Origin: Allomuricauda sp. NBRC 101325
GTDB taxonomy: Bacteria; Bacteroidota; Bacteroidia; Flavobacteriales; Flavobacteriaceae
Direction: 5' to 3'
Assembly (NCBI RefSeq): GCF_030268205.1
Contig: NZ_BSQF01000002.1
Span: 1,054,001-1,118,000 of the forward strand
DNA length: 64,000 nt
Under the pieces are notes generated by a model. That model worked only from the letters and a program-made list of their open reading frames with translations. It ran no database searches and was not told where the DNA came from. How positions within the stretch are numbered: position 1 is the first letter of the stretch; each line of letters opens with the position of its first letter. Positions 1-64,000 of this stretch are shown one piece after another. A program made the position numbers and the translations under genes.

Positions 1-167
1 TGGTCAAAGTTCTTCATGGAGCTTTAAATGAAATTACAGCTCCAAATAGAATACTTTCAGTAACATCCATGAACCAATTAGTTCATAATCCACACTTCTC
101 TGTACAGCAAGGTGATGTCTGTACTCTATTCAGTAATATTTATCCACTTTTAGAAGCAATGAATTAA
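1..167 (+). CDS. C-terminal end of an unidentified protein (5' cut by window edge)
   Basis: An open frame runs from the window edge (first full codon at base 3) to TAA at 165-167 and gives 54 residues. It contains the stretch NQLVHNPHFS and ends PLLEAMN. An asparagine/histidine stretch followed by a short amphipathic tail resembles the end of HEPN-fold (RiboL-PSP-type) proteins, but this is only an impression and no catalytic motif is complete. The stop lies four bases before the methyltransferase start, so the two genes are probably co-transcribed. The fragment is AT-rich like its downstream partners. The start and the domain that would identify it lie outside the window. Confidence 0.6.
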   Translation, partial: VKVLHGALNEITAPNRILSVTSMNQLVHNPHFSVQQGDVCTLFSNIYPLLEAMN

Positions 168-171
168 AATT

Positions 172-1053
172 ATGGGTAGATTCAAAACACCACTAAGGTA
201 TCCAGGGGGAAAGCAGAGGCTATCCCCATTTATACAGGAGTTATTAGAAGTAAATGAAATAGATGGTAATTATTTAGAACCGTATGCTGGTGGCGCTGGT
301 ATTGCGATGGAACTGTTACTTTCCAAAAAAGTAAAAAAAGTTCACTTAAATGATTCTGACAAAGGTGTTTATGCATTTTGGTATTCAGTAATAAACCATA
401 CAGAAGCACTTTGTTCCAAAATATTAAGTGCCTCCATGACCATTGAGGAATGGAAAAAGAGAAGAGAGATACTTAAAAACAATATTGAAGTTGATCTCTT
501 AGAGTTAGGGTTTACTACTTTCTTTTTGAACAGATGTAATAGGTCGGGCGTTTTAAAAGGTGGAGTAATTGGAGGAATTGGCCAATTAGGTGATTATAAA
601 ATGGATGCAAGATTCAATAGAAATGAACTAATTAGTAGAATAGAATCTATTGCAATGTTTGGAAATCAAATATTCGTAACTAACATGGATGCAGAAAGTT
701 ATATTGGGAATTATTTGCCAAATATTGACCAAAATTCTCTCATATATTTAGATCCTCCATACTATAATAAAGCAAGTGGCTTGTATTTGAATTCTTATAA
801 AAATAGTGACCATGCGAGGATTGCTAAAATTATTCAAAACGATATAACTCATAGCTGGATTTTATCTTATGACGGAGTTCCTGAAATCCTAAATTTATAT
901 GAAGAAAGAAGACATTTTTTATATGATTTGCAGTATTCAGCTCAAACGGTTAAAAAAGGTAAAGAAGTATTTATTTTCGATGATGAAATTGAATTACCTA
1001 AAAGTTGTTCCTTAAATCATGTAAATGAGGGCTTGAAACTTATTTCTGGTTAA
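172..1053 (+). CDS. D12-class (Dam-like) DNA adenine N6-methyltransferase
   Basis: The protein (293 aa) should transfer a methyl group from SAM to adenine N6 in DNA. The motif order is that of the alpha/D12 group: an N-terminal RYPGGK motif at residues 9-14, the SAM-binding EPYAGGAG at 36-43, a central variable region that would hold target recognition, and the catalytic DPPY at 194-197. The length fits Dam-like enzymes. No restriction endonuclease is visible downstream, so it is either an orphan methylase or the partner of the gene cut at the left edge. Short spacing on both sides (4 nt and 1 nt) indicates an operon. The DNA is clearly more AT-rich than the genes after position 2145, which suggests acquisition. 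The target sequence cannot be told from sequence alone. Confidence 0.92.
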   Translation: MGRFKTPLRYPGGKQRLSPFIQELLEVNEIDGNYLEPYAGGAGIAMELLLSKKVKKVHLNDSDKGVYAFWYSVINHTEALCSKILSASMTIEEWKKRREILKNNIEVDLLELGFTTFFLNRCNRSGVLKGGVIGGIGQLGDYKMDARFNRNELISRIESIAMFGNQIFVTNMDAESYIGNYLPNIDQNSLIYLDPPYYNKASGLYLNSYKNSDHARIAKIIQNDITHSWILSYDGVPEILNLYEERRHFLYDLQYSAQTVKKGKEVFIFDDEIELPKSCSLNHVNEGLKLISG

Positions 1054-1054
1054 A

Positions 1055-1798
1055 ATGAATAACTCTCAACAACTAAGGATTGATTTTATTGGAATGGCAT
1101 TTGCGCTAGCAATAGGGCAAGTTGGATTTGAGATTGGAGAATTCTACAGCTCTGGATTGATAATTTGGGAACATCCATATGTTTTTAGCCACTTATTTTT
1201 AGGAACTTACATAATAGCTAGTAGTTGGGTAGGATGGAATAGATCAAAATCCAAGGGGACTTTTGAAGTATTTAATGGAAATTTCGGGAAATCTTTTATC
1301 ATACTTCTTTTAGATTTATTTCTTGTAATTTGTTATTTCATTATAATTAAAGGCGTAGAAAAACCTTATTTAAATAAGTTCTCGAAATTAGATATTAGTG
1401 CGATAATTGAATTGGATTGGTCTTTGATAATTGTCGTTACTTACATAGTGTGGGATGTAGTTTCCAAGCTCTTTGATTTTGATTCGGAAAAATTCAAATT
1501 CAAATTGAATTGGAAGCAATACCTTGCTAGGGCCTATCAAGCAGTTTTATGCTTTATTTTATTATGGTTGATGAGTAATGAACATGATAAAATAAATTCA
1601 ATTGATGAGGTGTTTTTAGTTGATTTTTATATACTATTAATTTTTGTTCTATTTAGGGCTTTAAAGGAAGACTTTAAAGAAGATAAAAAGCATACTAAAG
1701 TAGTATTAATAAAACGACTATTATTTATCTTTTTACCATCAATAATTATATTAGGAATATATCTACGTATTAAGTTTGATATTTTTTTATTTTGTTAA
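1055..1798 (+). CDS. Polytopic membrane protein of unknown function
   Basis: This 247-aa protein is not a family I recognise. About seven hydrophobic stretches (roughly residues 10-30, 44-62, 83-102, 122-140, 158-176, 186-203 and 220-245) mark it as an inner-membrane protein. A conserved-looking WVGWNRS motif follows the second segment, and charged loops rich in Lys, Asp and Glu separate the later ones. The ATG is a single base after the methyltransferase stop, so translation is probably coupled. Being tied to a methyltransferase and a deoxyribosyltransferase-like protein in an AT-rich block suggests an accessory or defence-linked role, but nothing in the sequence proves this. Confidence 0.75.
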   Translation: MNNSQQLRIDFIGMAFALAIGQVGFEIGEFYSSGLIIWEHPYVFSHLFLGTYIIASSWVGWNRSKSKGTFEVFNGNFGKSFIILLLDLFLVICYFIIIKGVEKPYLNKFSKLDISAIIELDWSLIIVVTYIVWDVVSKLFDFDSEKFKFKLNWKQYLARAYQAVLCFILLWLMSNEHDKINSIDEVFLVDFYILLIFVLFRALKEDFKEDKKHTKVVLIKRLLFIFLPSIIILGIYLRIKFDIFLFC

Positions 1799-1816
1799 TC
1801 AACTTATAGATTGAGT

Positions 1817-2140
1817 ATGAAGAAAGTATTTATAGCAGGACCATATACTAAAGGAGATGTTGCAATCAATGTTAAGAAAGCGATGGATATTGCTGATGAA
1901 ATAATAGATCTAGGTCATGCTCCTTTTTGTCCTCATTTAACTCATTTTCTTCACATGAATAAAGCTCAGCCTTATGAAAAGTGGTTAGCCATTGATGCGG
2001 AATTTCTTAAATGTTGTGATATTGCAATTAGGATAAATGGTGACTCAAATGGTGCTGACAAAGAGATTGAATTGGCAAATAAAATAGGCATACCAGTTTG
2101 TTATAGTTTAAATGAACTGAAAGAAATTCTTGAATCTTAA
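1817..2140 (+). CDS. DUF4406 protein, nucleoside 2-deoxyribosyltransferase-like fold
   Basis: The protein (107 aa from the ATG at 1817; an in-frame TTG at 1811 would add two residues) opens with KKVFIAGPYTKGD, the GPY motif of DUF4406 and related nucleoside deoxyribosyltransferase-like proteins. The D-A-E-F-L-K-C-C-D-I-A segment and the later GADKEIELA segment fit the family's acidic active-site region. Relatives are common in phages and mobile islands, where they are thought to act on nucleotides or related N-glycosides. The substrate here is unknown. The gene is the last of the AT-rich left block and ends four bases from the stop of the convergent RadC-like gene. Confidence 0.8.
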   Translation: MKKVFIAGPYTKGDVAINVKKAMDIADEIIDLGHAPFCPHLTHFLHMNKAQPYEKWLAIDAEFLKCCDIAIRINGDSNGADKEIELANKIGIPVCYSLNELKEILES

Positions 2141-2144
2141 TAAT

Positions 2145-2807
2145 TTATAAGTTCCCAATAACCTTTAAACTCAACCCCGTAGCATTTTTAATAATCTCAT
2201 CATCTACACCTTGAGCCTTTAATTTCTTGGCAATATCCAAAGCTTTTTCTTTTTCGGCCCGCTTTTTCTCGGTTTCGATCTTAAATTGTTCCAGTTCTTG
2301 CTTTTCGGGACCCATAATTTCAAAAAGGCCACTTTTTTGCAGTTCGTCCATTACGCCTTGGTCAGCAAAACTGGTGTAGTTGGTTTCGGTGATCACCAAA
2401 TGGTCGAGCACTTCCACTTTTATGAGCTTCCCCACTTTTAGCATGTGGTCGGTAAAGGTAATATCGGCATCGGTAACTTCGTGCGAGCCGCTGGGGTGGT
2501 TGTGCACCAAGATCAGTTTACTGGCCAGTTTGTAAATCGCCATTCGGAACACATCGGGCGGGTCGGCATTTACGCGGTTGCTGGCACCCAGACCAATAAG
2601 CTCCACAAACAGTATTTTGTTGTTGTGGTTGAGCCCCACTACCCAAAAATGTTCTTGGTTGCGGCGTATCTTGTTTTCGCGCAGCAATACCTGTTGCATG
2701 ATCGCATATATGTCCGCAGAGTTGAGCACTTTTATCTTTTGTTCTTTGGTAAGCCGTACGTTCATGGTAGGTGTTTGTAAGTTTTGGGTTGGGGAAAGGT
2801 AGTCCAT
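2145..2807 (-). CDS. RadC-like JAB-domain protein with a C-terminal coiled tail
   Basis: The 220-aa protein carries a RadC/JAB (MPN+) metalloprotease-like domain at about residues 25-150. The metal-binding pattern HNHPSG is at 102-107 with an aspartate at 115. It lacks the helix-hairpin-helix region found in longer RadC proteins. Residues 170-205 are a Lys/Glu-rich coiled segment followed by a small helix-turn-helix-like end (KAQGVDDEIIKNATGLSLKV), an ending reminiscent of Rpn/PD-(D/E)XK recombination-promoting proteins. The role of RadC proteins in repair is unproven. Short RadC-like genes are frequent near mobile DNA in Bacteroidota. Base composition matches the chromosome rather than the AT-rich block it faces. 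Confidence 0.85.
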   Translation of the reverse strand: MDYLSPTQNLQTPTMNVRLTKEQKIKVLNSADIYAIMQQVLLRENKIRRNQEHFWVVGLNHNNKILFVELIGLGASNRVNADPPDVFRMAIYKLASKLILVHNHPSGSHEVTDADITFTDHMLKVGKLIKVEVLDHLVITETNYTSFADQGVMDELQKSGLFEIMGPEKQELEQFKIETEKKRAEKEKALDIAKKLKAQGVDDEIIKNATGLSLKVIGNL

Positions 2808-2841
2808 GCCCGTGAAAAAAACAAAAATGCGATTTGGGTAT

Positions 2842-2875
2842 AAAAAAAACGCCCCAAACGTTGTTCGTAGGGGCG
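2842..2875 (-). terminator. Rho-independent terminator of the M28 peptidase gene
   Basis: Arms CGCCCC (2850-2855) and GGGGCG (2870-2875) pair around a 14-nt loop. Read on the minus strand, eight T residues (2842-2849) follow directly. Confidence 0.85.
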
Positions 2876-2901
2876 GTCTTGGCTTTTCAGGAGAAATCTA
2901 T

Positions 2902-5097
2902 CTACTGCACAATGCTGTTCAGTTTTTGTACCTGCGCATCAAAAGCTTTTAGGGTGGTGGCCAATACCCCAATTTGTTCCTGTGCTTCTTTCCATTCCTT
3001 CTGTTCAATGGCCTCGCGCACGCCTGGAAGTGTTTTTACCCCATACCCTGTGTAAAATCCAGGAGCATAGATCTGGTGCTTGAACCAATCTCTACGGGGA
3101 AGTCCTTTATCCTGCAACAAAATTTGCTCCATGCCCATCAACTCTTGGTTCAGTTGTGCCTTTTTGGCTGGGGACAGCGCCAATGCATCTGCCTTGGAAA
3201 AGGTTTCGATACTTTTCTTTAATTCCGCTACCACATTTTGAATGGGCGAGAAGTCTAAATAAGGTACTTCGCCCTCCATTTTTGCTGGAGCAATCGGTTT
3301 TTTGGGATCCATTACCAATCCGTAGGTATCCGCTTTAACCAATTTGTTGTGTTTTTCCACATCGGCACGCATTTTTTCCAAAGTGCTGATCACTTCGCCC
3401 AAATACGTTTCGATAGTGCTGTGCCATTGGGTCAGTTCAAACGGTAAAACCTCGGCATTCGCCAAACGTAAAGAAATACGTCCAGCAGTATTTGCCAAAG
3501 CAACGCCATAAGCAAACCCAGGATCTTTAAAACGGGTGTAGTGGGAGTAGGTATCGTAAATGGTGTGATATTCACCGCCACTACCTTCACCACCGTAGCC
3601 CAAGTTCAAAGAGGCGATACCTGTGTGTTGGATAAACGGGGTATAATCCGAACCTGAACCCAATGCGGACAGTTTAAACGAATTGTCCCCATCGCGCATT
3701 ACGTTGGCCGCTTTGCGACGCTCCGCTACGGAAACTCCTTTTTGAGGGTCGGTAACCACATTGGCCACTTGGCTCACCATGGCTTGTAGGGAGTGGGAAC
3801 CTCCAGCACCCAAATACCCACGGCTGTTTCCATCGGTGTTGATGTAGGCCACGGCCTTTTCTTTCAATTCAGGGATATGGTCCTCTACCCATTCGGTGGA
3901 ACCGATCAATCCTGGCTCTTCGGCATCCCAAGCACAGTACACCAAGGTACGTTTTGGTTTGTTGCCAGCTTTGGCCAATTTACCCACTACGCGGGCTTCT
4001 TCCATTAAGGCTACCATACCACTCACAGGGTCGCTGGCACCGTGTACCCAAGCATCGTGGTGGTTTCCACGGATTACCCACTCATCTGGGAACTCATCAC
4101 CCTCTAAAGTAGCGATCAAGTTGTGGGCAGGTTTCAATTGCCAGTCAAACTCCAATTTTAAGTGCACTTTGGCAGGTCCAGGGCCAATATGATAGGTAAT
4201 TGGCAATCCACCTCTCCAGTTGGATGGCGCAACAGGGCCCTCCAATGCAGCCAACAACGGCTGAGCATCTTCGTAGGAAATTGGCAATACTGGAATTTTA
4301 GTGATGGTAGGTGCATCTTTTCGATCCAAACGCTTTGCGTCTTTGGTAGCGGCATAACCAGGGGTCAACACATCACCAGGGTACAATGGCATGTCCATTA
4401 CAGAACCACGCTGCACCCCTGTTTTGTTTTTAAACGGCCCTTTTGGATACACATCGCCTTGGTAATACCCATCATCTTTAGGGTCAGAATAGATGATACA
4501 ACCGATAGCACCCATTTCGGCAGCCAATTTTGGTTTGATACCCCTCCAAGAACCTTGGTACTTGGCGATCACGATCTTTCCTTTTACGTCGATGCCCAAT
4601 TTGGCAAGTTCTTCGTAGTCACTTGGAATTCCGTAGTTCACGAATACCAAATCGGCCTCTACGTCTCCATCCGTGGAGAAAGCGTTGTAGCTGGGCAACA
4701 ATTTGTCACCTTGGGCAGTATAAGGGTCACCCTCCACTGGAATGGCCTCCAAGGAAGCAGTGTATTTGGTTGGGCCAGTTAATTCCAGTACCCTTACTTT
4801 TGGATAGGGGAAAAGCACTTGGTAGGTGTCAATTCGGGTTTTGTAGCCCCACGATTTGAACTGCTTTTCCATCCATTTTACGTTCTTTTCACCATATTCG
4901 GTACCTACCCAGTGTGGCTCTGCCACCATGAGTTTCATCCATTCGTCCAAATTTTTAGTGGAAAGTTGTTTTTCGTACTCAGCTTCGAGTTGGGTTTGAG
5001 CTTCCGAAGCTTTTTCACTGAACCCAATTATTTTGTCCTGGGCCGAGACACCTACAATTCCCAAAAGGAGCAGTAGGGGTAATAATTTATTTTTCAT
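2902..5097 (-). CDS. M28-family exopeptidase, glutamate carboxypeptidase II-like, secreted
   Basis: This 731-aa protein has a signal peptide (MKNKLLPLLLLLGIVGVSAQ) and the architecture of glutamate carboxypeptidase II and transferrin-receptor-like proteins. It starts with an N-terminal peptidase stretch, continues with a PA domain at roughly residues 120-330, then the co-catalytic zinc M28 domain with GNHHDAWVHGASD near residue 345 and the acidic motif WDAEEPGLIGS about 45 residues later, and ends in an alpha-helical dimerisation region. It probably releases C-terminal acidic or other residues from peptides in the periplasm or outside the cell. The gene stands alone with its own terminator. 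All metal-binding regions that I can see are intact. Confidence 0.93.
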   Translation of the reverse strand: MKNKLLPLLLLLGIVGVSAQDKIIGFSEKASEAQTQLEAEYEKQLSTKNLDEWMKLMVAEPHWVGTEYGEKNVKWMEKQFKSWGYKTRIDTYQVLFPYPKVRVLELTGPTKYTASLEAIPVEGDPYTAQGDKLLPSYNAFSTDGDVEADLVFVNYGIPSDYEELAKLGIDVKGKIVIAKYQGSWRGIKPKLAAEMGAIGCIIYSDPKDDGYYQGDVYPKGPFKNKTGVQRGSVMDMPLYPGDVLTPGYAATKDAKRLDRKDAPTITKIPVLPISYEDAQPLLAALEGPVAPSNWRGGLPITYHIGPGPAKVHLKLEFDWQLKPAHNLIATLEGDEFPDEWVIRGNHHDAWVHGASDPVSGMVALMEEARVVGKLAKAGNKPKRTLVYCAWDAEEPGLIGSTEWVEDHIPELKEKAVAYINTDGNSRGYLGAGGSHSLQAMVSQVANVVTDPQKGVSVAERRKAANVMRDGDNSFKLSALGSGSDYTPFIQHTGIASLNLGYGGEGSGGEYHTIYDTYSHYTRFKDPGFAYGVALANTAGRISLRLANAEVLPFELTQWHSTIETYLGEVISTLEKMRADVEKHNKLVKADTYGLVMDPKKPIAPAKMEGEVPYLDFSPIQNVVAELKKSIETFSKADALALSPAKKAQLNQELMGMEQILLQDKGLPRRDWFKHQIYAPGFYTGYGVKTLPGVREAIEQKEWKEAQEQIGVLATTLKAFDAQVQKLNSIVQ

Positions 5098-5229
5098 TGT
5101 ATTGAATTAGCTCCCTAAATTTAAGGGTTTGCTTGAAGTAAATGAAGTAAAAAGCAGTGAACCTATAGCGAATGTTCAAAGAATTTACATTTTCTTTGAA
5201 AAGCCACCTATAAATTGACAAAACAAGAT

Positions 5230-5853
5230 ATGAATCCGAAGATTGACCATTATTTGTCCGATGGCTGTGGACGTTGCTCCCTGTACAGTACTCCTGAATG
5301 CAAGGTGCATACGTGGCAGGAGGAACTCAAATACCTCAGACGAATTGTTTTGGACTGTGGTCTGGATGAGGAATTGAAATGGAGCGTGCCTTGTTACACC
5401 CATAATGGACATACCTTGGTCATGGTGGTCGCTTTTAAGGAAAGTGCGACGCTCAGCTTTTTTAAAGGAGCTCTTTTACGGGATGAACATGGCATTTTGA
5501 TGAAGCCAGGGAAAAATTCCCAAGCGAGCAGGGTAGTGCGGTTTACCAGTGTGGATGAAATCGTAAAGCTGGAAGATGTACTGAAAGCCTATATTTTTGA
5601 AGCCATAGATGTGGACAAGGCAGGACTCAAGATCAAAAAGAAAGAAACCTCCGAATATGAAATGCCAGAAGAACTACAACAAAAACTAGATGAAGATCCT
5701 GATTTTAAAATGGCATTTGAAGCCTTGACCCCTGGGCGTCAACGTGGGTATATGCTTTACATTTCGCAGGCCAAACAATCCCAAACCCGCATCAACCGCA
5801 TAGAAAAGTGCATTCCCAATATTTACAAAGGGAAAGGCTATAACGAGAGGTAG
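5230..5853 (+). CDS. YdeI/OmdA family protein
   Basis: The 207-aa product has an N-terminal DUF1801-like (YdhG/YdeI) domain with the WSVPCYTHNGHTL segment around residues 55-68. Its C-terminal bacteriocin-protection (OmdA) segment carries the LTPGRQRGYMLYISQAKQSQT motif and ends NIYKGKGYNER. Such proteins are small, cytosolic and of poorly defined function; some relatives affect resistance to cationic peptides. I chose the ATG at 5230 over a TTG at 5215 because ATG starts dominate here. The cysteine pair DGCGRCSLYS near the N-terminus could bind metal or form a disulfide. The gene is monocistronic, divergent from the M28 peptidase. Confidence 0.85.
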   Translation: MNPKIDHYLSDGCGRCSLYSTPECKVHTWQEELKYLRRIVLDCGLDEELKWSVPCYTHNGHTLVMVVAFKESATLSFFKGALLRDEHGILMKPGKNSQASRVVRFTSVDEIVKLEDVLKAYIFEAIDVDKAGLKIKKKETSEYEMPEELQQKLDEDPDFKMAFEALTPGRQRGYMLYISQAKQSQTRINRIEKCIPNIYKGKGYNER

Positions 5854-6027
5854 ATTTTCGTTTAAAACCTCTGGTTGTATCGGTTTATTTTATTTTTAGT
5901 AACTTACTGAAAAATAGATAGATAAGTTATTCTATTTATTGTGATTCTCGCCCCGCACTTTTTTTGATTATCGTTCACTTCCTACTGTACGAACGATTCG
6001 GTACGTAACAACCTAAACAAACATAAA

Positions 6028-6402
6028 ATGGAACGCACACTTTTTGAACGTCTGGGCGGATCCGATGGTATTTCGACCATTGTGGACACCGCAGTAAACA
6101 ATCACATGGAAAATCCTGCTGTAAACGCACGATTTTTGCCTTTAAAGGAACATCCCGAAAAACTTAGAATAGTAAAGGAACATTCCGTTGAATTTTTTAG
6201 CGCAGGGAGTGGGGGCAATGTTGCATACACTGGAATGGATATGGAAACTGCGCATAAAGGAATGAACATCAGCCCAGGGGAATATTACCATGTGCTGGAC
6301 GACATTATGCGCGCCTTGGACCAACTCAGCATTGATGAAGCTACACAAAAAGATGTTTTGGCCGTATTATGGTCCTTAAAGGGAATGATTGTAGCCAAAT
6401 AA
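6028..6402 (+). CDS. Truncated haemoglobin (group 1-like globin)
   Basis: The 124-aa protein is a short 2-on-2 globin that binds haem and is usually linked to NO or oxygen handling. The family signature FERLGGSDGISTIVD opens the protein. A glycine-rich E-F region (SAGSGGNVAYTG) follows, and the proximal haem ligand is His76 within METAHKGMNIS. The length is normal for the family and there is no signal peptide, so it is cytosolic. It lies 75 bp upstream of an exported aminotransferase-fold protein in the same direction. The 174-bp upstream gap contains the near-palindrome TACGAACGATTCGGTACGTA, which could be regulatory but has no known match. Confidence 0.93.
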   Translation: MERTLFERLGGSDGISTIVDTAVNNHMENPAVNARFLPLKEHPEKLRIVKEHSVEFFSAGSGGNVAYTGMDMETAHKGMNISPGEYYHVLDDIMRALDQLSIDEATQKDVLAVLWSLKGMIVAK

Positions 6403-6477
6403 AGAATGGGTAGGGGTTGATGTGCTTTTTTAAAGGATTATTTTAACTTTAGCAACAAACCAACCTTATAACCCAAT

Positions 6478-7755
6478 ATGTCTCAACGTAGAAAATTCTT
6501 AAAACAAGGTGCAGCAGCGATGATGTCGCTGCCCTTGCTATCCTTTGACCCTAAAAAAGACTGGTCCATTGCACCCTTACAAACCAATGCCCCAAAAGAT
6601 GAGGCGTATTGGCAAATGGTGCGCAAACAGTTTCCTTTAAAGGAGGGGCAAACCTATTTTAACAACGGAACCATGGGCCCAACCCCAGGTTATGTGCTCG
6701 ACAAAATGTTCGACCACATGATGCACTGGAATGTGGATGCCGCTACGGTGGACTATAAAAATGGTTCTGGTCCTGTTTTGTTGACGGGCTATTTTCCCTA
6801 CGAGGAATTGCGTACCAAATTGGGCAAGATCATCAATTGTGATTTTAAGGAAATCTCCCTGACCCAAAATGCCACTTTTGGAATGAATTACGTGGGCATG
6901 GGCCTCAATCTAAAAAAAGGGGACGAACTTCTCAATACCAACCAAGAACACGGTGGTGGATTTGGGGCTTGGCAATTATTGGCCAAACGTAAGGGCTGTG
7001 TGTACAAACAAGCCACCATGCCCGAACCTGCGAACGACCCTCAGGAAATAGTCGATGCTATTTTTAAGGAAGTCACCCCAAAGACCAAAGTGATTGCGGT
7101 ACCTCATATTATTTCAGGATTTGGAACGGTAATGCCCGTTAAAGAAATCTGTGCCGAGGCTAAAAAACGTGGTATTTTTTCTGTTTTGGACGGTGCGCAA
7201 TGCGTAGGTCAAGTTCCTGTGGATGTAAAGGATATTGGTTGCGATGCCTATTATTCCAGTTTGCACAAATGGTTGTTGGCCCCATCGGGAAGTGGTTTGC
7301 TTTATATTAATAAAGATGTGGTGGGCGATATCTGGACCACTATTGCAAGTTATAATTGGGACAACCAAGACGATCATGGTTTCCGTTTGATGCAGAACGG
7401 AACAGGAAATGCTGGCCTTATGGCAGGATATGATGCTGCCGTGGACTTCTTCAACACGATCGGACATGATGTATGGTTGGGTCGAGTTAAAGAACTGGGC
7501 AAATACCTACGTGATGGCCTCAAGGAGATGAAACATGTTACGTTTTACTCTTCCACCAATGAAGATATGGCCGCAGGAATAACCACCTATGGCGTGGTGG
7601 GCATGTCAGGACCTGAACTTCAAAAATACATGTGGGAAAAAGAGCGTTTGCAACCCCGTTCAGTGGGTGCTGAAATGCTACGACATTCCGTTCATATTTA
7701 TAATTCTAAAGAAGAAATAGATAGGGCTTTAAAACTTATCGAAGGGTTGGGATAA
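6478..7755 (+). CDS. Class V aminotransferase-fold PLP enzyme with Tat signal
   Basis: The 425-aa protein begins MSQRRKFLKQGAAAMMSLPLL, a twin-arginine (RRKFLK) export signal, so it should fold with its cofactor and leave the cytoplasm. The rest is a class V aminotransferase fold close to isopenicillin-N-epimerase-like and cysteine-desulfurase-like proteins. The PLP-binding aspartate lies in VLDGAQCVGQVPVD, and the Schiff-base lysine is Lys264 in SLHKWLLAP. The substrate is unknown; deamination or epimerisation of an amino acid derivative is plausible. The next gene starts 28 bp later on the same strand. Confidence 0.9.
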   Translation: MSQRRKFLKQGAAAMMSLPLLSFDPKKDWSIAPLQTNAPKDEAYWQMVRKQFPLKEGQTYFNNGTMGPTPGYVLDKMFDHMMHWNVDAATVDYKNGSGPVLLTGYFPYEELRTKLGKIINCDFKEISLTQNATFGMNYVGMGLNLKKGDELLNTNQEHGGGFGAWQLLAKRKGCVYKQATMPEPANDPQEIVDAIFKEVTPKTKVIAVPHIISGFGTVMPVKEICAEAKKRGIFSVLDGAQCVGQVPVDVKDIGCDAYYSSLHKWLLAPSGSGLLYINKDVVGDIWTTIASYNWDNQDDHGFRLMQNGTGNAGLMAGYDAAVDFFNTIGHDVWLGRVKELGKYLRDGLKEMKHVTFYSSTNEDMAAGITTYGVVGMSGPELQKYMWEKERLQPRSVGAEMLRHSVHIYNSKEEIDRALKLIEGLG

Positions 7756-7783
7756 CCTCTTTAAAAAGTAAAATGTAGAAATT

Positions 7784-8284
7784 ATGAAGAAAGGTTTGTT
7801 GGCGATATTTTCATTAATGTATGTGGGCATTTATGCCCAAGAGAAAACTCACCCCAACAATCCTAGTGTTATTATAACTGATGAGGCCCCAGAAAAGTGG
7901 AGAATTTTATCTGACGACGGAAAATATTTGGAAGCGGCCAGTGAACTTCTATTTTTATTATTATCGGATTCGAGCCGTAATGCCCATGCTGATTATTGGC
8001 ATATTGGACAAATGTATGCGATGGCAAATGACTATGAAAAAGCCATTTTTTATATGGATAAGGCTGCGGTCGATATTTCAGATGAGCAATGGATTTGGTA
8101 TTATAAAGGAACAATTGCCTTTTTAAAACGAGATAAACCAAAACTCCAGAAATATGCTGATTTGTTAGGGAAAGAACATTCAAAATATTATAAAGTAAAT
8201 GCTGATGCTTTGGAAAAACTGTTGGTAAACTTTGACAAAGGTTATGGGAAAGCTATTCTATCTGCATTGGACAATAAGGATTAA
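7784..8284 (+). CDS. Secreted TPR-like protein of unknown function
   Basis: The 166-aa product has a signal peptide (MKKGLLAIFSLMYVGIYAQ). Its helical repeats look like a degenerate tetratricopeptide pair: ADYWHIGQMYAMANDYEKAIFYMDKA and the following helix pair with Trp and Tyr. It is probably periplasmic and may bind another protein. It is followed after 11 bp by another small exported protein, so the two likely form a transcription unit, perhaps with the aminotransferase-fold gene before them. No enzyme motif is visible. Confidence 0.75.
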   Translation: MKKGLLAIFSLMYVGIYAQEKTHPNNPSVIITDEAPEKWRILSDDGKYLEAASELLFLLLSDSSRNAHADYWHIGQMYAMANDYEKAIFYMDKAAVDISDEQWIWYYKGTIAFLKRDKPKLQKYADLLGKEHSKYYKVNADALEKLLVNFDKGYGKAILSALDNKD

Positions 8285-8295
8285 ACGATCATAAA

Positions 8296-8796
8296 ATGAA
8301 AATTACTGGGGCGATTTATTTTATGTGTTTTAGTTTAATGAGCTATGCTCAGGATAATTCTGTTTTTCAAAATGTGACTGAACTAGTGAATGAAACCCAG
8401 CGTGTAATTTCTATTGAAAAAGGTCAAGTGATAGACACGGCCTACTTCCGAACCTTGTTTTTGCCGACTGCACATTTTAGCATGGTGGGCCAAGAGGACG
8501 GCGAATTTATGCAAGAGACCATGGGCCTTGATGAATTTTTGGCAACGCTTACCGACGAATATTATTCCAATGGTTACCACGAAGCGGGTATGGGTGCCAT
8601 AGTGGAAGAATACAATGGTATGGCACAAGTGATTCAAAGTTTTGAAGGGATGGACTCCGAAAATGAAACAGGTAAGGGAGTAAACAGTTATCAATTGGTC
8701 TATTCCGAAGGACGTTGGTGGATCGCCAATATGGTTTGGGCCATGAGCTATGATAATGGCAAGGATATTCCACGCAAGTATTTAAAAAAGAATTAG
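8296..8796 (+). CDS. Secreted NTF2/SnoaL-like protein
   Basis: The 166-aa product has a short signal peptide ending SYAQ. The mature part has the alpha-plus-beta pattern of NTF2-like proteins: an N-terminal helix, the FLPTAHFSMVGQEDGEF strand region, and the closing strand pair NSYQLVYSEGRWWIANMVWAM typical of DUF4440/SnoaL-like folds. The function is unknown; such proteins can be lyases or ligand carriers. It sits 11 bp after the TPR-like gene. The family assignment rests on the closing motif and overall pattern only. Confidence 0.7.
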   Translation: MKITGAIYFMCFSLMSYAQDNSVFQNVTELVNETQRVISIEKGQVIDTAYFRTLFLPTAHFSMVGQEDGEFMQETMGLDEFLATLTDEYYSNGYHEAGMGAIVEEYNGMAQVIQSFEGMDSENETGKGVNSYQLVYSEGRWWIANMVWAMSYDNGKDIPRKYLKKN

Positions 8797-8882
8797 ACCC
8801 CACCGCAAAAGGGATTTCATTTTTTGTACCTTATCGATAAGTAATAACACGAATATTTCTTTTACGAAGAGCAACCTCAATT

Positions 8883-9656
8883 ATGTGCTATTCCACTCGC
8901 CAGACCAAAAAAACGTCTGAGCTGAAAAAAATCTTTGATGCAATTCCTTTGGAAGAAAACCAAGAGGAGTTGGATTTGATTTATTTTCATGCCAACGGAT
9001 GGTCGCACCCCATAATGTGGATGATTCCACAAGAAGACCCCAATAAATTGGTGGCGGCACAATGGGGCATAATGCCTGCCAATGAAAGACAGCAAGATTT
9101 TCAGGAATACTTTAAAAATCACCCCAAAGCTTTTGGTGGATTGAATGCGCAATCGGAAAAACTGTTCGGGTATTATGCGCAGCGGTACCAACCCATGCAC
9201 AAAAGATGTGTAATCCCCATTGATGGTTTTTTTGAACCCCATAACACCCATGTAAAAGTCAATGGCAAGGATTTTAAGGTGCCTTTTTATTTTCATCGGA
9301 AAGACAACGATCCCATTTGTTTGGCTGGAATTTATTCCACCAATGCTGATGGCCGAAATACATTTACGGTCTTAACGCGACAGGCCATGCCTGAAGAGGA
9401 TAGTCTATTTTACAAAATTCATAATAAAGAGCCCAAAACCGAACGCCGTCGTCCTGTCATCCTAAAGGATGAAGATGTGGATTCGTGGTTGCATCAAGGG
9501 AATTCGGCAGCAGATGTGCTGCAAATAATCCAAGATGATCTTTGGGAGGGTGAATTGGAGGCCTATCCAGTTTCAAGAGATTTGTATTCACGTAGCATAG
9601 ATAGTAATTTTCCCGAAATCATTGAACGAGTGGCATATTCCGAGGTTCAACTTTAG
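8883..9656 (+). CDS. SRAP-domain protein (YedK/HMCES type), abasic-site DNA crosslinker
   Basis: The 257-aa protein starts MCYSTRQ. After Met removal, Cys2 would be the N-terminal nucleophile that forms a thiazolidine crosslink with abasic sites in single-stranded DNA. Other expected active-site residues are present: Asn88 in GGLNAQSE, Glu118 in IPIDGFFEPH, and His180 in KIHNKEPKTERRRPVIL. The protein is cytosolic and protects stalled forks from abasic-site breakage. It is convergent with the transglutaminase gene, with only 16 bp between the stops. Confidence 0.95.
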   Translation: MCYSTRQTKKTSELKKIFDAIPLEENQEELDLIYFHANGWSHPIMWMIPQEDPNKLVAAQWGIMPANERQQDFQEYFKNHPKAFGGLNAQSEKLFGYYAQRYQPMHKRCVIPIDGFFEPHNTHVKVNGKDFKVPFYFHRKDNDPICLAGIYSTNADGRNTFTVLTRQAMPEEDSLFYKIHNKEPKTERRRPVILKDEDVDSWLHQGNSAADVLQIIQDDLWEGELEAYPVSRDLYSRSIDSNFPEIIERVAYSEVQL

Positions 9657-9672
9657 GAGATTCCAATTCCAA

Positions 9673-11748
9673 TTAAGATGCGTTTGCAGCTTTCTTTTTA
9701 TTATAACGAACAATAAGAATAATAACCAAGGCTATCAATCCCAAAGGAATGGCTATTATGATGCCGATTCCCAAAAGAGTCCCCATGCTATATCCAAAGG
9801 AATAGGATGAACTTGTGATACCATTATTTTTACTGGTATAAATAAGGTATCCTATATTTTGATCCAATTTGACCATATCTTTATAATAGGTATCAAAGCC
9901 AGATACCGGCACATGGTCTTCCTGATGTTTAAAATAATAATCCAAATCGATGATTTTTTCCGAAGCGTTGTACTTGGACGTAAAATCGTAATAAAAGTAA
10001 TCTGAATTAATGGTCACATTTTCAGGTTGAACCCTTAACGGTTCCGCCAGTTTAACTTTTATATGTTCTTTGCGCACAAATGGAAAACTCAAGGCATAAG
10101 GTGTAAGACGTTGTAATTGGGTGGGCATGCTCAAATTGGAGATCAATCCCGTTGGATAAATGGATAAATTCATGTTGTTGGTGTTCTCCATCGATGGGCT
10201 CCAAATAGAGTCCAAATGATATCGTTCCAATAAAAGGAATTCATTTTTCAGGGTGTCATCTTCAATGGTGGGTGGGGCCAATGTGGAAACTTTCCCGTAA
10301 TTATCCGAATAATAGGACATCAATTCTTGTTGAATGAGGTCTTTGCTGTTATTTCGAAATACCGAACGCATAAAATCAGCTTCACCCTCGTAGTAATGTG
10401 TACGAACTTCTAAATCAGCGCCCACACCTCCTTTTTCAAGGGTAAATGTGCTAAATGTTTCGATCATGTTGCTCCGAAAATCGGTAATGGTATCCAAATC
10501 CGACATATTTTGATCCAAGACCAGTCCATATCTATAATCGGGCATATAGGTATTCGCATAGGTGCCACCTTGGTCGGTAAGCGTGGGGTCGTACCAAAGG
10601 GTCGATCCGTTTTTGTCCACCACTTTAACAATACAGTGATCAAATATTTTGGAGGACGGAGTAAGATTTGGCAACTCCTGTTTCAAGGTTGTATTTACCA
10701 AGGTTGGATAAGCCTCAATACCCATGTGGTTGAGCATGGTGGCAAACAGAACACTTTTATCCTTACAATCCCCAAAACGTTGCTCCATTACCTTGTTGGG
10801 AGGGTTGGGTTTGTACCCACCAATACCCGAAGAAATGGCAAGGTACCGAACTTCGTTTTGCACAAAGGACAAAGCCGCTTTAATGCGTTCCCCCTCGTTT
10901 TTGTTATTGGTCTCAATTTTGGAAATGGTTTGTTTCAGCTCCTGGTTTAAGGGTTCGTTAAAAGTGAAAATATTTTCCCCCCAATCGATTACCTGGTCCC
11001 ATGAATCATATTGGGTCACCAAAACCGTTTCATTTTGAATGTACCAAGCCGGTGTCTGTTCCTCCATTAATAGTGCAGGAACGTTCTCTTGTGCCCATTT
11101 GTAATGGTTTATTCCACCATTTACCTTGAGGTCGGCAACCATATCGGAATTGAGCATTTTATAATGCAGTGGTTTTTTCGTAAAAACATGTGCCGAAATA
11201 CGATCTATGGGTTGGGTGGAATTCAACACAAAACTTGTGGAGAATTTATTCTTTTGAATGGGATTGAACCCCTTAACACTATAGCTGTACACAACAATGT
11301 CGCCAATCCTTACATCTGGGATATTGACAAAAGCGGAAATTGATCCATCATAAATGTAACTTTCGGCATTTGTTTCACGTCTGGCAGTTTGAATGTCATT
11401 TTGGTTCAACCTATTGATGGTTTCCCCATTTCTGATCACATCGATGCGATGGAACCTAAGTTCCTGATAACTTGGGTCGTAATCGGCAACAACACTGGAG
11501 ATATTTTGGATGCCACTATATTCAACAGCCTTTGCCACATTTTTAATATAAGCTTCCTCGCGGTCCACATGTACCTGTTCCGTGTACAAAAGTACGTGTG
11601 CCCCGCCGTACAGTCCATTTTCAGGTGCAATCGCGTTGGGGTCATGCGCTTCATTTATGATCCAAGAGGGTTCTTTGGTAATCGATACTTGACTAAAGGA
11701 GGTGTAAAAAGCAAAAATTAGTAGGAGTAGGGTAATTGGTTTGTGCAT
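9673..11748 (-). CDS. DUF3857 and transglutaminase-domain protein, membrane-anchored
   Basis: The 691-aa protein has a signal peptide (ending FYTSFSQ), an N-terminal DUF3857 beta domain to about residue 210, and a transglutaminase-like papain-fold domain. The presumed nucleophile Cys is near residue 325 (RFGDCKDKSVLFATML), the His lies in KIFDHCIVKV and the Asp in LWYDPTLTD. A beta-rich region and a single C-terminal membrane helix (GTLLGIGIIIAIPLGLIALV) followed by a Lys-rich tail complete it. The catalytic domain is therefore periplasmic and tethered. Substrates of this family are unknown; protease or crosslinking activity is possible. The gene stands alone. Confidence 0.9.
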   Translation of the reverse strand: MHKPITLLLLIFAFYTSFSQVSITKEPSWIINEAHDPNAIAPENGLYGGAHVLLYTEQVHVDREEAYIKNVAKAVEYSGIQNISSVVADYDPSYQELRFHRIDVIRNGETINRLNQNDIQTARRETNAESYIYDGSISAFVNIPDVRIGDIVVYSYSVKGFNPIQKNKFSTSFVLNSTQPIDRISAHVFTKKPLHYKMLNSDMVADLKVNGGINHYKWAQENVPALLMEEQTPAWYIQNETVLVTQYDSWDQVIDWGENIFTFNEPLNQELKQTISKIETNNKNEGERIKAALSFVQNEVRYLAISSGIGGYKPNPPNKVMEQRFGDCKDKSVLFATMLNHMGIEAYPTLVNTTLKQELPNLTPSSKIFDHCIVKVVDKNGSTLWYDPTLTDQGGTYANTYMPDYRYGLVLDQNMSDLDTITDFRSNMIETFSTFTLEKGGVGADLEVRTHYYEGEADFMRSVFRNNSKDLIQQELMSYYSDNYGKVSTLAPPTIEDDTLKNEFLLLERYHLDSIWSPSMENTNNMNLSIYPTGLISNLSMPTQLQRLTPYALSFPFVRKEHIKVKLAEPLRVQPENVTINSDYFYYDFTSKYNASEKIIDLDYYFKHQEDHVPVSGFDTYYKDMVKLDQNIGYLIYTSKNNGITSSSYSFGYSMGTLLGIGIIIAIPLGLIALVIILIVRYNKKKAANAS

Positions 11749-12034
11749 TTGGTTAGTTGGTAATAGTTATGTTTTTCTAAAATAACAATCTAATGAATTG
11801 TAAGAAAATTTCTTAGTCCAATTACCAAAAAATAACTGTTAACCTCCCAATCGGATTTTTATTGGGCAAACATTTTTTTTTAATGAATCAAAGTTCATCT
11901 ATTGTAATTTCAAGTTTGCCGATTGGTTCGCCATGTTTGTCTATTGTAATGCTTTTTGGCAAGATATGGGTTGAAATTTGATATTGAATTCCATGAGAAT
12001 TTAAATCAAAGTTGAAATCTTAAATCTTAGCATT

Positions 12035-12667
12035 ATGAAAAATATCTTGAAATTAAGCTTGCTGTTGATCATGTTGACCGGCTTTACCGCAGAAACCTTT
12101 GCCCAACAACGTAGTTCCAGAACAACAACTACGAGCAATACTTCGAACAACAAGGGAAGAAGCAATCAAACTGTATCCAACAGTAGTTCAAAAACTACTA
12201 CCAATACCAAGGTACAGAACAAGGTGTCCAAGGATAAGGTAACCTACAAGACTACCCAAAAAAAGGTGGAGGCTCAACGAACCTTAACCAATAAGACCTT
12301 GGTAAAAAGTGAAAACAACGAATATTACTATTCCAACACCAATTATTACACCTATACTGGGGGCAGGTATGTTCAAACAACGCCAAGACCGGGAGTGAGA
12401 ATTCAAGTTTTGCCATCGGGATATCGCACCGTTAGGGTAAACAATACGAATTACTTTACTTTTCAAGGGATATTTTATATCCATGTTGGAAATATGTACG
12501 AGGTGGTGGAACCAGAAATAGGAGCTATAGTCTATGAACTTCCAAGTGGTTATGAACGCGTTGAAATTGATGGTTATCTGTATTACGAATATGCCAACGT
12601 GCTATATGAAAAAGTTCAAATCAACGGAACACGTGCTTATGAAGTTGTTGGGACCATAGATTTGTAA
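12035..12667 (+). CDS. DUF6515-family secreted protein
   Basis: The 210-aa protein has a signal peptide ending ETFAQ. A low-complexity Ser/Thr/Asn/Lys-rich stretch (about residues 25-85) follows. The C-terminal domain contains repeated short units of the type LPSGYxxVxxxNxxYF/YxxxxxxY (around 127-205), typical of DUF6515 proteins of flavobacteria. It is probably a cell-surface or periplasmic protein; the role is unknown. The upstream 286-bp gap has no other gene. A strong hairpin terminator follows. Confidence 0.85.
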   Translation: MKNILKLSLLLIMLTGFTAETFAQQRSSRTTTTSNTSNNKGRSNQTVSNSSSKTTTNTKVQNKVSKDKVTYKTTQKKVEAQRTLTNKTLVKSENNEYYYSNTNYYTYTGGRYVQTTPRPGVRIQVLPSGYRTVRVNNTNYFTFQGIFYIHVGNMYEVVEPEIGAIVYELPSGYERVEIDGYLYYEYANVLYEKVQINGTRAYEVVGTIDL

Positions 12668-12688
12668 AAGTGAAATGGTATTTTTAAG

Positions 12689-12726
12689 AAAATCGGTTGG
12701 AGATATTGTTTTTCAACCGATTTTTT
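12689..12726 (+). terminator. Rho-independent terminator after the DUF6515 gene
   Basis: AATCGGTTG (12691-12699) pairs with CAACCGATT (12714-12722) with flanking A:T pairs, and the plus strand continues into a run of Ts. Confidence 0.85.
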
Positions 12727-12787
12727 GTTTTTCAACGTTTATATGGCAATTTGATATTGGGTATATTTGAGGAAATATACCAACCTT

Positions 12788-14797
12788 ATGAAATACGCTT
12801 TTACCGTAGCTCTTGCAGCTATTTTATTGGTCTCCTGCCAAGAAGAACAACCAGAAAAACCTTCAAAAATTGCATTTACAGGAATTTCTGAATCCATTAA
12901 GCCAGGAGACAATTTCTTCGAACATGTGAACAAAACATGGTACGATACCATTAAAATTGCCGACGACCAAGTAGGTGTGGGGTCCTATAGCTTTTTGAAC
13001 ATCCCCCAGCGACAATTACTTCAAAACATTTTGGAAGAGGTATCGGCTACCGAACATGCCAAAGGTACCGTGGAACAAAAAGTGGGAGACTTCTTTGCGT
13101 CCGGTATGGATACCGCTACCCTAAACCAAAGAGGCTATGCACCCTTAAAGCCCCTGTTGGATGAAATTGATGGCATTTCAACCATAAAGGAAGTAATGAC
13201 TTTTGTTACTGAACAGATCACCAAAGGCAACAATTCCTTTATGGGACTTCGCGTGGCTCCAGATAACAAGAACAGCCAAATGAACATTTTGCACGCCAGT
13301 CAGTCTGGTTTGGGATTGCCCGATCGGGATTATTATTTTAAAACGGACGAACCAACGTTAAAGATTCAAAATGCCTATAAAACCTATTTAGCGACATTAT
13401 TTGAACTTTCAGAAATTGAGAATGGAGCTGAAAAGGCTGAAACGGTCTATGAAATTGAAAAGCAACTGGCCGAAGCCCATAAAACCCGAATTGAAAGAAG
13501 GAACATCCAAGCCAACTACAACAAATTGGCGGTAATCGATATTACATCTTCCAACCCCAACATTGGATGGGAAATGCTTTTAAAAGATTTGGAATTGGAA
13601 GCTGATTCCATCAATGTGCGTCAGCCGGATTATTACGACAAGTTGGACGAACTTTTGTCTACAGTTCCAGTGGCGGATTGGAAAACGTATTTAAAGGCCA
13701 ACAGTTTAACCAATTATTCGAGTTATTTGAGTGTGCCTTTTGAGGATGCTTTGTTTGAGTACAATAAAGTGTTATTGGGTCAATCACAGCAACAACCAAG
13801 GGCCCAAATTATGGCCCAGCAGGTAGACAGACAGTTAGGTTTTGCCTTGGGACAACTTTATGTGAAACGTTATTTTGATGAAGCGGCCAAACAACGTGTT
13901 TTGGATTTAGTGAACAACCTTCAAAAAGCATTCGAAAATAGAATGTCGCAATTGGATTGGATGAGCGATAGCACCAAGACCAAGGCCAAGGAAAAACTGT
14001 ATGCCATTACCAAAAAAATAGGTTACCCCGATGTTTGGCGTGAATATGATGTGGACATTGCACGAGATCAATATTTTGAAAATGTAGTGGCTCTCCAAGC
14101 CAATAACTATGCCTATAATGTGCAATATTTGAACAAGCCGCCCAACAAGGATCAATGGGGCACAACGCCTTCAACAGTTACAGCTTATTACAATCCCTCA
14201 CTGAATGAAATTGTATTCCCAGCAGGAATATTGCAATTTCCATACTTTGATATGGCAGCGGATGATGCCGTAAATTATGGTGGAATAGGTATGGTGATCG
14301 GTCATGAATTGACCCATGCTTTTGATGACAATGGTTCGCAATATGATGGCGAGGGCAATCTTAAAAATTGGTGGACTGAATCGGATTTGGAAAAATTCAA
14401 AGGGAAAACACAACAATTGATTGATAGATACAGCTCTTTTACGGTTTTGGATACGGTCCACCTGAAAGGAGCGATGACCATTGGAGAAAACACGGCGGAC
14501 AATGGAGGTATTGCCATTGCCTATGATGCCTTTAAATTAACACAACAAGGGCAAGACACCGTAAAGATTGATGGATATACGCCCGACGAACGCTTTTTTA
14601 TGTCCATTGCGAGAATTTGGAGAGTAAAAACTAGGGATGAGTTTATGAGAAATTACGTGAACACCAATTCACATTCCCCAGCTATTTGGAGGGTTAACGG
14701 CCCTTTGATGAACTTTACTCCGTTTTATGAAACTTTTGATCTGCAACCGGGTGACGAAAATTATAAAACCGAAGAGGAACGTATAAAAATCTGGTAG
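12788..14797 (+). CDS. M13-family zinc endopeptidase (neprilysin/PepO-like) lipoprotein
   Basis: From the ATG at 12788 the protein is 669 aa. A TTG seven codons upstream is in frame but would place extra residues before the signal peptide. MKYAFTVALAAILLVSC is a lipoprotein signal with Cys17 as anchor. The M13 N-terminal helical domain is followed by the catalytic HELTH motif at about residues 506-510 and the GENTADNGG motif with the third zinc ligand region. The C-terminal end resembles the family but stops in KTEEERIKIW rather than the CxVW form. It degrades oligopeptides at the cell surface or in the periplasm. A TATATTTG sequence at 12762-12769 could be a -7 box, but no matching upstream element is clear. 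Confidence 0.94.
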   Translation: MKYAFTVALAAILLVSCQEEQPEKPSKIAFTGISESIKPGDNFFEHVNKTWYDTIKIADDQVGVGSYSFLNIPQRQLLQNILEEVSATEHAKGTVEQKVGDFFASGMDTATLNQRGYAPLKPLLDEIDGISTIKEVMTFVTEQITKGNNSFMGLRVAPDNKNSQMNILHASQSGLGLPDRDYYFKTDEPTLKIQNAYKTYLATLFELSEIENGAEKAETVYEIEKQLAEAHKTRIERRNIQANYNKLAVIDITSSNPNIGWEMLLKDLELEADSINVRQPDYYDKLDELLSTVPVADWKTYLKANSLTNYSSYLSVPFEDALFEYNKVLLGQSQQQPRAQIMAQQVDRQLGFALGQLYVKRYFDEAAKQRVLDLVNNLQKAFENRMSQLDWMSDSTKTKAKEKLYAITKKIGYPDVWREYDVDIARDQYFENVVALQANNYAYNVQYLNKPPNKDQWGTTPSTVTAYYNPSLNEIVFPAGILQFPYFDMAADDAVNYGGIGMVIGHELTHAFDDNGSQYDGEGNLKNWWTESDLEKFKGKTQQLIDRYSSFTVLDTVHLKGAMTIGENTADNGGIAIAYDAFKLTQQGQDTVKIDGYTPDERFFMSIARIWRVKTRDEFMRNYVNTNSHSPAIWRVNGPLMNFTPFYETFDLQPGDENYKTEEERIKIW

Positions 14798-14820
14798 TTC
14801 CAGAATTTAAGCTTGAATAA

Positions 14821-14848
14821 AAAAGGCGCACCAATGGGTGCGCCTTTT
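14821..14848. terminator. Bidirectional rho-independent terminator
   Basis: GGCGCACC (14825-14832) and GGTGCGCC (14837-14844) form a perfect stem with an AATG loop. A and T runs on both sides serve the convergent M13 and amidohydrolase genes. Confidence 0.92.
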
Positions 14849-14867
14849 ATTTTATAAAATAGATAAT

Positions 14868-17800
14868 CTATTTCTTCATGCCTGGAACTCCTTCAGGTCT
14901 TTTGGTTTGCCAATGGAACGATTCGGCCTCTTTTTTAACTGGAGCAACTTCATCCAGTGTATTGGCATCATACACCTTTCCATTTTTGATGACATGGGTC
15001 AATGTATTGGTGTTGCGAAGATCTTCCAATGGATTTTTCTCCATAATTAGGATATCGGCCAATTTACCCGCTTCAATGCTTCCAATGTCACCATCGAGAC
15101 CAATATCCTCGGCTCCGATAATGGTGGCTACCTTTAATGCGTCCATGTTCTTCATACCGCCGCTTGCCACGGACCACAACTCCCAATGGAATCCCAATCC
15201 TTGCAATTGCCCGTGACTACCAACACCTGCAAGTCCACCAGCCTCTACCAAATCCTTCATAAATTCGGCATGTTTTGGGAATACGTGCTCTTCCGGCATA
15301 AACCAAGCACTTCTTCTACGGGATTTACCTGCCAATTCTTTGTATGGTGTAAAGTATTGCAATTTGGCATCGTGGTATGGGTTTTCTGAGGAGTAGTAAA
15401 ATTCTTCTGCCCACGGCCCACCATAGGATACCAGAAGGGTAGGGGTCACAGCCATTTTGGATTCGGCAATCGATTGCACTACATCCTTATAAATAGGATA
15501 AATGGGCAACGAATGCTCATGGCCAGGGTAGCCATCCAACAATTGGGTCATGTTCAGTTTAAAATCCAGACCACCTTCGGTCGTTGGCATCAACTTTAAT
15601 TCTTTGGCAGCCATGATCACCCACTGACGCATTTGACGGTTCCCCACCAAATACATTTTAATGGTTTTGGTATCGTAGTATTCGCTGTACTGTTTCAATA
15701 CATCTTTGGTGTGCTCCAGCGATTTAAGTTTGTAGGCCCAATACCCAACGCCAGGACCAGTACTGTAAACACGTGGTCCGTGCATCATTCCAGCTTTTAC
15801 CATATCGGCATAGGTCAATACATCTGTTGTTGAAGTTTGTGGATCTCTGGTTGTTGTTACACCATAGGCCAAATTCGCTGAATATATCCAGATTTGATTT
15901 TTATGGATGCCCCAGTTGGGTCTTAGGTGCCCGTGCGTATCCACAAATCCAGGTGTAATGGTTTTGCCAGTGGCATCAATTTCGATGGTTCCTTTAGGAA
16001 CTTCCAAAGTACCTGTGGCACCGACAGCTTTAATACGGTTGTTTTCGATAAGAATATCACCATTTTCAATCACTTCATCATTTTTCATAGTGATGATCCT
16101 GGCTCCTTTTAAAAGGATGGTTCCTTCGGGCATGTCTTTGGTAAAGCTTACCTTAACCTTCAACTCCTTGGCTATATATCCTTCATCCTTATCCTCTTTT
16201 TTGTCTTTTTCTTCCTCATCGTGTTCATCATCCTTCTTTTCCTCTTTCAGCTTTGCTGCTTCTTTTTTAGCTGTTGCGACACTATCCGCGTAGGCCTGGG
16301 CAGCTGGAAGATTATAAATAAAATGACTGGCACCCAAAGACCAATGCACATCTTTGCTGTTTCCGGCCCAAGTCGGGAACTCGCCTCCTAAAACGGTCAA
16401 TTTTTTGGCTGGAAAAGCCGCTTTGTCCGCACTGGCAACAGAAATTTTCGGTGTTTTTCCATAACGTGGAAGGGTCACCGTATAAATATCGTTGTTGATT
16501 TGTGCCAAAACAGTGGTGCCATCAGGAGAAATTTTCATTTCGGAAGGGGAAGAAGATTTATCTTCGGCCTCAGGTCCAGCCTCTGCACTTGGCAATAAAT
16601 CGTGTCCACCTTCAGCATCATGTACATCCAAAATGGAAGAGCCAAAAGTGGTGATACCACTTAAGGTCAGATGTTCTTTTTCATCCGTTCCATCCCATCT
16701 AATGGAAAGCAAGGTTTTTTCTTTACTTAAGTAAATACGGTCATCCACCTTGGTAAAGTGTGGCATGGATCGACCTTTGGATTTGTCTATCAAGGTTACT
16801 TTTCCGCCTTCTGCAGGAACCCAAGCCAAATCATCTTGTGAACCTCTTGTAATTGGGCCAATGGCATCCCTGTAAACTTGCGCAGTTCCTTTGGTAAATA
16901 CAATACGGTCGCTTTTGTAAGACCACGCAGGGTTGGAGTAAACAGCAGCTTCTTCGGTGAGTTTCGTAATTCTACCGCGTCCACTGGCATTAACCTTGTA
17001 TAGGTAACCTCCGTCTGTCTCCCAAGTGGCAAATACAATGTTTTCGCCATCAGGAGACCAGGCTGGTTGTGCTTCCACAAAATCATTCTTTGTCAAGCGT
17101 TTAGGAGTGCCATCGGGCAAATCCATAACGTACAACCTGTTTAATGCGGTAAAGGCCAATTTGCTGCCATCTGGTGAAGGCACTGCATCACGGATTTGGG
17201 TAACAAAGGCCTCTTTGGCATCATCAATTGGATATTTAAAAGATAACTGTGGTCCCAATTCCAATTTCACATCTACTTCAAAAGGAATTTCTGTCGCCGA
17301 ATTGGAAGCTATATTGATGGAATAAATTTTTCCACCGTAACTGGCCACTAAATTTTTACTGTCGGGAGTAAATGCCATGGCAGGCAAAACTCCTAAAGGC
17401 GCGATTGATTCTTGTTCATCACGTTGTATGGGATAGGCCAACCATTTTTCATCACCGTTTTCCAAATTACGCAATACCAAACCTGTTTCGGTTTCGAATC
17501 GGCTTCCATACACCAACCATTTTCCGTCTGGGGAAAGGGTAGGGGTAAATGCCGAACCGTATCTGGAGGTAATTACATCCAATTCACCATCTTCGGTGTT
17601 GTAGGTACCCAATTGGTACTGTGGAAATTGCGCATTGTAGTTCCAACCACCTCTTCGCTGCGAAAAATAAATGAGTTTACCATCGGGAGCGAATATGGGA
17701 TCAATGGCTTTTAAGTTGTCAGGCTTATCGATAAGCTGGGCTCCGCCACCACCATCTTTGTGGTACATGTGCAGCTTAATGTTTCTTCTGCCACGGGCGC

Positions 17801-18248
17801 CAACAATGTAATCCCCATCGGGACTCCAATCTGCCGAAAAGTAGTTTTGGTCACTATCTTTCGTGATTTGGTTGGTTTCCTTTGAATCCAATTCCATGGT
17901 CCAAATGTTGTCGGAACCACTTTTATCAGAAATATACACAATGGATTTTCCATCGGGACTGAACCTAGGATGAACATCGTAGGCCATACCTTCAGTGATC
18001 TGTGTAGCTTTTCCACCTGTAATTGGAATAGTGTATACATCGCCCATCATATCAAAAATGATGGTCGTACCGTCTGGACTCACATCCAAGGACAACCATG
18101 TGCCCTCTTTTGTGCTATAAGCAATTGTTCTTTCGGGCTCCAATGGGAGCTCCTTGGTCGCCTTCTTGGTACTATCGGCTTCTTGTGCAAAAAGCTGCGA
18201 AAATCCCATGAACAAGGCCATGACCAATAAAGTTTGGTTTCTTTTCAT
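14868..18248 (-). CDS. Beta-propeller (PD40/TolB-like) and amidohydrolase two-domain secreted protein
   Basis: The 1126-aa protein has a signal peptide ending SQLFAQ. Residues about 40-680 form WD40-like/TolB-type repeats with many SPDGK or APDGK turns (FSPDGKSIVY, WSPDGDYIV, LSPDGKWLVY and others). After a highly charged Lys/Glu/Asp linker (around 665-690), the C-terminal part is an amidohydrolase (TIM barrel) with the metal motif VDTHGHLRPN near residue 770 and the late IGAEDIGLDGDIGSIEAGKLADILI motif. It probably hydrolyses an amide or cyclic substrate outside the cytoplasm, with the propeller binding a peptide or partner. The substrate is unknown. The gene stands alone. Confidence 0.9.
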   Translation of the reverse strand: MKRNQTLLVMALFMGFSQLFAQEADSTKKATKELPLEPERTIAYSTKEGTWLSLDVSPDGTTIIFDMMGDVYTIPITGGKATQITEGMAYDVHPRFSPDGKSIVYISDKSGSDNIWTMELDSKETNQITKDSDQNYFSADWSPDGDYIVGARGRRNIKLHMYHKDGGGGAQLIDKPDNLKAIDPIFAPDGKLIYFSQRRGGWNYNAQFPQYQLGTYNTEDGELDVITSRYGSAFTPTLSPDGKWLVYGSRFETETGLVLRNLENGDEKWLAYPIQRDEQESIAPLGVLPAMAFTPDSKNLVASYGGKIYSINIASNSATEIPFEVDVKLELGPQLSFKYPIDDAKEAFVTQIRDAVPSPDGSKLAFTALNRLYVMDLPDGTPKRLTKNDFVEAQPAWSPDGENIVFATWETDGGYLYKVNASGRGRITKLTEEAAVYSNPAWSYKSDRIVFTKGTAQVYRDAIGPITRGSQDDLAWVPAEGGKVTLIDKSKGRSMPHFTKVDDRIYLSKEKTLLSIRWDGTDEKEHLTLSGITTFGSSILDVHDAEGGHDLLPSAEAGPEAEDKSSSPSEMKISPDGTTVLAQINNDIYTVTLPRYGKTPKISVASADKAAFPAKKLTVLGGEFPTWAGNSKDVHWSLGASHFIYNLPAAQAYADSVATAKKEAAKLKEEKKDDEHDEEEKDKKEDKDEGYIAKELKVKVSFTKDMPEGTILLKGARIITMKNDEVIENGDILIENNRIKAVGATGTLEVPKGTIEIDATGKTITPGFVDTHGHLRPNWGIHKNQIWIYSANLAYGVTTTRDPQTSTTDVLTYADMVKAGMMHGPRVYSTGPGVGYWAYKLKSLEHTKDVLKQYSEYYDTKTIKMYLVGNRQMRQWVIMAAKELKLMPTTEGGLDFKLNMTQLLDGYPGHEHSLPIYPIYKDVVQSIAESKMAVTPTLLVSYGGPWAEEFYYSSENPYHDAKLQYFTPYKELAGKSRRRSAWFMPEEHVFPKHAEFMKDLVEAGGLAGVGSHGQLQGLGFHWELWSVASGGMKNMDALKVATIIGAEDIGLDGDIGSIEAGKLADILIMEKNPLEDLRNTNTLTHVIKNGKVYDANTLDEVAPVKKEAESFHWQTKRPEGVPGMKK

Positions 18249-18530
18249 TAAGGTTATTTATAAATGACTAAAGCTAACAAGATATAAAAATTTGGGTTTT
18301 AAGGACCTATGTCCAAAGGGCAAAAATGAACCTTCGAATCAAGAATTATAGAGACACCAATAAATTAAGATTTAAACTGTCCGATTATGTGAATTTTTAA
18401 GTTAAAATCCGAACATTTTGAAATCCAAAAAACCATGGATATTAAATCTTTGTAATTTTTATCCTATACGCGAACTAAGAAATCCCTTTTATCACTACCT
18501 TAAGGAGTTAATAATCAAAAACATAGGAAA

Positions 18531-19298
18531 ATGAAAAAAACACTAGCCATTTTTCTATTGCTTCTTTTTCTATTTCTGGCATGGTATAGCTGGGGGTGGT
18601 ACAAGGAAACAATAGTCTGCTGCCCCGAAGAGGTGGTGGAAATTGAGTACGGTCCATTGATTTTTGACTGTAGCTCGGGAGAAGTCATTACCAACGATCT
18701 TTGGCCCGATAAGAAAGCCGAGATCCTTGTGGGGAAAGTTCCAGGAAAACAATTGTTATTGGTTGGCCCTTATTTTTCCGGTGAAACGGAAAGTGATGGT
18801 TTGGCAAGGGCTGAAAAAGTCAAACTTTTGTTCACTGAGATTCCACCCGAAACCATTTTGGTCGATGCCAGATCAGGTGGGGATTGTGAGGCCAGCAAAA
18901 CCAATATGCTTCATGAACTACGGTATAAATGGGTTACCCGTAGCGACGATGTTATAGAACATCTTGATCATACCAAAGTCTTTTACAAATTCGATTCCGA
19001 CGAAGAAATCACCAATGCGGCCACTTTGGCTTATTTCGATGAATTGGCCACATTCCTCAAAACTTCAGGCGATGCAATTCTTATCACTGGCTATACCGAT
19101 ACGGATGGGGAAGAAGACTACAACCTCGATTTGGGTCTAAAACGTGCACAGGAGTACAAAAACCATTTGGTAAGCCTTGGGGTGGATGAATCAAAAATAG
19201 CCGTTGAGACAAAAGGCGAAGCCGACCCATGGAAACCCAACGATTCGGAGGAGAACAAAAGACTTAACCGACGTGTTGAAATCAAAATAATCGACTAA
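18531..19298 (+). CDS. OmpA-family protein with N-terminal membrane anchor
   Basis: The 255-aa protein has one N-terminal hydrophobic segment (residues 4-22) that is probably an uncleaved anchor, then two related halves. Residues about 45-120 look like a degenerate OmpA-like unit (LLLVGPYFSGETESDGLARAEKV). Residues 140-255 are a standard OmpA C-terminal peptidoglycan-binding domain with ITGYTDTDGEEDYN, LGLKRAQEYKNHL and the closing NKRLNRRVEI. There is no beta-barrel. It likely binds diaminopimelate in the wall from the inner-membrane side. The next gene, a membrane-anchored HhH protein, starts 19 bp later, suggesting a joint function. Confidence 0.88.
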   Translation: MKKTLAIFLLLLFLFLAWYSWGWYKETIVCCPEEVVEIEYGPLIFDCSSGEVITNDLWPDKKAEILVGKVPGKQLLLVGPYFSGETESDGLARAEKVKLLFTEIPPETILVDARSGGDCEASKTNMLHELRYKWVTRSDDVIEHLDHTKVFYKFDSDEEITNAATLAYFDELATFLKTSGDAILITGYTDTDGEEDYNLDLGLKRAQEYKNHLVSLGVDESKIAVETKGEADPWKPNDSEENKRLNRRVEIKIID

Positions 19299-19317
19299 AC
19301 TTTTTAAAAATAAAATC

Positions 19318-19728
19318 ATGGCATTACAACTAAATACAACCGCATGTGATGGTTCAGATGTGTTCTGGACCTGGATATTATGGCTATTGGCCGCTTTTAT
19401 CATCGGACTGATCCTTGGATGGATCCTTAAACAGATTTTTGGTGGAGGTGGGACTTCCACAGTGGTTCAATCCAAAGACGATCTAACCAAAGTGGAGGGC
19501 ATCGGTCCTAAAATCGAAGGTTTATTGAATAACAAGGGGATTAAGAGTTATAACCAGCTATCCAACACCGATGTGGCTACTTTGGAGAAAATCATTTTAG
19601 ATGCTGGACCTGCGTATACAACCCATCGAGGTAAAACCTTGACTTGGCCGGCCCAAGCAAAATTGGCGGAAATTGGTCAATGGGAGGAACTTAAAAAATG
19701 GCAGGATGTCTTAAAAGGAGGGGTTTAA
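19318..19728 (+). CDS. Membrane-anchored helix-hairpin-helix protein
   Basis: The 136-aa protein has a single membrane helix (about residues 15-41, ILWLLAAFIIGLILGWILK), a Gly-rich linker, and a cytosolic helix-hairpin-helix domain with DDLTKVEGIGPKIEGLLNNK as core, the nonspecific DNA-binding fold also seen in COG3743-type proteins. The conserved end HRGKTLTWPAQAKLAE and WEELKKWQDVLKGG is family-typical. The HhH domain probably faces the cytoplasm. Its placement next to an OmpA-like wall-binding protein suggests a wall-membrane-DNA link, which is inference only. It is followed directly by a terminator. Confidence 0.85.
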   Translation: MALQLNTTACDGSDVFWTWILWLLAAFIIGLILGWILKQIFGGGGTSTVVQSKDDLTKVEGIGPKIEGLLNNKGIKSYNQLSNTDVATLEKIILDAGPAYTTHRGKTLTWPAQAKLAEIGQWEELKKWQDVLKGGV

Positions 19729-19752
19729 GGCTCTTTAAAATTAACTTTAAAT

Positions 19753-19788
19753 GAAACCAGTCCTAATAAACGGACTGGTTTCTTTTTT
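19753..19788 (+). terminator. Rho-independent terminator of the OmpA-HhH unit
   Basis: GAAACCAGTCC (19753-19763) and GGACTGGTTTC (19772-19782) form a perfect 11-bp stem followed by six Ts. Confidence 0.93.
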
Positions 19789-19887
19789 GGTGGATTTTAA
19801 GGAAAGCTTTGGAGTCTTAATTCTTTCAACCAGTATATACCCTTTATATTTGCAACGTTTTGATTTTAAAAATGTAAACCAAAATTT

Positions 19888-20316
19888 ATGAGTACAGTAA
19901 AAGAGAACGACACGGTAAAAGTTCATTACACGGGCAAATTGACCAATGGACAGATTTTTGACAGTTCGTTGCAACGCGAACCGTTGGAAGTGGCCTTGGG
20001 TCAAGGACAATTGATTCCTGGATTTGAGAAAGGTTTGATTGATATGGCCGTTAATGAAAAGAAAACCATTACCATAGATGTACAAGATGCCTATGGTGAA
20101 GTCAATGAAAATCTCTTTCAAAAAATATCGATATCCCAATTGCCAGAGGATTTAAAACCTGAAGTTGGTATGGGGTTGGTCGGTACCAATGCAAACGGAC
20201 AACAGCAACAGTTTCGAGTAGCTAAAGTTGAAGCTGAGGATATTATCTTGGACGGAAACCATCCCTTGGCAGGTCAGGATTTGGTATTTGACCTTGAATT
20301 GGTGGAAATATTATAA
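19888..20316 (+). CDS. FKBP-type peptidyl-prolyl isomerase, SlyD-like
   Basis: The 142-aa protein has the SlyD layout: an FKBP half (VKVHYTGKLTNGQIFDSS, then GQGQLIPGFEKGLIDM), an inserted IF chaperone domain (about residues 65-125) and the closing GNHPLAGQDLVFDLELVEIL. It isomerises Xaa-Pro bonds and assists folding in the cytoplasm. The metal-binding His/Cys-rich tail of enterobacterial SlyD is absent, as is usual in this phylum. The gene stands alone between two terminators and marks the left chromosomal border of the AT-rich island that follows. Confidence 0.95.
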   Translation: MSTVKENDTVKVHYTGKLTNGQIFDSSLQREPLEVALGQGQLIPGFEKGLIDMAVNEKKTITIDVQDAYGEVNENLFQKISISQLPEDLKPEVGMGLVGTNANGQQQQFRVAKVEAEDIILDGNHPLAGQDLVFDLELVEIL

Positions 20317-20338
20317 GCATACAGTTTTCAGAAATCAC

Positions 20339-20373
20339 AAAAACGTCTTATCAGATTGGTAGGGCGTTTTTTT
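20339..20373 (+). terminator. Rho-independent terminator of the FKBP gene
   Basis: AAAAACGTC (20339-20347) pairs with GGCGTTTTT (20363-20371), including one G:U pair, and runs into further Ts. Confidence 0.75.
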
Positions 20374-20429
20374 GTATAAAAGTATTCCGTTGTAAGGAAT
20401 ATTACCATTAAAACGACACTTCCAAAGCA

Positions 20430-20489
20430 ATTTTACATAACGTCAAATTATGGTTTTCCAAATTGAATCATAATGTTCTCTCGTTATGT
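20430..20489. repeat. Left copy of a 24-nt island-flanking motif, inside a two-stem imperfect hairpin
   Basis: Positions 20430-20453 match the 24-nt motif found again at 26399-26422, 26514-26537 and, inverted, 26584-26606; it begins ATTTTACATA and ends AAATTATGG. Here the motif is the 5' arm of a larger fold. ACATAACG (20435-20442) pairs with CGTTATGT (20482-20489), and inside it ATTATG (20447-20452) pairs with CATAAT (20469-20474). The two paired boxes are separated by an unpaired internal loop, a plan like that of single-strand recombination sites. A separate perfect 9-bp hairpin (CTTTGCTTA/TAAGCAAAG, 20492-20513) follows. This fills most of the otherwise empty 20374-20808 gap. Confidence 0.7.
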
Positions 20490-20603
20490 TTCTTTGCTTA
20501 GGTATAAGCAAAGCTTACTTCCATAAATTCCCTGAAAAGTTGAGCTAAAAATTTCCTTTTAAAAAATATAATGGAATACTGTTTTGCCGAACCCGCGGCC
20601 TGT

Positions 20604-20621
20604 CCTGAGCGAAGTCGAAGG
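20604..20621 (+). repeat. Short dispersed repeat, CCTGAGCGNAGTCGAAGG family
   Basis: The 18-mer CCTGAGCGAAGTCGAAGG recurs on the other strand at 39585-39602 (one base different) and, with two extra bases, at 57665-57684. It is an intergenic REP-like repeat. Confidence 0.7.
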
Positions 20622-20808
20622 GAGTAGGGGAGGTGAAAGTGTATGGAATGGAATATTAATTCTTACTTTCTTTATGTTTTTCCGTAAACTATTACTTGTT
20701 AAATTTTAGTATATTTAAAATCTCCCCTTTAACGAATCATTTTATTAATCTTTTATTTGAAATCCCTGTTTTACTACATGTGAGAACTTATGTCAAATAA
20801 TAAAGTTT

Positions 20809-21921
20809 ATGGATATAGAAATTTTAAAAGAAACCATTCAAGATTGTAACATTAATTTTCTTATTGGCTCTGGCTTATCAATGCCATATTTAAGTACCCT
20901 CAATAATGTTGAAACATTACTTACCCAATTATCTAATAATGGTACTTTGGATGTAAAAGAAAAAGAAATAATAAGAGCATCTATATTGATAGAATATTTT
21001 GACAATGTCATTTATAAAAACATAAAGATAGTTGACTCAGTTGCAGACGCTAATCTGGAATCCGTTTTAGACCACTATAAATTATTTTTAAAAACATTTA
21101 ATACAATATTATATAGAAGAAAAAGCTCATTACTTAATAAACAAGTTAATTTATTCACTACCAATATAGATGTGTTTTTTGAGAGAGCAATTGAGGAAAC
21201 ACAAGTTGAATTTAATGATGGCTTTTCGGGTAGATTCAATCCAATATTTAGTCTAACAAATTTTAAAAAGTCTTTTTTTAAAAAAAGCTTGCACTATGAT
21301 AACACAACAGAATTACCAGTATTTAATCTGTTAAAGGTACATGGCTCTTTAACGTGGAAATCTGATTCAGATTCGATTTCTTACTCTGATTTATTTGAAG
21401 TTGAAGAAGTACAAAAAATCAGGAAATTGATTAAAAAAGGTGACCTTATTGAAATTGATAAGAAGACAGGGTTTGCTGAATTAGAGGCGAAAGTTAAAGG
21501 TTTAAAACATAAATCTGTGATTTCTAATTTTTTGAAAGCGTATGATAAACTTGCCATTGTTAATCCAACCAAGGAAAAGTTTAGAAATACAATTTTAAAT
21601 CTAAATTATTATGAATTACTGAGAATTTTTGCAAACGAACTAGAAAAAGAGAATACCATACTTTTTGCTATGGGATTTTCATTTGCCGATGAGCATGTTC
21701 GAGAAATATTACTTCGTGCGGCTAATTCTAATCCAACCTTATTAATTAAAGTTTTGGCTCATACTGAAAAATCTGGAAAGGAAACGCAGAAACATCTATT
21801 CAAAGGAAATGAAAACCCAAAATATAATAACATTGAAATTATAACTCCTGTAAAAGGAAGTGAATATGACTTTGAGACAATTAATAATGAGATTTTTGTA
21901 AAACTACTTGAAACTTTATAA
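20809..21921 (+). CDS. SIR2-domain NADase-like protein (first SIR2 of the operon)
   Basis: The 370-aa protein has a SIR2-like Rossmann domain. A GSGLS nucleotide-binding loop lies at residues 20-24, the catalytic-type asparagine is Asn119 in FTTNID, and the catalytic histidine is His178 in LLKVHGSLTW. The C-terminal MGFSFADEHVREIL motif (288-301) is typical of phage-defence SIR2 proteins. In such systems SIR2 hydrolyses NAD+ when infection is sensed, stopping phage growth by starving the cell. No zinc ribbon is present between the histidine and the C-terminal motif. The gene is followed after 3 bp by a HerA ATPase, which identifies the pair as a SIR2-HerA-type system. Base composition is very AT-rich. 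Confidence 0.9.
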   Translation: MDIEILKETIQDCNINFLIGSGLSMPYLSTLNNVETLLTQLSNNGTLDVKEKEIIRASILIEYFDNVIYKNIKIVDSVADANLESVLDHYKLFLKTFNTILYRRKSSLLNKQVNLFTTNIDVFFERAIEETQVEFNDGFSGRFNPIFSLTNFKKSFFKKSLHYDNTTELPVFNLLKVHGSLTWKSDSDSISYSDLFEVEEVQKIRKLIKKGDLIEIDKKTGFAELEAKVKGLKHKSVISNFLKAYDKLAIVNPTKEKFRNTILNLNYYELLRIFANELEKENTILFAMGFSFADEHVREILLRAANSNPTLLIKVLAHTEKSGKETQKHLFKGNENPKYNNIEIITPVKGSEYDFETINNEIFVKLLETL

Positions 21922-21924
21922 CCA

Positions 21925-24174
21925 ATGAATGAAGATTTAAGTATTAAAGAATCAATTTTCAGAATAGGCAAAGTCATATCTGTCGAAGGAAGAGAGATCA
22001 AGATAAAAGTAGATAAGGCAAAAAATAGTTCAAGTTTGCTCTACAAAGGAGAATTGATTAAAAACGTTTCAGTTGGTAGTTATATTAAAATAATAAAAGG
22101 TTTTATCTCCATTATAGGCAAAGTTGAAGGAGAATTAATAAATGAGGATTTAGTTTACAGTAAGAAAGAATATAAAAGCGATAAGCAAAAGGTAAATAGA
22201 GTTTTAAAAGTCAGTCTTTTAGGTTTCTTTAAAGAGATGCGATTTGAAAGAGGTATAAAGGAAATGCCTTTAATTGACAATGAGTGTTATTTATTAGAAA
22301 AAAGTGAATTTGAAGCCGTACATGATTTTATAGGGAAAAATGATGTTCCAATTGATTTAGGAAGATTGTCGTTAGAAAAAGGGCAAAAAGTTAGAGTTGG
22401 TATTAATAGCTTATTTGCAAGCCACATAGGAATTTTTGGAAATACGGGAAGCGGTAAATCATATACTTTAGCTCGCATTTACAGAACACTTTTTGAAAAA
22501 TTTAAAGAAAATCAAAAATTTTCTAAAAAGGCTAGATTCTTGCTAATAGATTTTAACGGTGAGTACATTATCGAAAATGATGAAAAAGAAGATAATGTAA
22601 TAATATCACAGAATTATAAAAAAATTATAAAACTATCTTCTGAAGGTGGTGACAAATACCCAATTGATAAAAATTCAATTGAAAATATTGAAATTTTAAG
22701 CATACTTCTTGATGCAACTGAAAAAACTCAAACCCCATTTTTAAAGCGGTCTCTAAAATATAAGAGTAAAATACTTTTAGATTTTTCGAATATCGATACA
22801 ATTATTGAACAAGAAATAATTCAAGAATTATTTAAAAAGAGTGATAGAGATTTTGGAACTAAAATTCTTATTGATTTCTTTTTTGATTTATTCAACTCAA
22901 TAGAAAACAAAGATGTAATTAGAGATATAAGAAGTTTAATAGAAACCGAATTGGGTAGTAACAATATTACAGGAAGTTACTATTCAATAACTGTAGATAG
23001 GGACAATACAAAAGATGTAAGTTTTGGTAATAGTAGATATCCGCAATATGAACAAGAAAATATAGAAACCTATTTTCTTGCTCCGTTGCGTGATTTATTA
23101 AAAAGTATAGAGTATACGGATTCCAATATAAACCTCATACGTTTAAAAATAATACTAAAATATTACAGAGAAATAATTACTGGTCATTCAAATAAAGAGC
23201 ATTTATCTCCTATGATAAGTAGAATGCACAAAAGATTTGATGAACTTGATAAACTACTTGAAATTAGAAACGAAAAAACTGTCTTTGATAAATTTTTAAC
23301 TGTTATATCATTAAAAAATATTAATGACAACGCAATAAAAAAAGTACTCCCTCTTATTATTTGTAAAGAATTATATGAAAAACAAAAATTAATCAAAGAG
23401 AAAGGGCATTATTTAAATATTATTATAGATGAAGCACACAATGTTTTGTCAAAAGAGTCTATAAGAGAGAATGAGCAATGGAAAGATTATAGGCTTGAAA
23501 CCTTTGAAGAAATTATAAAAGAAGGTAGAAAATTTGGTGTTTTTTTAACTATAGCTAGTCAAAGACCATCTGATATCTCACCAACAATTGTTTCCCAACT
23601 TCACAATTATTTCTTGCACAGACTTATTAATAACAATGATATAAAGGCAATTGAAAGAACTGTTTCATATCTAGACAAAGTTTCTTTTGAGTATCTGCCA
23701 ATTTTACCTACGGGAACATGCATAATGGCTGGCCTATCTGCTCAAGTACCAGTAGTTATTGATATTGCCCGTATCACCAATAAGGATAATGAACCAAAAA
23801 ATAAGACCATTGACCTTATCAAAAATTGGACTGAAGACGAAGGATTGGAAATGGAAGTGGAATTTGAAATTTGGGAGGTTGAAGCAATTAAATGGATAGA
23901 GTTTTTAATGGACAGAGCTGAAGTAGATGATGAAAATAATGCATTAATAATCGAAGGGGATTTCGAAGAAGGGATTATTGGGTTTACTGCTAAAGATAAA
24001 TATGAGATGTTTAGATATTTGGAAAGCGAAGCGGAAAAAGAAGCTATTAATTATATGCCTTTAGATAAGGAAATTAGAGAATATGAAATATCAAGATTAG
24101 ATACACAAAGCTTAATTCAGTCTTCAATTGATAAAAACATATATAAATTACTAATTCTAGGTTGGGCTAGATAA
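21925..24174 (+). CDS. HerA-type hexameric ATPase (FtsK/HerA family) of a SIR2-HerA module
   Basis: The 749-aa protein has an N-terminal HAS-barrel-like region (about residues 10-75). A RecA-like ATPase core follows with Walker A GNTGSGKS at 172-179, LLIDFNGEYI at about 207-215, Walker B NIIIDEAHNV at 498-507 and the SQRPSDISPTIVSQL segment at 545-559. The core is interrupted by a helical insertion (about 250-480). A C-terminal acidic region ends the protein. HerA motors form hexamers that move DNA; with SIR2 they assemble into large antiphage complexes in known systems. Spacing of 3 bp before and 8 bp after makes it the centre of a three-gene operon. Confidence 0.93.
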   Translation: MNEDLSIKESIFRIGKVISVEGREIKIKVDKAKNSSSLLYKGELIKNVSVGSYIKIIKGFISIIGKVEGELINEDLVYSKKEYKSDKQKVNRVLKVSLLGFFKEMRFERGIKEMPLIDNECYLLEKSEFEAVHDFIGKNDVPIDLGRLSLEKGQKVRVGINSLFASHIGIFGNTGSGKSYTLARIYRTLFEKFKENQKFSKKARFLLIDFNGEYIIENDEKEDNVIISQNYKKIIKLSSEGGDKYPIDKNSIENIEILSILLDATEKTQTPFLKRSLKYKSKILLDFSNIDTIIEQEIIQELFKKSDRDFGTKILIDFFFDLFNSIENKDVIRDIRSLIETELGSNNITGSYYSITVDRDNTKDVSFGNSRYPQYEQENIETYFLAPLRDLLKSIEYTDSNINLIRLKIILKYYREIITGHSNKEHLSPMISRMHKRFDELDKLLEIRNEKTVFDKFLTVISLKNINDNAIKKVLPLIICKELYEKQKLIKEKGHYLNIIIDEAHNVLSKESIRENEQWKDYRLETFEEIIKEGRKFGVFLTIASQRPSDISPTIVSQLHNYFLHRLINNNDIKAIERTVSYLDKVSFEYLPILPTGTCIMAGLSAQVPVVIDIARITNKDNEPKNKTIDLIKNWTEDEGLEMEVEFEIWEVEAIKWIEFLMDRAEVDDENNALIIEGDFEEGIIGFTAKDKYEMFRYLESEAEKEAINYMPLDKEIREYEISRLDTQSLIQSSIDKNIYKLLILGWAR

Positions 24175-24182
24175 AATTAATT

Positions 24183-25292
24183 ATGAAAACAGTGTTTATT
24201 TTAGGTGCAGGATTTTCGAAACCTGCTGGAGCTCCTGTTCAGTTTGAATTAATGGAGGATATTATAAATTTAAGAAATCAAGATTTTGATCGTCAAGACA
24301 CAATAGTTGAAAAACTAAATAGATTTGAAGAGTTTTTGGAAAATCAACTTTACATATCTAGACAAAACTTTTATCAAGTAACTCTAGAGGATATTTTCAC
24401 ACCTTTAGACAGATGCATAATTGACAATGTGGCTTATAGAGGGATTTTGCCTAAAGACTTAAAAAGTTTAAGAGAAGATATTTACAATTTGATTGTTGTT
24501 GCTCTTAAGGAAAGGCTGGATAGACATAATAACAAAGGTTACATAGATGATTTTGCCAAAATTATTGTTGCCGAGGCTAAAAAAAGAGTTGAGAACATTA
24601 AAAGAGATACAATTTCAATTTTATCAACTAATTGGGATATACTTTTAGACAACTCACTAAATGATGCAATTCGTAACGTTTATTATAAAAATAATGATAT
24701 AGATGGAGTAGTGGATTACTGTTGTCACGTAAGCTCATATGATGAAGATGATGTTAAAATCAAACCAGGATTACAAGCATTAGGCGAAGGAAAGTATAAC
24801 GTTAAATTGCTAAAACTTCATGGTTCTATGAATTGGCTGCAATGTACTAATTGCCAAAGATTATATATAAAATTCAATAACAAACTTGTTGACTATAGAC
24901 GATTTGGTAATTCGAAATGTAGACATTGTAACAAGAATTATAAGGGAAATGATACAAGTTATTCTTTGGAGAGTAATCTAATTATGCCAACTTTTTTGAA
25001 AGATTTAAATAATTTTCAAGTGAAGTTAATTTGGCAAAATGCAGGAGTAGAATTATCCGAAGCTAATAAAATTGTTTTTATTGGTTACTCACTGCCATAT
25101 GCGGACTTTGAATTACGTCAATTGCTATCAAGAATGGTAAGGCATGATGCCAAAATAGAAGTCGTTTTAAGAGCTAAAGAAAATTTAGAAAATGACCCAA
25201 CTTATAAAAGGTACAAAGATTTCTTTGGGAAGAGAGATATAGTACCAATTGGAAATGGGGTAGAACATTATATAGAAACTATGACTATATAA
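24183..25292 (+). CDS. Second SIR2-domain protein, with zinc ribbon
   Basis: The 369-aa protein is a different SIR2 from the first gene of the operon. It has GAGFS at residues 8-12, Asn150 in LSTNWD, His213 in LLKLHGSMNW, and then a four-cysteine zinc ribbon (CTNC at 221-224 and CRHC at 246-249) in the place used by true sirtuins. The VFIGYSLPYADFELRQLL motif (298-315) closes the domain. It could be an NADase or a deacylase. Known two-gene SIR2-HerA systems have a single SIR2, so a second one after HerA is unusual and may be an additional effector or a regulator. It starts 8 bp after the HerA stop. Confidence 0.9.
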   Translation: MKTVFILGAGFSKPAGAPVQFELMEDIINLRNQDFDRQDTIVEKLNRFEEFLENQLYISRQNFYQVTLEDIFTPLDRCIIDNVAYRGILPKDLKSLREDIYNLIVVALKERLDRHNNKGYIDDFAKIIVAEAKKRVENIKRDTISILSTNWDILLDNSLNDAIRNVYYKNNDIDGVVDYCCHVSSYDEDDVKIKPGLQALGEGKYNVKLLKLHGSMNWLQCTNCQRLYIKFNNKLVDYRRFGNSKCRHCNKNYKGNDTSYSLESNLIMPTFLKDLNNFQVKLIWQNAGVELSEANKIVFIGYSLPYADFELRQLLSRMVRHDAKIEVVLRAKENLENDPTYKRYKDFFGKRDIVPIGNGVEHYIETMTI

Positions 25293-25388
25293 GCGTTAGA
25301 TGTACTAGAATCTAGTTCTGTGACCATAACAAATAAAAAAAATGAGCATGAGGAGGATGAAGAAAATGCGGGCCAGTAGGGGAGTGAA

Positions 25389-25472
25389 TTTGTGACTTGG
25401 CACAAAGAGCCATTGCCCTGGGCTTTGTGTGGGGGCGTGAAACGCCCAAGTAGCGAAGCTACAAGTCACAAA
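25389..25472. repeat. Cloverleaf-like palindromic element (four stems)
   Basis: Four nested inverted repeats fit one 84-nt fold. P1 is TTTGTGACTTG (25389-25399) with CAAGTCACAAA (25462-25472), 11 bp perfect. P2 is CACAAAG (25401-25407) with CTTTGTG (25423-25429). P3 is GGGCGT-GAA-ACGCCC (25433-25447). P4 is TAGC-GAA-GCTA (25451-25461). It is not a tRNA: stem lengths are wrong and there is no T-loop. It lies 96 bp after the SIR2 operon and could be a REP/MITE-like element, a cruciform-forming DNA site or an RNA. Its reading frames look incidental. Confidence 0.6.
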
Positions 25473-25540
25473 GGGTGCGTGGAAGCATATTTTCTTCTTG
25501 ATTTTTTGTTTCTTTTGCATCAAGGCAAAAGATAGAAACC

Positions 25541-25750
25541 CTATAAAGATTTTTTTCTGTGACCAGTTGGGTAAGGTTTAATCTTTTTCTTAAAATCCTC
25601 AATTTCATCTTTCAGTTTCTTATTGGCGTTCGTAATAAGCTCATTTTGTAGTTTCATTATTGCCAATAAATCATGCATCGCATTTAAATTCTCCAATTGA
25701 GCACCGACAATTTGTTCTAAATCTGCCTTGGTATATCCATTTCTACTCAT
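25541..25750 (-). CDS. Small coiled-coil protein divergent from an XRE regulator
   Basis: From the ATG at 25750 the product is 69 aa: MSRNGYTKADLEQIVGAQLE, then a heptad-like stretch rich in Leu, Asn and Lys and a basic tail ending GHRKKSL. The frame extends further upstream (to 25888), but that part is hydrophobic, reads through the promoter region and would collide with the divergent gene, so the shorter start is preferred. I do not recognise the family. The short leading segment KADLEQIVGAQL could be a small DNA- or protein-binding helix pair. It shares a 140-bp regulatory region with the XRE gene at 25891. Confidence 0.6.
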   Translation of the reverse strand: MSRNGYTKADLEQIVGAQLENLNAMHDLLAIMKLQNELITNANKKLKDEIEDFKKKIKPYPTGHRKKSL

Positions 25751-25785
25751 AGAATATATATTTTTTACACAATAGTTTCGATTAT

Positions 25786-25801
25786 CTATACTAAAGTATA
25801 G
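25786..25801. promoter_or_regulatory. Palindromic operator candidate near the coiled-coil gene promoter
   Basis: CTATACT-AA-AGTATAG is a perfect 7-bp inverted repeat with a 2-nt spacer. On the minus strand a TTTTG at 19 nt from TACTTTAG (one mismatch to TAnnTTTG) makes the palindrome overlap the -7 region of the 25541-25750 gene. Confidence 0.5.
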
Positions 25802-25836
25802 AATAAATATCCAAAACCAAAACATTTGATTCAAAA

Positions 25837-25868
25837 TTTGATACAAGTGTATACATAATCTATATTTA
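25837..25868 (+). promoter_or_regulatory. Bacteroidota-type promoter of the XRE gene with a spacer palindrome
   Basis: TTTG (25837-25840) and TATATTTA (25861-25868, one mismatch to TAnnTTTG) are 20 nt apart. The spacer holds ATACA-AG-TGTAT (25841-25852), a perfect inverted repeat with the same 2-nt spacing and similar half-site as the palindrome at 25786. The two sites together suggest autoregulation by the XRE protein. Confidence 0.55.
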
Positions 25869-25890
25869 TGTTGATAAAAATCAAACACTT

Positions 25891-26112
25891 ATGACCAAAC
25901 TAGGTCTATATCTAGCAAAGAAGTCGATAAATAAGGCAGAAGTCTCCAGAAAGACTGGGATAAGTAAATCCCGAATGAGCCAATTGAGTTCTAATGAATC
26001 CACGAAACTTCGTGCAGATGAATTATATCTTATTGCATTGGCTATTGATGTAGATCCTTGTGAAATCTTACAAGAAGTCTGTGGAGATATTAAACTACAG
26101 GAAGAGCATTAA
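25891..26112 (+). CDS. Small XRE/Cro-CI-type transcriptional regulator
   Basis: The 73-aa product is a bare helix-turn-helix of the XRE family. The SINKAEVSRKTGISKSRMSQLS segment (about residues 13-34) is the HTH, followed by TKLRADELYLIALAIDVDPCEIL, the standard third-to-fifth helices. The size and sequence are typical of a small regulator widespread in flavobacteria. It likely binds the two palindromes in the upstream region and controls itself and the divergent coiled-coil gene. It lies between the cloverleaf element and the right-hand repeats of the island. Confidence 0.9.
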   Translation: MTKLGLYLAKKSINKAEVSRKTGISKSRMSQLSSNESTKLRADELYLIALAIDVDPCEILQEVCGDIKLQEEH

Positions 26113-26398
26113 ATTCTATTTGACATAATATTAAGAACCAAAAAAAAGTTTCAATTAGGGGGGTATTTGAGCAAGTGCTTAGAAATTTATGCTCCGCTAA
26201 ATTTTAAGCTTTTGCGACAAGCTGACGAGATTTTACTGAAATTTTTCTTCTCCAAATTTTCAATTAAACCAAAGGTTTCAATACATACGAAAAGCTAAGC
26301 TTTTAATGGCGCTGGCCAAGTGGCTGAGAATTGCGTATAAAAATAAATGCAAGGGCATTTAGTTTTTATGAAAGCAATGTGCTGTTGGCCGAGCGGCT
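26113..26398. other. AT-rich gene-free stretch with small palindromes
   Basis: No plausible gene is seen on either strand. It contains AAAAGCT-A-AGCTTTT (26289-26303), several direct AAATTTT/AAATTTTT repeats and a GGCCGAGCGGC-type palindrome at its right end. It looks like decayed or non-coding mobile DNA continuing into the repeat at 26399. Confidence 0.5.
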
Positions 26399-26422
26399 AT
26401 TTTACATAGCGACAAATTATAG
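26399..26422 (+). repeat. Third-site copy of the 24-nt island motif (direct orientation)
   Basis: This copy starts ATTTTACATAGCGAC and ends AAATTATAG, differing from the 20430 copy at only a few positions. TAGCG (26407-26411) may pair with CGCTA (26452-26456) around a CGGC-GTA-GCCG hairpin, again giving a two-stem plan. Confidence 0.65.
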
Positions 26423-26512
26423 ATACAAATGCAAAGATGCGGCGTAGCCGACCGCTAGTGAATGTTTCATGACCCCGTTGAAAATTTCAATCTATGACGC
26501 TCGCATGAGGGA

Positions 26513-26607
26513 TATTTTACATAATGGAAAATTATAGCTTACGGATGGCGAAACCCTTAAAAATCAACATGACGACATTTGTACTATAATTTACATTATG
26601 TAAAATA
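26513..26607. repeat. 95-nt inverted-repeat element made of two facing copies of the motif
   Basis: The left arm 26514-26537 and the right arm 26584-26606 are inverted copies. ATTTTACATAATG pairs perfectly with CATTATGTAAAAT (13 bp), then a small bulge, then nine more pairs ending ATTATAG/CTATAAT; a flanking T:A pair adds one. The 46-nt loop codes for nothing visible. It ends 41 bp before the universal stress protein gene and forms the right border of the AT-rich island. Confidence 0.75.
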
Positions 26608-26647
26608 GGTTATTTCAAACCTTCAGAAAACCCATCCTATTCTACTT

Positions 26648-27394
26648 CTATGCCAAAATCATTAAGGGAATCTTCGATTTACGGATAACAGCCTTTATTG
26701 GACTTGTTTTAAACCACATATGCTTTCCTTCATCCTTGGAAACACACAACAATTGGATATTAGTTTTAGCCACATAATTTACCATGCTGTCCAAGGCATT
26801 GGAACCTTTGCTGAAAACAAATGAAATGGTTTTTTGTCCCAAATATTTCTTTGCTTTAGAAATCTTGTCTTTTTTAATATGAAACAAACGAACAGGATTA
26901 TCATCTTTTGGATTTAGATTTTTAATTATTTGCAGACCACTTTCTTTGATACCTCCGCCAAAAATGCCAAGATTCATTTCTTTAAAGCTATACAGTTCAT
27001 CGTCTTGGCCCAATAGTAAAATATTGGTATGATCGGTCTGCCTAATCACCAAATCGGTAATGCTTTGTCCAAAGAGACTTGAAAACCTTCGCTTTTTCCC
27101 CAGCACTAGAAAATCAGGTTGTTCACTGGTCAAATATGTCAGCACCTGCTTTTTTACGGTACCCTTTTTTAGGGTATAATTGATGGGCAACGAGCCTTTA
27201 TTCGAAAATTTGGAGACCAACACCTCTAGATCAACTTTTGAGGATATATCATCCTAATAAAAATATCGGCTGCTTTTTACATGAAATACTTCCACAATAC
27301 CACCAATAGCATTAGCCAAACCGATAGCATTTGCCAGAACAATTTCCGAATCCTTGGATAGATCGAGCAAAACAGAAATGTGATAGGTTTTCAT
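26648..27394 (-). pseudogene. Universal stress protein interrupted by an in-frame amber codon
   Basis: A minus-strand frame from ATG at 27394 reads MKTYHISVLLDLSKDSEIVL, a normal UspA-type start, and reaches TAG at 27254-27256 (codon 47). It then continues in the same frame to TAA next to 26648 with clear Usp features (KKQVLTYLTSEQPDFLVLGK, then a second half ending IRKSKIPLMILA). The intact product would be 248 aa, a two-domain Usp. A restart at GTG 27223 could give 191 aa but would lack the first strand and nucleotide loop. No frameshift is needed, so this is a single nonsense change or a sequencing error. Confidence 0.8.
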
Positions 27395-27526
27395 TAGGTC
27401 AAGTTTTGATGCATTCCTTTAAATGTAACATCAAAAGTCTTAATAATCAATTGTTTAACTATTCTTAAACATCAAAATCACAAATGCTCAATTTTTTGGG
27501 TAATAAATTATGTATTGAAAAATATT

Positions 27527-28897
27527 TTAAAATAAATATTTTATTTTTCTCATTATATAATCAGAAATTCCATAAGGTGCATAACGCAAAGGAACATCAA
27601 ACCAAGTGGCATGTTTTATGATCGATTTGTGGTGCGAAAAAAGGTCAAAACTATGTTTTCCGTGATAGCCCCCTATTCCAGATGCCCCCACTCCTCCAAA
27701 AGGCAATTGTTTATTGCTGATGTGCACTACGGTGTCATTTATGGTGCCTCCACCAAAAGAATAATCGTTCATCAATTTTTGTTGAAATGCTTTGTCTTGT
27801 GAAAACACATAAAACGCCAAAGGTTTTTCATATCGAGAGACCACATCGTGAATTTCACTTACATTTTCATAGGAAATAATGGGTAAAATAGGACCGAATA
27901 TCTCGTCCTCCATCAATTTACTGTCCAAGGTTGGCTCATCAACCAATGTCGGGGCGAAAAATTGGTCTTTGTCATTATAGGAACCTCCTAAGAGCACAGA
28001 CTCCCCTTCAAGTTTCTGTTTTAGGCCTTCATAATGTTTAGGGGTTGCAATTCGGGCAAGATCTTTTGACAGCTCTAAGTTTTCACCATAAAACGCTGTG
28101 ATGTACTTTTTTAATTCGTTTATCAATGCCTCCTTTTTAGAGGCATGTACCAAAATATAATCCGGAGCTATGCAGGTTTGGCCTGCGTTGATAAATTTTC
28201 CCCAGGCAATTCGTTTGGCAGCCAGTGGAGCTTTAGCGGTTTCATCCACCACACAAGGATTTTTCCCGCTCAATTCCAAGGTTACCGGTGTAAGATGTTC
28301 TGCTGCACTCTTGTAGACAATTTTGCCCACCTGCGTACTTCCCGTAAAGAAGATATAATCCCATTTTTCGGCCAATAATGAAGTGGATACCTCTACTCCA
28401 CCCTCAACCACAGCAACATATTCTTGAGGAAACACTTTTTGTATGATTTCCACAATGATTTTGGAGGTGTTCGGACTCAATTCAGAAGGTTTTAATACAG
28501 CTGTGTTCCCAGCGGCCAAAGCCCCGATTAAAGGTGCAATCACCAATTGAAAAGGATAGTTCCAAGGGGCAATGATCAATATTTTGCCATAGGGTTCGGG
28601 CTGAATCCAATCCTGGGATGGAAAATTGCTCAACGAACTGGAAACGCGAATGGGCTCGCTCCATTCCCCTATCTTTTTTATGGCATGGTTGAGTTCGGCC
28701 AAGACAAACTGGGTCTCTGTGGCCATACTTTCAAATTTGGGTTTTTTAAAATCGGCATAGAGCGCATCGCAAATGGCATCTTCCTGTTCGGTTATCTCCT
28801 CACTTAACTTTTTCAAGTATTTCTTTCGGAAGGCCACGTCCTTTGTTTGTTGCGAAGCAAAAAACATTTGTTGAGCTTGAACCAGTTCTTTGATCAT
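27527..28897 (-). CDS. Aldehyde dehydrogenase, class 3-like
   Basis: The 456-aa protein oxidises aldehydes to acids with NAD(P)+. The NAD-binding region APWNYPFQLVIAPLIGALAAGN and FFTGSTQVGKIV, the glutamate motif LELSGKNPC, and the nucleophile Cys in NAGQTCIAPDYILV are all present. The length and the hydrophobic C-terminal end (APYGISDYIMRKIKYLF) match the class 3/fatty aldehyde group, which may associate with the membrane. It stands alone, between the broken universal stress protein gene and a lipoprotein gene with its own terminator. Confidence 0.94.
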   Translation of the reverse strand: MIKELVQAQQMFFASQQTKDVAFRKKYLKKLSEEITEQEDAICDALYADFKKPKFESMATETQFVLAELNHAIKKIGEWSEPIRVSSSLSNFPSQDWIQPEPYGKILIIAPWNYPFQLVIAPLIGALAAGNTAVLKPSELSPNTSKIIVEIIQKVFPQEYVAVVEGGVEVSTSLLAEKWDYIFFTGSTQVGKIVYKSAAEHLTPVTLELSGKNPCVVDETAKAPLAAKRIAWGKFINAGQTCIAPDYILVHASKKEALINELKKYITAFYGENLELSKDLARIATPKHYEGLKQKLEGESVLLGGSYNDKDQFFAPTLVDEPTLDSKLMEDEIFGPILPIISYENVSEIHDVVSRYEKPLAFYVFSQDKAFQQKLMNDYSFGGGTINDTVVHISNKQLPFGGVGASGIGGYHGKHSFDLFSHHKSIIKHATWFDVPLRYAPYGISDYIMRKIKYLF

Positions 28898-28935
28898 GGA
28901 GTGTTTATTTTTTTAAATATAGCCAAACTCAACAT

Positions 28936-28963
28936 AAAAAAAGCACCGACAATTGCCGGTGCT
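28936..28963 (-). terminator. Rho-independent terminator of the 28988-29776 lipoprotein gene
   Basis: AGCACCG (28942-28948) pairs with CGGTGCT (28957-28963). On the minus strand a run of Ts (28936-28941) follows. Confidence 0.85.
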
Positions 28964-28987
28964 CTTCTCATTTATTTTATGGGAAAT

Positions 28988-29776
28988 CTACAAGGTAATT
29001 TCCTGTGTAGCTCCGTTCGGATATATTAAGGTGGCAACATTGTCACATTCCCCATTTCCGAAATCAACGGTTACGGCCAAGCCATTCTTGGAAACCAACA
29101 TAGTTCCGCTGGTTGCATATTCACAAGAGGCGTTTGCTTGAAGGTCTTCCAAAATCTCCACTTCGTAGGTGTCTCCATCAACTTCAACTGTCCATGTTCC
29201 TCCCAATGTAATGGTAATATCTTCCAAAGTCTCACCAAAGGTAATGCTCAGGGTTTTTGTGCCATTTTCAGAGATGATGGTGCCGTCTTCCATTTCAATG
29301 GACATGTCACTTACAACAGATAAAGAAATGGTACTCGCATCCGAATTTCCGATAATGGTATAGGTTCTGGTGCCGTTAATTTTATAGGTCCCAACATAAA
29401 AATTGGTATAAGTTGCGGTAAATGATGCATTCTCCCCACCTGCCACGTAAGTAACGGTTACGGTTCCGTTTACATTTTCAGTGCCATTGAGCACGCAATT
29501 GTTAAAGGTGGCAACAAACCCATTGTCCGAATAGGTCGCGCTATAGCAATCGTCCTTGGCAGCGGATGCGGATTTGGCGGTATTACTGTTATAAAGTTCT
29601 GCGATGGCAAAATCGGCAACGCCGGCAATTTCGTCCGTGGACATAATGGCCTCCAAATCGGTTGCGGAAAGTGCTTCGTCCTCATTGGGCATGGCATCTT
29701 CGCTACACGATTGAAAAGCAAGTATAGCAAGGCCCATAAAGGCAAATGCGTAAAGTCGTAGTGTAAGTTTTCTCAT
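28988..29776 (-). CDS. Secreted lipoprotein of unknown function, beta-rich
   Basis: The 262-aa product begins MRKLTLRLYAFAFMGLAILA and has a lipobox ending FQSC, so it should be lipid-anchored. An in-frame ATG at 29797 would add seven residues; the shorter form gives a more typical signal. After an acidic linker the rest is a repetitive beta-strand pattern with many Thr, Asn and Gly residues (NGTVTVTYVAGGENASFTAT), like jelly-roll or beta-barrel surface lipoproteins of flavobacteria. Two cysteines in CYSATYSDN and FNNC may form a disulfide. No enzyme motif is visible. Confidence 0.8.
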   Translation of the reverse strand: MRKLTLRLYAFAFMGLAILAFQSCSEDAMPNEDEALSATDLEAIMSTDEIAGVADFAIAELYNSNTAKSASAAKDDCYSATYSDNGFVATFNNCVLNGTENVNGTVTVTYVAGGENASFTATYTNFYVGTYKINGTRTYTIIGNSDASTISLSVVSDMSIEMEDGTIISENGTKTLSITFGETLEDITITLGGTWTVEVDGDTYEVEILEDLQANASCEYATSGTMLVSKNGLAVTVDFGNGECDNVATLIYPNGATQEITL

Positions 29777-29937
29777 TGGTAAAAGTTTTTGGGTCATTTT
29801 TTTACAAACGATTGGTCATACATTTTAGTGTTTTTTGGGGGCAGTATTCGATGAAGTGTAATGTTGAAATATTGGATTTTACGATTTTGCAATGTTTTTG
29901 AACTTGAAGCTTGAACTTGAAATCGTATTTTAGGGCT

Positions 29938-30576
29938 ATGGCAAACACCTCGGTACTTCGCGATAGCATTAAACAGCAGTTGTTGGGACTAATTCGGCAA
30001 GGCGAGCTTGAAGTCGGGAAAACCATAAATTTGGCGGCGTTATCCCGCTCTACCGGAATAAGTGTTACCCCTATCCGTGAAGCACTTAGTCAATTGGAAC
30101 ACGCCAGGATTATAAAAGCAGTCCCCAATCGTGGTTTTGTGGTTGCCAGATTGACCTTGGAAGAGGCCAAAAATATTGTAGAGACCATTTCCCAATTGGA
30201 GGTCATGGCCGTGGAAGCATCAACTTTCAATCAAGAAGAAGTGGAAGGTTTGAAAAGTTTACAAGCGCAGATGATGCATGCAGATTCAATTTCGGAAGGA
30301 CTGGACAAACGATTCAAATTCCACAACCATCTTATTCAAAATTGCAGCAATAAAGTTTTGCTTCAAATTTTGCAGGATTTGAAACTTCGCTTTCATTTTT
30401 ATGAATTTGATTTCATTAAGGAGGATTCCTTCTTCCAAAAAATGGGGGTGCAAACCCATGCTATTGTTGAAGCCATTGAAGAAGATAATATTCCCACTGC
30501 GGCACTTATTTTAAAAATGCATTGGATGTCGGTATTGGAGCATATGGAAAGCCAAATGAACGTTAAAAATGGTTAA
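29938..30576 (+). CDS. GntR-family transcriptional regulator (FadR/FCD type)
   Basis: The 212-aa protein has an N-terminal winged helix-turn-helix (residues about 10-70) with NLAALSRSTGISVTPIREAL as the recognition region. An all-helical FCD ligand domain follows, with the metal-type histidines in FKFHNHLIQNC and in the HAIVEAI segment. The start at ATG 29938 is preferred over an upstream TTG at 29911. FCD regulators respond to small organic acids and often act on a neighbouring operon, but none of the neighbours is an obvious catabolic target. It is divergent from the lipoprotein gene. Confidence 0.88.
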   Translation: MANTSVLRDSIKQQLLGLIRQGELEVGKTINLAALSRSTGISVTPIREALSQLEHARIIKAVPNRGFVVARLTLEEAKNIVETISQLEVMAVEASTFNQEEVEGLKSLQAQMMHADSISEGLDKRFKFHNHLIQNCSNKVLLQILQDLKLRFHFYEFDFIKEDSFFQKMGVQTHAIVEAIEEDNIPTAALILKMHWMSVLEHMESQMNVKNG

Positions 30577-30633
30577 TCTTCTGAATATCAAAATAAAATA
30601 AATCTAATTTCGTTTTCTGAAAAAACATTTACC

Positions 30634-30780
30634 ATGCAGTTTTTAAATAAGGAAATTGAAGCACTTGCCAAAAAGAAAAAATCCCAGTCCTTAATCAAAA
30701 AACAGATTTCCTGCGGAATCTTCCAAGATTTGGAGGTTAGAAATCTAGACGCTGAAAAACGTCCCCACTCCAATAATTAA
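30634..30780 (+). CDS. Possible small basic protein (48 aa)
   Basis: An ATG frame gives 48 residues, starting MQFLNKEIEALAKKKKSQSL and ending in KRPHSNN. It is Lys-rich and amphipathic at its N-terminal half, as small flavobacterial proteins often are. Its stop overlaps the stop of the convergent mobA gene by four bases. It follows the GntR gene by 57 bp. No family is recognised, and it could be chance, but no other gene explains this gap. Confidence 0.45.
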   Translation: MQFLNKEIEALAKKKKSQSLIKKQISCGIFQDLEVRNLDAEKRPHSNN

Positions 30781-31364
30781 TCGTTCTTCCCAGTTCGGAT
30801 GGCTTTGAATTCATCCAAAGTGTTCACGTTCAGCAATGCTTTTTCATTTGTGGGAAGAACCAATTCAACATGCGCATTTTTCAAAAATCGCTTGGGACTG
30901 CAAGAATTGGTTTCAGCCAAAAATGACGTTGCTTTTTCCAGTCCATGCGGCTCCCAGATGCAGACCAAAGGTTCTGGCTCCCCTATTTTGGAAATAAAAG
31001 CTGTTGCATCTTTTTCTGAATTCCTATTTTGAATCAATTGCTCCAAGGTTACTTCATCCATATAGGGCAAATCGCAGGCCAATACCAGCCATGCCCCATT
31101 GGGATGGATTTCATGGGCGCTCAAAATCCCATTGAATGGCCCTTGATATTTGTTTTGATCTAGAATAAAATCAATTCCTGCTGAAATTTCTGTTTGTTGC
31201 TCTTCCCTTAAACTTAAAAACACCTTGGAACACAATTTACCCAAAAGTTGGTGCAAATATTCCCGATGCGGCATTTGGTGGTACTCTAGCAAACCTTTGT
31301 CCGAACCCATACGCGAACTGGAGCCTCCAGCTAAGATTAACCCATAAAGTTCGGACGGTTGCAT
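30777..31364 (-). CDS. mobA: Molybdenum cofactor guanylyltransferase MobA
   Basis: The 195-aa protein joins GMP to molybdopterin to form the bis-MGD cofactor. The nucleotidyltransferase signature LILAGGSSSRMGSDKGLLEY (residues about 10-29), the VLACDLPYMD metal motif around residue 97 and PEPLVCIWEP are all clear. The length is typical. It lies 10 bp downstream of a MoaD-like gene in the same operon. The other molybdopterin genes and any molybdoenzyme are missing from this window, so the pair is either a detached piece of a larger locus or a remnant. Confidence 0.93.
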   Translation of the reverse strand: MQPSELYGLILAGGSSSRMGSDKGLLEYHQMPHREYLHQLLGKLCSKVFLSLREEQQTEISAGIDFILDQNKYQGPFNGILSAHEIHPNGAWLVLACDLPYMDEVTLEQLIQNRNSEKDATAFISKIGEPEPLVCIWEPHGLEKATSFLAETNSCSPKRFLKNAHVELVLPTNEKALLNVNTLDEFKAIRTGKND

Positions 31365-31374
31365 GGTACTGTTA

Positions 31375-31623
31375 TTAGTTGGGCGATGGAATCATCGCAA
31401 TTTCATCATACGAATTTATGCTTTCGTTTTCTTTGGCATAATTATGGTTTACCGCAAAAAACACGGAAGGCAAACTTTTGAGCCCTGGATACGTGTGCTC
31501 CAGGAAATTTTTTAAATCTCCCACTGTCGTTGGAATCTTTCTTCCCGAAATGTTCGAAGTCGGAATGGATAGCGATGGGGTGCCCACTATGTCTTTGGCT
31601 TCACCATATAAAAGAACTGTCAT
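31375..31623 (-). CDS. MoaD-like molybdopterin synthase small subunit, C-terminal GG missing
   Basis: The 82-aa protein has the ubiquitin-like pattern of MoaD: MTVLLYGEAKDIVGTPSLSI, a central TVGDLKNFLEHTYPGL helix and the late NSYDEIAMIP strand. MoaD must end in Gly-Gly, which is adenylated and thiolated. Here the protein ends IPSPN with no glycine pair in this frame or a nearby one. It may be non-functional, or belong to a variant family. It is the first gene of a two-gene unit with mobA. Confidence 0.75.
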   Translation of the reverse strand: MTVLLYGEAKDIVGTPSLSIPTSNISGRKIPTTVGDLKNFLEHTYPGLKSLPSVFFAVNHNYAKENESINSYDEIAMIPSPN

Positions 31624-31796
31624 AAAATCAACCTATTAGTTTTTGTTTTGTTTGAATTTTGGTTAGATAGGCTGGTAGGTCTTATTTTAAGTGAGTGAAA
31701 TTATTAAAAATCGAACACAGTGTTGTCTTTTTAACAAGGGGAGATTTATTTTAACTTTTCTTTAATTGATTTCCTTTCGCCGTACATACTTTTCTA

Positions 31797-31823
31797 TAAT
31801 TTTGAACGTTCTGCATGCAGAAC
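31797..31823 (+). promoter_or_regulatory. Probable -7 box followed by a perfect 16-bp palindrome
   Basis: TAATTTTG (31797-31804) matches TAnnTTTG, and GTTCTGCATGCAGAAC (31808-31823) is a perfect palindrome directly after it, 17 bp before the ATG of the vWA lipoprotein. The position at the presumed transcription start suggests an operator. No clear -33 TTG is seen. Confidence 0.45.
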
Positions 31824-31840
31824 CTCAACTTTATTTGAAA

Positions 31841-32923
31841 ATGAAAAACCTATTTCAGTATATCCTCTTTTTTGCATTTGCACTTATAATTTCTTCTTGT
31901 GGTAATTCCGATGACGATGTAAAGTTTGACATCAACAACAGCGAATTGGGTCTTGGCGAAGAGCCGGACGATTGCTTGGGATTCGGGGAAAACGAACTTT
32001 TGCTGTCCATTCAGGATGAGTTCACTACGCTGCCAGGAAAAGTGTCTATCCTTTTTAAGGTTTCCGATTTAATGGGCAATCCGGTTTCTGGGTTATTGGC
32101 AGATGAGTTCACTATTTACGAACAAGGAAGAAACGACGATTGTTTCAATTTGATTTCCTCTTCGGAATCCTTTGCACGTATTTCGCCCAATACCCAAGTG
32201 TTCAACAACAATACGCTTTTGGTACTCGATTTGAGCAACAGTGTGCTTCAAAGCAGCTTGAGTGAATTGAAAGCGGCATCCACCAGTTTTATCAATAATG
32301 TGATGCCATCCCCAGCAACGGAATCCTTTAAAATGGCCATTTATTGGTTCGATGGAGAGGATGAACTTCATTTATTGAACCCCCTTACCTCCTCTTCTGC
32401 AGAATTAACAGCTGCAGTAGATGGGATTACAGCTGATATTAGCAACGACCCTTCCACCGATTTATATGGAGCGGTAATAAAATCTACCAACATAGCCGAA
32501 GACTTATTGGATGATAGTGTTGATGCCATTGGAGCAGCTTCCATCGTTCTTTTTACTGATGGAACGGACCAAGCTTCACGTTATAGAGAATCGGATGCGC
32601 TAAAAGCGGTTGATGAGGCAGATAGAAACATTTCTTACTTTACCATTGGTCTAGGGGCTGAAATTGATACCGAAGTGTTATCGGAAATCGGTAAAACAGC
32701 CAGCGTGTTTGCCAGCAACAAGGAAGAATTGGAAAATACCTTCAACGATATTTCCGAAAGAGTTTCCGAGCAGGCCAACAGTTTTTACTTATTTGAATAC
32801 TGTACCCCTAAAAGGGATGGTAGTGGCGAAAACAACTTGGTGATCCAGGTAAACCACAGCGGTCTCGACGGTGCGGTACAGACCAAGTTTAATGCCAAAG
32901 GCTTTACGGGAGGATGTGAGTAA
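31841..32923 (+). CDS. von Willebrand factor A-domain lipoprotein
   Basis: From ATG 31841 the product is 360 aa with signal MKNLFQYILFFAFALIISSC and Cys20 as lipid anchor. An N-terminal beta region (VSILFKVSDLMGNPVSGLLAD) resembles an Ig-like or PEGA-like extension. The vWA domain (about residues 130-315) has the MIDAS motif LLVLDLSNSVL, the second-site Thr region in DPSTDLYGA and LFTDGTDQAS. It probably mediates metal-dependent protein binding on the cell surface. The gene stands alone; a palindrome lies at its presumed transcription start. Confidence 0.9.
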   Translation: MKNLFQYILFFAFALIISSCGNSDDDVKFDINNSELGLGEEPDDCLGFGENELLLSIQDEFTTLPGKVSILFKVSDLMGNPVSGLLADEFTIYEQGRNDDCFNLISSSESFARISPNTQVFNNNTLLVLDLSNSVLQSSLSELKAASTSFINNVMPSPATESFKMAIYWFDGEDELHLLNPLTSSSAELTAAVDGITADISNDPSTDLYGAVIKSTNIAEDLLDDSVDAIGAASIVLFTDGTDQASRYRESDALKAVDEADRNISYFTIGLGAEIDTEVLSEIGKTASVFASNKEELENTFNDISERVSEQANSFYLFEYCTPKRDGSGENNLVIQVNHSGLDGAVQTKFNAKGFTGGCE

Positions 32924-32975
32924 CGCTAATAAATCGTTATCTTGGGCGTCGATTTTAATTAAACTAAACAAAACT

Positions 32976-33923
32976 ATGACACCCAAACTAAACTCCATTC
33001 GGATTTTTATTTTTACCCTTTTATTAGGAGCAATTTTTAATGTTCAGGCCCAAAACATCAGTCCTTTGGAGGGCAGATGGGATTTGGAACTGGATTTTAT
33101 GGGCAAAACCGCCCCTTCTTGGTTAGAAATCAGACATTCTGGCCATGCTACCTTGTTAGGACGATTTGTTTTTGCTTTTGGTAGTGCCAGACCTATTTCC
33201 GAAGTAAAAACCTTTGGAGAAAACAAATTCACTTTTAGCATTCCCAATCAATGGGAGCCAAAAGGAAGTGATATGATTTTTCATGGGGAATTGACAGATG
33301 GTAAATTAAAAGGAACCCTGATCTATACGGACGGATCTGTTTTGAATTGGACAGGTGTAAAGGCTCCAACATTGGCCTATACCGAAGATCCGAAATGGGA
33401 TAAAACCATAAAGGTTTTTAATGGAAAGGATTTATCTGGATGGCACGTAGATGGGGAGAAAAACCAATGGATGGTTAAGGATGGCATTTTGACCAGTCCA
33501 GAATCAGGTTCCAACTTTATTACCGACCAAAAGTTCCAAGACTTTAAATTGCATGCCGAATTTCGCTTTCCTAAAGGAAGCAACAGTGGCATCTATTTAA
33601 GAGGTAGATACGAAGTTCAGATTGTGGACAGTGAAGGTTTGGAGCCTGCCGATATTTATATTGGAGGTGTGTACGGCTTTTTGGAACCCAATCAAAATGC
33701 GGGTAAACCTGGAGGGGAATGGCAAACCTATGACATTACTTTAATTGGAAATAGAGTTACGATTGAACTAAACGGTAAAACCATTATTTCTGACGCTACT
33801 ATTCCCGGAATTACTGGAGGAGCTTTGGACAGCAAGGAAGGCGAGCCAGGTTCTTTTATGATTCAAGGGGATCATGGCCCAGTTGAATTTAGAAGTTTTG
33901 AAGTGACCCCGCTTAAAAAGTAA
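32976..33923 (+). CDS. DUF1080 (3-keto-disaccharide hydrolase-like) secreted protein
   Basis: From ATG 32976 the product is 315 aa with a signal peptide ending FNVQAQ. Residues about 25-135 form a small beta domain, and the C-terminal part is a DUF1080 jelly-roll with the family markers VFNGKDLSGWHVDGEKNQW, GSNSGIYLRGRYEVQI and EWQTYDITLIGNRVTIELNG. DUF1080 proteins act on 3-keto-glycosides or bind sugars. It is convergent with a second, shorter DUF1080 protein at 34112, the two being separated by a terminator. Confidence 0.9.
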   Translation: MTPKLNSIRIFIFTLLLGAIFNVQAQNISPLEGRWDLELDFMGKTAPSWLEIRHSGHATLLGRFVFAFGSARPISEVKTFGENKFTFSIPNQWEPKGSDMIFHGELTDGKLKGTLIYTDGSVLNWTGVKAPTLAYTEDPKWDKTIKVFNGKDLSGWHVDGEKNQWMVKDGILTSPESGSNFITDQKFQDFKLHAEFRFPKGSNSGIYLRGRYEVQIVDSEGLEPADIYIGGVYGFLEPNQNAGKPGGEWQTYDITLIGNRVTIELNGKTIISDATIPGITGGALDSKEGEPGSFMIQGDHGPVEFRSFEVTPLKK

Positions 33924-33941
33924 ATGAAAAAAAACAGCTTG

Positions 33942-33972
33942 AAAAAACCCCGCTCATTTGGCGGGGTTTTTA
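33942..33972. terminator. Bidirectional rho-independent terminator between two DUF1080 genes
   Basis: CCCCGC (33948-33953) pairs with GCGGGG (33961-33966). A run of As (33942-33947) and a run of Ts (33967-33971) extend the stem and serve both directions. Confidence 0.88.
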
Positions 33973-34003
33973 TTTGGTAATGATGTTATTTTGAGTAGAT
34001 GTC

Positions 34004-34073
34004 ATTCCGAACTTGTTTCGGAATCTCACATGTATTGTATCCTCATGATGAGAACCTGAATCAAGTTCAGGTT
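34004..34073. repeat. Compound hairpin, REP-like
   Basis: Two 8-bp hairpins are joined: ATTCCGAA/TTCGGAAT (34004-34024) and AACCTGAA/TTCAGGTT (34053-34073). TCTCA (34024-34028) and TGAGA (34049-34053) can close the region between them. It lies in the gap before the 34112 gene and looks like a dispersed intergenic repeat. Confidence 0.5.
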
Positions 34074-34111
34074 GACAATACTACTTTTTTTGTAGCTTCT
34101 AGTGTATTGAT

Positions 34112-34717
34112 TTACTGAGCTGTTATAGGTTTTATTTTAATATTTCTCCATTTAACTTTGATTCCGCCGCCATCATGGATTTGTAATGCCACGGCTCCTT
34201 TACCGGCACCAATTTTTTCGTCGTCTAACTCAACCATTTTCACCCCATTGAGCCAGGAAGTGATTTTTGTGTCAACGGCCCTGATCTTCATCGTATTCCA
34301 ATCTCCCATTTTCAAGTTTTTGTCCAATTCTGGGTCAGGTTTAATTAACCATCCCCTTCCGTAAGATTCATAAATCCCTCCTGTATGCAATCCTGGAGGA
34401 GCTACTTCTACTTGCCATCCACTTACTTTAGTGCCATCAAAAGTGGAACGAATAAAAACCCCGCTATTTCCATCAGCTTCTTGCTTAAATTCAAGAGTCA
34501 ACTCAAAATCCCCGTAGAAATCTTCGGTGGATAAATAACCATACTCTGCCTTTGGACCACTTTCACAAATGAGCTCCCCATTTTCTACATACCATTTTTC
34601 CTCTCCGTGGTTTACCCAGCCATCCAAATTTTTACCGTTGAACAGGTCAATGGTTTCTTGGGCATAAATGCCTTGAAATGCCAAAAAGGCCAATGCAATT
34701 GTAATCAGTTGCTTCAT
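34112..34717 (-). CDS. DUF1080 (3-keto-disaccharide hydrolase-like) secreted protein, short form
   Basis: The 201-aa product has a signal peptide ending QGIYAQ and consists of a single DUF1080 jelly-roll: IDLFNGKNLDGWVNHGEEKW, EADGNSGVFIRSTFD, WQVEVAPPGLHTGGIYE and the closing WRNIKIKPI strand. It is presumably periplasmic and acts on keto-sugars or binds glycans. It is related to, but clearly shorter than, the 32976 protein and reads toward it. It may have arisen by an old duplication, though sequence identity looks modest. Confidence 0.9.
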   Translation of the reverse strand: MKQLITIALAFLAFQGIYAQETIDLFNGKNLDGWVNHGEEKWYVENGELICESGPKAEYGYLSTEDFYGDFELTLEFKQEADGNSGVFIRSTFDGTKVSGWQVEVAPPGLHTGGIYESYGRGWLIKPDPELDKNLKMGDWNTMKIRAVDTKITSWLNGVKMVELDDEKIGAGKGAVALQIHDGGGIKVKWRNIKIKPITAQ

Positions 34718-34759
34718 AATTAATCAATGTTTATTTAGTTTGTTTTATGTGTGTTTGTT

Positions 34760-36205
34760 TTAACGTACGATCAATCCATTGCCAGTTTCTTGTTCCTTGA
34801 GTGGTTTGGAGAGGTCGATCAGAAATCCGTTGATCACGGCATAAGCGAACTTTCCGTCCTTCTTTAAAAAGAACGTAGGATTGTCCCCAGGGCCGAGTCT
34901 AAATTCATTCAATTTGAAATCTTTGTTGACGAGTAGTACAGGCAAATCGGTAAATTTCTTCTGTTCAGGTAATTGGGTTTTCACGAAAGCGATTCCATTT
35001 TGCAACAATTCCATAGGGTTGGAAAGATTTTCTGTTTCTGCAATCTTACCTTGAACAATGGTGTATCCACTTGCATCAAAGTTTTCATAGCCATAATAGG
35101 TGGATAGATCTCCTTGGTCAGCTACTGAGGATTGGTAATAAAAATCGTTGTGACCTTTAAGATCCACCTCATTTCGGAATATTCCCAAGTCGATAATGTA
35201 TTTTTTGCCCAAAAGTTCATAGCTGGCATTGGTGATCTTTAAATCAAAGAGCATGCGGTCGTTTTTCGGGATTTTTTCATAATCCTCTGTCGGGATGCTT
35301 TTAAAAGATTCGTTGGCAATGGTATACAATGCAGAAATTATGGATACAAAATTGAGTTTTCGAATCTCCTGTTTCTCTGGGTCGTTTTGGTAGCCTCCCG
35401 ATTCTATCAAAATTAAACTGGTCCCCCATTTGGCTATATTGTCGCCAAACGCTCTAGGTTCAAAATCATCACTATATCGGCCCACTTGTCCTGGTGCATA
35501 GTTTTGAATGATGTTGTTCATGTACACAATAACTTTCATGGCATTGGCTCGGACATCATTTATGTCTTTTTCATAATTATAAGCCGTGGCCAAATAAGAT
35601 ATGGTCGCAGGTTTTTCGGTAAGTTCAGCATTGTAATAAGTGCTTTGGTCGTGCAGGTTAAACCCAAAATCGGCATCCAAACTATCCCTAATCCTTTTTA
35701 AAGCTTGACTTTCTGGGGATTGTAATCGTAAAGCATCGCGGTTGATGTCAACACCCAAGGCATTTCTACGTTGAAACACCTCTGCCCCATCTGGATTGAG
35801 CATGGGTAAAAAATGTAGTTTAAGATTGGAAAGAATCACTTCTTTTTCCTCCTTAAATTCTGGGGCATCCAAAAAATGAAGGATGTCAAAAATAGCCTGA
35901 GTGGCCGTAGGCTCATTGCCGTGCATCTGTGACCAAAGAAAAATATTCTTTTTACCGGCACCAATACTGATCAAATGCAGGTCGCGTCCCTCGATGCTCT
36001 CCCCTACTTTTTGAACTTCAAACTTTGGATTAGCCTTTAATTCTTGAATCAAGGGTTGAATATCGGAATGTTTGATTCTTCGTTTGCCCAAAGAAGTCTC
36101 TTTGTATTGCTCGTAAGAATCGTAAAGCTTGGTAGTGATGGCGTCTTGTGCTTGTGCTGAAATGGCTATCAAAACAATAACCAATGTCCATATCTTTTTG
36201 ATCAT
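34760..36205 (-). CDS. M14-family zinc carboxypeptidase, secreted
   Basis: From ATG 36205 the protein is 481 aa with a signal peptide ending ISAQAQ. A longer frame exists but would overlap the amidase gene. The M14 domain is clear: QMHGNEPTATQ supplies the first His and Glu zinc ligands, GVDINRDALRLQSPESQAL the Arg region, FNLHDQSTYY the second His, and LILIESGGYQ the catalytic Glu. A C-terminal beta region of about 150 residues follows. It could cleave peptidoglycan stem peptides or other peptides. It is the third gene of the cell-wall operon, 4 bp after the amidase. Confidence 0.9.
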   Translation of the reverse strand: MIKKIWTLVIVLIAISAQAQDAITTKLYDSYEQYKETSLGKRRIKHSDIQPLIQELKANPKFEVQKVGESIEGRDLHLISIGAGKKNIFLWSQMHGNEPTATQAIFDILHFLDAPEFKEEKEVILSNLKLHFLPMLNPDGAEVFQRRNALGVDINRDALRLQSPESQALKRIRDSLDADFGFNLHDQSTYYNAELTEKPATISYLATAYNYEKDINDVRANAMKVIVYMNNIIQNYAPGQVGRYSDDFEPRAFGDNIAKWGTSLILIESGGYQNDPEKQEIRKLNFVSIISALYTIANESFKSIPTEDYEKIPKNDRMLFDLKITNASYELLGKKYIIDLGIFRNEVDLKGHNDFYYQSSVADQGDLSTYYGYENFDASGYTIVQGKIAETENLSNPMELLQNGIAFVKTQLPEQKKFTDLPVLLVNKDFKLNEFRLGPGDNPTFFLKKDGKFAYAVINGFLIDLSKPLKEQETGNGLIVR

Positions 36206-36209
36206 GATA

Positions 36210-36869
36210 TTATTTCGTTGGAACGGGTTTAAAGTTAAATTTTTTGGTGGCATTTCGCACTTTATTTACAAAATCCATACCTGGGTCATCCTTAACGGTT
36301 CTGTAACCTTCATCCACTTCCAACCATAAAGGGTGATCTTCGAACAAGGTATATTCTTGATGTCCAATTACATATTCAATATCATATTTGGAGGCTAGAT
36401 ACTTTACCAAATAAATATTGGACTTTAATTGTTTTTTGGTCAAGGGCAAGTCATCTGTTCCACCGACATTTTCAATGCCAATGGCACAGTGGTTCAACCC
36501 AATGGTGTGCCTTGCCATGGTTGTTTCTGGCATCAACCTATAAATGGTGCCGTCTCTATCCACCAAAAATTGGGAAGAAACATTAAGTCCGCTCACATTG
36601 ACCAAGTCGGGCCTCCAATTGGGCAATGTGGAACGATTGAAAGCTTCAAAGGTTTTACCCAAAGTGGGGATAACCGTCCAATGTAGCACCACCATTTTTG
36701 GGGTTATGTCAGGGGTGTCCTGAACCAAATTATATCTGTTGGCAAGGTATTCTAAGGTAAGCTCTTCGCGTTGCTCATCAAAAATTAGGGGAATATCCAC
36801 TATTTCTTTTTGGGAAGCGCAGGCTCCCATAATAAGGGTCATGATCAGGAAAATTCCTTTTCTATTCAT
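36210..36869 (-). CDS. N-acetylmuramoyl-L-alanine amidase (amidase_2) lipoprotein
   Basis: The 219-aa protein has a lipoprotein signal (MNRKGIFLIMTLIMGAC, Cys17) and an amidase_2/PGRP-like domain. Zinc ligands are visible as His63 in VVLHWT and as the His of ARHTIGLNHCAIGIENVG; the later KDDPGMDF and GHQEYTLF segments complete the site. It cuts the bond between muramic acid and the stem peptide in peptidoglycan at the outer membrane or in the periplasm. It sits between a 3D-domain protein (1 bp away) and an M14 peptidase (4 bp away), so the three are translated as one unit for cell-wall recycling or remodelling. Confidence 0.92.
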   Translation of the reverse strand: MNRKGIFLIMTLIMGACASQKEIVDIPLIFDEQREELTLEYLANRYNLVQDTPDITPKMVVLHWTVIPTLGKTFEAFNRSTLPNWRPDLVNVSGLNVSSQFLVDRDGTIYRLMPETTMARHTIGLNHCAIGIENVGGTDDLPLTKKQLKSNIYLVKYLASKYDIEYVIGHQEYTLFEDHPLWLEVDEGYRTVKDDPGMDFVNKVRNATKKFNFKPVPTK

Positions 36870-36870
36870 T

Positions 36871-37317
36871 CTAAGGTGTTTTTATGGTATCTATTGGGAT
36901 TGCATAGCAAATCATCAATTTTTTTCTGCCCCACTCCCGTGCTTTCTTAACATCTTTTCCCATATAAATGTCAATTCGGTTTTTCCAGCGGTAGTGCATT
37001 TTATCCTTCACATAAAAGGTGTCCGGAAAGGTATCGATTTTAACCATGGTATTGTGGGTAAGTCCCATCTTTATCAAATCCCTTGAAACGGCGATGGTTT
37101 TCATACCGGGTTTTAATGTATCGCCCCATGCTGCCACGGAGGGATTTATGGTATCTGTTTGCCAATATACCGAATTATAGGCAGAGGCAGTGACTTCATG
37201 TCCGATCCATTCAAACTTTTTGGGGGGTATAACAGCATCTTTTTCTGGAGAACAACCCAAATAAATTAAGCCAATGCAGCTAAAGGTTAAGAGTAATTTA
37301 CGGGTGTGGCTATTCAA
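36871..37317 (-). CDS. 3D-domain (double-psi beta-barrel) lipoprotein
   Basis: The 148-aa protein has a lipoprotein signal with Cys22 (IYLGC) and a 3D domain like the lytic transglycosylase MltA C-terminus. VTASAYNSVYWQTD and SVAAWGDTLKPG are present, and the catalytic-type aspartates appear in AVSRDLI, YVKDKMHYRWKNRIDIYMG. It may cleave or bind glycan chains. It is the first gene of the operon and stops one base before the amidase start. The domain is short and lacks the MltA core, so activity is uncertain. Confidence 0.85.
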   Translation of the reverse strand: MNSHTRKLLLTFSCIGLIYLGCSPEKDAVIPPKKFEWIGHEVTASAYNSVYWQTDTINPSVAAWGDTLKPGMKTIAVSRDLIKMGLTHNTMVKIDTFPDTFYVKDKMHYRWKNRIDIYMGKDVKKAREWGRKKLMICYAIPIDTIKTP

Positions 37318-37366
37318 TCGAATCTAACTATATTTATTGCAGAAAGTTACAAATAGATCCTAAATC

Positions 37367-38701
37367 ATGAAACTACTCAAACGTGTTTTGCTACTACTCA
37401 TCGTCGTGATTGGAGTGGTTGTTTACCTGAATTATCCCAAATTAAATATCATATCTGGTTATGCAGCCAAAAATGTGGCCTCAGGCGTTTATGTGGCACA
37501 TCGTTCAGCCGCTTCCATGAATCAATATGACAATAGTGCCCCTTTGGTGGAATTGGCTGTTACCGAAGTAGATGAAAATGAAGAATCTGCATCTTCCACA
37601 GTTTATGGATTTATGAAACGGACAGCGGTCTATCGGGATGGTCTCGGAGCGGTACTTGTTAATGATGATTATGACCCTGCTAAAATGACGCTGCGGCCCA
37701 AAAGAATCCAACCTTTGGATACCATTCCTTATCCCTATGGTCAGGCAGCTCCAATGGATACTATTTTACCAGAGGTGGATATGGGCCAAATCAACAAGGC
37801 TATGGCTTTGGCTTTTGCGGAACCTGAGATTCAAAAAACAAGAACACTGCTTATTTTATATAAGGGACATTTGATTGCCGAAAAGTATATCAACGGATTT
37901 GATAAGGATACCCCTATTTTAGGTTGGTCCATGACCAAAAGTATTATTGCGACCTTATATGGGGTTATGGAGCGTCAGGGGAAGTTGGAAATGGATTGGC
38001 CTGCTCCAATTGCGGAATGGAAAGATGATGAGCGGAAAGACATTACTTTGAACCATTTGCTTCGAATGCAAAGCGGTCTGGCATGGGAAGAAGATTATAC
38101 AGGCATTTCGGATGTGACCCGCATGCTGTTTTTGGACAGCGATATGACCGTTGCTCAACGAAATAAAAAAGCCATTGCCAAACCCACTGAAATTTGGAAC
38201 TACTCATCTGGTACTTCGAATTTACTTTCCGGGATACTTCGTCAACAATTTAGGAGCCATCAGGAGTATCTGGATTTCCCGTATGCTGCTCTTTTGGATA
38301 AAATCGGGATGTATTCCATGGTATTGGAGGCGGATATCGCTGGAAATTATGTGGGGTCGTCCTATAGCTGGGCCAGTACGCGCGATTGGGCACGCTTTGG
38401 TCAATTGTATCTGGATAAAGGCATGTGGAACGGGGAGCAATTATTTAACCCTGAATGGGTGGATTATATAACTACACCTACCCTACACTCCAATGGAACT
38501 TATGGGGCACATTTTTGGTTGAATGCAGAAGGGATTTATCCCGATGTGCCCAAAGACCTTTTTTCTTGCAATGGTTTTGAAGGACAGTATGTATTCGTAA
38601 TTCCATCCAAAGATTTGGTGATAGTCCGCACAGGGTTGGCCGAAGACCCTTATTTTAAGATAAACGAGGTGTTGTCAGCCATTGTGAATGCTGTCCCATA
38701 A
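37367..38701 (+). CDS. Beta-lactamase-fold serine hydrolase, membrane-anchored
   Basis: The 444-aa protein begins with an uncleaved membrane helix (residues 5-22, VLLLLIVVIGVVVYLN). The class C beta-lactamase/penicillin-binding fold has SxxK as SMTK in LGWSMTKSIIA, the YxS motif in WNYSSGTSN, and the late EGQYVFVIPSKDLVIVRTG. The second catalytic residue is Tyr-Ser-Ser rather than the common Tyr-x-Asn. Such proteins are esterases or D-amino-acid peptidases more often than true beta-lactamases. It is divergent from the cell-wall operon with only 49 bp between the two starts. Confidence 0.9.
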   Translation: MKLLKRVLLLLIVVIGVVVYLNYPKLNIISGYAAKNVASGVYVAHRSAASMNQYDNSAPLVELAVTEVDENEESASSTVYGFMKRTAVYRDGLGAVLVNDDYDPAKMTLRPKRIQPLDTIPYPYGQAAPMDTILPEVDMGQINKAMALAFAEPEIQKTRTLLILYKGHLIAEKYINGFDKDTPILGWSMTKSIIATLYGVMERQGKLEMDWPAPIAEWKDDERKDITLNHLLRMQSGLAWEEDYTGISDVTRMLFLDSDMTVAQRNKKAIAKPTEIWNYSSGTSNLLSGILRQQFRSHQEYLDFPYAALLDKIGMYSMVLEADIAGNYVGSSYSWASTRDWARFGQLYLDKGMWNGEQLFNPEWVDYITTPTLHSNGTYGAHFWLNAEGIYPDVPKDLFSCNGFEGQYVFVIPSKDLVIVRTGLAEDPYFKINEVLSAIVNAVP

Positions 38702-38740
38702 TAGGCTTGATATATTAAAATGGACATAAAACCACATTTA

Positions 38741-38886
38741 CAAGGCACTTCACAACAATAATTTCATTTACGGGAATTCTAAAACTACATTTACTATGTA
38801 ATTAAATCAGAAAGTAATTTTTTCATTTTCATATAGTGTTCTCGTAAAAGAGTCTTGACCCCAGCGGCAGGGCTCTTTTCTATTTA
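38741..38886 (+). ncRNA. First of three tandem structured units (candidate small RNA)
   Basis: A 61-nt block (38797-38857) is shared almost unchanged with the copies at 39148 and 39459. It ends in AAAAGAGTCTTG (38846-38857), which pairs with CAGGGCTCTTTT (38868-38879), 12 bp with two G:U pairs, around the loop ACCCCAGCGG. CTATTT follows. The upstream leader is more degenerate than in the other two copies. Confidence 0.5.
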
Positions 38887-39057
38887 GGGGTGTTTTAAAC
38901 TGTTTGACACGCCTGCCTGCCTCAGGAAGGAATACCGCGAATAATCTTACGCACCTAATCAAGAACAAGGAACCAAGACTTTCATATTAAATCGTTGTGA
39001 CAATTAGAGTAAAACTAAGATTGCCATATGTATCCTAATCGGATGAAATTTTATAAC

Positions 39058-39237
39058 ACCTATTTCATTTTAACAGGGATAACAACAAACAGGCGCTACT
39101 TCACAACAATAATTTCAATTTGAGGAACTACAGGAGTAGATTTACATTGTAATTAAATCAGAAAGTAATTTTTTCATTTTCATATAGTGTTCTCGTAAAA
39201 GAGTCTTGTCCAAACGGCAAGACTCTTTTCTATTTAA
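39058..39237 (+). ncRNA. Second tandem structured unit (candidate small RNA)
   Basis: A leader shared with the third unit (ACCTATTTCATTTTAACAGG, then an AGGCGCTACTTCACAAC stretch) runs into the invariant 61-nt block (39148-39208). The hairpin AAAAGAGTCTTG/CAAGACTCTTTT (39197-39208 and 39218-39229) is a perfect 12-bp stem with loop TCCAAACGG, followed by CTATTT. Confidence 0.55.
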
Positions 39238-39368
39238 GGCATTTTTATTTGATGTGACGCGCTTGCCTGCCGAAGGAAGGAATGTCCCGAATTACCCGAA
39301 TAATGTATTGTAATTCAAACCGCATCGAAGCATCTCCTATTTATCCAAAACGGCTGATGTATTTCATT

Positions 39369-39548
39369 ACCTATTCCATTTTAACAGGGATAACAACAAA
39401 CAGGCGCTACTTCACAACATTAATTTCAAATTGAGAAACTACAGGAGTAGATTTACCATGTAATTAATTCAGAAAGTAATTTTTTCATTTTCATATAGTG
39501 TTCTCGTAAAAGAGTCTTGCCATTTGGTCAAGACTCTTTTCTATTTAA
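39369..39548 (+). ncRNA. Third tandem structured unit (candidate small RNA)
   Basis: This copy matches the second across about 180 nt. The invariant block is 39459-39519 with one substitution. The hairpin is again a perfect 12-bp stem (39508-39519 and 39529-39540), but the loop is CCATTTGGT, unlike the others, and CTATTT follows. It is 178 bp from the convergent menB stop. Confidence 0.55.
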
Positions 39549-39584
39549 GACCGTTCTACACATGGCATCTCTCATCTCGATGCT

Positions 39585-39602
39585 CCTTCGACTGCGCTCA
39601 GG
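39585..39602 (-). repeat. Short dispersed repeat, CCTGAGCGNAGTCGAAGG family
   Basis: On the minus strand the sequence is CCTGAGCGCAGTCGAAGG, one base different from the copy at 20604-20621. Confidence 0.7.
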
Positions 39603-39726
39603 ATAACATCTTAATGTGAAAACTTTACATATTTTTTTTCACTTCGAGCATATCCGAGAAATCTAGATGCTTTTTAAAAAAATTATTTTGAAACTGTAAA
39701 TTGCTTATTGTCAATTGGACATTGAC

Positions 39727-40569
39727 CTACGGAATCCACTTATCCTTGCCAAAATCAGGTTTACGTTTTTCCAAAAATGCATTTCTACCCTCTTTTGCTT
39801 CTTCGGTCATATAGGCCAAACGTGTTGCTTCGCCAGCAAATACTTGTTGCCCCACCATGCCGTCATCTGTTAGGTTCATGGCGAACTTCAACATTTTAAT
39901 GGAAGTAGGCGATTTGGCCAAAACTTCTTGAGCCCATTGGTAGGCTGTGTCCTCCAATTCATCATGTGGAATCACGGCATTTACCATGCCCATTTCAAAA
40001 GCTTCCTGAGCGGAATAGTTTCTACCCAAAAAGAAAATTTCACGTGCCTTTTTTTGCCCTACCATTTTGGCCAAATAGGCAGAGCCGAATCCCCCATCAA
40101 AACTGGTTACATCGGCATCGGTTTGCTTAAAAATCGCATGTTCTTTACTGGCCAAGGTCATATCACAAACCACATGTAGGCTATGTCCTCCCCCAACGGC
40201 CCATCCTGGAACAACGGCAATTACCACTTTGGGCATAAAACGAATCAAGCGTTGTACCTCTAGAATATTTAAACGATGGTAGCCGTCCTCCCCCACATAA
40301 CCTTTATGACCACGTGCTTTTTGGTCTCCCCCACTACAAAAGGCCCATTTTCCATCTTTGGAAGAAGGTCCCTCACCGGAAAGCAGCACTACACCTATGG
40401 AAGTGTCTTCCTGTGCGTCATAAAATGCTTTGTACAGTTCACTAGTAGTTTTTGGTCGAAATGCGTTTCGAACATCAGGTCGGTTAAAAGCGATACGGGC
40501 CACCCCGTTACATTTTTTATAGGTAATATCCTCAAATTCCATGGCGGTCTGCCATTTGGGTGATTCCAT
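39727..40569 (-). CDS. menB: 1,4-Dihydroxy-2-naphthoyl-CoA synthase (menaquinone biosynthesis)
   Basis: The 280-aa protein closes the second ring of the menaquinone head group from O-succinylbenzoyl-CoA. The crotonase fold is clear: AFCSGGDQKARGHKGYVGEDG (residues about 77-95) is the MenB-specific oxyanion loop, PGWAVGGGHSLHVVCDMTLA follows, and DADVTSFDGGFGSAYLAKMVG carries the MenB Asp/Ser motif. The length is normal and the end PDFGKDKWIP is family-typical. Menaquinone is the main respiratory quinone of this phylum. The gene is separate from other men genes here. Confidence 0.96.
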   Translation of the reverse strand: MESPKWQTAMEFEDITYKKCNGVARIAFNRPDVRNAFRPKTTSELYKAFYDAQEDTSIGVVLLSGEGPSSKDGKWAFCSGGDQKARGHKGYVGEDGYHRLNILEVQRLIRFMPKVVIAVVPGWAVGGGHSLHVVCDMTLASKEHAIFKQTDADVTSFDGGFGSAYLAKMVGQKKAREIFFLGRNYSAQEAFEMGMVNAVIPHDELEDTAYQWAQEVLAKSPTSIKMLKFAMNLTDDGMVGQQVFAGEATRLAYMTEEAKEGRNAFLEKRKPDFGKDKWIP

Positions 40570-40742
40570 AAGTGCATAATTTAATTGGATTACAAAATAA
40601 CGGAAATTCTAGGTTTTCGACCTTAAATGCCAATTACTTCACCTATTCTACTAACCAACAGTAATTTAATAGGAGTTAATTGTTTATTTTAACATTCATC
40701 TTCTATCCGGCCCAAGTTTTTTGGTCGCTAAAAATTTAAATC

Positions 40743-41096
40743 ATGGCACATCTATTTCTTCTCAAACCTGATTTTTTCGATAAAAACATGGATGCGGATG
40801 CCAAGTATTATTGTCCGTATTGCGCACAGGTACTTGGAATTCTTACCTATTATCCCGAGTTAAAGGAAAAATTGGACATTTCATTTATTGATTTTGAGCG
40901 TCCTCGCAAAGTAATTGTGGACCTTGTCGGCGAGGAAAATCAAGGGTGTCCCAATCTTATTTTGGAAAAAAAGGAGTTTAAAGGGCTGGAAAAACTTGAT
41001 TATATAAATGAGCATGGGGATTATTACTTCATCAATAAAGCACTATTGATTACAAGATTTTTCTCCGATATTTATGGAATTGGAGTGCCCCATTAA
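40743..41096 (+). CDS. DUF3088 thioredoxin-fold protein
   Basis: The 117-aa protein starts AHLFLLKPDFFD and has a redox-type CPYC motif at residues 24-27 (KYYCPYCAQVLGIL), then LDISFIDFERPRKVIVDLVG and CPNLIL, fitting DUF3088 with a glutaredoxin/thioredoxin-like fold. It is probably cytosolic. The CPYC motif suggests thiol-disulfide or glutathione-type chemistry, but no substrate is known. It reads away from menB and is followed 107 bp later by an acyl-CoA ligase. Confidence 0.85.
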   Translation: MAHLFLLKPDFFDKNMDADAKYYCPYCAQVLGILTYYPELKEKLDISFIDFERPRKVIVDLVGEENQGCPNLILEKKEFKGLEKLDYINEHGDYYFINKALLITRFFSDIYGIGVPH

Positions 41097-41203
41097 TGCT
41101 TTTAAATCCCCTCTTCTACTCGTTTTGGGTTAATGTTCAATCTTGAAGGGATACATGCAACGTATAAATTCATTATATTGATATACACATAATTAACCAA
41201 ACA

Positions 41204-42850
41204 ATGGAAAATTTTCAAACTCCGCTGGAAGCATTTTTCTTTTGGCTGGAAAAGAATCCCAAGCATATTTTTTTACGACAGCCTATTCATCGAAAATTTA
41301 TTGAATATACCCGCAAAGATGCATACGACCAAGCTATTCGCATAGCATCTGCATTGCATAAAATGGGATTGAAAAAAGGTGACCATGTAGCTCTATTATC
41401 AAAAAATTGTGCCCATTGGTTCATGGCCGATTTGGCCATGATGCTTGGGGGGTTTATTTCAGTTCCACTTTACCCAACTTTGGACAAGGACAGTATTCAT
41501 GAAATATTGGTGCACAGTGAAAGCAAGGCCATTATTATTGGAAAACTGGATGATTATAAATCCCAGAAAAAAGGTATCCCGGATATTCCCAAAATAGGCG
41601 TGGCACTCTATGGAATTTCAGAGGAGTTTACATGGGAAGATTTGGTGGGCAACGCTTCAGATTTAAAGCCCTACGATCAAAATCCGGAGGATTTGATCAG
41701 CATTATGTATACCTCCGGAACTACTGGTAACCCCAAAGGTGTAATGCACAAGGTAAAATCATTTAACTTAGTGGTACAAAACGGCATAAAATCATTGCAG
41801 TTTAAGGATGAATCCAAGTTTTTCTCTTATTTGCCCTTATCCCATATCGCCGAGCGCATTGGATTAGAAATGGGCGCCATTTATGGTGGTGGAACGGTAA
41901 GTTTTCCTGAATCTTTGGAAACATTTGCAGAAGATTTAGCCGCTGTACAGCCAAATACCTTTTTTGCAGTACCCAGAATTTGGCAGAAATTTCAAGAAGG
42001 GGTGTTGAACAAAATGCCCCAAAAGAAATTGGACAAACTGCTATCCATTCCAATTATTAATAAGTTCGTCAGGAATAAAATCAAAAAGAAGTTGGGTTTG
42101 GGTGATGCACAATTCTGTGCTTCAGGAGCAGCGCCAATTGCCGTAAGTCTTCAAAAATGGTACAAAAAGCTTGGCGTTGAAATTCATCAGTGTTATGGGA
42201 TGACGGAGGACTGCATCCTATCCCACTTCAACTTGCCGGGAACCAATAAATTTGGAACTGTGGGCAGACCTTTACCAGGAGTTACTTCAAAATTATCAGC
42301 TGAAGGTGAAATATTGATCAAAAGCGAGGCATTAATGGTCGGATATTATAAGTCGCCTGATCAAACTGCCGAAATGTTTACAGATGATGGTTTTTTGAGA
42401 ACTGGTGATCTAGGTGAATTCGACCATGATGGTTACTTGGCTATTGTGGGTCGAATAAAAGACCAATTTAAAACCGACAAAGGAAAATACGTGACCCCTT
42501 CCTTAATTGAACTGGAATTGTCCAAAAACACTGATTTGGAGCATATTTGTGTAGTGGGAACAGGAATTTCCCAGCCCATAGTTTTAATTATTCCATCAGA
42601 AGCTGGACGATCAAAAGGGAATGAGCGTTTGAACGAATCCATTTTAAACTCAATAGATGAGTTGAACCCACACCTCAAAAAGCATGAGAAAATTGAAAAA
42701 GCCGTGATCATGAAGGAAAATTGGACTGTGGACAATGGTTTAATGACGCCTTCCATGAAAATTAGGCGAAACCGTATCGAAGCCATCCATCAACCCATGT
42801 ATTTGGATTGGTTTTCCCGACCAGAAAGAGTGGTCTACGAAAGTGTTTAA
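41204..42850 (+). CDS. AMP-forming long-chain acyl-CoA synthetase-like ligase
   Basis: The 548-aa protein activates a carboxylic acid, probably a fatty acid, as acyl-AMP and then acyl-CoA. The adenylation signatures are present: the P-loop-like IMYTSGTTGNPKGVMHK, HQCYGMTEDC, GFLRTGDLGEFDHDGYLAI and GRIKDQFKTDKGKYVTPSLI with the late catalytic Lys region. The GTTGNPKG motif and the DQFKTxxGKYV end are typical of the long-chain (FadD15-like) group rather than MenE. It lies 51 bp upstream of a methyltransferase gene, perhaps in the same transcript. Confidence 0.92.
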   Translation: MENFQTPLEAFFFWLEKNPKHIFLRQPIHRKFIEYTRKDAYDQAIRIASALHKMGLKKGDHVALLSKNCAHWFMADLAMMLGGFISVPLYPTLDKDSIHEILVHSESKAIIIGKLDDYKSQKKGIPDIPKIGVALYGISEEFTWEDLVGNASDLKPYDQNPEDLISIMYTSGTTGNPKGVMHKVKSFNLVVQNGIKSLQFKDESKFFSYLPLSHIAERIGLEMGAIYGGGTVSFPESLETFAEDLAAVQPNTFFAVPRIWQKFQEGVLNKMPQKKLDKLLSIPIINKFVRNKIKKKLGLGDAQFCASGAAPIAVSLQKWYKKLGVEIHQCYGMTEDCILSHFNLPGTNKFGTVGRPLPGVTSKLSAEGEILIKSEALMVGYYKSPDQTAEMFTDDGFLRTGDLGEFDHDGYLAIVGRIKDQFKTDKGKYVTPSLIELELSKNTDLEHICVVGTGISQPIVLIIPSEAGRSKGNERLNESILNSIDELNPHLKKHEKIEKAVIMKENWTVDNGLMTPSMKIRRNRIEAIHQPMYLDWFSRPERVVYESV

Positions 42851-42901
42851 TCTTGTCGCGCTTTTTATTTCAATGTATTTTTAGTTCCAAAATCTAGAAG
42901 T

Positions 42902-43525
42902 ATGGGCAGTGATTGGCTTAATATGTGGAATACAAGATTTGGACAAGCGACATATGCATATGGTACGCAGCCCAACGTGTACCTAAAAGCTAAACTTGAT
43001 GGATTGGAACCTGGAACCATTTTGTTCGGTGCGGAGGGTGAAGGTCGAAATGCGGTGTATGCAGCAAAATCGGGTTGGCAAGTCTCCGCTTTTGATATTA
43101 GTGAAGAAGGGAGAAAAAAAACTTTGAAACTGGCAGCGAAAAATCAAGTAGACCTTGATTATCAAATTGGAGAATTAAACGAACTGGGATATCAACCTGA
43201 ACAATTTGATGCTATTGCTTTGATTTATGCCCACTTCCCTCCTAACATTCGTTCTGGCTACCATAAATTATTGAACAATTACCTTAAAAAGGGCGGTATC
43301 ATCATTTTTGAGGCTTTTAGCAAAGACCATTTGGAATACAAACAAGTCAACCCAAAAGTAGGAGGTCCAAATAATGTGGATTATTTGTTTTCCTTGGAGG
43401 AAATACAAGCCGATTTTGCCAATTTTGAAATTATAGAGCTCAAAAAAACAACGGTACAACTCAATGAAGGCGTTGGCCATGTCGGAATGGGTTCCGTTAT
43501 CCGATTTATGGGCAAGAAAAAATAA
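42902..43525 (+). CDS. Class I SAM-dependent methyltransferase, TehB-like
   Basis: The 207-aa protein has a Rossmann methyltransferase core. GTILFGAEGEGRNAVYAAKSG replaces the more common DxGCGxG at motif I, VSAFDISEEGRKK supplies the acidic residue for SAM ribose, and FDAIALIYAHFP and GGIIIFEAFSK are motifs IV and V. The N-terminal WNTRFGQATYAYGTQPN is typical of TehB-like proteins that act on small oxyanions or thiols. The substrate is unknown. Its stop is immediately adjacent to the stop of the convergent HxlR gene. Confidence 0.88.
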   Translation: MGSDWLNMWNTRFGQATYAYGTQPNVYLKAKLDGLEPGTILFGAEGEGRNAVYAAKSGWQVSAFDISEEGRKKTLKLAAKNQVDLDYQIGELNELGYQPEQFDAIALIYAHFPPNIRSGYHKLLNNYLKKGGIIIFEAFSKDHLEYKQVNPKVGGPNNVDYLFSLEEIQADFANFEIIELKKTTVQLNEGVGHVGMGSVIRFMGKKK

Positions 43526-43888
43526 TTAGACCGCTTTACTTCTCGAGTATTGAATATCGGCCATGTTTTGATTGGCCCATTGCGCCAATTCCTGAATTAT
43601 GGGCATCAAAGTCTTTGCTCTTTCGGTAAGCGAATATTCCACTCGTGGAGGGATTTCCGGATACGCTTTGCGAACTACCAACCCATCAACTTCTAATTTT
43701 TTAAGGGTAACGGTCAGCATTTTTTGGGATATGGTTCCGATGTATTTATGGATCTCATTAAAGCGTAACATTTCCATATCACTCAATAACATCAAAACCA
43801 ACATTGACCATTTATCTCCGAACCTATCCAATACATTTCGTACGGGACAATGTTCTTCATCTGCATAGTTCTTCACATTATTTTCCAT
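43526..43888 (-). CDS. HxlR-family winged-helix regulator
   Basis: The 120-aa protein has the HxlR signature CPVRNVLDRFGDKWSMLVLM with Cys14, the residue used by redox- or quinone-sensing members, followed by the winged-helix recognition region and the wing EIPPRVEYSLTERAK. It probably represses the divergent NmrA-family reductase at 44020 and responds to electrophiles or oxidants. The shared 131-bp region contains clear palindromes. Confidence 0.93.
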   Translation of the reverse strand: MENNVKNYADEEHCPVRNVLDRFGDKWSMLVLMLLSDMEMLRFNEIHKYIGTISQKMLTVTLKKLEVDGLVVRKAYPEIPPRVEYSLTERAKTLMPIIQELAQWANQNMADIQYSRSKAV

Positions 43889-43911
43889 AACTATCTCTTT
43901 TTCAATAGTAA

Positions 43912-43925
43912 TTACCTAAAGGTAA
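43912..43925. promoter_or_regulatory. Operator candidate between HxlR and NmrA genes
   Basis: TTACCT-AA-AGGTAA is a perfect palindrome 24 bp upstream of the HxlR start. Related half-sites follow: CAGAC-N6-GTCTG (43929-43944) and TTAC-N5-GTAA (43982-43994), the latter nearer the NmrA start. They are probable HxlR binding sites. Confidence 0.55.
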
Positions 43926-44019
43926 GTGGCAGACTTAAAGGTCTGTTCTTGTGGAAAAGTAACTTACTATTTACCTTTGACTTACCAAAAGTAATTAAAT
44001 AACTTTAATAAATTATAAA

Positions 44020-44907
44020 ATGGCTAAAATATTGATAACCGGTGCAACAGGAGGTCTTGGAAGCACCACCGCAAAATTTCTAAAAGAGAAAATTGATGTA
44101 AGCAACATTGCTGTATTGGTTAGGGACAAAGAAAGTGATAAAGCAAAAGCTTTGGCTGCTGAAGGATTTGAACTTCGTTTGGGAGACTATGACAGTCCAG
44201 AGGCTTTAAAAGAAGCCTTTAAAGGAATTGAAACCCTTTATTTTGTGTCAGCCAGCGATATCGCAAAACGAATTCCACAGCACAAAAATGTGGTTGAAGC
44301 CGCAAAAGCTTCGGGAGTAAAACACATTTTATATACCAGTACCGTTCGTAAAGATGAATCGTCAGACGCCCCATTGTTTGTGGTGGTGGATGCCCACGTA
44401 AAAACCGAGGATTGGATCAAGGAATCTGGATTGACCTACACCCTTTTGCGTCACAATTTGTATGCAGAGGTTATTCCAATGTTTTTAGGAGCAAAAGAAC
44501 AGTTGTTGCAATCCAAAACTATTTATTTACCAACGGGTAGTGGAAAAACATCTTTTGTTCCTCGTGAGGACTTTGCGGAAGCTGAAGCCAATATTCTTGC
44601 TGACCCATCCAAATATAAAAATCAAATATTGGAGTTCAACGGTAGTGAGCAGACCAGTTTCGAAGAGGTTTCCAAATTATTGACCGAAACATTGGGCGAA
44701 TCCATTGCCTATGTTTCTCCAGAAGTGGATGAATTTAAAACAACAATGGCTTCCTATCAATTACCTGAAGAGATTATCGGCATGTTGACCATGTTCAGTT
44801 TGGGAATTGCCAATGGCGAGTTCGACCAAAAATCAGATGATTTGGAAAGTGTGTTGGGAAGAAAAACGAAGGCAATCAGTGCTTTTTTGAATGAGGTTTA
44901 TTCTTAA
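44020..44907 (+). CDS. NmrA/SDR-family NAD(P)-binding reductase
   Basis: The 295-aa protein has the dinucleotide motif ITGATGGLGSTTAKFL (residues about 5-21), an NmrA-like core (YFVSASDIAKRIPQHKNVVEAAK, TLLRHNLYAEVIP) and no SDR Tyr-x-x-x-Lys pair in the usual place. Close relatives (QorB-like) reduce quinones or azo compounds or sense NADPH. The divergent HxlR regulator with Cys14 fits induction by quinones or electrophiles. A strong terminator follows. Confidence 0.9.
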   Translation: MAKILITGATGGLGSTTAKFLKEKIDVSNIAVLVRDKESDKAKALAAEGFELRLGDYDSPEALKEAFKGIETLYFVSASDIAKRIPQHKNVVEAAKASGVKHILYTSTVRKDESSDAPLFVVVDAHVKTEDWIKESGLTYTLLRHNLYAEVIPMFLGAKEQLLQSKTIYLPTGSGKTSFVPREDFAEAEANILADPSKYKNQILEFNGSEQTSFEEVSKLLTETLGESIAYVSPEVDEFKTTMASYQLPEEIIGMLTMFSLGIANGEFDQKSDDLESVLGRKTKAISAFLNEVYS

Positions 44908-44928
44908 TTGCACCCTATTATACGAACG

Positions 44929-44956
44929 AAACCCAAGCCTTAAGCTTGGGTTTTTT
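44929..44956 (+). terminator. Rho-independent terminator of the NmrA-family gene
   Basis: AAACCCAAGC (44929-44938) and GCTTGGGTTT (44944-44953) form a perfect 10-bp stem with loop CTTAA and further Ts. Confidence 0.92.
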
Positions 44957-45134
44957 GGTTCTTACTAGGTATTGTAGATTTATAGTGCTAAGTTCAACTG
45001 CAAAACCAATTTACCTTGAAAATATGTCGTTAAGGGCTCATTTTATTGATGAAGACATAAAGGTGACATGCAAATGTCGTGGTGCTGTCTATATGCGGAG
45101 GATAACTTTGTTCGTGAATTTAAAGCCATAGATT

Positions 45135-46889
45135 ATGAACAATGCATCCATAGGAGAACGACTCAAATACCAAAGAAAAATCAAGGGATATTCCCAAGAA
45201 GAACTTGCACATCGAACCAATGTTACCGTTCGAACCATTCAGCGAATAGAAAAAGAAGAGGTTTCCCCCCACCTCAATACCATTAAATTATTGGCGGTTG
45301 CCCTCGAAATAGAAGTAGACGATTTGGTGGTGTTGACAGACCCAAAGGAAGAAACCGTAAAAAAGAAATGGCTGCTTTTAATGCACGCAACACCCTTGGT
45401 CGGATTGTTTTTGCCTCTACTTAATGTATTGATTCCTCTGTTTCTTTGGATTCACAAAAGAGAGGACAATCCCATTTATAACGAGCATGGCATAAAGGTC
45501 ATTAACTTTCAAATTACGGCATTGATTTTGGCCATGCTGTCTTTTGTGAGCTTGCTCACAATTGAAAAATGGGGATTTTTTATCTTCATTTCCGTTGTAC
45601 CCATTTGTGTGGGCATAATCATATTCAACATTATATATGTAGTGCAAAAAAATAAATGCTACTACCCTTTTTCCATACCATTTTTACGTTTGAAAAAAAA
45701 CCAATTGCCTACTTTATTGCTGCTATTCGGGATAATTTTCTTTGGTAGTTGTTCGGGCCCAAAATTGGAAACCATAGAACGATTGGATGGTTCTTTGATC
45801 ACAAAGGATTCCGTTACACGAAAAATCAACCAATTAATGGATGATGCCCAAATTCACGGTGTAGCCATTACGGTTTTCAACGATAATGAACCCGTTTATG
45901 AAAAGCAATTTGGATATAAGGACTACCCGAATAGAATTCCATTGACCGATTCCACTAACATGTATGGAGCGTCTTTTAGTAAGGCCGTTTTTGGAGTTTT
46001 GGTAATGGAATTGGTGGAAAATGGAGTGATTGATTTGGATACCCCCTTGGAATCCTATTTGCCCAAAAAAATGTATGAATACGAGCCTAAAACAAATTGG
46101 CACGATGATTTTTCAAGTTTAAAGGAGGATTCCCTCTATCACAAAATAACCGCAAGAATGTGTTTGGACCACACAACGGGTTTTAAAAATTATAGATGGT
46201 TTGAGGAGGATTACAAACTAAGGGTACATTGGGAACCAGGAACAAAATTTGGATATAGCGGTGAAGGCTTTATTTATCTTCAGGTGGTTTTGGAAAGGTT
46301 AACTGGGAAGGGATTGGAGGAACTCGCTCAGGAATACATCTTTAAGCCGTTGGGTATGCAGAATTCAGCCTACGAATGGAAATCAAAATTTGAAAATGAT
46401 TACGCCCTCGGCCATGATGAAAATGGTGAATCTTTAAAAAAAGATAAGGATAATGAACCTAGGGGCGGCGGCACTTTAGAAACAACTTCGGAAGATTATA
46501 CGAAATTCTTAACGGCGGTCCTCCATCAAAAATTGATTTCTGAAGCATCGTATAACGAGATTTTTAGCCCACATATTAAAATTAGAACCGAAAAGCAATT
46601 TGGTGAGAAGGCCAATATTTCCACCAATAAATATGACGACATTAATTTAGGTTACGGTTTGGGCTGGGGCTATTTTGAAACCCCTTATGGAAAAGCGGTT
46701 TTTAAAGAAGGACATGGAAGTGGATTTGTACATCATTCAGTGTTGTTTCCAGAAACAGGAAAAGGCGTCATGATCATGACCAATTTCGAAAAGGGCAATA
46801 GCATCTTTAAGAAAATATTGGAAGTTGTAATGAATGACGTTTACACACCATGGGAATGGGAAAATTACATTCCATATGACAAAAGATAG
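45135..46889 (+). CDS. Fusion of XRE regulator, DUF4870 membrane domain and beta-lactamase-fold hydrolase
   Basis: The 584-aa protein has three parts. Residues 5-62 are an XRE HTH (SQEELAHRTNVTVRTIQRIE). Residues about 78-180 are a DUF4870 membrane domain with three hydrophobic helices, ending YYPFSIPFLR as free DUF4870 proteins do. Residues 191-205 are a signal-like helix closing in FFGSC (Cys206), a lipobox in the middle of the chain. From about 225 it is a class C beta-lactamase fold with SFSK at 280-283, YSG in FGYSGEGFIY and HGSG near the end. TTG at 45690, just before the internal signal, could start a separate lipoprotein. Two once-separate genes seem to have merged. Whether one or two proteins are made is unknown. 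Confidence 0.88.
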   Translation: MNNASIGERLKYQRKIKGYSQEELAHRTNVTVRTIQRIEKEEVSPHLNTIKLLAVALEIEVDDLVVLTDPKEETVKKKWLLLMHATPLVGLFLPLLNVLIPLFLWIHKREDNPIYNEHGIKVINFQITALILAMLSFVSLLTIEKWGFFIFISVVPICVGIIIFNIIYVVQKNKCYYPFSIPFLRLKKNQLPTLLLLFGIIFFGSCSGPKLETIERLDGSLITKDSVTRKINQLMDDAQIHGVAITVFNDNEPVYEKQFGYKDYPNRIPLTDSTNMYGASFSKAVFGVLVMELVENGVIDLDTPLESYLPKKMYEYEPKTNWHDDFSSLKEDSLYHKITARMCLDHTTGFKNYRWFEEDYKLRVHWEPGTKFGYSGEGFIYLQVVLERLTGKGLEELAQEYIFKPLGMQNSAYEWKSKFENDYALGHDENGESLKKDKDNEPRGGGTLETTSEDYTKFLTAVLHQKLISEASYNEIFSPHIKIRTEKQFGEKANISTNKYDDINLGYGLGWGYFETPYGKAVFKEGHGSGFVHHSVLFPETGKGVMIMTNFEKGNSIFKKILEVVMNDVYTPWEWENYIPYDKR

Positions 46890-46947
46890 GCAGATTTAAA
46901 GCATTACAAGTATCTTTACATTAGTAAATATGAGTTTTTAAAATACG

Positions 46948-47835
46948 ATGGCAAAGAAAAAATACACCATTTCGGTAATTCAACTGAATCTGAACAATAC
47001 ACCAGAAAACAATCTAGAAAAGTGCATAAGTTGGGTGCGAAAAGCAGCATCACAAGGAGCGGAGATCATTTCCTTGCCCGAATTGTACAGTAGTCATTAT
47101 TTCTGCCAGAGTGAGGATACCGAAAATTTTGCATTTGCAGAACCCTTATACAGTACTTCCTTTACTGCTTTTAGTGCTTTGGCCAAAGAATTAGGGGTGG
47201 TAATCATTGTCCCTTTCTTTGAAAAACGAATGGCAGGTGTGTATCACAACAGTGCCTATATTATTGATACGGATGGTTCGGAAGCTGGACTTTACCGTAA
47301 AATGCACATCCCGGACGACCCTCATTTTTATGAAAAGTTCTATTTCACTCCAGGGGATTTAGGTTTCAAGACCATTCCTACCCAAAAAGGGAAAGTAGGA
47401 ACCTTGATTTGTTGGGATCAATGGTATCCTGAAGCTGCTCGATTAACTGCCCTTCAAGGTGCAGAAGTACTCTTCTACCCTACTGCCATTGGCTGGCATC
47501 CTCAGGAAAAAGAAGAATATGGTGAAAAACAGCACGGTGCTTGGATGAACGTAATGAAAGGTCACGCAGTTGCCAATGGAGTTTATGTAGCTGCCGCCAA
47601 CCGCATTGGATTGGAAAAATACTTGCCCGATACTGCTGGGATCGAATTTTGGGGTTCTTCCTTTATCTGCGGGCCTCAAGGCGAAATTTTAGCCCAAGCC
47701 TCCCATGATCAAGAAGAAATTTTGATGGCCGAAGTTGATTTGGACTTGCAAGAAAATGTCCGTCAAAACTGGCCGTTCCTTCGAGATAGAAGAATAGATA
47801 TGTATGGTTCCATTACCAAAAGAGCCATTGACTAA
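46948..47835 (+). CDS. aguB: N-carbamoylputrescine amidase
   Basis: The 295-aa protein belongs to the carbon-nitrogen hydrolase family and turns N-carbamoylputrescine into putrescine, CO2 and ammonia. The catalytic Glu-Lys-Cys triad is visible as Glu in ISLPELYSS, Lys in LYRKMHIPDDP and Cys in GTLICWDQWYPE. The YPTAIGWHP segment and the end RRIDMYGSI are typical of AguB rather than other nitrilases. Its stop is one base before the start of agmatine deiminase, so the two steps of the agmatine route are co-translated. The enzyme is cytosolic. Confidence 0.95.
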   Translation: MAKKKYTISVIQLNLNNTPENNLEKCISWVRKAASQGAEIISLPELYSSHYFCQSEDTENFAFAEPLYSTSFTAFSALAKELGVVIIVPFFEKRMAGVYHNSAYIIDTDGSEAGLYRKMHIPDDPHFYEKFYFTPGDLGFKTIPTQKGKVGTLICWDQWYPEAARLTALQGAEVLFYPTAIGWHPQEKEEYGEKQHGAWMNVMKGHAVANGVYVAAANRIGLEKYLPDTAGIEFWGSSFICGPQGEILAQASHDQEEILMAEVDLDLQENVRQNWPFLRDRRIDMYGSITKRAID

Positions 47836-47836
47836 C

Positions 47837-48877
47837 ATGGGAGCAAACAATTTTAGGTTTCCCGCAGAATGGGAAAAACAGCAAGGCATTTTACTTTGTT
47901 TTCCCAATAACGGCAACGATTGGCCTGGAAAATATACAGCCATCCAATGGGCCTTTGTGGAGTTCATAAAAAAGGTGGCCACGTTTGAAGAGGTTTTCTT
48001 GGTAGTTGCTTCCGAAAAACTCAAGGATAAAGTAAACGAACTTTTGGAGACTGCTCATGTGAACACCCAAAAGGTTTCTTTTATCGTACTGAAGACCAAT
48101 CGAAGTTGGATGCGGGATTCTGGTCCTATCATCGTTAAAAATGGGAAGGAACGAGTGGCCTTAAATTTCAACTTTAATGGATGGGCAAAGTACAACAACT
48201 ATAAATTGGACAGAAAGGTTCCATCCATCGTAGCTGACTTTTTAAAAGTGCCCGCACAAACGGTCACTTATAAAGGAAAACCTGTGATTTTGGAAGGTGG
48301 CGCCATTGATGTCAATGGAAAAGGAACCCTTATAACTTCAGAAGAGTGTTTATTGGATCCAAAGATTCAAGTTAGAAATGCAGGGTTCACTAAAGAAGAT
48401 TATGAGGCCATTTTTAAAGAATATTTAGGGGTTACAAACACCATTTGGTTAAAAGATGGGATTAAAGGGGATGATACCCATGGACACATTGACGATTTAG
48501 CTCGGTTTGTGAATGAGGACACCGTTGTTACCGTGGTTGAAAACGACCCAAAATCTTCAAATTATGCTCCACTTCAGGAAAATTTGAAGCGTTTAAAGGC
48601 GGCAAAACTTGAAAATGGTAAATCCCCAAATATAATTGAGTTGCCCATGCCCCATCGCATAGATTTTGATGGTCTCGAATTGCCTGCCAGTTATGCCAAC
48701 TTTTTGATTTTGAACAAAGCTGTTTTAGTTCCGACCTTCAACGATTCCAGGGACCGTGAAGCTTTGAATATTTTAGTAGAGGCGTTTAAGGATAGGGAAG
48801 TGATTCCAATCAATGCGATAGATTTAATTTGGGGTTTTGGAACTTTACATTGCTTGAGCCAGCAGATTCCTGTTTAA
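47837..48877 (+). CDS. aguA: Agmatine deiminase
   Basis: From ATG 47837 the protein is 346 aa; an upstream in-frame start would lie inside aguB. It converts agmatine to N-carbamoylputrescine and ammonia. The PAD-like fold residues are MRDSGPIIV, DDTHGHIDDLARF and the final catalytic Cys in FGTLHCLSQQIP. With aguB it completes agmatine to putrescine, the likely route to polyamines here. The pair stands in one two-gene unit with a one-base gap. Regulation is not evident from the sequence. Confidence 0.95.
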   Translation: MGANNFRFPAEWEKQQGILLCFPNNGNDWPGKYTAIQWAFVEFIKKVATFEEVFLVVASEKLKDKVNELLETAHVNTQKVSFIVLKTNRSWMRDSGPIIVKNGKERVALNFNFNGWAKYNNYKLDRKVPSIVADFLKVPAQTVTYKGKPVILEGGAIDVNGKGTLITSEECLLDPKIQVRNAGFTKEDYEAIFKEYLGVTNTIWLKDGIKGDDTHGHIDDLARFVNEDTVVTVVENDPKSSNYAPLQENLKRLKAAKLENGKSPNIIELPMPHRIDFDGLELPASYANFLILNKAVLVPTFNDSRDREALNILVEAFKDREVIPINAIDLIWGFGTLHCLSQQIPV

Positions 48878-48979
48878 CACCTTTTAAACATTTCTGACTT
48901 TACCGCTTGTTGTGTGCTTTCGTACCTTTGCATTGAGGACTGGGAAGTGCACTTTTCGGTCCAATTTTAGTTCGGATTT

Positions 48980-50059
48980 ATGAATTGGAAACAATCGCTC
49001 AGCAAGGAGTTTAAACTTTTTTTTACCCTAGGTCAAAGCAAACGAAATTGGAACATTCCCTTTTTGGCATCCATTTGTGTCGGTATTCCATTGCTGGTCG
49101 GGCTTTACTTTGACAATCTCAGATTGGGGCTTATGGGAAGTTTGGGAGGTTTGGTAATTCTTTATCTGCCTGAAACAGGCTCCAGAACATCCCGTTTTGT
49201 AACCATTTTGGTAGCTTCCTTTGGGTTTATCATTTCCTTTTCAGTTGGGCAATTCTTCAGTTTTCAACCAATCTTGTCGGTAATTGCTTTGGCCCTTTTC
49301 ACATTTTTGGTGCATTGGATTGTTTTAATGTACAAAACATCCCCGCCTCGTAGTTTTTTCTTTATAATGTTAGCTGCCTTGTCGATTTGTCAACCCTTTC
49401 ATTTGGAAACTATCCCTACCAAAATCGGGGCATTGAGCCTGGGAACTATGGTCGCGTGTATATTAGGTACAATCCTTATCATCTGGAAAACAAATAGGTC
49501 AAGGGATTTAGAAGAAAAAGAAGTGTATTCCATATTTCTTAAAAACGATGCCGCTGATATTTGGGAGGCTATTGTAACCGCCGCATTTATTTCAGGTGGA
49601 CTGGCCCTTGGATATGCTTTGGGATATCAAAATCCGTATTGGATTCCAGTTTCCAGCGCGGCTATTATGCAAGGGGCTTCTTTGTATCAAATGACCCAAA
49701 AAATGGCCTACCGAATTTTGGGAACCTTTGTGGGACTGGGCTTTTGTTGGCTGTTGCTAAGCTTTATCAATACATCTTGGGAGATATGTCTTGCCATCAT
49801 TGTACTTCAGTTCATCATTGAATCATTAATTACTCGACACTATGCATTGGCCGTGATTTTTATAACCCCAATGACCATATTTTTGTCCGAAGCTGCTAGT
49901 CCCCTAATGGCTTAGCCAAGTACTTTGGTTGAGCTTCGCTTTTGGGAAATTTGTATCGGAAGTGTGCTTGGTGCTATAGGCGGATGGGTACTTTACAGGG
50001 AAAAGTTACGGTATTCAACTTTACACGGGCTTAAGAAATTGAAAATCGGAGGAAAATAA
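48980..50059 (+). pseudogene. FUSC-family transporter interrupted by an in-frame amber codon
   Basis: The frame gives 311 residues of a FUSC/YccS-like aromatic acid exporter with about eight to nine membrane helices, the central break LEEKEVYSIFLKNDAADIWE and the second half LALGYALGYQNPYWIPVSSA. It meets TAG at 49913-49915, right after SEAASPLMA. The same frame then continues for 47 codons (PSTLVELRFWEICIGSVLGA and further) to TAA at 50057-50059, and that continuation has the expected last helix. The full protein would be 359 aa. Unless the stop is read through, the last helix and tail are lost. It may still work in part, or be a sequence error. Confidence 0.75.
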
Positions 50060-50067
50060 TAGCTCAT

Positions 50068-50099
50068 AAAAAAAGCGGACAACCCGAAAGATTGTCCGC
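50068..50099 (-). terminator. Rho-independent terminator of the GH3 gene
   Basis: GCGGACAA (50075-50082) and TTGTCCGC (50092-50099) form a perfect 8-bp stem. On the minus strand a run of seven Ts follows (50068-50074). Confidence 0.9.
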
Positions 50100-50126
50100 A
50101 TTCTCATCCAAAAATCAAAATTCCAA

Positions 50127-52541
50127 CTATTCTAGGTCTGCTTGCATTGCTTTTTTAATATCTCTTGAGGAAGCACCAACTTTAACGGTGTAAGAGCCTG
50201 GCTCCAAATTCCATTGGGCGCTTGTTTCGTCCCAATAGCGTAAACTCTTTTTGGGAATAACCACTTTTAAGGTATCCGTTGCACCTGAGGCCAAAAGTGC
50301 TGTTTTAGCAAAAGCTTTTAATTCTTGCTCCGGCCTGTCAATTTGAGTGGAATCTTTGGAGACATAAAATTGAACTACTTCTTTTCCAGATAAGTTACCG
50401 ATATTGGTCACGGGTACGGCGACTTTTAAAGAATCATTTTCTTGGGTCAAAATCATATTCCCGTATTCAAATTGGGTATAGGAAAGTCCAAAACCAAAGG
50501 CATAGGAAACATCCAAATCAGCTTTGTCAAAATGGCGATAACCTACATAAATCCCCTCTTCGTATTCGGTATAATCCACATCTTTTACCATTTCATTTGC
50601 AGGAACTTCATCTTTTCCGAAAAGTAGATCCGTCATTTGCATAGGAGCTCCATCTTGTGGAAAATTTGCATTACTGGCGTGATCACCAACATGTATTGGG
50701 AAAGTCATGGTCAGCTTACCACTTGGATTTACAGTTCCGCTTAATATATCTGCAACGGCATTACCACCCTCTTGTCCACCTTGCCAGGCCAAAACAATGG
50801 CATCGGGTTGGTCTTTCCATGAAGCGGTTTCAATAACACCACCAATATTCAACACCACAATTACCTTTTTGTTTGCAGCATGAAAGGTTTCACATGTGAT
50901 TTTCAGTATATCTTTTTCTACATCGGACAGTAAAAAGTCATCTGCAACCTTCCTATCGCCTCCTTCTCCACTGTTTCTTCCGATGGTTATGATGGCCACA
51001 TCACTTTCGGAAGCGATTTCTTGCATAAGAGCATCGCTATATTGCATTTCAGGTGGTAAATAAGGATCAAACATAGCATTGATACCCTCTGGTTTTACAA
51101 AAGCCTCTGCATTGGCACTTTTATGAGTTTCATAGGCTTCTTTTGCTTTTGAACTTACGGTAAACCCAGAATTGGTCAATCCTTCTTCCAAAGAAACCGA
51201 ATAGGCTTCGTTTACGTCACCAGAACCTGTTCCTCCTGCTATAAAATCATAGGAGTACAGTCCAATCAAGGCTACATTCTGTTTTTCTGCAATTGGTAAT
51301 GCCTCTTTGTTCTCCAATAACACAATCCCTTCTGAAGCTGATTTTCTCGTGATATCCGCATGTGCTTTTAAATCGGGTTTTTCACTATAGGTGTAATCCT
51401 GCATTTTCTTGCTCTTAAAAATAAGGGTCAGAATACGTCTTACTGAAGTGTCCACCGCATCCATATCCAAAGTGCCATCCTCTTGTCCTTCAATTAGGGC
51501 TTTCCATTGTTTTTTGGTGCCAGGTTCCAAAAGATCATTTCCAGCGTTGATCATGGCCACGGCGTCGTTCCCACCAAACCAGTCGGACATTACCAAACCT
51601 TCAAATCCCCAATCATCGCGTAAAATATCGGTCAATAAATCCCTACTTTCAGAGGTATATGTTCCATTTACCTTGTTATAGGAAGACATTATGGTCCAAG
51701 GTTGTGCGTCTTCAACAATAATCTCAAATCCTTTCAGATAAATTTCACGCATTGCACGATCAGAAACCCGTGTATCATTAAAATTGCGGTTGGTTTCTTG
51801 ATTGTTGGCCACAAAGTGTTTTACCGAGGTGCCAACCCCGTTGGACTCGATACCTTTGACCATCGCAGCACCTATTTTTCCTGTAACCACTGGGTCTTCG
51901 GAATAATATTCAAAGTTTCTTCCACAAAATGGGTGGCGATGTATATTGGCACCGGGGCCAAGAATAACATCAATCCCATATTCCAAGGCTTCGTTCCCCA
52001 TGGCATCCCCTACTTGATATACCAAATCCGTGTTCCAAGTGGAAGCCAATAAGGTAGCAATTGGAAATGCGGTGCAATAAAAGGTGCGATCAATCCCCTC
52101 ACGGGTAGGTTCAATGCGAAGACCTGCAGGTCCATCGGAAAGATTAATGGCAGGAATTCCCAGTCTAGGTGTGGCCACAATAGTACCCACTACACCAGGA
52201 ATTCCCTCATCGGGGTCAACCATTCCAACACCAGATGCCATCCCAGAACCTTTTAAAAGGTGAAGTTTCTCTTCAACTGTCATTTGAGAAAGAACATCTG
52301 CTACCCTAGCCTCAATAGATTGATTTGGGTCTTCGTACACATCCATTTTTCCGTTTTCGTTACGGTCTATAAATGTGTTGCCGCCCAAAGTTAGTTCGGT
52401 AAGGTCACTTTTTTCTTTGTAGTCATCTTCAAAATCCAAAAACTGGGATTTTAGATACCACCAACCTATAAGTCCACCCAAAAGCAAAATTCCCAGAATA
52501 ATACCGAGGGTTTTTAGTGTAATGCGAAGAATTTTTTTCAT
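50127..52541 (-). CDS. Glycoside hydrolase family 3 enzyme (beta-glucosidase-like), membrane-anchored
   Basis: The 804-aa protein begins with an uncleaved membrane helix (residues about 11-30), so it is tethered to the periplasmic face. A calcium-binding-like DRNENGKMDVYEDP loop (59-72) leads into the GH3 TIM barrel; the nucleophile is Asp320 in GLVMSDWFGG. The alpha/beta sandwich domain (about 400-620) and the C-terminal fibronectin-III-like domain are complete. It releases sugars, probably glucose or xylose, from beta-linked oligosaccharides. A divergent Nudix regulator and two matching operators on its promoter indicate sugar-dependent control. Confidence 0.93.
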   Translation of the reverse strand: MKKILRITLKTLGIILGILLLGGLIGWWYLKSQFLDFEDDYKEKSDLTELTLGGNTFIDRNENGKMDVYEDPNQSIEARVADVLSQMTVEEKLHLLKGSGMASGVGMVDPDEGIPGVVGTIVATPRLGIPAINLSDGPAGLRIEPTREGIDRTFYCTAFPIATLLASTWNTDLVYQVGDAMGNEALEYGIDVILGPGANIHRHPFCGRNFEYYSEDPVVTGKIGAAMVKGIESNGVGTSVKHFVANNQETNRNFNDTRVSDRAMREIYLKGFEIIVEDAQPWTIMSSYNKVNGTYTSESRDLLTDILRDDWGFEGLVMSDWFGGNDAVAMINAGNDLLEPGTKKQWKALIEGQEDGTLDMDAVDTSVRRILTLIFKSKKMQDYTYSEKPDLKAHADITRKSASEGIVLLENKEALPIAEKQNVALIGLYSYDFIAGGTGSGDVNEAYSVSLEEGLTNSGFTVSSKAKEAYETHKSANAEAFVKPEGINAMFDPYLPPEMQYSDALMQEIASESDVAIITIGRNSGEGGDRKVADDFLLSDVEKDILKITCETFHAANKKVIVVLNIGGVIETASWKDQPDAIVLAWQGGQEGGNAVADILSGTVNPSGKLTMTFPIHVGDHASNANFPQDGAPMQMTDLLFGKDEVPANEMVKDVDYTEYEEGIYVGYRHFDKADLDVSYAFGFGLSYTQFEYGNMILTQENDSLKVAVPVTNIGNLSGKEVVQFYVSKDSTQIDRPEQELKAFAKTALLASGATDTLKVVIPKKSLRYWDETSAQWNLEPGSYTVKVGASSRDIKKAMQADLE

Positions 52542-52553
52542 GTTCGTTTAGTA

Positions 52554-52606
52554 TGTGACATTGTGCCACAAATATAAAAATTAATTTTATGTGGCAAAAT
52601 GACACA
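52554..52606 (-). promoter_or_regulatory. GH3 promoter with two pseudo-palindromic operators
   Basis: On the minus strand TTTTG (plus-strand 52595-52599) and TATATTTG (52569-52576) are 18 nt apart, a good Bacteroidota promoter. Two copies of TGTGNCA-NNN-TGNCACA lie on it: 52590-52606 covers the -33 element and 52554-52570 covers the region just after the -7 box, ending 13 bp from the GH3 start. Both are candidate sites for the divergent Nudix regulator. Confidence 0.7.
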
Positions 52607-52624
52607 AATCATTATTTTTGTTGG

Positions 52625-53338
52625 ATGGATTTGAAAGACTTTTACGAAAAGGGAGCTCAATTGTTTTTGCCCAACCTTTCCATTGATTTGGTAATCATCG
52701 GCTATTCAGAAGACCAACTAAAATGTTTGTTACTTCAATTGGGCGATAAATGGATCTTGCCTGGCGGTTATATTTTAAGGACGGAATCGGTCGACGATGC
52801 TACCCTACGCATTTTGCAGGAACGTACGGGATTGAACGATCCCCACTTTAAGTTTTTATCAGTGTTTGGTGAAAAAGACCGTCAATTTAAAAAGGAATGG
52901 GAACACTTTTTCAAAACAAACAATTTGCCTTTTCATGAAGACTATTGGACGAACGACCGCTTTGTAACGCTAGCATATTATTCATTGGTTGATCTTGAGA
53001 GTACCAGTCCAGTTATTGGAAATTTGGATACTGCATTTGGTTGGTTTGATTTGGATAATTTGCCCGATATGATGATGGATCATAGAACGATTGCTCAATC
53101 GGCGCGGGAACGTTTAAAGGAAGATGTTAGCCATGAATATTTATCTTATAATTTGTTGCCGGTGGACTTTACAATGCCACAATTACATCAATTGCACCAA
53201 ACTATTTTGGGTGAGGAATTGGACCGAAGTCGATTTCAGAAGAAAATGTTGGGCTCTGGTATGTTTGAGCGATTACCAAAACTGCAAACAGACAGTCCAG
53301 GAAGAAAACCTTATCTATATCGGGTAAAAAAGGACTAG
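52625..53338 (+). CDS. Nudix-domain transcriptional regulator (NrtR/AraR-like)
   Basis: From ATG 52625 the protein is 237 aa. The Nudix-like domain (about residues 15-145) has the strand KWILPGGYILRTESVDDATLRILQERTGL, but its Nudix box is degenerate, so it likely senses a ligand rather than hydrolysing one. The C-terminal domain (about 155-237) is a winged helix with SRFQKKMLGSGMFERL as the recognition region, as in NrtR-family regulators, several of which sense sugars or ADP-ribose. It is divergent from GH3 and probably controls it through the two operators in between. Confidence 0.9.
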   Translation: MDLKDFYEKGAQLFLPNLSIDLVIIGYSEDQLKCLLLQLGDKWILPGGYILRTESVDDATLRILQERTGLNDPHFKFLSVFGEKDRQFKKEWEHFFKTNNLPFHEDYWTNDRFVTLAYYSLVDLESTSPVIGNLDTAFGWFDLDNLPDMMMDHRTIAQSARERLKEDVSHEYLSYNLLPVDFTMPQLHQLHQTILGEELDRSRFQKKMLGSGMFERLPKLQTDSPGRKPYLYRVKKD

Positions 53339-53406
53339 AAAGGCCTTAAAACCTTGATTTAGCGATGGAATTGGCTTAAATTGGTTACCAACTAATTCAT
53401 TTAGCC

Positions 53407-55089
53407 ATGAAACCCAACCACTACTACCTTTTACTTGCTATGGTTTCCATTTTTGCAAGTTGTTCCCAACCGCAAAACTTCGATATTCTTATTAAAAACG
53501 GGCAGATTGTCGATGGATCGGGGAACCCCTCCTATATCGGATCGGTCGGAATAAATGCCGATACCATTGCTGCCGTTGGGGATTTGGGTAATGCCACAGG
53601 AACTTCCGAGATTGATGCCACAGGTTTAGCTGTCTCTCCCGGATTTATAAATATGTTGAGCTGGGCCACGGAATCCTTGATTGAAGATGGACGTTCGATG
53701 GCAGATATAAAACAAGGCGTAACCTTGGAAGTTTTTGGAGAAGGTTGGTCCATGGGACCATTGAACGCATCTATGATAAAAGAGGAACAAGAAAGTCAAG
53801 GTGATATTAAGTTTGATATAGCTTGGGAATCTTTAAATGAATATTTGGAATACTTGACCACAAAAGGTATTTCCCCAAATGTGGCTTCTTTTGTGGGGGC
53901 AACCACCCTTCGGGTTTATACGGTTGGTTACGAAGACCGCGCCCCTACTTCGCAGGAATTGGATACCATGAAATTATTGGTAAAAGAAGCCATGGAAGAT
54001 GGTGCTTTAGGTGTTGGATCCTCCCTAATTTATGCCCCAGCCTTTTACTCCAGCACCGAAGAATTGATTGAGCTCTGCAAAGTTGCTGCTGAGTATGATG
54101 GTATGTACATTAGTCATATGCGGAGTGAAGGCTCTAGATTATTGGAAAGCTTGGATGAATTGATTCAAATCGCGGATAAGGCTGGCATAAGAGCAGAAAT
54201 CTATCATTTGAAACAAAGTGGAAAGGAAAACTGGTCCAAATTTGATGATGTGGTAGCCAAAGTAGATTCTGCCAATGCCGCAGGATTACACATCTCTGCG
54301 GATATGTACAATTATGTGGCAGGGGCAACAGGATTGGATGCATCCATGCCCCCTTGGGTGCAGGAAGGTGGGTATGAAAAATGGGCGAAACGTTTGCAAG
54401 ATCCCGCGATCAGAAAGCGATTAATGACTGAAATGACTACTCCTACCACAGAATGGGAAAGTTTAATGATGGCAGCAGGCGACCCAAGCAAAATTTTATT
54501 GGTAGGTTTTAGAGCGGATTCTTTAAAGTATTTAACAGGAAAAACATTGAAAGAAGTGGCCGAAATGCGAGGTACTTCTCCAGAGGAAACTGCCATGGAT
54601 TTGGTAGTGCAGGATGGAAGTCGAGTAACAACCATTTACTTTTTGATGTCTGAAGAGAATGTAAAAAAACAAATTGCCCTGCCTTGGATGAGTTTTGGTT
54701 CCGATGCTGGCTCACCTGCCACTGAAGGCGTATTCTTAAAGTCGAGCACCCATCCCAGAACTTATGGGAATGTTGCCCGATTGTTGGGTACATATGTGCG
54801 GGATGAAAAAGTGATTTCCTTGGAGGAAGCTGTCCATAAACTTTCACAATTGCCTGCCACCAATCTTAAAATTAAAAAACGAGGCAGTCTATCAGAAGGA
54901 AATTATGCCGATGTGGTGCTGTTCAATCCAGAAACCATTACCGATAAAGCCACTTTTGAAGATCCTCATCAATACTCAGAAGGGGTTTTACACGTTTTTG
55001 TAAATGGAACCCAAGTGCTAAAAGATGGAGAGCACACGGGAGCAATGCCTGGTCAAGTAGTTCGCGGTCCCGGATACAATAAACAATAA
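53407..55089 (+). CDS. Amidohydrolase-family lipoprotein, N-acyl-D-amino-acid deacylase-like
   Basis: The 560-aa protein has a lipoprotein signal (MKPNHYYLLLAMVSIFASC, Cys19) and resembles D-aminoacylases over its length: FDILIKNGQIVDGSGNPSY, SALIYAPAFYSS-type loop, IYHLKQSGKENWSKFDDVV and the late FGSDAGSPATEG with the Asp. The first metal pair HxH of true D-aminoacylases is absent: the usual PGFIDxHxH is PGFINMLSWATE. This matches a subgroup common in flavobacteria, so it is a consistent change rather than a local mutation. Activity and substrate are uncertain. Confidence 0.88.
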   Translation: MKPNHYYLLLAMVSIFASCSQPQNFDILIKNGQIVDGSGNPSYIGSVGINADTIAAVGDLGNATGTSEIDATGLAVSPGFINMLSWATESLIEDGRSMADIKQGVTLEVFGEGWSMGPLNASMIKEEQESQGDIKFDIAWESLNEYLEYLTTKGISPNVASFVGATTLRVYTVGYEDRAPTSQELDTMKLLVKEAMEDGALGVGSSLIYAPAFYSSTEELIELCKVAAEYDGMYISHMRSEGSRLLESLDELIQIADKAGIRAEIYHLKQSGKENWSKFDDVVAKVDSANAAGLHISADMYNYVAGATGLDASMPPWVQEGGYEKWAKRLQDPAIRKRLMTEMTTPTTEWESLMMAAGDPSKILLVGFRADSLKYLTGKTLKEVAEMRGTSPEETAMDLVVQDGSRVTTIYFLMSEENVKKQIALPWMSFGSDAGSPATEGVFLKSSTHPRTYGNVARLLGTYVRDEKVISLEEAVHKLSQLPATNLKIKKRGSLSEGNYADVVLFNPETITDKATFEDPHQYSEGVLHVFVNGTQVLKDGEHTGAMPGQVVRGPGYNKQ

Positions 55090-55115
55090 TGAAAATTCAT
55101 AAATTCAATTTTTAA

Positions 55116-55586
55116 ATGAGTCCCCTTACATTCTTTTATTCAATTATTTTATCCTTTCCATTTTTACTTGGAAATAACTCTAAAAAACATTCCAAAGAAC
55201 CTGAATCGTTCCCTACGCATTGGTACGAGATTTCGACTATTGATGGCGAGCAAGTAATTTTTATTCCCTGCGATTACCAGAACACAGAATTCATTTTTGA
55301 AGAATCTGATGGAAAAAACAAACTCATAGAGGTAACGGGACAAGATGGTTGGGAAAGTACCGTGGATGCCATTACTCCTGTCAACAATACAACGACCGAG
55401 GTAAATATTCGTAGGCCAGATGATGTGAAAATTACCTTTACCGTTACTCAAATTAACCCTTTTTTATCCAATTGGTCATGGGAAGAGCCAGATTATGATG
55501 GTGGAACCACCGAGTATTCCATAAATATGACCACGGAGGAATTTAAAGGCAACTTTAAAGTGGTGGAAGAGCCGCCGTGTATGTAA
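55116..55586 (+). CDS. Exported protein of unknown function
   Basis: The 156-aa product has an N-terminal hydrophobic signal (MSPLTFFYSIILSFPFLLGN) and a beta-rich body: HWYEISTIDGEQVIFIPCDY, then FEESDGKNKLIEVTGQDG and repeated strands. It resembles small periplasmic beta-sandwich proteins. Its only two cysteines, in IPCDYQ and at the end PPCM, could pair. It lies 26 bp after the amidohydrolase gene and may share its transcript. No family is recognised. Confidence 0.7.
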   Translation: MSPLTFFYSIILSFPFLLGNNSKKHSKEPESFPTHWYEISTIDGEQVIFIPCDYQNTEFIFEESDGKNKLIEVTGQDGWESTVDAITPVNNTTTEVNIRRPDDVKITFTVTQINPFLSNWSWEEPDYDGGTTEYSINMTTEEFKGNFKVVEEPPCM

Positions 55587-55685
55587 TGTAAATGGTAGCA
55601 TAATTATAACCTAAAGAAGCTATAAGTTATTTAAAATCAAAATTCTATATATTTATAATTGTCAATAAAACTCAACCTGATAATT

Positions 55686-56216
55686 ATGAAAAAAATACTA
55701 TTTGTAACCTTATGTGGAACTTTTCTATTACTTATGTTCCAAAGTTGCCAACAACCCCAAAAACCGGAAGTTCTTTCCGGACCCGAATATTCCAACCAGG
55801 TAAAACAAATAATTGACGCGAAAAATGTTAAAGTAGCGGCATGGTATTTGGCTGGAGAAGTAGATTCTGCAGCAACCATTTTTGCCGACAACAGCATTCA
55901 AATGCCTCCTAACATGCCCATTTTGGAAGGTATAGAACAATACAAAGCCAATTGGAACCAAAGTATACAATTTGGCAAGTGGGATTTTAATTTTGAGATC
56001 CAAGAAGTGAAAGCCTCAGGAGATTTGGCCACAGAATGGGGGAAATATACATTAGTTTTTACCCCAAATGAAAATTCTCCCATTCCCCCGATGAATGATA
56101 AAGGAAATTATGTTGTCCTTTGGGAAAAGATTGATGGGGATTGGAAAATTATGTGGGATGCACCTGTTAGCGAGGTGCCATTACCAATGCCAGCCATGGA
56201 TTCCATTCCTGAATGA
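55686..56216 (+). CDS. SnoaL/DUF4440-like (NTF2-fold) lipoprotein
   Basis: From ATG 55686 the product is 176 aa with lipoprotein signal MKKILFVTLCGTFLLLMFQS and Cys21. The mature domain has the NTF2 pattern: VAAWYLAGEVDSAATIFADN, then IQMPPNMPILEGIEQYKANW and the closing GNYVVLWEKIDGDWKIMWDA, diagnostic of DUF4440/SnoaL-like proteins. Its ligand is unknown. It is convergent with a glycosyltransferase with only 2 bp between the stops. Confidence 0.85.
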   Translation: MKKILFVTLCGTFLLLMFQSCQQPQKPEVLSGPEYSNQVKQIIDAKNVKVAAWYLAGEVDSAATIFADNSIQMPPNMPILEGIEQYKANWNQSIQFGKWDFNFEIQEVKASGDLATEWGKYTLVFTPNENSPIPPMNDKGNYVVLWEKIDGDWKIMWDAPVSEVPLPMPAMDSIPE

Positions 56217-56218
56217 TT

Positions 56219-57451
56219 TTAGAATTTATTTTTATGTTTTCCCTCAATCCATTTAGCCATGTATTTGGTACTAGCCATGGTTTGGTGTTGTAGCATTTTC
56301 CCAGTAAAATTTTTGGAACGGTGGCTATCCAAAGCTTTACTTAAGGTTTGGAGTCGCTCGTTCAATAGCAGTTGATATTTTTCCTTGTTGTAGAAAGTTT
56401 GAAGCAATTGGATTCCCTGTTGTTGGGCAATTTTCCAAGTTTCTTTGTCTTGGTGCAATATAACGGCAGCTTCCGAAAAAGTATCCCAATCGTCAGTAAT
56501 TATGCCGTTCCAAGATTGGTCTCCGTGCATTCCCTCTGCGCCAATGTTAGTAGTAATGCTAGGAGTGCCCGTTTGCATGGCATCCAATAACTTTCCTTTA
56601 ATGCCTGCGCCAAATTGAATTGGTGCCAACAAAACACGTGAAGTTGTAAGAACCTCTTTCACATTTTCGGCCCAACCCTTAACTAAAAACCCATTCTTAG
56701 GATCGTGCATTTCGTTGACATGTTGTGGTAGGTATGCGCCATAAATATGTATTTCTGCTTTTGGTAGTTGTTTTCGAATGCGAGGCCAAATCTCATTTTT
56801 TAAAACTTTGATGGAGTCTACGTTTGGAGCGTGTTTTCCATTTCCGATGCTTACAAAACCTTTTCGTTCCTCAAAACTTGGCAGAGGTTCTTCTGAAATA
56901 TCAACCATAAAGGGTAAATGGAACAATAAATCAGACGGAATGTTTAACCCATTCTGCAAAATTTCCATTTCGAAGGTGGAAATCATCATGCTTACATCGC
57001 AGCGGTAGATACTGGCCACTTCACGTAGCGTCATTGGATGGTTTTTCCATTGGTCCAAATTGAATGTGATGTTTTTCTTGTGAGCCTCTTCCCTAGCCTT
57101 TCGTAATGCATGTAAATCTTCGGTATTCAAAACTCGAAGTGCATTGGGGGCAAATTCAGCTACCCGCCACCCGAATTGTTCTTCGATCATAAAGCGGTCG
57201 AACAGGACCACATCAGGTTGTAAATCTTGAATAAAGTCATCAAAACTGGAATTGTTGAGCTGAATAGTAGTTTCGAGGATCCCCAAAGCACTCAAATCCA
57301 AGCTATATTCGGTTTTACTGGCTGTACTTGCAAATGTGATTTCGTAACCAAATGCCAAAAACGCTTCCAATAGTTGCTGCATGCGACACCCTGCTGCCGT
57401 GGTGGTGGGCTCAGGCCAAACATAACCGATAACGAGGAGTTTTGTAGTCAT
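56219..57451 (-). CDS. Glycosyltransferase family 4-like protein
   Basis: The 410-aa protein has the GT-B fold: an N-terminal Rossmann half with YVWPEPTTTAAGCRMQQL and a C-terminal half with VSIGNGKHAPNVDSIKVLKNEIWP and the donor-binding LAPIQFGAGIKGKLLDAMQ loop that carries the family's Glu/Gly motif (here GAGIKGKLLDA). It probably transfers a sugar in polysaccharide or lipid glycosylation. It stands alone, so the acceptor pathway is not shown by context. No membrane segment is seen. Confidence 0.88.
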   Translation of the reverse strand: MTTKLLVIGYVWPEPTTTAAGCRMQQLLEAFLAFGYEITFASTASKTEYSLDLSALGILETTIQLNNSSFDDFIQDLQPDVVLFDRFMIEEQFGWRVAEFAPNALRVLNTEDLHALRKAREEAHKKNITFNLDQWKNHPMTLREVASIYRCDVSMMISTFEMEILQNGLNIPSDLLFHLPFMVDISEEPLPSFEERKGFVSIGNGKHAPNVDSIKVLKNEIWPRIRKQLPKAEIHIYGAYLPQHVNEMHDPKNGFLVKGWAENVKEVLTTSRVLLAPIQFGAGIKGKLLDAMQTGTPSITTNIGAEGMHGDQSWNGIITDDWDTFSEAAVILHQDKETWKIAQQQGIQLLQTFYNKEKYQLLLNERLQTLSKALDSHRSKNFTGKMLQHQTMASTKYMAKWIEGKHKNKF

Positions 57452-57749
57452 GAGAATAAAAGTACGAAGTTGGAAGTAGAAAGTTAAAACTCAAGTTCAA
57501 GTATCGAACTCAAAATATGGGAATCTAGCTATCCAAAAATCAACTAATGACTCGAATTTTGCCTATTTTCTCGAAGTATAATTGTCAAGTTCAAGATCAA
57601 GCTCAAGTTCAAAATCTAAGAATCCAAAACATGATAATCGAACTATCCAAATAATTTATGGATTCCTTTCGACTACGCTCAAGGAACGGTTTGGACTTAG
57701 CATTGAGTAATCTAAAAATCTAAGAATCTAAGAATCAAACAATCCAATG
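57452..57749. repeat. Intergenic low-complexity repeats and a REP-like copy
   Basis: This gap holds CAAGTTCAAG/CAAGCTCAAG near-repeats (about 57594-57612), a short tandem AATCTAAG series (about 57711-57740) and a minus-strand copy of the dispersed repeat, CCTTGAGCGTAGTCGAAAGG, at 57665-57684. No gene is visible. Confidence 0.6.
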
Positions 57750-59261
57750 CTACATTCTAGCTGCGAATTTTTTAGAAATGCTCGAACGCAATTTTCGTTC
57801 ATAATCTTCCTCCAACCACTCTTTGTAGTTTTTGGTGTTGTTCATGATGCAGTAGGAATATTGTTTTACGCGAAACTGGATTTCATCTTTAAGTTCCTTG
57901 GCCAAAATACGTGCATCGAAAACATCTTCACTGTTTTCCACACAGATTTGTGCGTGCTGTTCTATGCTCAATTCCAGTACCTCCTTGGATTTTCTTCCTT
58001 GGGCGAATATTTTTTTGTACTCTTCTTTTACATCAAATGAAATATTGTCGGACTTGCTGAATTTAGCACGAAGGGCATCTGGCATTTCATATACAAAGTC
58101 ACGCTCAATTTCTTCGTCGTTTTTAATGTTTTCCAGATAAAAATCAGGGAAATGGAAGATTTCTTGCCAATCGATGGGGGCATCCCAAGGTCCAAAACGG
58201 GCCAAGTTGTTACCCAAATCAATCACGTTGAACTCGTCCTTGTTGGGCAATACACGAGAACCCCGACCTATCATCTGAAAATATAGGGTCAAAGAACGGG
58301 TGGCACGATTCAGAATAATGGATTCTACGGTCGGCTCATCAAAACCAGTGGTCAGAATACTTACCGAGGTTAGAATGGCATCTGGGGTTTTGGCAAACCA
58401 ATCCAAGATATCCTTTCGTTCCGTTGCTGTATTTTTATTATCCAAGTGACGAACATTGTACCCTGCCTTTTTAAAGGTTTCGTAAACGTAAAGTGAGGTA
58501 TTGATACCGTTATTGAAAATCAAGGTTTTGGTACCCTTCGCAATTTCTTCATAGGCCGTGAGCAATTTGCCCAACATGCTATGGTTGCTATAAAACTCAT
58601 CAGATGATTTTACGGTATAATCTCCATTGATCCCCAGTTTTAAGGTGCGAAGGCTTACATCATAATTAAAAAGGTTGGCCTTGGCCAAAAATTCCTTGTC
58701 AATCAACGCTTTTATGGATTCCCCAATGATCAGGTGCTTGTAATTGTCCTTCATGGGGAGCTTGATGTTGGAGCTCAAGGGCGTTGCCGTCACTCCAAGA
58801 ATGGTTGAGTTTTCAAAGTATTTGAAGAGTTTCCTGAAGGAATTGTAGTGGGCCTCATCAATAATTACTAGACCAATATTGTTGATTTTCACCTTTTCTT
58901 CCTGTAAGCGGTTGTTCAAGGTTTCCACCATGGCCACAAAGCACATGTAATCGTCCTGGTCCATCAGTTCCTTGACCTCGCTATTGATGACCTTGTTGGC
59001 CACGCCGAACCCGTTGAGCATTTTAGAGGTCTGTTTGCTCAATTCAATGCGGTGGGTAAGCACCATCACTTTTTTGCCCGTTTGCTCAATGTAACGACGG
59101 GTTATTTCGGAAAACACCACGGTTTTACCTCCACCTGTGGGCAATTGGTATAAAATATTGGCGCCCGCGGGAAGCTTTTCCAGTTGGGTAAAGATTTTGT
59201 TCAAATCTTCTTCCTGATAATCGTATAATTTCTTCTTCTTAATCTTTTTGTTTACCTCCAA
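57750..59261 (-). CDS. DEAD/DEAH-box helicase, superfamily 2
   Basis: The 503-aa protein has the SF2 helicase motifs in order: LYDYQEEDL, Walker A LPTGGGKTVV (residues about 40-49), VLTHRIELS, IIDEAHYNS, GVTATPLS, TTGFDEPTVE and QMIGRGSRVLP. The C-terminal part (about 370-503) is helical and Lys/Glu-rich with no nuclease motif. Relatives act on DNA or RNA; the motif set is like the helicase part of type I restriction and XPB-like enzymes, but no restriction partner is near. It is divergent from the sigma factor gene. The start is shortly after the MEVNKKIKKKK basic patch. Confidence 0.88.
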   Translation of the reverse strand: MEVNKKIKKKKLYDYQEEDLNKIFTQLEKLPAGANILYQLPTGGGKTVVFSEITRRYIEQTGKKVMVLTHRIELSKQTSKMLNGFGVANKVINSEVKELMDQDDYMCFVAMVETLNNRLQEEKVKINNIGLVIIDEAHYNSFRKLFKYFENSTILGVTATPLSSNIKLPMKDNYKHLIIGESIKALIDKEFLAKANLFNYDVSLRTLKLGINGDYTVKSSDEFYSNHSMLGKLLTAYEEIAKGTKTLIFNNGINTSLYVYETFKKAGYNVRHLDNKNTATERKDILDWFAKTPDAILTSVSILTTGFDEPTVESIILNRATRSLTLYFQMIGRGSRVLPNKDEFNVIDLGNNLARFGPWDAPIDWQEIFHFPDFYLENIKNDEEIERDFVYEMPDALRAKFSKSDNISFDVKEEYKKIFAQGRKSKEVLELSIEQHAQICVENSEDVFDARILAKELKDEIQFRVKQYSYCIMNNTKNYKEWLEEDYERKLRSSISKKFAARM

Positions 59262-59507
59262 AGGATATGGCTTATGGGTTCTTCAATAAAAAACCCTACA
59301 AAATTAGGAGTTTTTTGGGCGCGAGACCAATTGTATTTCTGCTTTTCTATCAAGATACTATCAACAATTTGTTTTGATATCAATTTTTAGCGAAATCCTT
59401 GGTTTTGCTCATAACATTTTGATAACAATAACATTTTCGGCTTGGAAATACGGCGATTATGCCGTATAATGAAGTCTTATAACACTTGCAAAAAACCATA
59501 CTTCAGC

Positions 59508-60371
59508 ATGAGGCAACTTAAAATTATCAAACAGGTCACGAACCGCGAATCCAAATCCCTTGACAAATACCTTCAGGACATCAGTAAAATCGATTTGATC
59601 ACTGCGCAGGAAGAAGTGGAGTTGGCACAACGGATCAGGGAAGGTGACCAAGTTGCCTTGGAAAAATTAACGAATGCCAACCTTAGGTTTGTGGTCTCTG
59701 TGGCAAAGCAATACCAAAACCAAGGGTTGAAATTGCCAGATTTGATCAATGAAGGAAACGTAGGTTTGGTAAAAGCAGCCAAGCGTTTTGATGAGACTAG
59801 GGGATTTAAATTTATTTCATATGCCGTTTGGTGGATTCGTCAGTCCATTTTACAGGCACTCGCAGAACAATCCAGGGTAGTTCGACTGCCATTGAACAAG
59901 ATCGGCTCTATCAACAAGATAAAAAAGACCTTTTCGTATTTGGAGCAAGCCCATGAGCGTCCACCTTCTCCGGAAGAAATAGCCAAAGAATTGGATATGA
60001 CTGTTTCTGAAGTAAAGCAATCTTTGAAAAATACGGGCAGGCATGTTTCCATGGATGCTCCATTAAAAGAGGGTGAAACTTCCAATTTATATGATGTGCT
60101 CAATGCTGGGGATTCGCCCAAACCCGACAAAGGGTTGATGCATCAATCGTTGAATACCGAAATTAATAGGGCTTTGGACACACTTTCACCAAGAGAGGCT
60201 GATGTGGTTCGCCTATATTATGGAATTGGCGACCAACCTTCCATGACCTTAGAAGAAATTGGGAGCACATTTGATCTTACTAGAGAAAGAGTGCGTCAAA
60301 TTCGTGAAAAAGCAATCCGGAAATTAAGGCACACTTCCAAAAGCAAAATTTTAAAATCGTATTTGGGCTAA
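59508..60371 (+). CDS. rpoD: Primary-type RNA polymerase sigma factor (RpoD/SigA of Bacteroidota)
   Basis: From ATG 59508 the protein is 287 aa; the frame extends upstream but the [20 protein letters not shown] start is the conserved one. Region 1.2 ([20 protein letters not shown]), region 2 ([20 protein letters not shown], then the [14 protein letters not shown]-melting stretch), region 3 and region 4.2 ([20 protein letters not shown]) are complete; region 1.1 is missing as is normal in Bacteroidota. It directs RNA polymerase to TAnnTTTG promoters. The middle ([20 protein letters not shown]) differs slightly from the most common form, so it may be one of two paralogues. Confidence 0.93.
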
Positions 60372-60391
60372 TCCCAAATCAACCTAAAATA

Positions 60392-60424
60392 GAAAAGGGG
60401 ATGTTTTTTTAACATCCCCTTTTC
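60392..60424 (+). terminator. Rho-independent terminator of the sigma factor gene
   Basis: AAAAGGGGATGTT (60393-60405) pairs with AACATCCCCTTTT (60411-60423) around a five-T loop. Confidence 0.9.
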
Positions 60425-60444
60425 CATGATATACTACTTAAACA

Positions 60445-60546
60445 TCAAGGTTTGCTCAACAAACTGATTTCAAAATCGGTGAGCAGTTCATTTAAATCTC
60501 GAATAAAATTCAAGTAAGCGCTGTTTTCTTGGTTATAATTTTTCAT
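60445..60546 (-). CDS. Micro-ORF, 33 aa, paralogue of the 60570-60668 micro-ORF
   Basis: The frame gives MKNYNQENSAYLNFIRDLNE and then LLTDFEISLLSKP. It shares the pattern YL-x-F-x-x-x-LNE-x-LT with the neighbouring 32-aa frame. Both are minus-strand, in tandem, with ATG starts and stops, in a gap where nothing else is coded. The similarity between two such short frames is hard to explain by chance, so both are proposed as real small proteins or a duplicated peptide. No known family is recognised. Confidence 0.5.
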   Translation of the reverse strand: MKNYNQENSAYLNFIRDLNELLTDFEISLLSKP

Positions 60547-60569
60547 TGGATAACATTTGGGGTGTTTAT

Positions 60570-60668
60570 CTATAAATAATCTAGTTCGGCAAGTTGGTTT
60601 ATGGTCAATATCTCGTTGAGTTCTTGTAAAAAAGCCAAGTATTCTTCTCCGTAGGTGTCGTACAACAT
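60570..60668 (-). CDS. Micro-ORF, 32 aa, paralogue of the 60445-60546 micro-ORF
   Basis: The frame gives MLYDTYGEEYLAFLQELNEI and then LTINQLAELDYL, amphipathic and acidic. It lies 113 bp after the 118-aa gene on the same strand and 23 bp before its partner. The shared pattern YL-x-F-x-x-x-LNE-x-LT with the partner supports coding. Product size is too small for a domain assignment. A peptide or a membrane-associated regulator is possible. Confidence 0.5.
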   Translation of the reverse strand: MLYDTYGEEYLAFLQELNEILTINQLAELDYL

Positions 60669-60781
60669 AGTTCTTTATTGGTATTAAGTTTGGGTCTATG
60701 GTATAACGTGAATCTATTTTAAAGATTATACGAAAACAACAATTTGTGGTGAAATTGACAATTGAAGTTGTGAAAATTCAA

Positions 60782-61138
60782 TCAATCTTCCATTTCCAAA
60801 ATGTCCAGCTCTACTTCAAAATCCAATTCCGAGTCTATTTTGCTTGGTCTTATGTTGAATTCATCATAAATGAAGCAAAGGCTCATCGGCAATCTTCTGC
60901 GCTCTGTATTGGTCATCAATCCTAATTTGGATTGTAGTTCATTCTTTACTTGAAAAGCTTTGTTGCTTATTTTGGGGTTTGCATGGGATTCCAACTCGGC
61001 CAAAAAAGGAATTTCTTTCTTATCCCCTACTTCCAGTATTTCATCCAATAACATCAGTTTACATTCTACATCGGTGCAATGTTGGAACAAGGGATAAAAA
61101 ATGCTTTGCAGGTACTCGGGTAATTCGTTTTCTGCCAT
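60782..61138 (-). CDS. Unknown acidic cytosolic protein (118 aa)
   Basis: The 118-aa product is acidic and helical: MAENELPEYLQSIFYPLFQH, then LLDEILEVGDKKEIPFLAEL and an acidic tail ending VELDILEMED. The helical repeat pattern looks like HEAT- or ARM-type units. No signal peptide and no enzyme motif are seen. It begins 14 bp after a degenerate HPt-like gene and precedes the two micro-ORFs, so all four may form one minus-strand operon. Confidence 0.65.
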   Translation of the reverse strand: MAENELPEYLQSIFYPLFQHCTDVECKLMLLDEILEVGDKKEIPFLAELESHANPKISNKAFQVKNELQSKLGLMTNTERRRLPMSLCFIYDEFNIRPSKIDSELDFEVELDILEMED

Positions 61139-61152
61139 GGTGTTGGTTTTTT

Positions 61153-61977
61153 TTACATAGTTCTGAACACTTCCATTTCAAAATCTACCTGTTCTTCCAC
61201 AATCGGGTATTCCTGAAGGAATTGATCGTATAGAAAGGCATGGTGCTTCATGTCGTTATCGGTTTTACACAGACGGGAAATCTGGTCTGTAATTTCCAAT
61301 AGACTTCTAATTTTCATCATTTGAAGACTTGGTCCTACTTTCTGGCAAGCATTGTCCAGAGCATCAAAATTTCGGTTCATCAGATGTATTTTGGCACTTC
61401 CGATAAACTCCAAAATGTTTTGTTTGAACACTTTTACCAACTCCTCCATAAGTTCCATCTGCCCCATACAATCTTCGAGTACAGGCTTTAGGTTGATTTT
61501 GTTGGATGTAAAGTCAGATTCCAAGGTTCGTTCTATAAATTGAAAATTCGTTGTAAAATTCTTCGGGGGATTCATGTTTTTTTGGTCGGTAGTGGTTGGT
61601 ATGTTTTGAGCAATTTTCTTTAACTCTTTAACTAGTTCTGCCTGTTCATCGCTTAAACGCGTTTTTTCCAATGCTTTTATCAAACAAATACATCGGTCCT
61701 GGGCTGCTGGAGTTAGAGGAGCGGTAAATGTGCTTTGTATCCCTACTTTCTGGTATATTTTCTCCAGTTGTTCCATTTCTGAAATACCAAAAACCTTGCT
61801 TTCCAATCCGTGCTTAAAAAGCTCAAATGATTTTTTCAGTTCACCGGCCTCAACAACGCCCAATTCCTCGTATGAAAATGAGCTCAATCCGATTTCTAGC
61901 TTTTCTAGATAGTTAAGTAATTCTCGCGTCCCCAAAATATGTATAGAAAAATGGTTAATCCTCCTAAAAATCTCCAA
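61153..61977 (-). CDS. HPt-like helical protein lacking the phospho-histidine
   Basis: The 274-aa protein is all-helical. Residues about 175-255 have the length and layout of a histidine phosphotransfer (HPt) domain (FKQNILEFIGSAKIHLMNRN, then LDNACQKVGPSLQMMKIRSL), but the usual AHxLKG histidine is replaced: the matching place reads ACQKVG. So it could not carry phosphate in the standard way. The N-terminal part (about 1-110) is helical with no clear family. It starts the minus-strand group that includes the 118-aa gene and the micro-ORFs. The role is unknown. Confidence 0.6.
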   Translation of the reverse strand: MEIFRRINHFSIHILGTRELLNYLEKLEIGLSSFSYEELGVVEAGELKKSFELFKHGLESKVFGISEMEQLEKIYQKVGIQSTFTAPLTPAAQDRCICLIKALEKTRLSDEQAELVKELKKIAQNIPTTTDQKNMNPPKNFTTNFQFIERTLESDFTSNKINLKPVLEDCMGQMELMEELVKVFKQNILEFIGSAKIHLMNRNFDALDNACQKVGPSLQMMKIRSLLEITDQISRLCKTDNDMKHHAFLYDQFLQEYPIVEEQVDFEMEVFRTM

Positions 61978-62063
61978 TTAATTGAGGGATTACAATTTAT
62001 TGTTATGTACCTACTCCATTTTGTTGTCAAATTGTTTTATTTGTATGTATAAACAACCTGAAC

Positions 62064-63347
62064 ATGAAATATTTTTATCTATTATTTAGTATTGCCCTGC
62101 TCACTTCTTGTGGGGAGAAAAAACCTGAAAAAACCGAAACTTTGGAAGAAAAAGCACAACGAATCCATGATTCTGTGATCACCATTGATACACATGACGA
62201 TATCAACGTTCAAAACTTTACCGATAGCATTAACTATACCCAACGCTTGGATACCCAAGTGAATCTACCAAAAATGAACGAAGGTGGTTTGGATGTGGCT
62301 TGGTTTATCGTATATACAGGTCAAGATACGTTGACAACCGAAGGATATGCGAAAGCTTCTGAAAATGCCATTTCTAAATTTGAGGCCATTCATAGATTGT
62401 GCGAGGAAATCGCTCCTGATCAAATTGAATTAGCTTTGACTTCGGATGATGTTCGTAGAATTGTAGCCGCAGGTAAAAAAGTGGCCATGATCGGAGTTGA
62501 AAATGCTTATCCAATCGGAGAAGACCTTTCCAAAATTGAAGAATACCAGAAACGTGGTGCAAGATATATTTCCTTGGCACACAACGGACATAGCCAATTT
62601 AGTGACTCAAACACTGGAGAAAGAGATAGCATTTGGTTGCACAATGGTTTAAGCGAATTGGGCAAACAAGCTGTTGCAGAAATGAACCGTGTTGGTGTAA
62701 TGATCGATGTTTCTCATCCATCCAAAGAAGCCATGAAACAAATGATCGAGTTGACCAAAGCTCCTATTATTGCTTCCCACTCTTCCGCCAGAGCTTTATG
62801 CGGACATAGCCGTAACTTGGACGATGAGCAGTTATTGATGATGAAAGAAAACGGTGGTGTGGTACAAACCGTAGCTTTCGGTTCGTATTTGAACACCGAA
62901 AAGAACGATGCCAGATCAGCATTCGTAAGTGAAATCAGTAAAAAAGTAGCTGATTCCCTGGGAATTGAATGGTACGAGCGTTCCCAATTCTCTACTTTGA
63001 CCCCTGAGCAACGTGAAACCTTCTTTGCCAACTACAGAAAAGTTCAGGGTATGGCACAAGACTTGGCCGCCAAAGACCCAAATGCTCCACCAGCAGTCAA
63101 TGTATCCGATTTTGTGGATCACATCGACTACATGGTAAAATTGATTGGAATTGACCACGTAGGTATCAGCTCCGATTTTGATGGAGGTGGTGGAATCGAA
63201 GGTTGGAATGATGCTTCAGAAACCTTTAATGTTACCTTGGAATTGGTAAAAAGAGGGTATACTGAAGAGGAGATTGCCAAACTTTGGGGCGGTAACCTAT
63301 TACGAGTGCTTGACGAAGTTCAGGCCGTGGCCCAAACATTGAACTAG
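62064..63347 (+). CDS. M19-family dipeptidase (renal dipeptidase-like) lipoprotein
   Basis: The 427-aa protein has a lipoprotein signal (MKYFYLLFSIALLTSC, Cys16) and the M19 zinc-dipeptidase fold. The HxD metal motif is in VITIDTHDDINV, the bridging Glu in IGVENAYPIG, and the His ligands in VMIDVSHPSKE and IIASHSSARALCGHSRNL. The end GGNLLRVLDEV is family-typical. It splits dipeptides, including D-amino-acid-containing ones, at the cell surface or in the periplasm. Its stop overlaps the convergent thioesterase stop in a shared CTAG. Confidence 0.94.
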   Translation: MKYFYLLFSIALLTSCGEKKPEKTETLEEKAQRIHDSVITIDTHDDINVQNFTDSINYTQRLDTQVNLPKMNEGGLDVAWFIVYTGQDTLTTEGYAKASENAISKFEAIHRLCEEIAPDQIELALTSDDVRRIVAAGKKVAMIGVENAYPIGEDLSKIEEYQKRGARYISLAHNGHSQFSDSNTGERDSIWLHNGLSELGKQAVAEMNRVGVMIDVSHPSKEAMKQMIELTKAPIIASHSSARALCGHSRNLDDEQLLMMKENGGVVQTVAFGSYLNTEKNDARSAFVSEISKKVADSLGIEWYERSQFSTLTPEQRETFFANYRKVQGMAQDLAAKDPNAPPAVNVSDFVDHIDYMVKLIGIDHVGISSDFDGGGGIEGWNDASETFNVTLELVKRGYTEEEIAKLWGGNLLRVLDEVQAVAQTLN

Positions 63348-63754
63348 GAGTTTTCCTCCTTTTCCTTTTTTGCCAAACGATCTTTTACGTATTCAATTTT
63401 TGTTTTTCCGTGGGCTCTTGGGTTCCCTTTATCATCCAGGTTCACCATAATAATATTGTCTACGGTAACAATACTTTCGTGGGTCATCTTGTTTCTTACC
63501 TCGCAATTGAGGGAAATTGAGGTGACCCCGAATTTTATCACGTCTATTCCAATTTCGATCACATCCCCTTCGGTGGCGGTGCTCATAAAATTGATTTCGG
63601 ACATATATTTGGTAACTACCTTTTTATTTTCGAGCTGAATAATGCTATAAAGCACAGCTTCTTCGTCTATCCAGGCAAGTACTTTCCCGCCAAAAAGTGT
63701 TCCATTGGCGTTCAAGTCTTCGGGCTTAACCCATTTTCTTGTATGAAATCGCAT
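63344..63754 (-). CDS. Acyl-CoA thioesterase, hotdog fold (YciA-like)
   Basis: The 136-aa protein has the hotdog-fold signature: NANGTLFGGKVLAWIDEEAVL (residues about 15-35) with the catalytic-type Asp in AWIDEEA, and the closing VTVDNIIMVNLD strand. It hydrolyses acyl-CoA thioesters to free acid and CoA in the cytosol; acyl range is unknown. The C-terminal tail is Lys/Glu-rich. Its stop overlaps the stop of the convergent dipeptidase by four bases. Confidence 0.92.
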   Translation of the reverse strand: MRFHTRKWVKPEDLNANGTLFGGKVLAWIDEEAVLYSIIQLENKKVVTKYMSEINFMSTATEGDVIEIGIDVIKFGVTSISLNCEVRNKMTHESIVTVDNIIMVNLDDKGNPRAHGKTKIEYVKDRLAKKEKEENS

Positions 63755-63837
63755 TGTGAAACTAATTTAAATTCAGGGGCAAAGTTACTTTAATCGCGTT
63801 TACAATGTAACTACCATACCCTACTAATTTTATATAA

Positions 63838-63861
63838 TTATGAATTTAAAATAATTCATAA
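63838..63861. promoter_or_regulatory. Perfect 9-bp inverted repeat, possible operator
   Basis: TTATGAATT-TAAAAT-AATTCATAA lies in the 246-bp gap after the thioesterase gene. A 22-codon frame (MEYIVFNFEWPEFKIPLKMG, at 63864) starts just after it but is too short to call. A gene beyond the window edge may be the target. Confidence 0.35.
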
Positions 63862-64000
63862 TCATGGAGTATATAGTATTTAATTTTGAATGGCCCGAAT
63901 TTAAAATTCCACTAAAAATGGGGGCGTAATTTGAATAAGGCTGTTTTTTTAGTATTTGAAATAAAGTTTTTCCTTCTTGTTCATAACATCGTTAACAACT

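Follow-up and report, generated by a model that had tools for sequence, protein, structure and literature searches.

The window, a stretch of 64,000 nucleotides, holds three forward-strand genes that encode a sirtuin, a HerA-type ATPase, and a second sirtuin. Gene 1 (20809..21921) encodes a SIR2_2-type sirtuin of 370 amino acids, presumably the NADase that partners HerA, with the residues N119, D121, and H178; gene 2 (21925..24174) encodes a HerA-type ATPase of 749 amino acids with a Walker A motif (GNTGSGKS, residues 172-179) and a Walker B motif (DEAH, 502-505); and gene 3 (24183..25292) encodes a sirtuin of 369 amino acids with N150, D152, and H213, four cysteines (C221, C224, C246, and C249), and a C-terminal GYSLPxAD motif. 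All three genes are intact, with gaps of 3 bp between genes 1 and 2 and of 8 bp between genes 2 and 3. The first-pass annotation had described a SIR2-HerA-SIR2 run with these gaps and with complete catalytic motifs (N119/H178, N150/H213, and Walker A/B), and our analysis confirmed both the gene run, at the same positions, and the presence of the motifs in the encoded proteins. The downstream neighbor of the trio is a small Cro/C1-type HTH gene (25891..26112, forward strand; Pfam HTH_26). A scan of positions 19000-28000 against Rfam returned nothing at the gathering threshold, and promoter- and terminator-like sites were below the mean of shuffles. Three copies of a 28-nt repeat containing TTTTACATA, two of them at 82% identity to the third, flank the cassette at 20426-20453, 26395-26422, and 26510-26537; this repeat is possibly a dispersed element.

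The trio sits in a variable interval (20317..26647) bounded by an FKBP gene on the left (19888-20316) and a UspA-like gene on the right (26648-27223). We fetched the same interval from eight other species of the genus and found that its gene content differs (in L216, the sequence stops short of the UspA-like gene). For example, L214 has a cytosine methylase and an HNH endonuclease there, L210 a DndB match that is weak and below the cut-off, L216 a DUF4209 protein, and L211 a protein of the NTase-substrate-binding type. By eye, four of the eight intervals also carried small HTH-like ORFs, one of which (in L211) was confirmed by Pfam. Among 71 sampled genomes of the genus, only the window's own yielded a gene 3 match (E ≤ 1e-10), and the other 70 yielded none. 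Because the interval is variable and gene 3 is missing from the other 70 genomes, the cassette is probably a recent, local acquisition.

Genes 1 and 2 make up an ordinary SIR2-HerA pair, a system that goes by the names Gao_19, SIR2-HerA, and Nezha in the available text of the published descriptions (PMC12322248, PMC11559045, PMC11514479). The first-pass annotation had called SIR2 plus HerA an established antiphage pair, which is supported. Gene 1 matches Pfam SIR2_2 (PF13289; 42.5 bits), and its profile matches the SIR2 chains of the solved SIR2-HerA complexes 8j4u and 8yhx and also 8w9l; the gene 2 profile matches the solved HerA relatives 8yho, 8wiv, and 8j4u (chain 8j4u_M). We surveyed HerA relatives by an alignment-based pattern scan of one genome per species across 84,980 species and took the best 80 of at least 181 relatives, which come from several phyla. 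A strict script found a SIR2 of the gene 1 family directly upstream of HerA in 70 of these best 80 loci. In the remaining ten, gene 1 adjoined HerA with a longer overlap (two loci), lay upstream of a split HerA (two), was partial or broken (two), met a contig edge (three), or was separated from HerA by other ORFs (L079). Across the 70 paired loci, N119, D121, and H178 were each present in 69 (the exception is a gap), and all 70 had the Walker A lysine. Pairwise distances of gene 1 and HerA were correlated (r = 0.79), while the maximum over 1000 shuffles was 0.16. In one Photorhabdus thracensis record (L101), the HerA of a SIR2-HerA pair is split into two ORFs of 352 and 247 amino acids, and this pair looks broken.

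In gene order, coupling, catalytic residues, and matches to solved chains (8j4u, 8yhx/8yho, 8w9l, 8wiv), the window locus is thus like SIR2-HerA (Nezha/Gao_19). It differs by its third gene, which encodes a further sirtuin, and by a HerA that is longer at its C-terminus, whereas the published descriptions, in their available parts, are of two genes. The window HerA has 749 amino acids versus 510-682 in the 70 paired relatives, and its C-terminal extension of about 110 amino acids (23833..24171, forward strand) overshoots the C-terminus of the HerAs of L015, L016, and L222, from which it is missing. Compared with the ORFs of the loci collected up to that stage, the extension gave no significant match. 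We considered whether it is required for the trio and rejected this, as the second trio (L222, described below) lacks it.

Gene 3 encodes a different kind of SIR2 protein. Its AlphaFold2 model and fold matches indicate a sirtuin fold, and N150, D152, and H213 are invariant in its close clade, in which identity ranges from 45 to 84%. In a HMMER alignment to solved SIR2 chains, N150 and H213 are the counterparts of the Asn and His of Vibrio cholerae SIR2-HerA. N/D/H motifs of this kind are also found in deacylases and are no proof of NADase activity. After the HGS motif, the four cysteines C221, C224, C246, and C249 form a CxxC-CxxC zinc-ribbon motif and are invariant in 7/7 close-clade rows; canonical sirtuins likewise carry a zinc ribbon after the HGS motif. 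The C-terminal GYSLPxAD is, by our reading, similar to GFSxADEH in gene 1. Gene 3 defines a small family with zinc-type, putatively zinc-binding, cysteines.

Existing models match gene 3 weakly or not at all. A scan of gene 3 to an E value of 10 did not list Pfam SIR2_2 (PF13289); at E values above about 0.1, the filters of HMMER remove most matches. The score against Pfam SIR2 (PF02146) was 18.4 bits, below the cut-off of 24, and NCBIfam deacylase models scored 13.6-14.8, below cut-offs of 221-320, which sets gene 3 apart from canonical zinc-ribbon sirtuins such as CobB and SIRT5. Among PADLOC models, a SIR2 model that is not gene 1's best gave the top score, 41 bits; three close relatives of gene 3 reached 33-38 bits and one distant relative 53. 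We rejected the idea that gene 3 is a second copy (paralogue) of gene 1, as there was no match to the gene 1 profile at E values up to 10. With the SIR2 NADases KomC and ThsA, of the Kongming and Thoeris systems, gene 3 shares the fold and profile matches around the GAGxS and catalytic regions; it differs from them in having the four-cysteine motif and no large further domain. It is also smaller (369 amino acids) than the matched DSR2 chains (about 1000) and SPARSA (about 580).

The survey from HerA gave no sign of gene 3 at the SIR2-HerA loci covered. Gene 3 was found in none of the best 80 of at least 181 HerA loci, with at least 1.2 kb downstream of HerA visible in 70 of them and the same length on each side in 58, and in none of 11 viral SIR2-HerA loci within the stretches covered; for one of these viral loci (L172), a different part of the same record (L161) does carry gene 3. 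Since 0/80 HerA loci show it, gene 3 is dispensable and is no fixed or core part of the SIR2-HerA system. Two further observations had first led us to read gene 3 as a pure hitchhiker. One was the nearest gene 3 relative known at that stage, a copy of 52% identity in genome G172 (L005) that has no adjoining SIR2-HerA and to the left of which the contig extends for only 2.6 kb; the other was a set of six plasmid matches of 23-27% identity, none of which lay beside HerA in the five neighborhoods read. This reading was overturned by a close-clade search starting from gene 3 itself.

Altogether, gene 3 was sought in overlapping samples of 395 genomes of the order, 395 of the phylum, 397 of the host family, 71 of the genus, 3 of the genus of G1109, and 216 of the family of G172; the locus set leaves out seven gene 3 matches from the phylum sample (one strong, six weaker). 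With the close-clade alignment, gene 3 was matched in 2 of 397 host-family genomes (the window's own and G1109) and in 3 of 216 genomes of the related family (G172, G1226, and G1247). Of the resulting five Bacteroidota close-clade loci, four adjoin a SIR2-HerA pair, or three of four without the window. Gene 3 and SIR2-HerA occur in three gene orders, and the HerAs best fit three PADLOC models. In G1109, which belongs to another genus of the host family, the order is SIR2-HerA-gene 3 as in the window (L222), with a HerA/gene 3 overlap of 17 nt; identity to the window proteins is 51% for SIR2, 48% for HerA, and 84% for gene 3. In G1247 (L228), gene 3 comes first, followed on the same strand by SIR2 and then HerA; the junctions are a 65-bp gap and an 11-nt overlap. 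In G1226 (L227), gene 3 is divergent and 861 bp from the pair, and in G172 gene 3 and the pair are on different contigs. The best PADLOC HerA model is PDLC04097 for the window and L222, PDLC04103 for L228, and PDLC04105 for L227.

We compared these loci with 29 loci of the distant gene 3-like family, for which about 1.5 kb of each flank was read (two were cut short), and left the window out of the comparison because it had prompted the search. Adjacency to SIR2-HerA was seen in 3/4 close-clade loci versus 0/29 distant ones (Fisher p = 0.0007), a control set whose loci are not independent, as 11 of the 29 share one chromosomal context by our reading. In 11 distant loci of one family (f31; L135-L137, L139-L141, L143, L144, L147, L152, and L154), the gene 3-like gene follows a gene of 226-227 amino acids that we take to be rsmG, and in several it is presumably followed by a PadR-like gene, suggesting a resident, non-mobile role. 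A search for SIR2-HerA-SIR2 neighborhoods had been proposed with the first-pass annotation: the trio recurs in L222, and close relatives of gene 3 adjoin two other SIR2-HerA types in L227 and L228. Its proposal of a three-component arrangement therefore stands in part. The second SIR2 gene is real and the order recurs; gene 3 is nonetheless no fixed component, being absent from the stretches covered at the 80 HerA and 11 viral loci and occurring without SIR2-HerA elsewhere.

The two trios do not trace back in a simple way to a single trio. In trees of HerA and gene 1 (45 rows), the HerAs nearest to that of the window are those of L024, L026, and L025, none of which shows gene 3. The HerAs nearest to that of L222 are those of L052, L043, and L015; L043 and L015 show no gene 3, and L052 ends 202 bp after HerA, so that gene 3 may lie beyond its end. 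A sister relationship of the window and L222 was rejected for both HerA (AU p = 0.00014) and gene 1 (AU p = 0.00086), and we therefore set aside the inheritance of the trio as a single ancient unit. The gene 3 proteins of the window and L222, in contrast, are sisters with 97/100 support and are under strong purifying selection (pN 0.10, pS 0.77). L228 forms a long branch in the gene 3 tree, and its exact placement is unsure. Because HerA and gene 1 reject the sister relationship that gene 3 shows, either gene 3 joined SIR2-HerA at least twice, or the pair beside gene 3 was swapped. Non-coding DNA upstream of the cassette (20427-20524 and 20616-20726) also aligns between the window and L222, which could reflect dispersed repeats or shared ancestry.

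Relatives of gene 3 also travel on mobile elements. In viral contigs, eight matches were obtained with alignment A3, three of the same eight with alignment A5, and none with the single gene 3 protein as the query; PHROGs contained no match to the gene 3 of the window, and a phage collection contained none to it or to the L162 copy. Three IMG/VR contigs (L161-L163) carry close relatives of 47-50% identity. On the L161 record, SIR2-HerA lies beside an integrase-like gene about 7 kb from gene 3, and from our reading of its ORFs the record looks like a P4-type satellite. The L162 and L163 records, which are prophage-like contigs and possibly fragments, contain no HerA match. Within E. coli, gene 3 is present in 13 of 5426 genomes; five of these loci were read to the integrase end, one partly, and seven not. 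Drt3a/b occupies the integrase end in four of the five satellites read, and SIR2 and HerA occupy it in 65COLEC (L232), with PDLC04105 as the best PADLOC model of this HerA. Gene 3 and SIR2-HerA are accordingly found about 7 kb apart on two P4-type satellites, the IMG/VR record G1309 and E. coli 65COLEC. SIR2-HerA similar to that of L172 is present in 16 E. coli genomes, of which the five named ones are not among the 13 with gene 3 (eleven are not named). Because L162 and L163 give no HerA match and satellites carry gene 3 with Drt3, gene 3 can occur without SIR2-HerA on the same element.

In the E. coli satellites L218 and L232-L235, the gene 3 relative lies just after the primase gene, far from the integrase, and is annotated as a hypothetical protein. 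P4 and P2 hotspots are reported to carry SIR2 proteins in the available text of Rousset et al. 2022 (PMC9122126). Gene 3 relatives resemble these in riding on P4-type satellites and prophage-like contigs; they differ in that the E. coli copies read are at the non-integrase end and annotated as hypothetical.

How genes 1 and 2 would act can be proposed by analogy with the solved systems. In the available text of the structural work, a complex of twelve SIR2 and six HerA subunits depletes NAD+ (PMC11559045; for the assembly, also PMC12198126). In V. cholerae, the SIR2 substitutions N168A or H227A abolish immunity and deletion of herA weakens it (PMC11559045), and a 2025 review lists the trigger as unclear in its available part (PMC12198126). 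By this analogy, the gene 1 protein would form a dodecamer seated on a hexamer of the window's HerA, and infection would trigger the complex to destroy NAD+ and halt phage growth.

The reading we favor, with about even confidence, is that genes 1 and 2 form such a SIR2-HerA module and that gene 3 is a portable accessory sirtuin, recruited or exchanged more than once and most likely a second NAD+-cleaving effector. Gene 3 would then be a separate SIR2-fold protein with a sirtuin-type four-cysteine motif that joined or moved between SIR2-HerA pairs only distantly related to each other, and it may add to the SIR2-HerA response or cover for its loss. A second NAD+-cleaving effector seems to us a better fit than a deacylase, given that gene 3 has the counterparts N150/H213 and D152 and that GYSLPxAD is like the motif of gene 1. 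The HerA and SIR2 partners share only about 25-50% identity, and since gene 3 moves between them, it probably works independently of a specific interface with them. The gene content and coupling, the conserved catalytic residues and cysteines, the predicted fold, the recurrence, and the discordance of the trees are shown by the sequences; NADase activity, zinc binding, an antiphage role, and cooperation with the pair are inferred for gene 3, and all three proteins may be active in one three-component system. A tentative extension, possible though on the doubtful side, is that close-clade gene 3 is a dedicated, exchangeable third component, a zinc-ribbon sirtuin that plugs into different SIR2-HerA machines and changes their output. 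It might, for instance, yield a further NAD-derived product or evade a phage counter-defense aimed at the first SIR2.

A closer association, in which gene 3 enters the gene 1 ring as a second SIR2 subunit (it might, for example, supply one of the two stacked SIR2 layers) and alters the substrate, trigger, or threshold of the complex, appears unlikely. The fold of gene 3 does match that of SIR2-HerA subunits. Its 84% identity between the two trios, however, contrasts with partners that differ by half and are not sisters, and it accompanies three HerA models and is also present on records without a HerA match. Because gene 3 is nearly unchanged while its partners change, we find it more likely that they cooperate without any specific interface than that they assemble into a single ring.

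We likewise consider it improbable that gene 3 is an autonomous single-gene defense factor that gathers in defense islands and satellites and whose neighbors are irrelevant. Such behavior would fit the copies without SIR2-HerA on prophage-like contigs L162 and L163, the L005 copy beside what we read as a transposase-like gene, the position at the far end of P4-type satellites with Drt3 as other cargo, and the species-to-species variation of the FKBP-UspA interval, with its methylase and HNH endonuclease or weak DndB match. It does not account well for the three of four Bacteroidota loci (window excluded) that adjoin SIR2-HerA specifically, in three gene orders when the window is counted, or for the co-occurrence with SIR2-HerA on two distinct P4-type satellites. 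Least probable, and in our view very unlikely, is a regulator with a retained zinc ribbon that uses NAD+ to modify a protein (by deacylation or ADP-ribosylation) and so restrains or licenses SIR2-HerA: the invariance of the four cysteines in 7/7 close-clade rows and the weak matches, under the cut-offs, of the region around them to profiles of canonical sirtuin deacylases would suit it, but 0 of the best 80 of at least 181 HerA loci show gene 3, which argues against any general need for a restrainer, and GYSLPxAD, by our reading, resembles a motif of SIR2_2 proteins such as gene 1.

The SIR2-HerA pair is already known, and the third gene is the new part. The literature searched, in the parts available and exclusive of bioRxiv preprints and most subscription papers, contained no SIR2-HerA system with a second sirtuin and no named three-gene set, in keeping with the initial impression that the arrangement had not been described. 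If gene 3 is a dedicated, exchangeable component, this would be the first SIR2-HerA system with two different sirtuins that we know of, and a modular one. Because gene 3 is weakly matched by PADLOC SIR2 models and is annotated as a hypothetical protein in E. coli satellites, census tools may count trio loci as ordinary two-gene systems. Sirtuins that deplete NAD+ make up a main class of effectors in bacterial immunity, and SIR2-HerA has several solved structures. A portable second sirtuin on distantly related SIR2-HerA pairs would offer a natural experiment in what such an addition brings, whether an added effector, a changed trigger, or a backup for a sirtuin blocked by phage.
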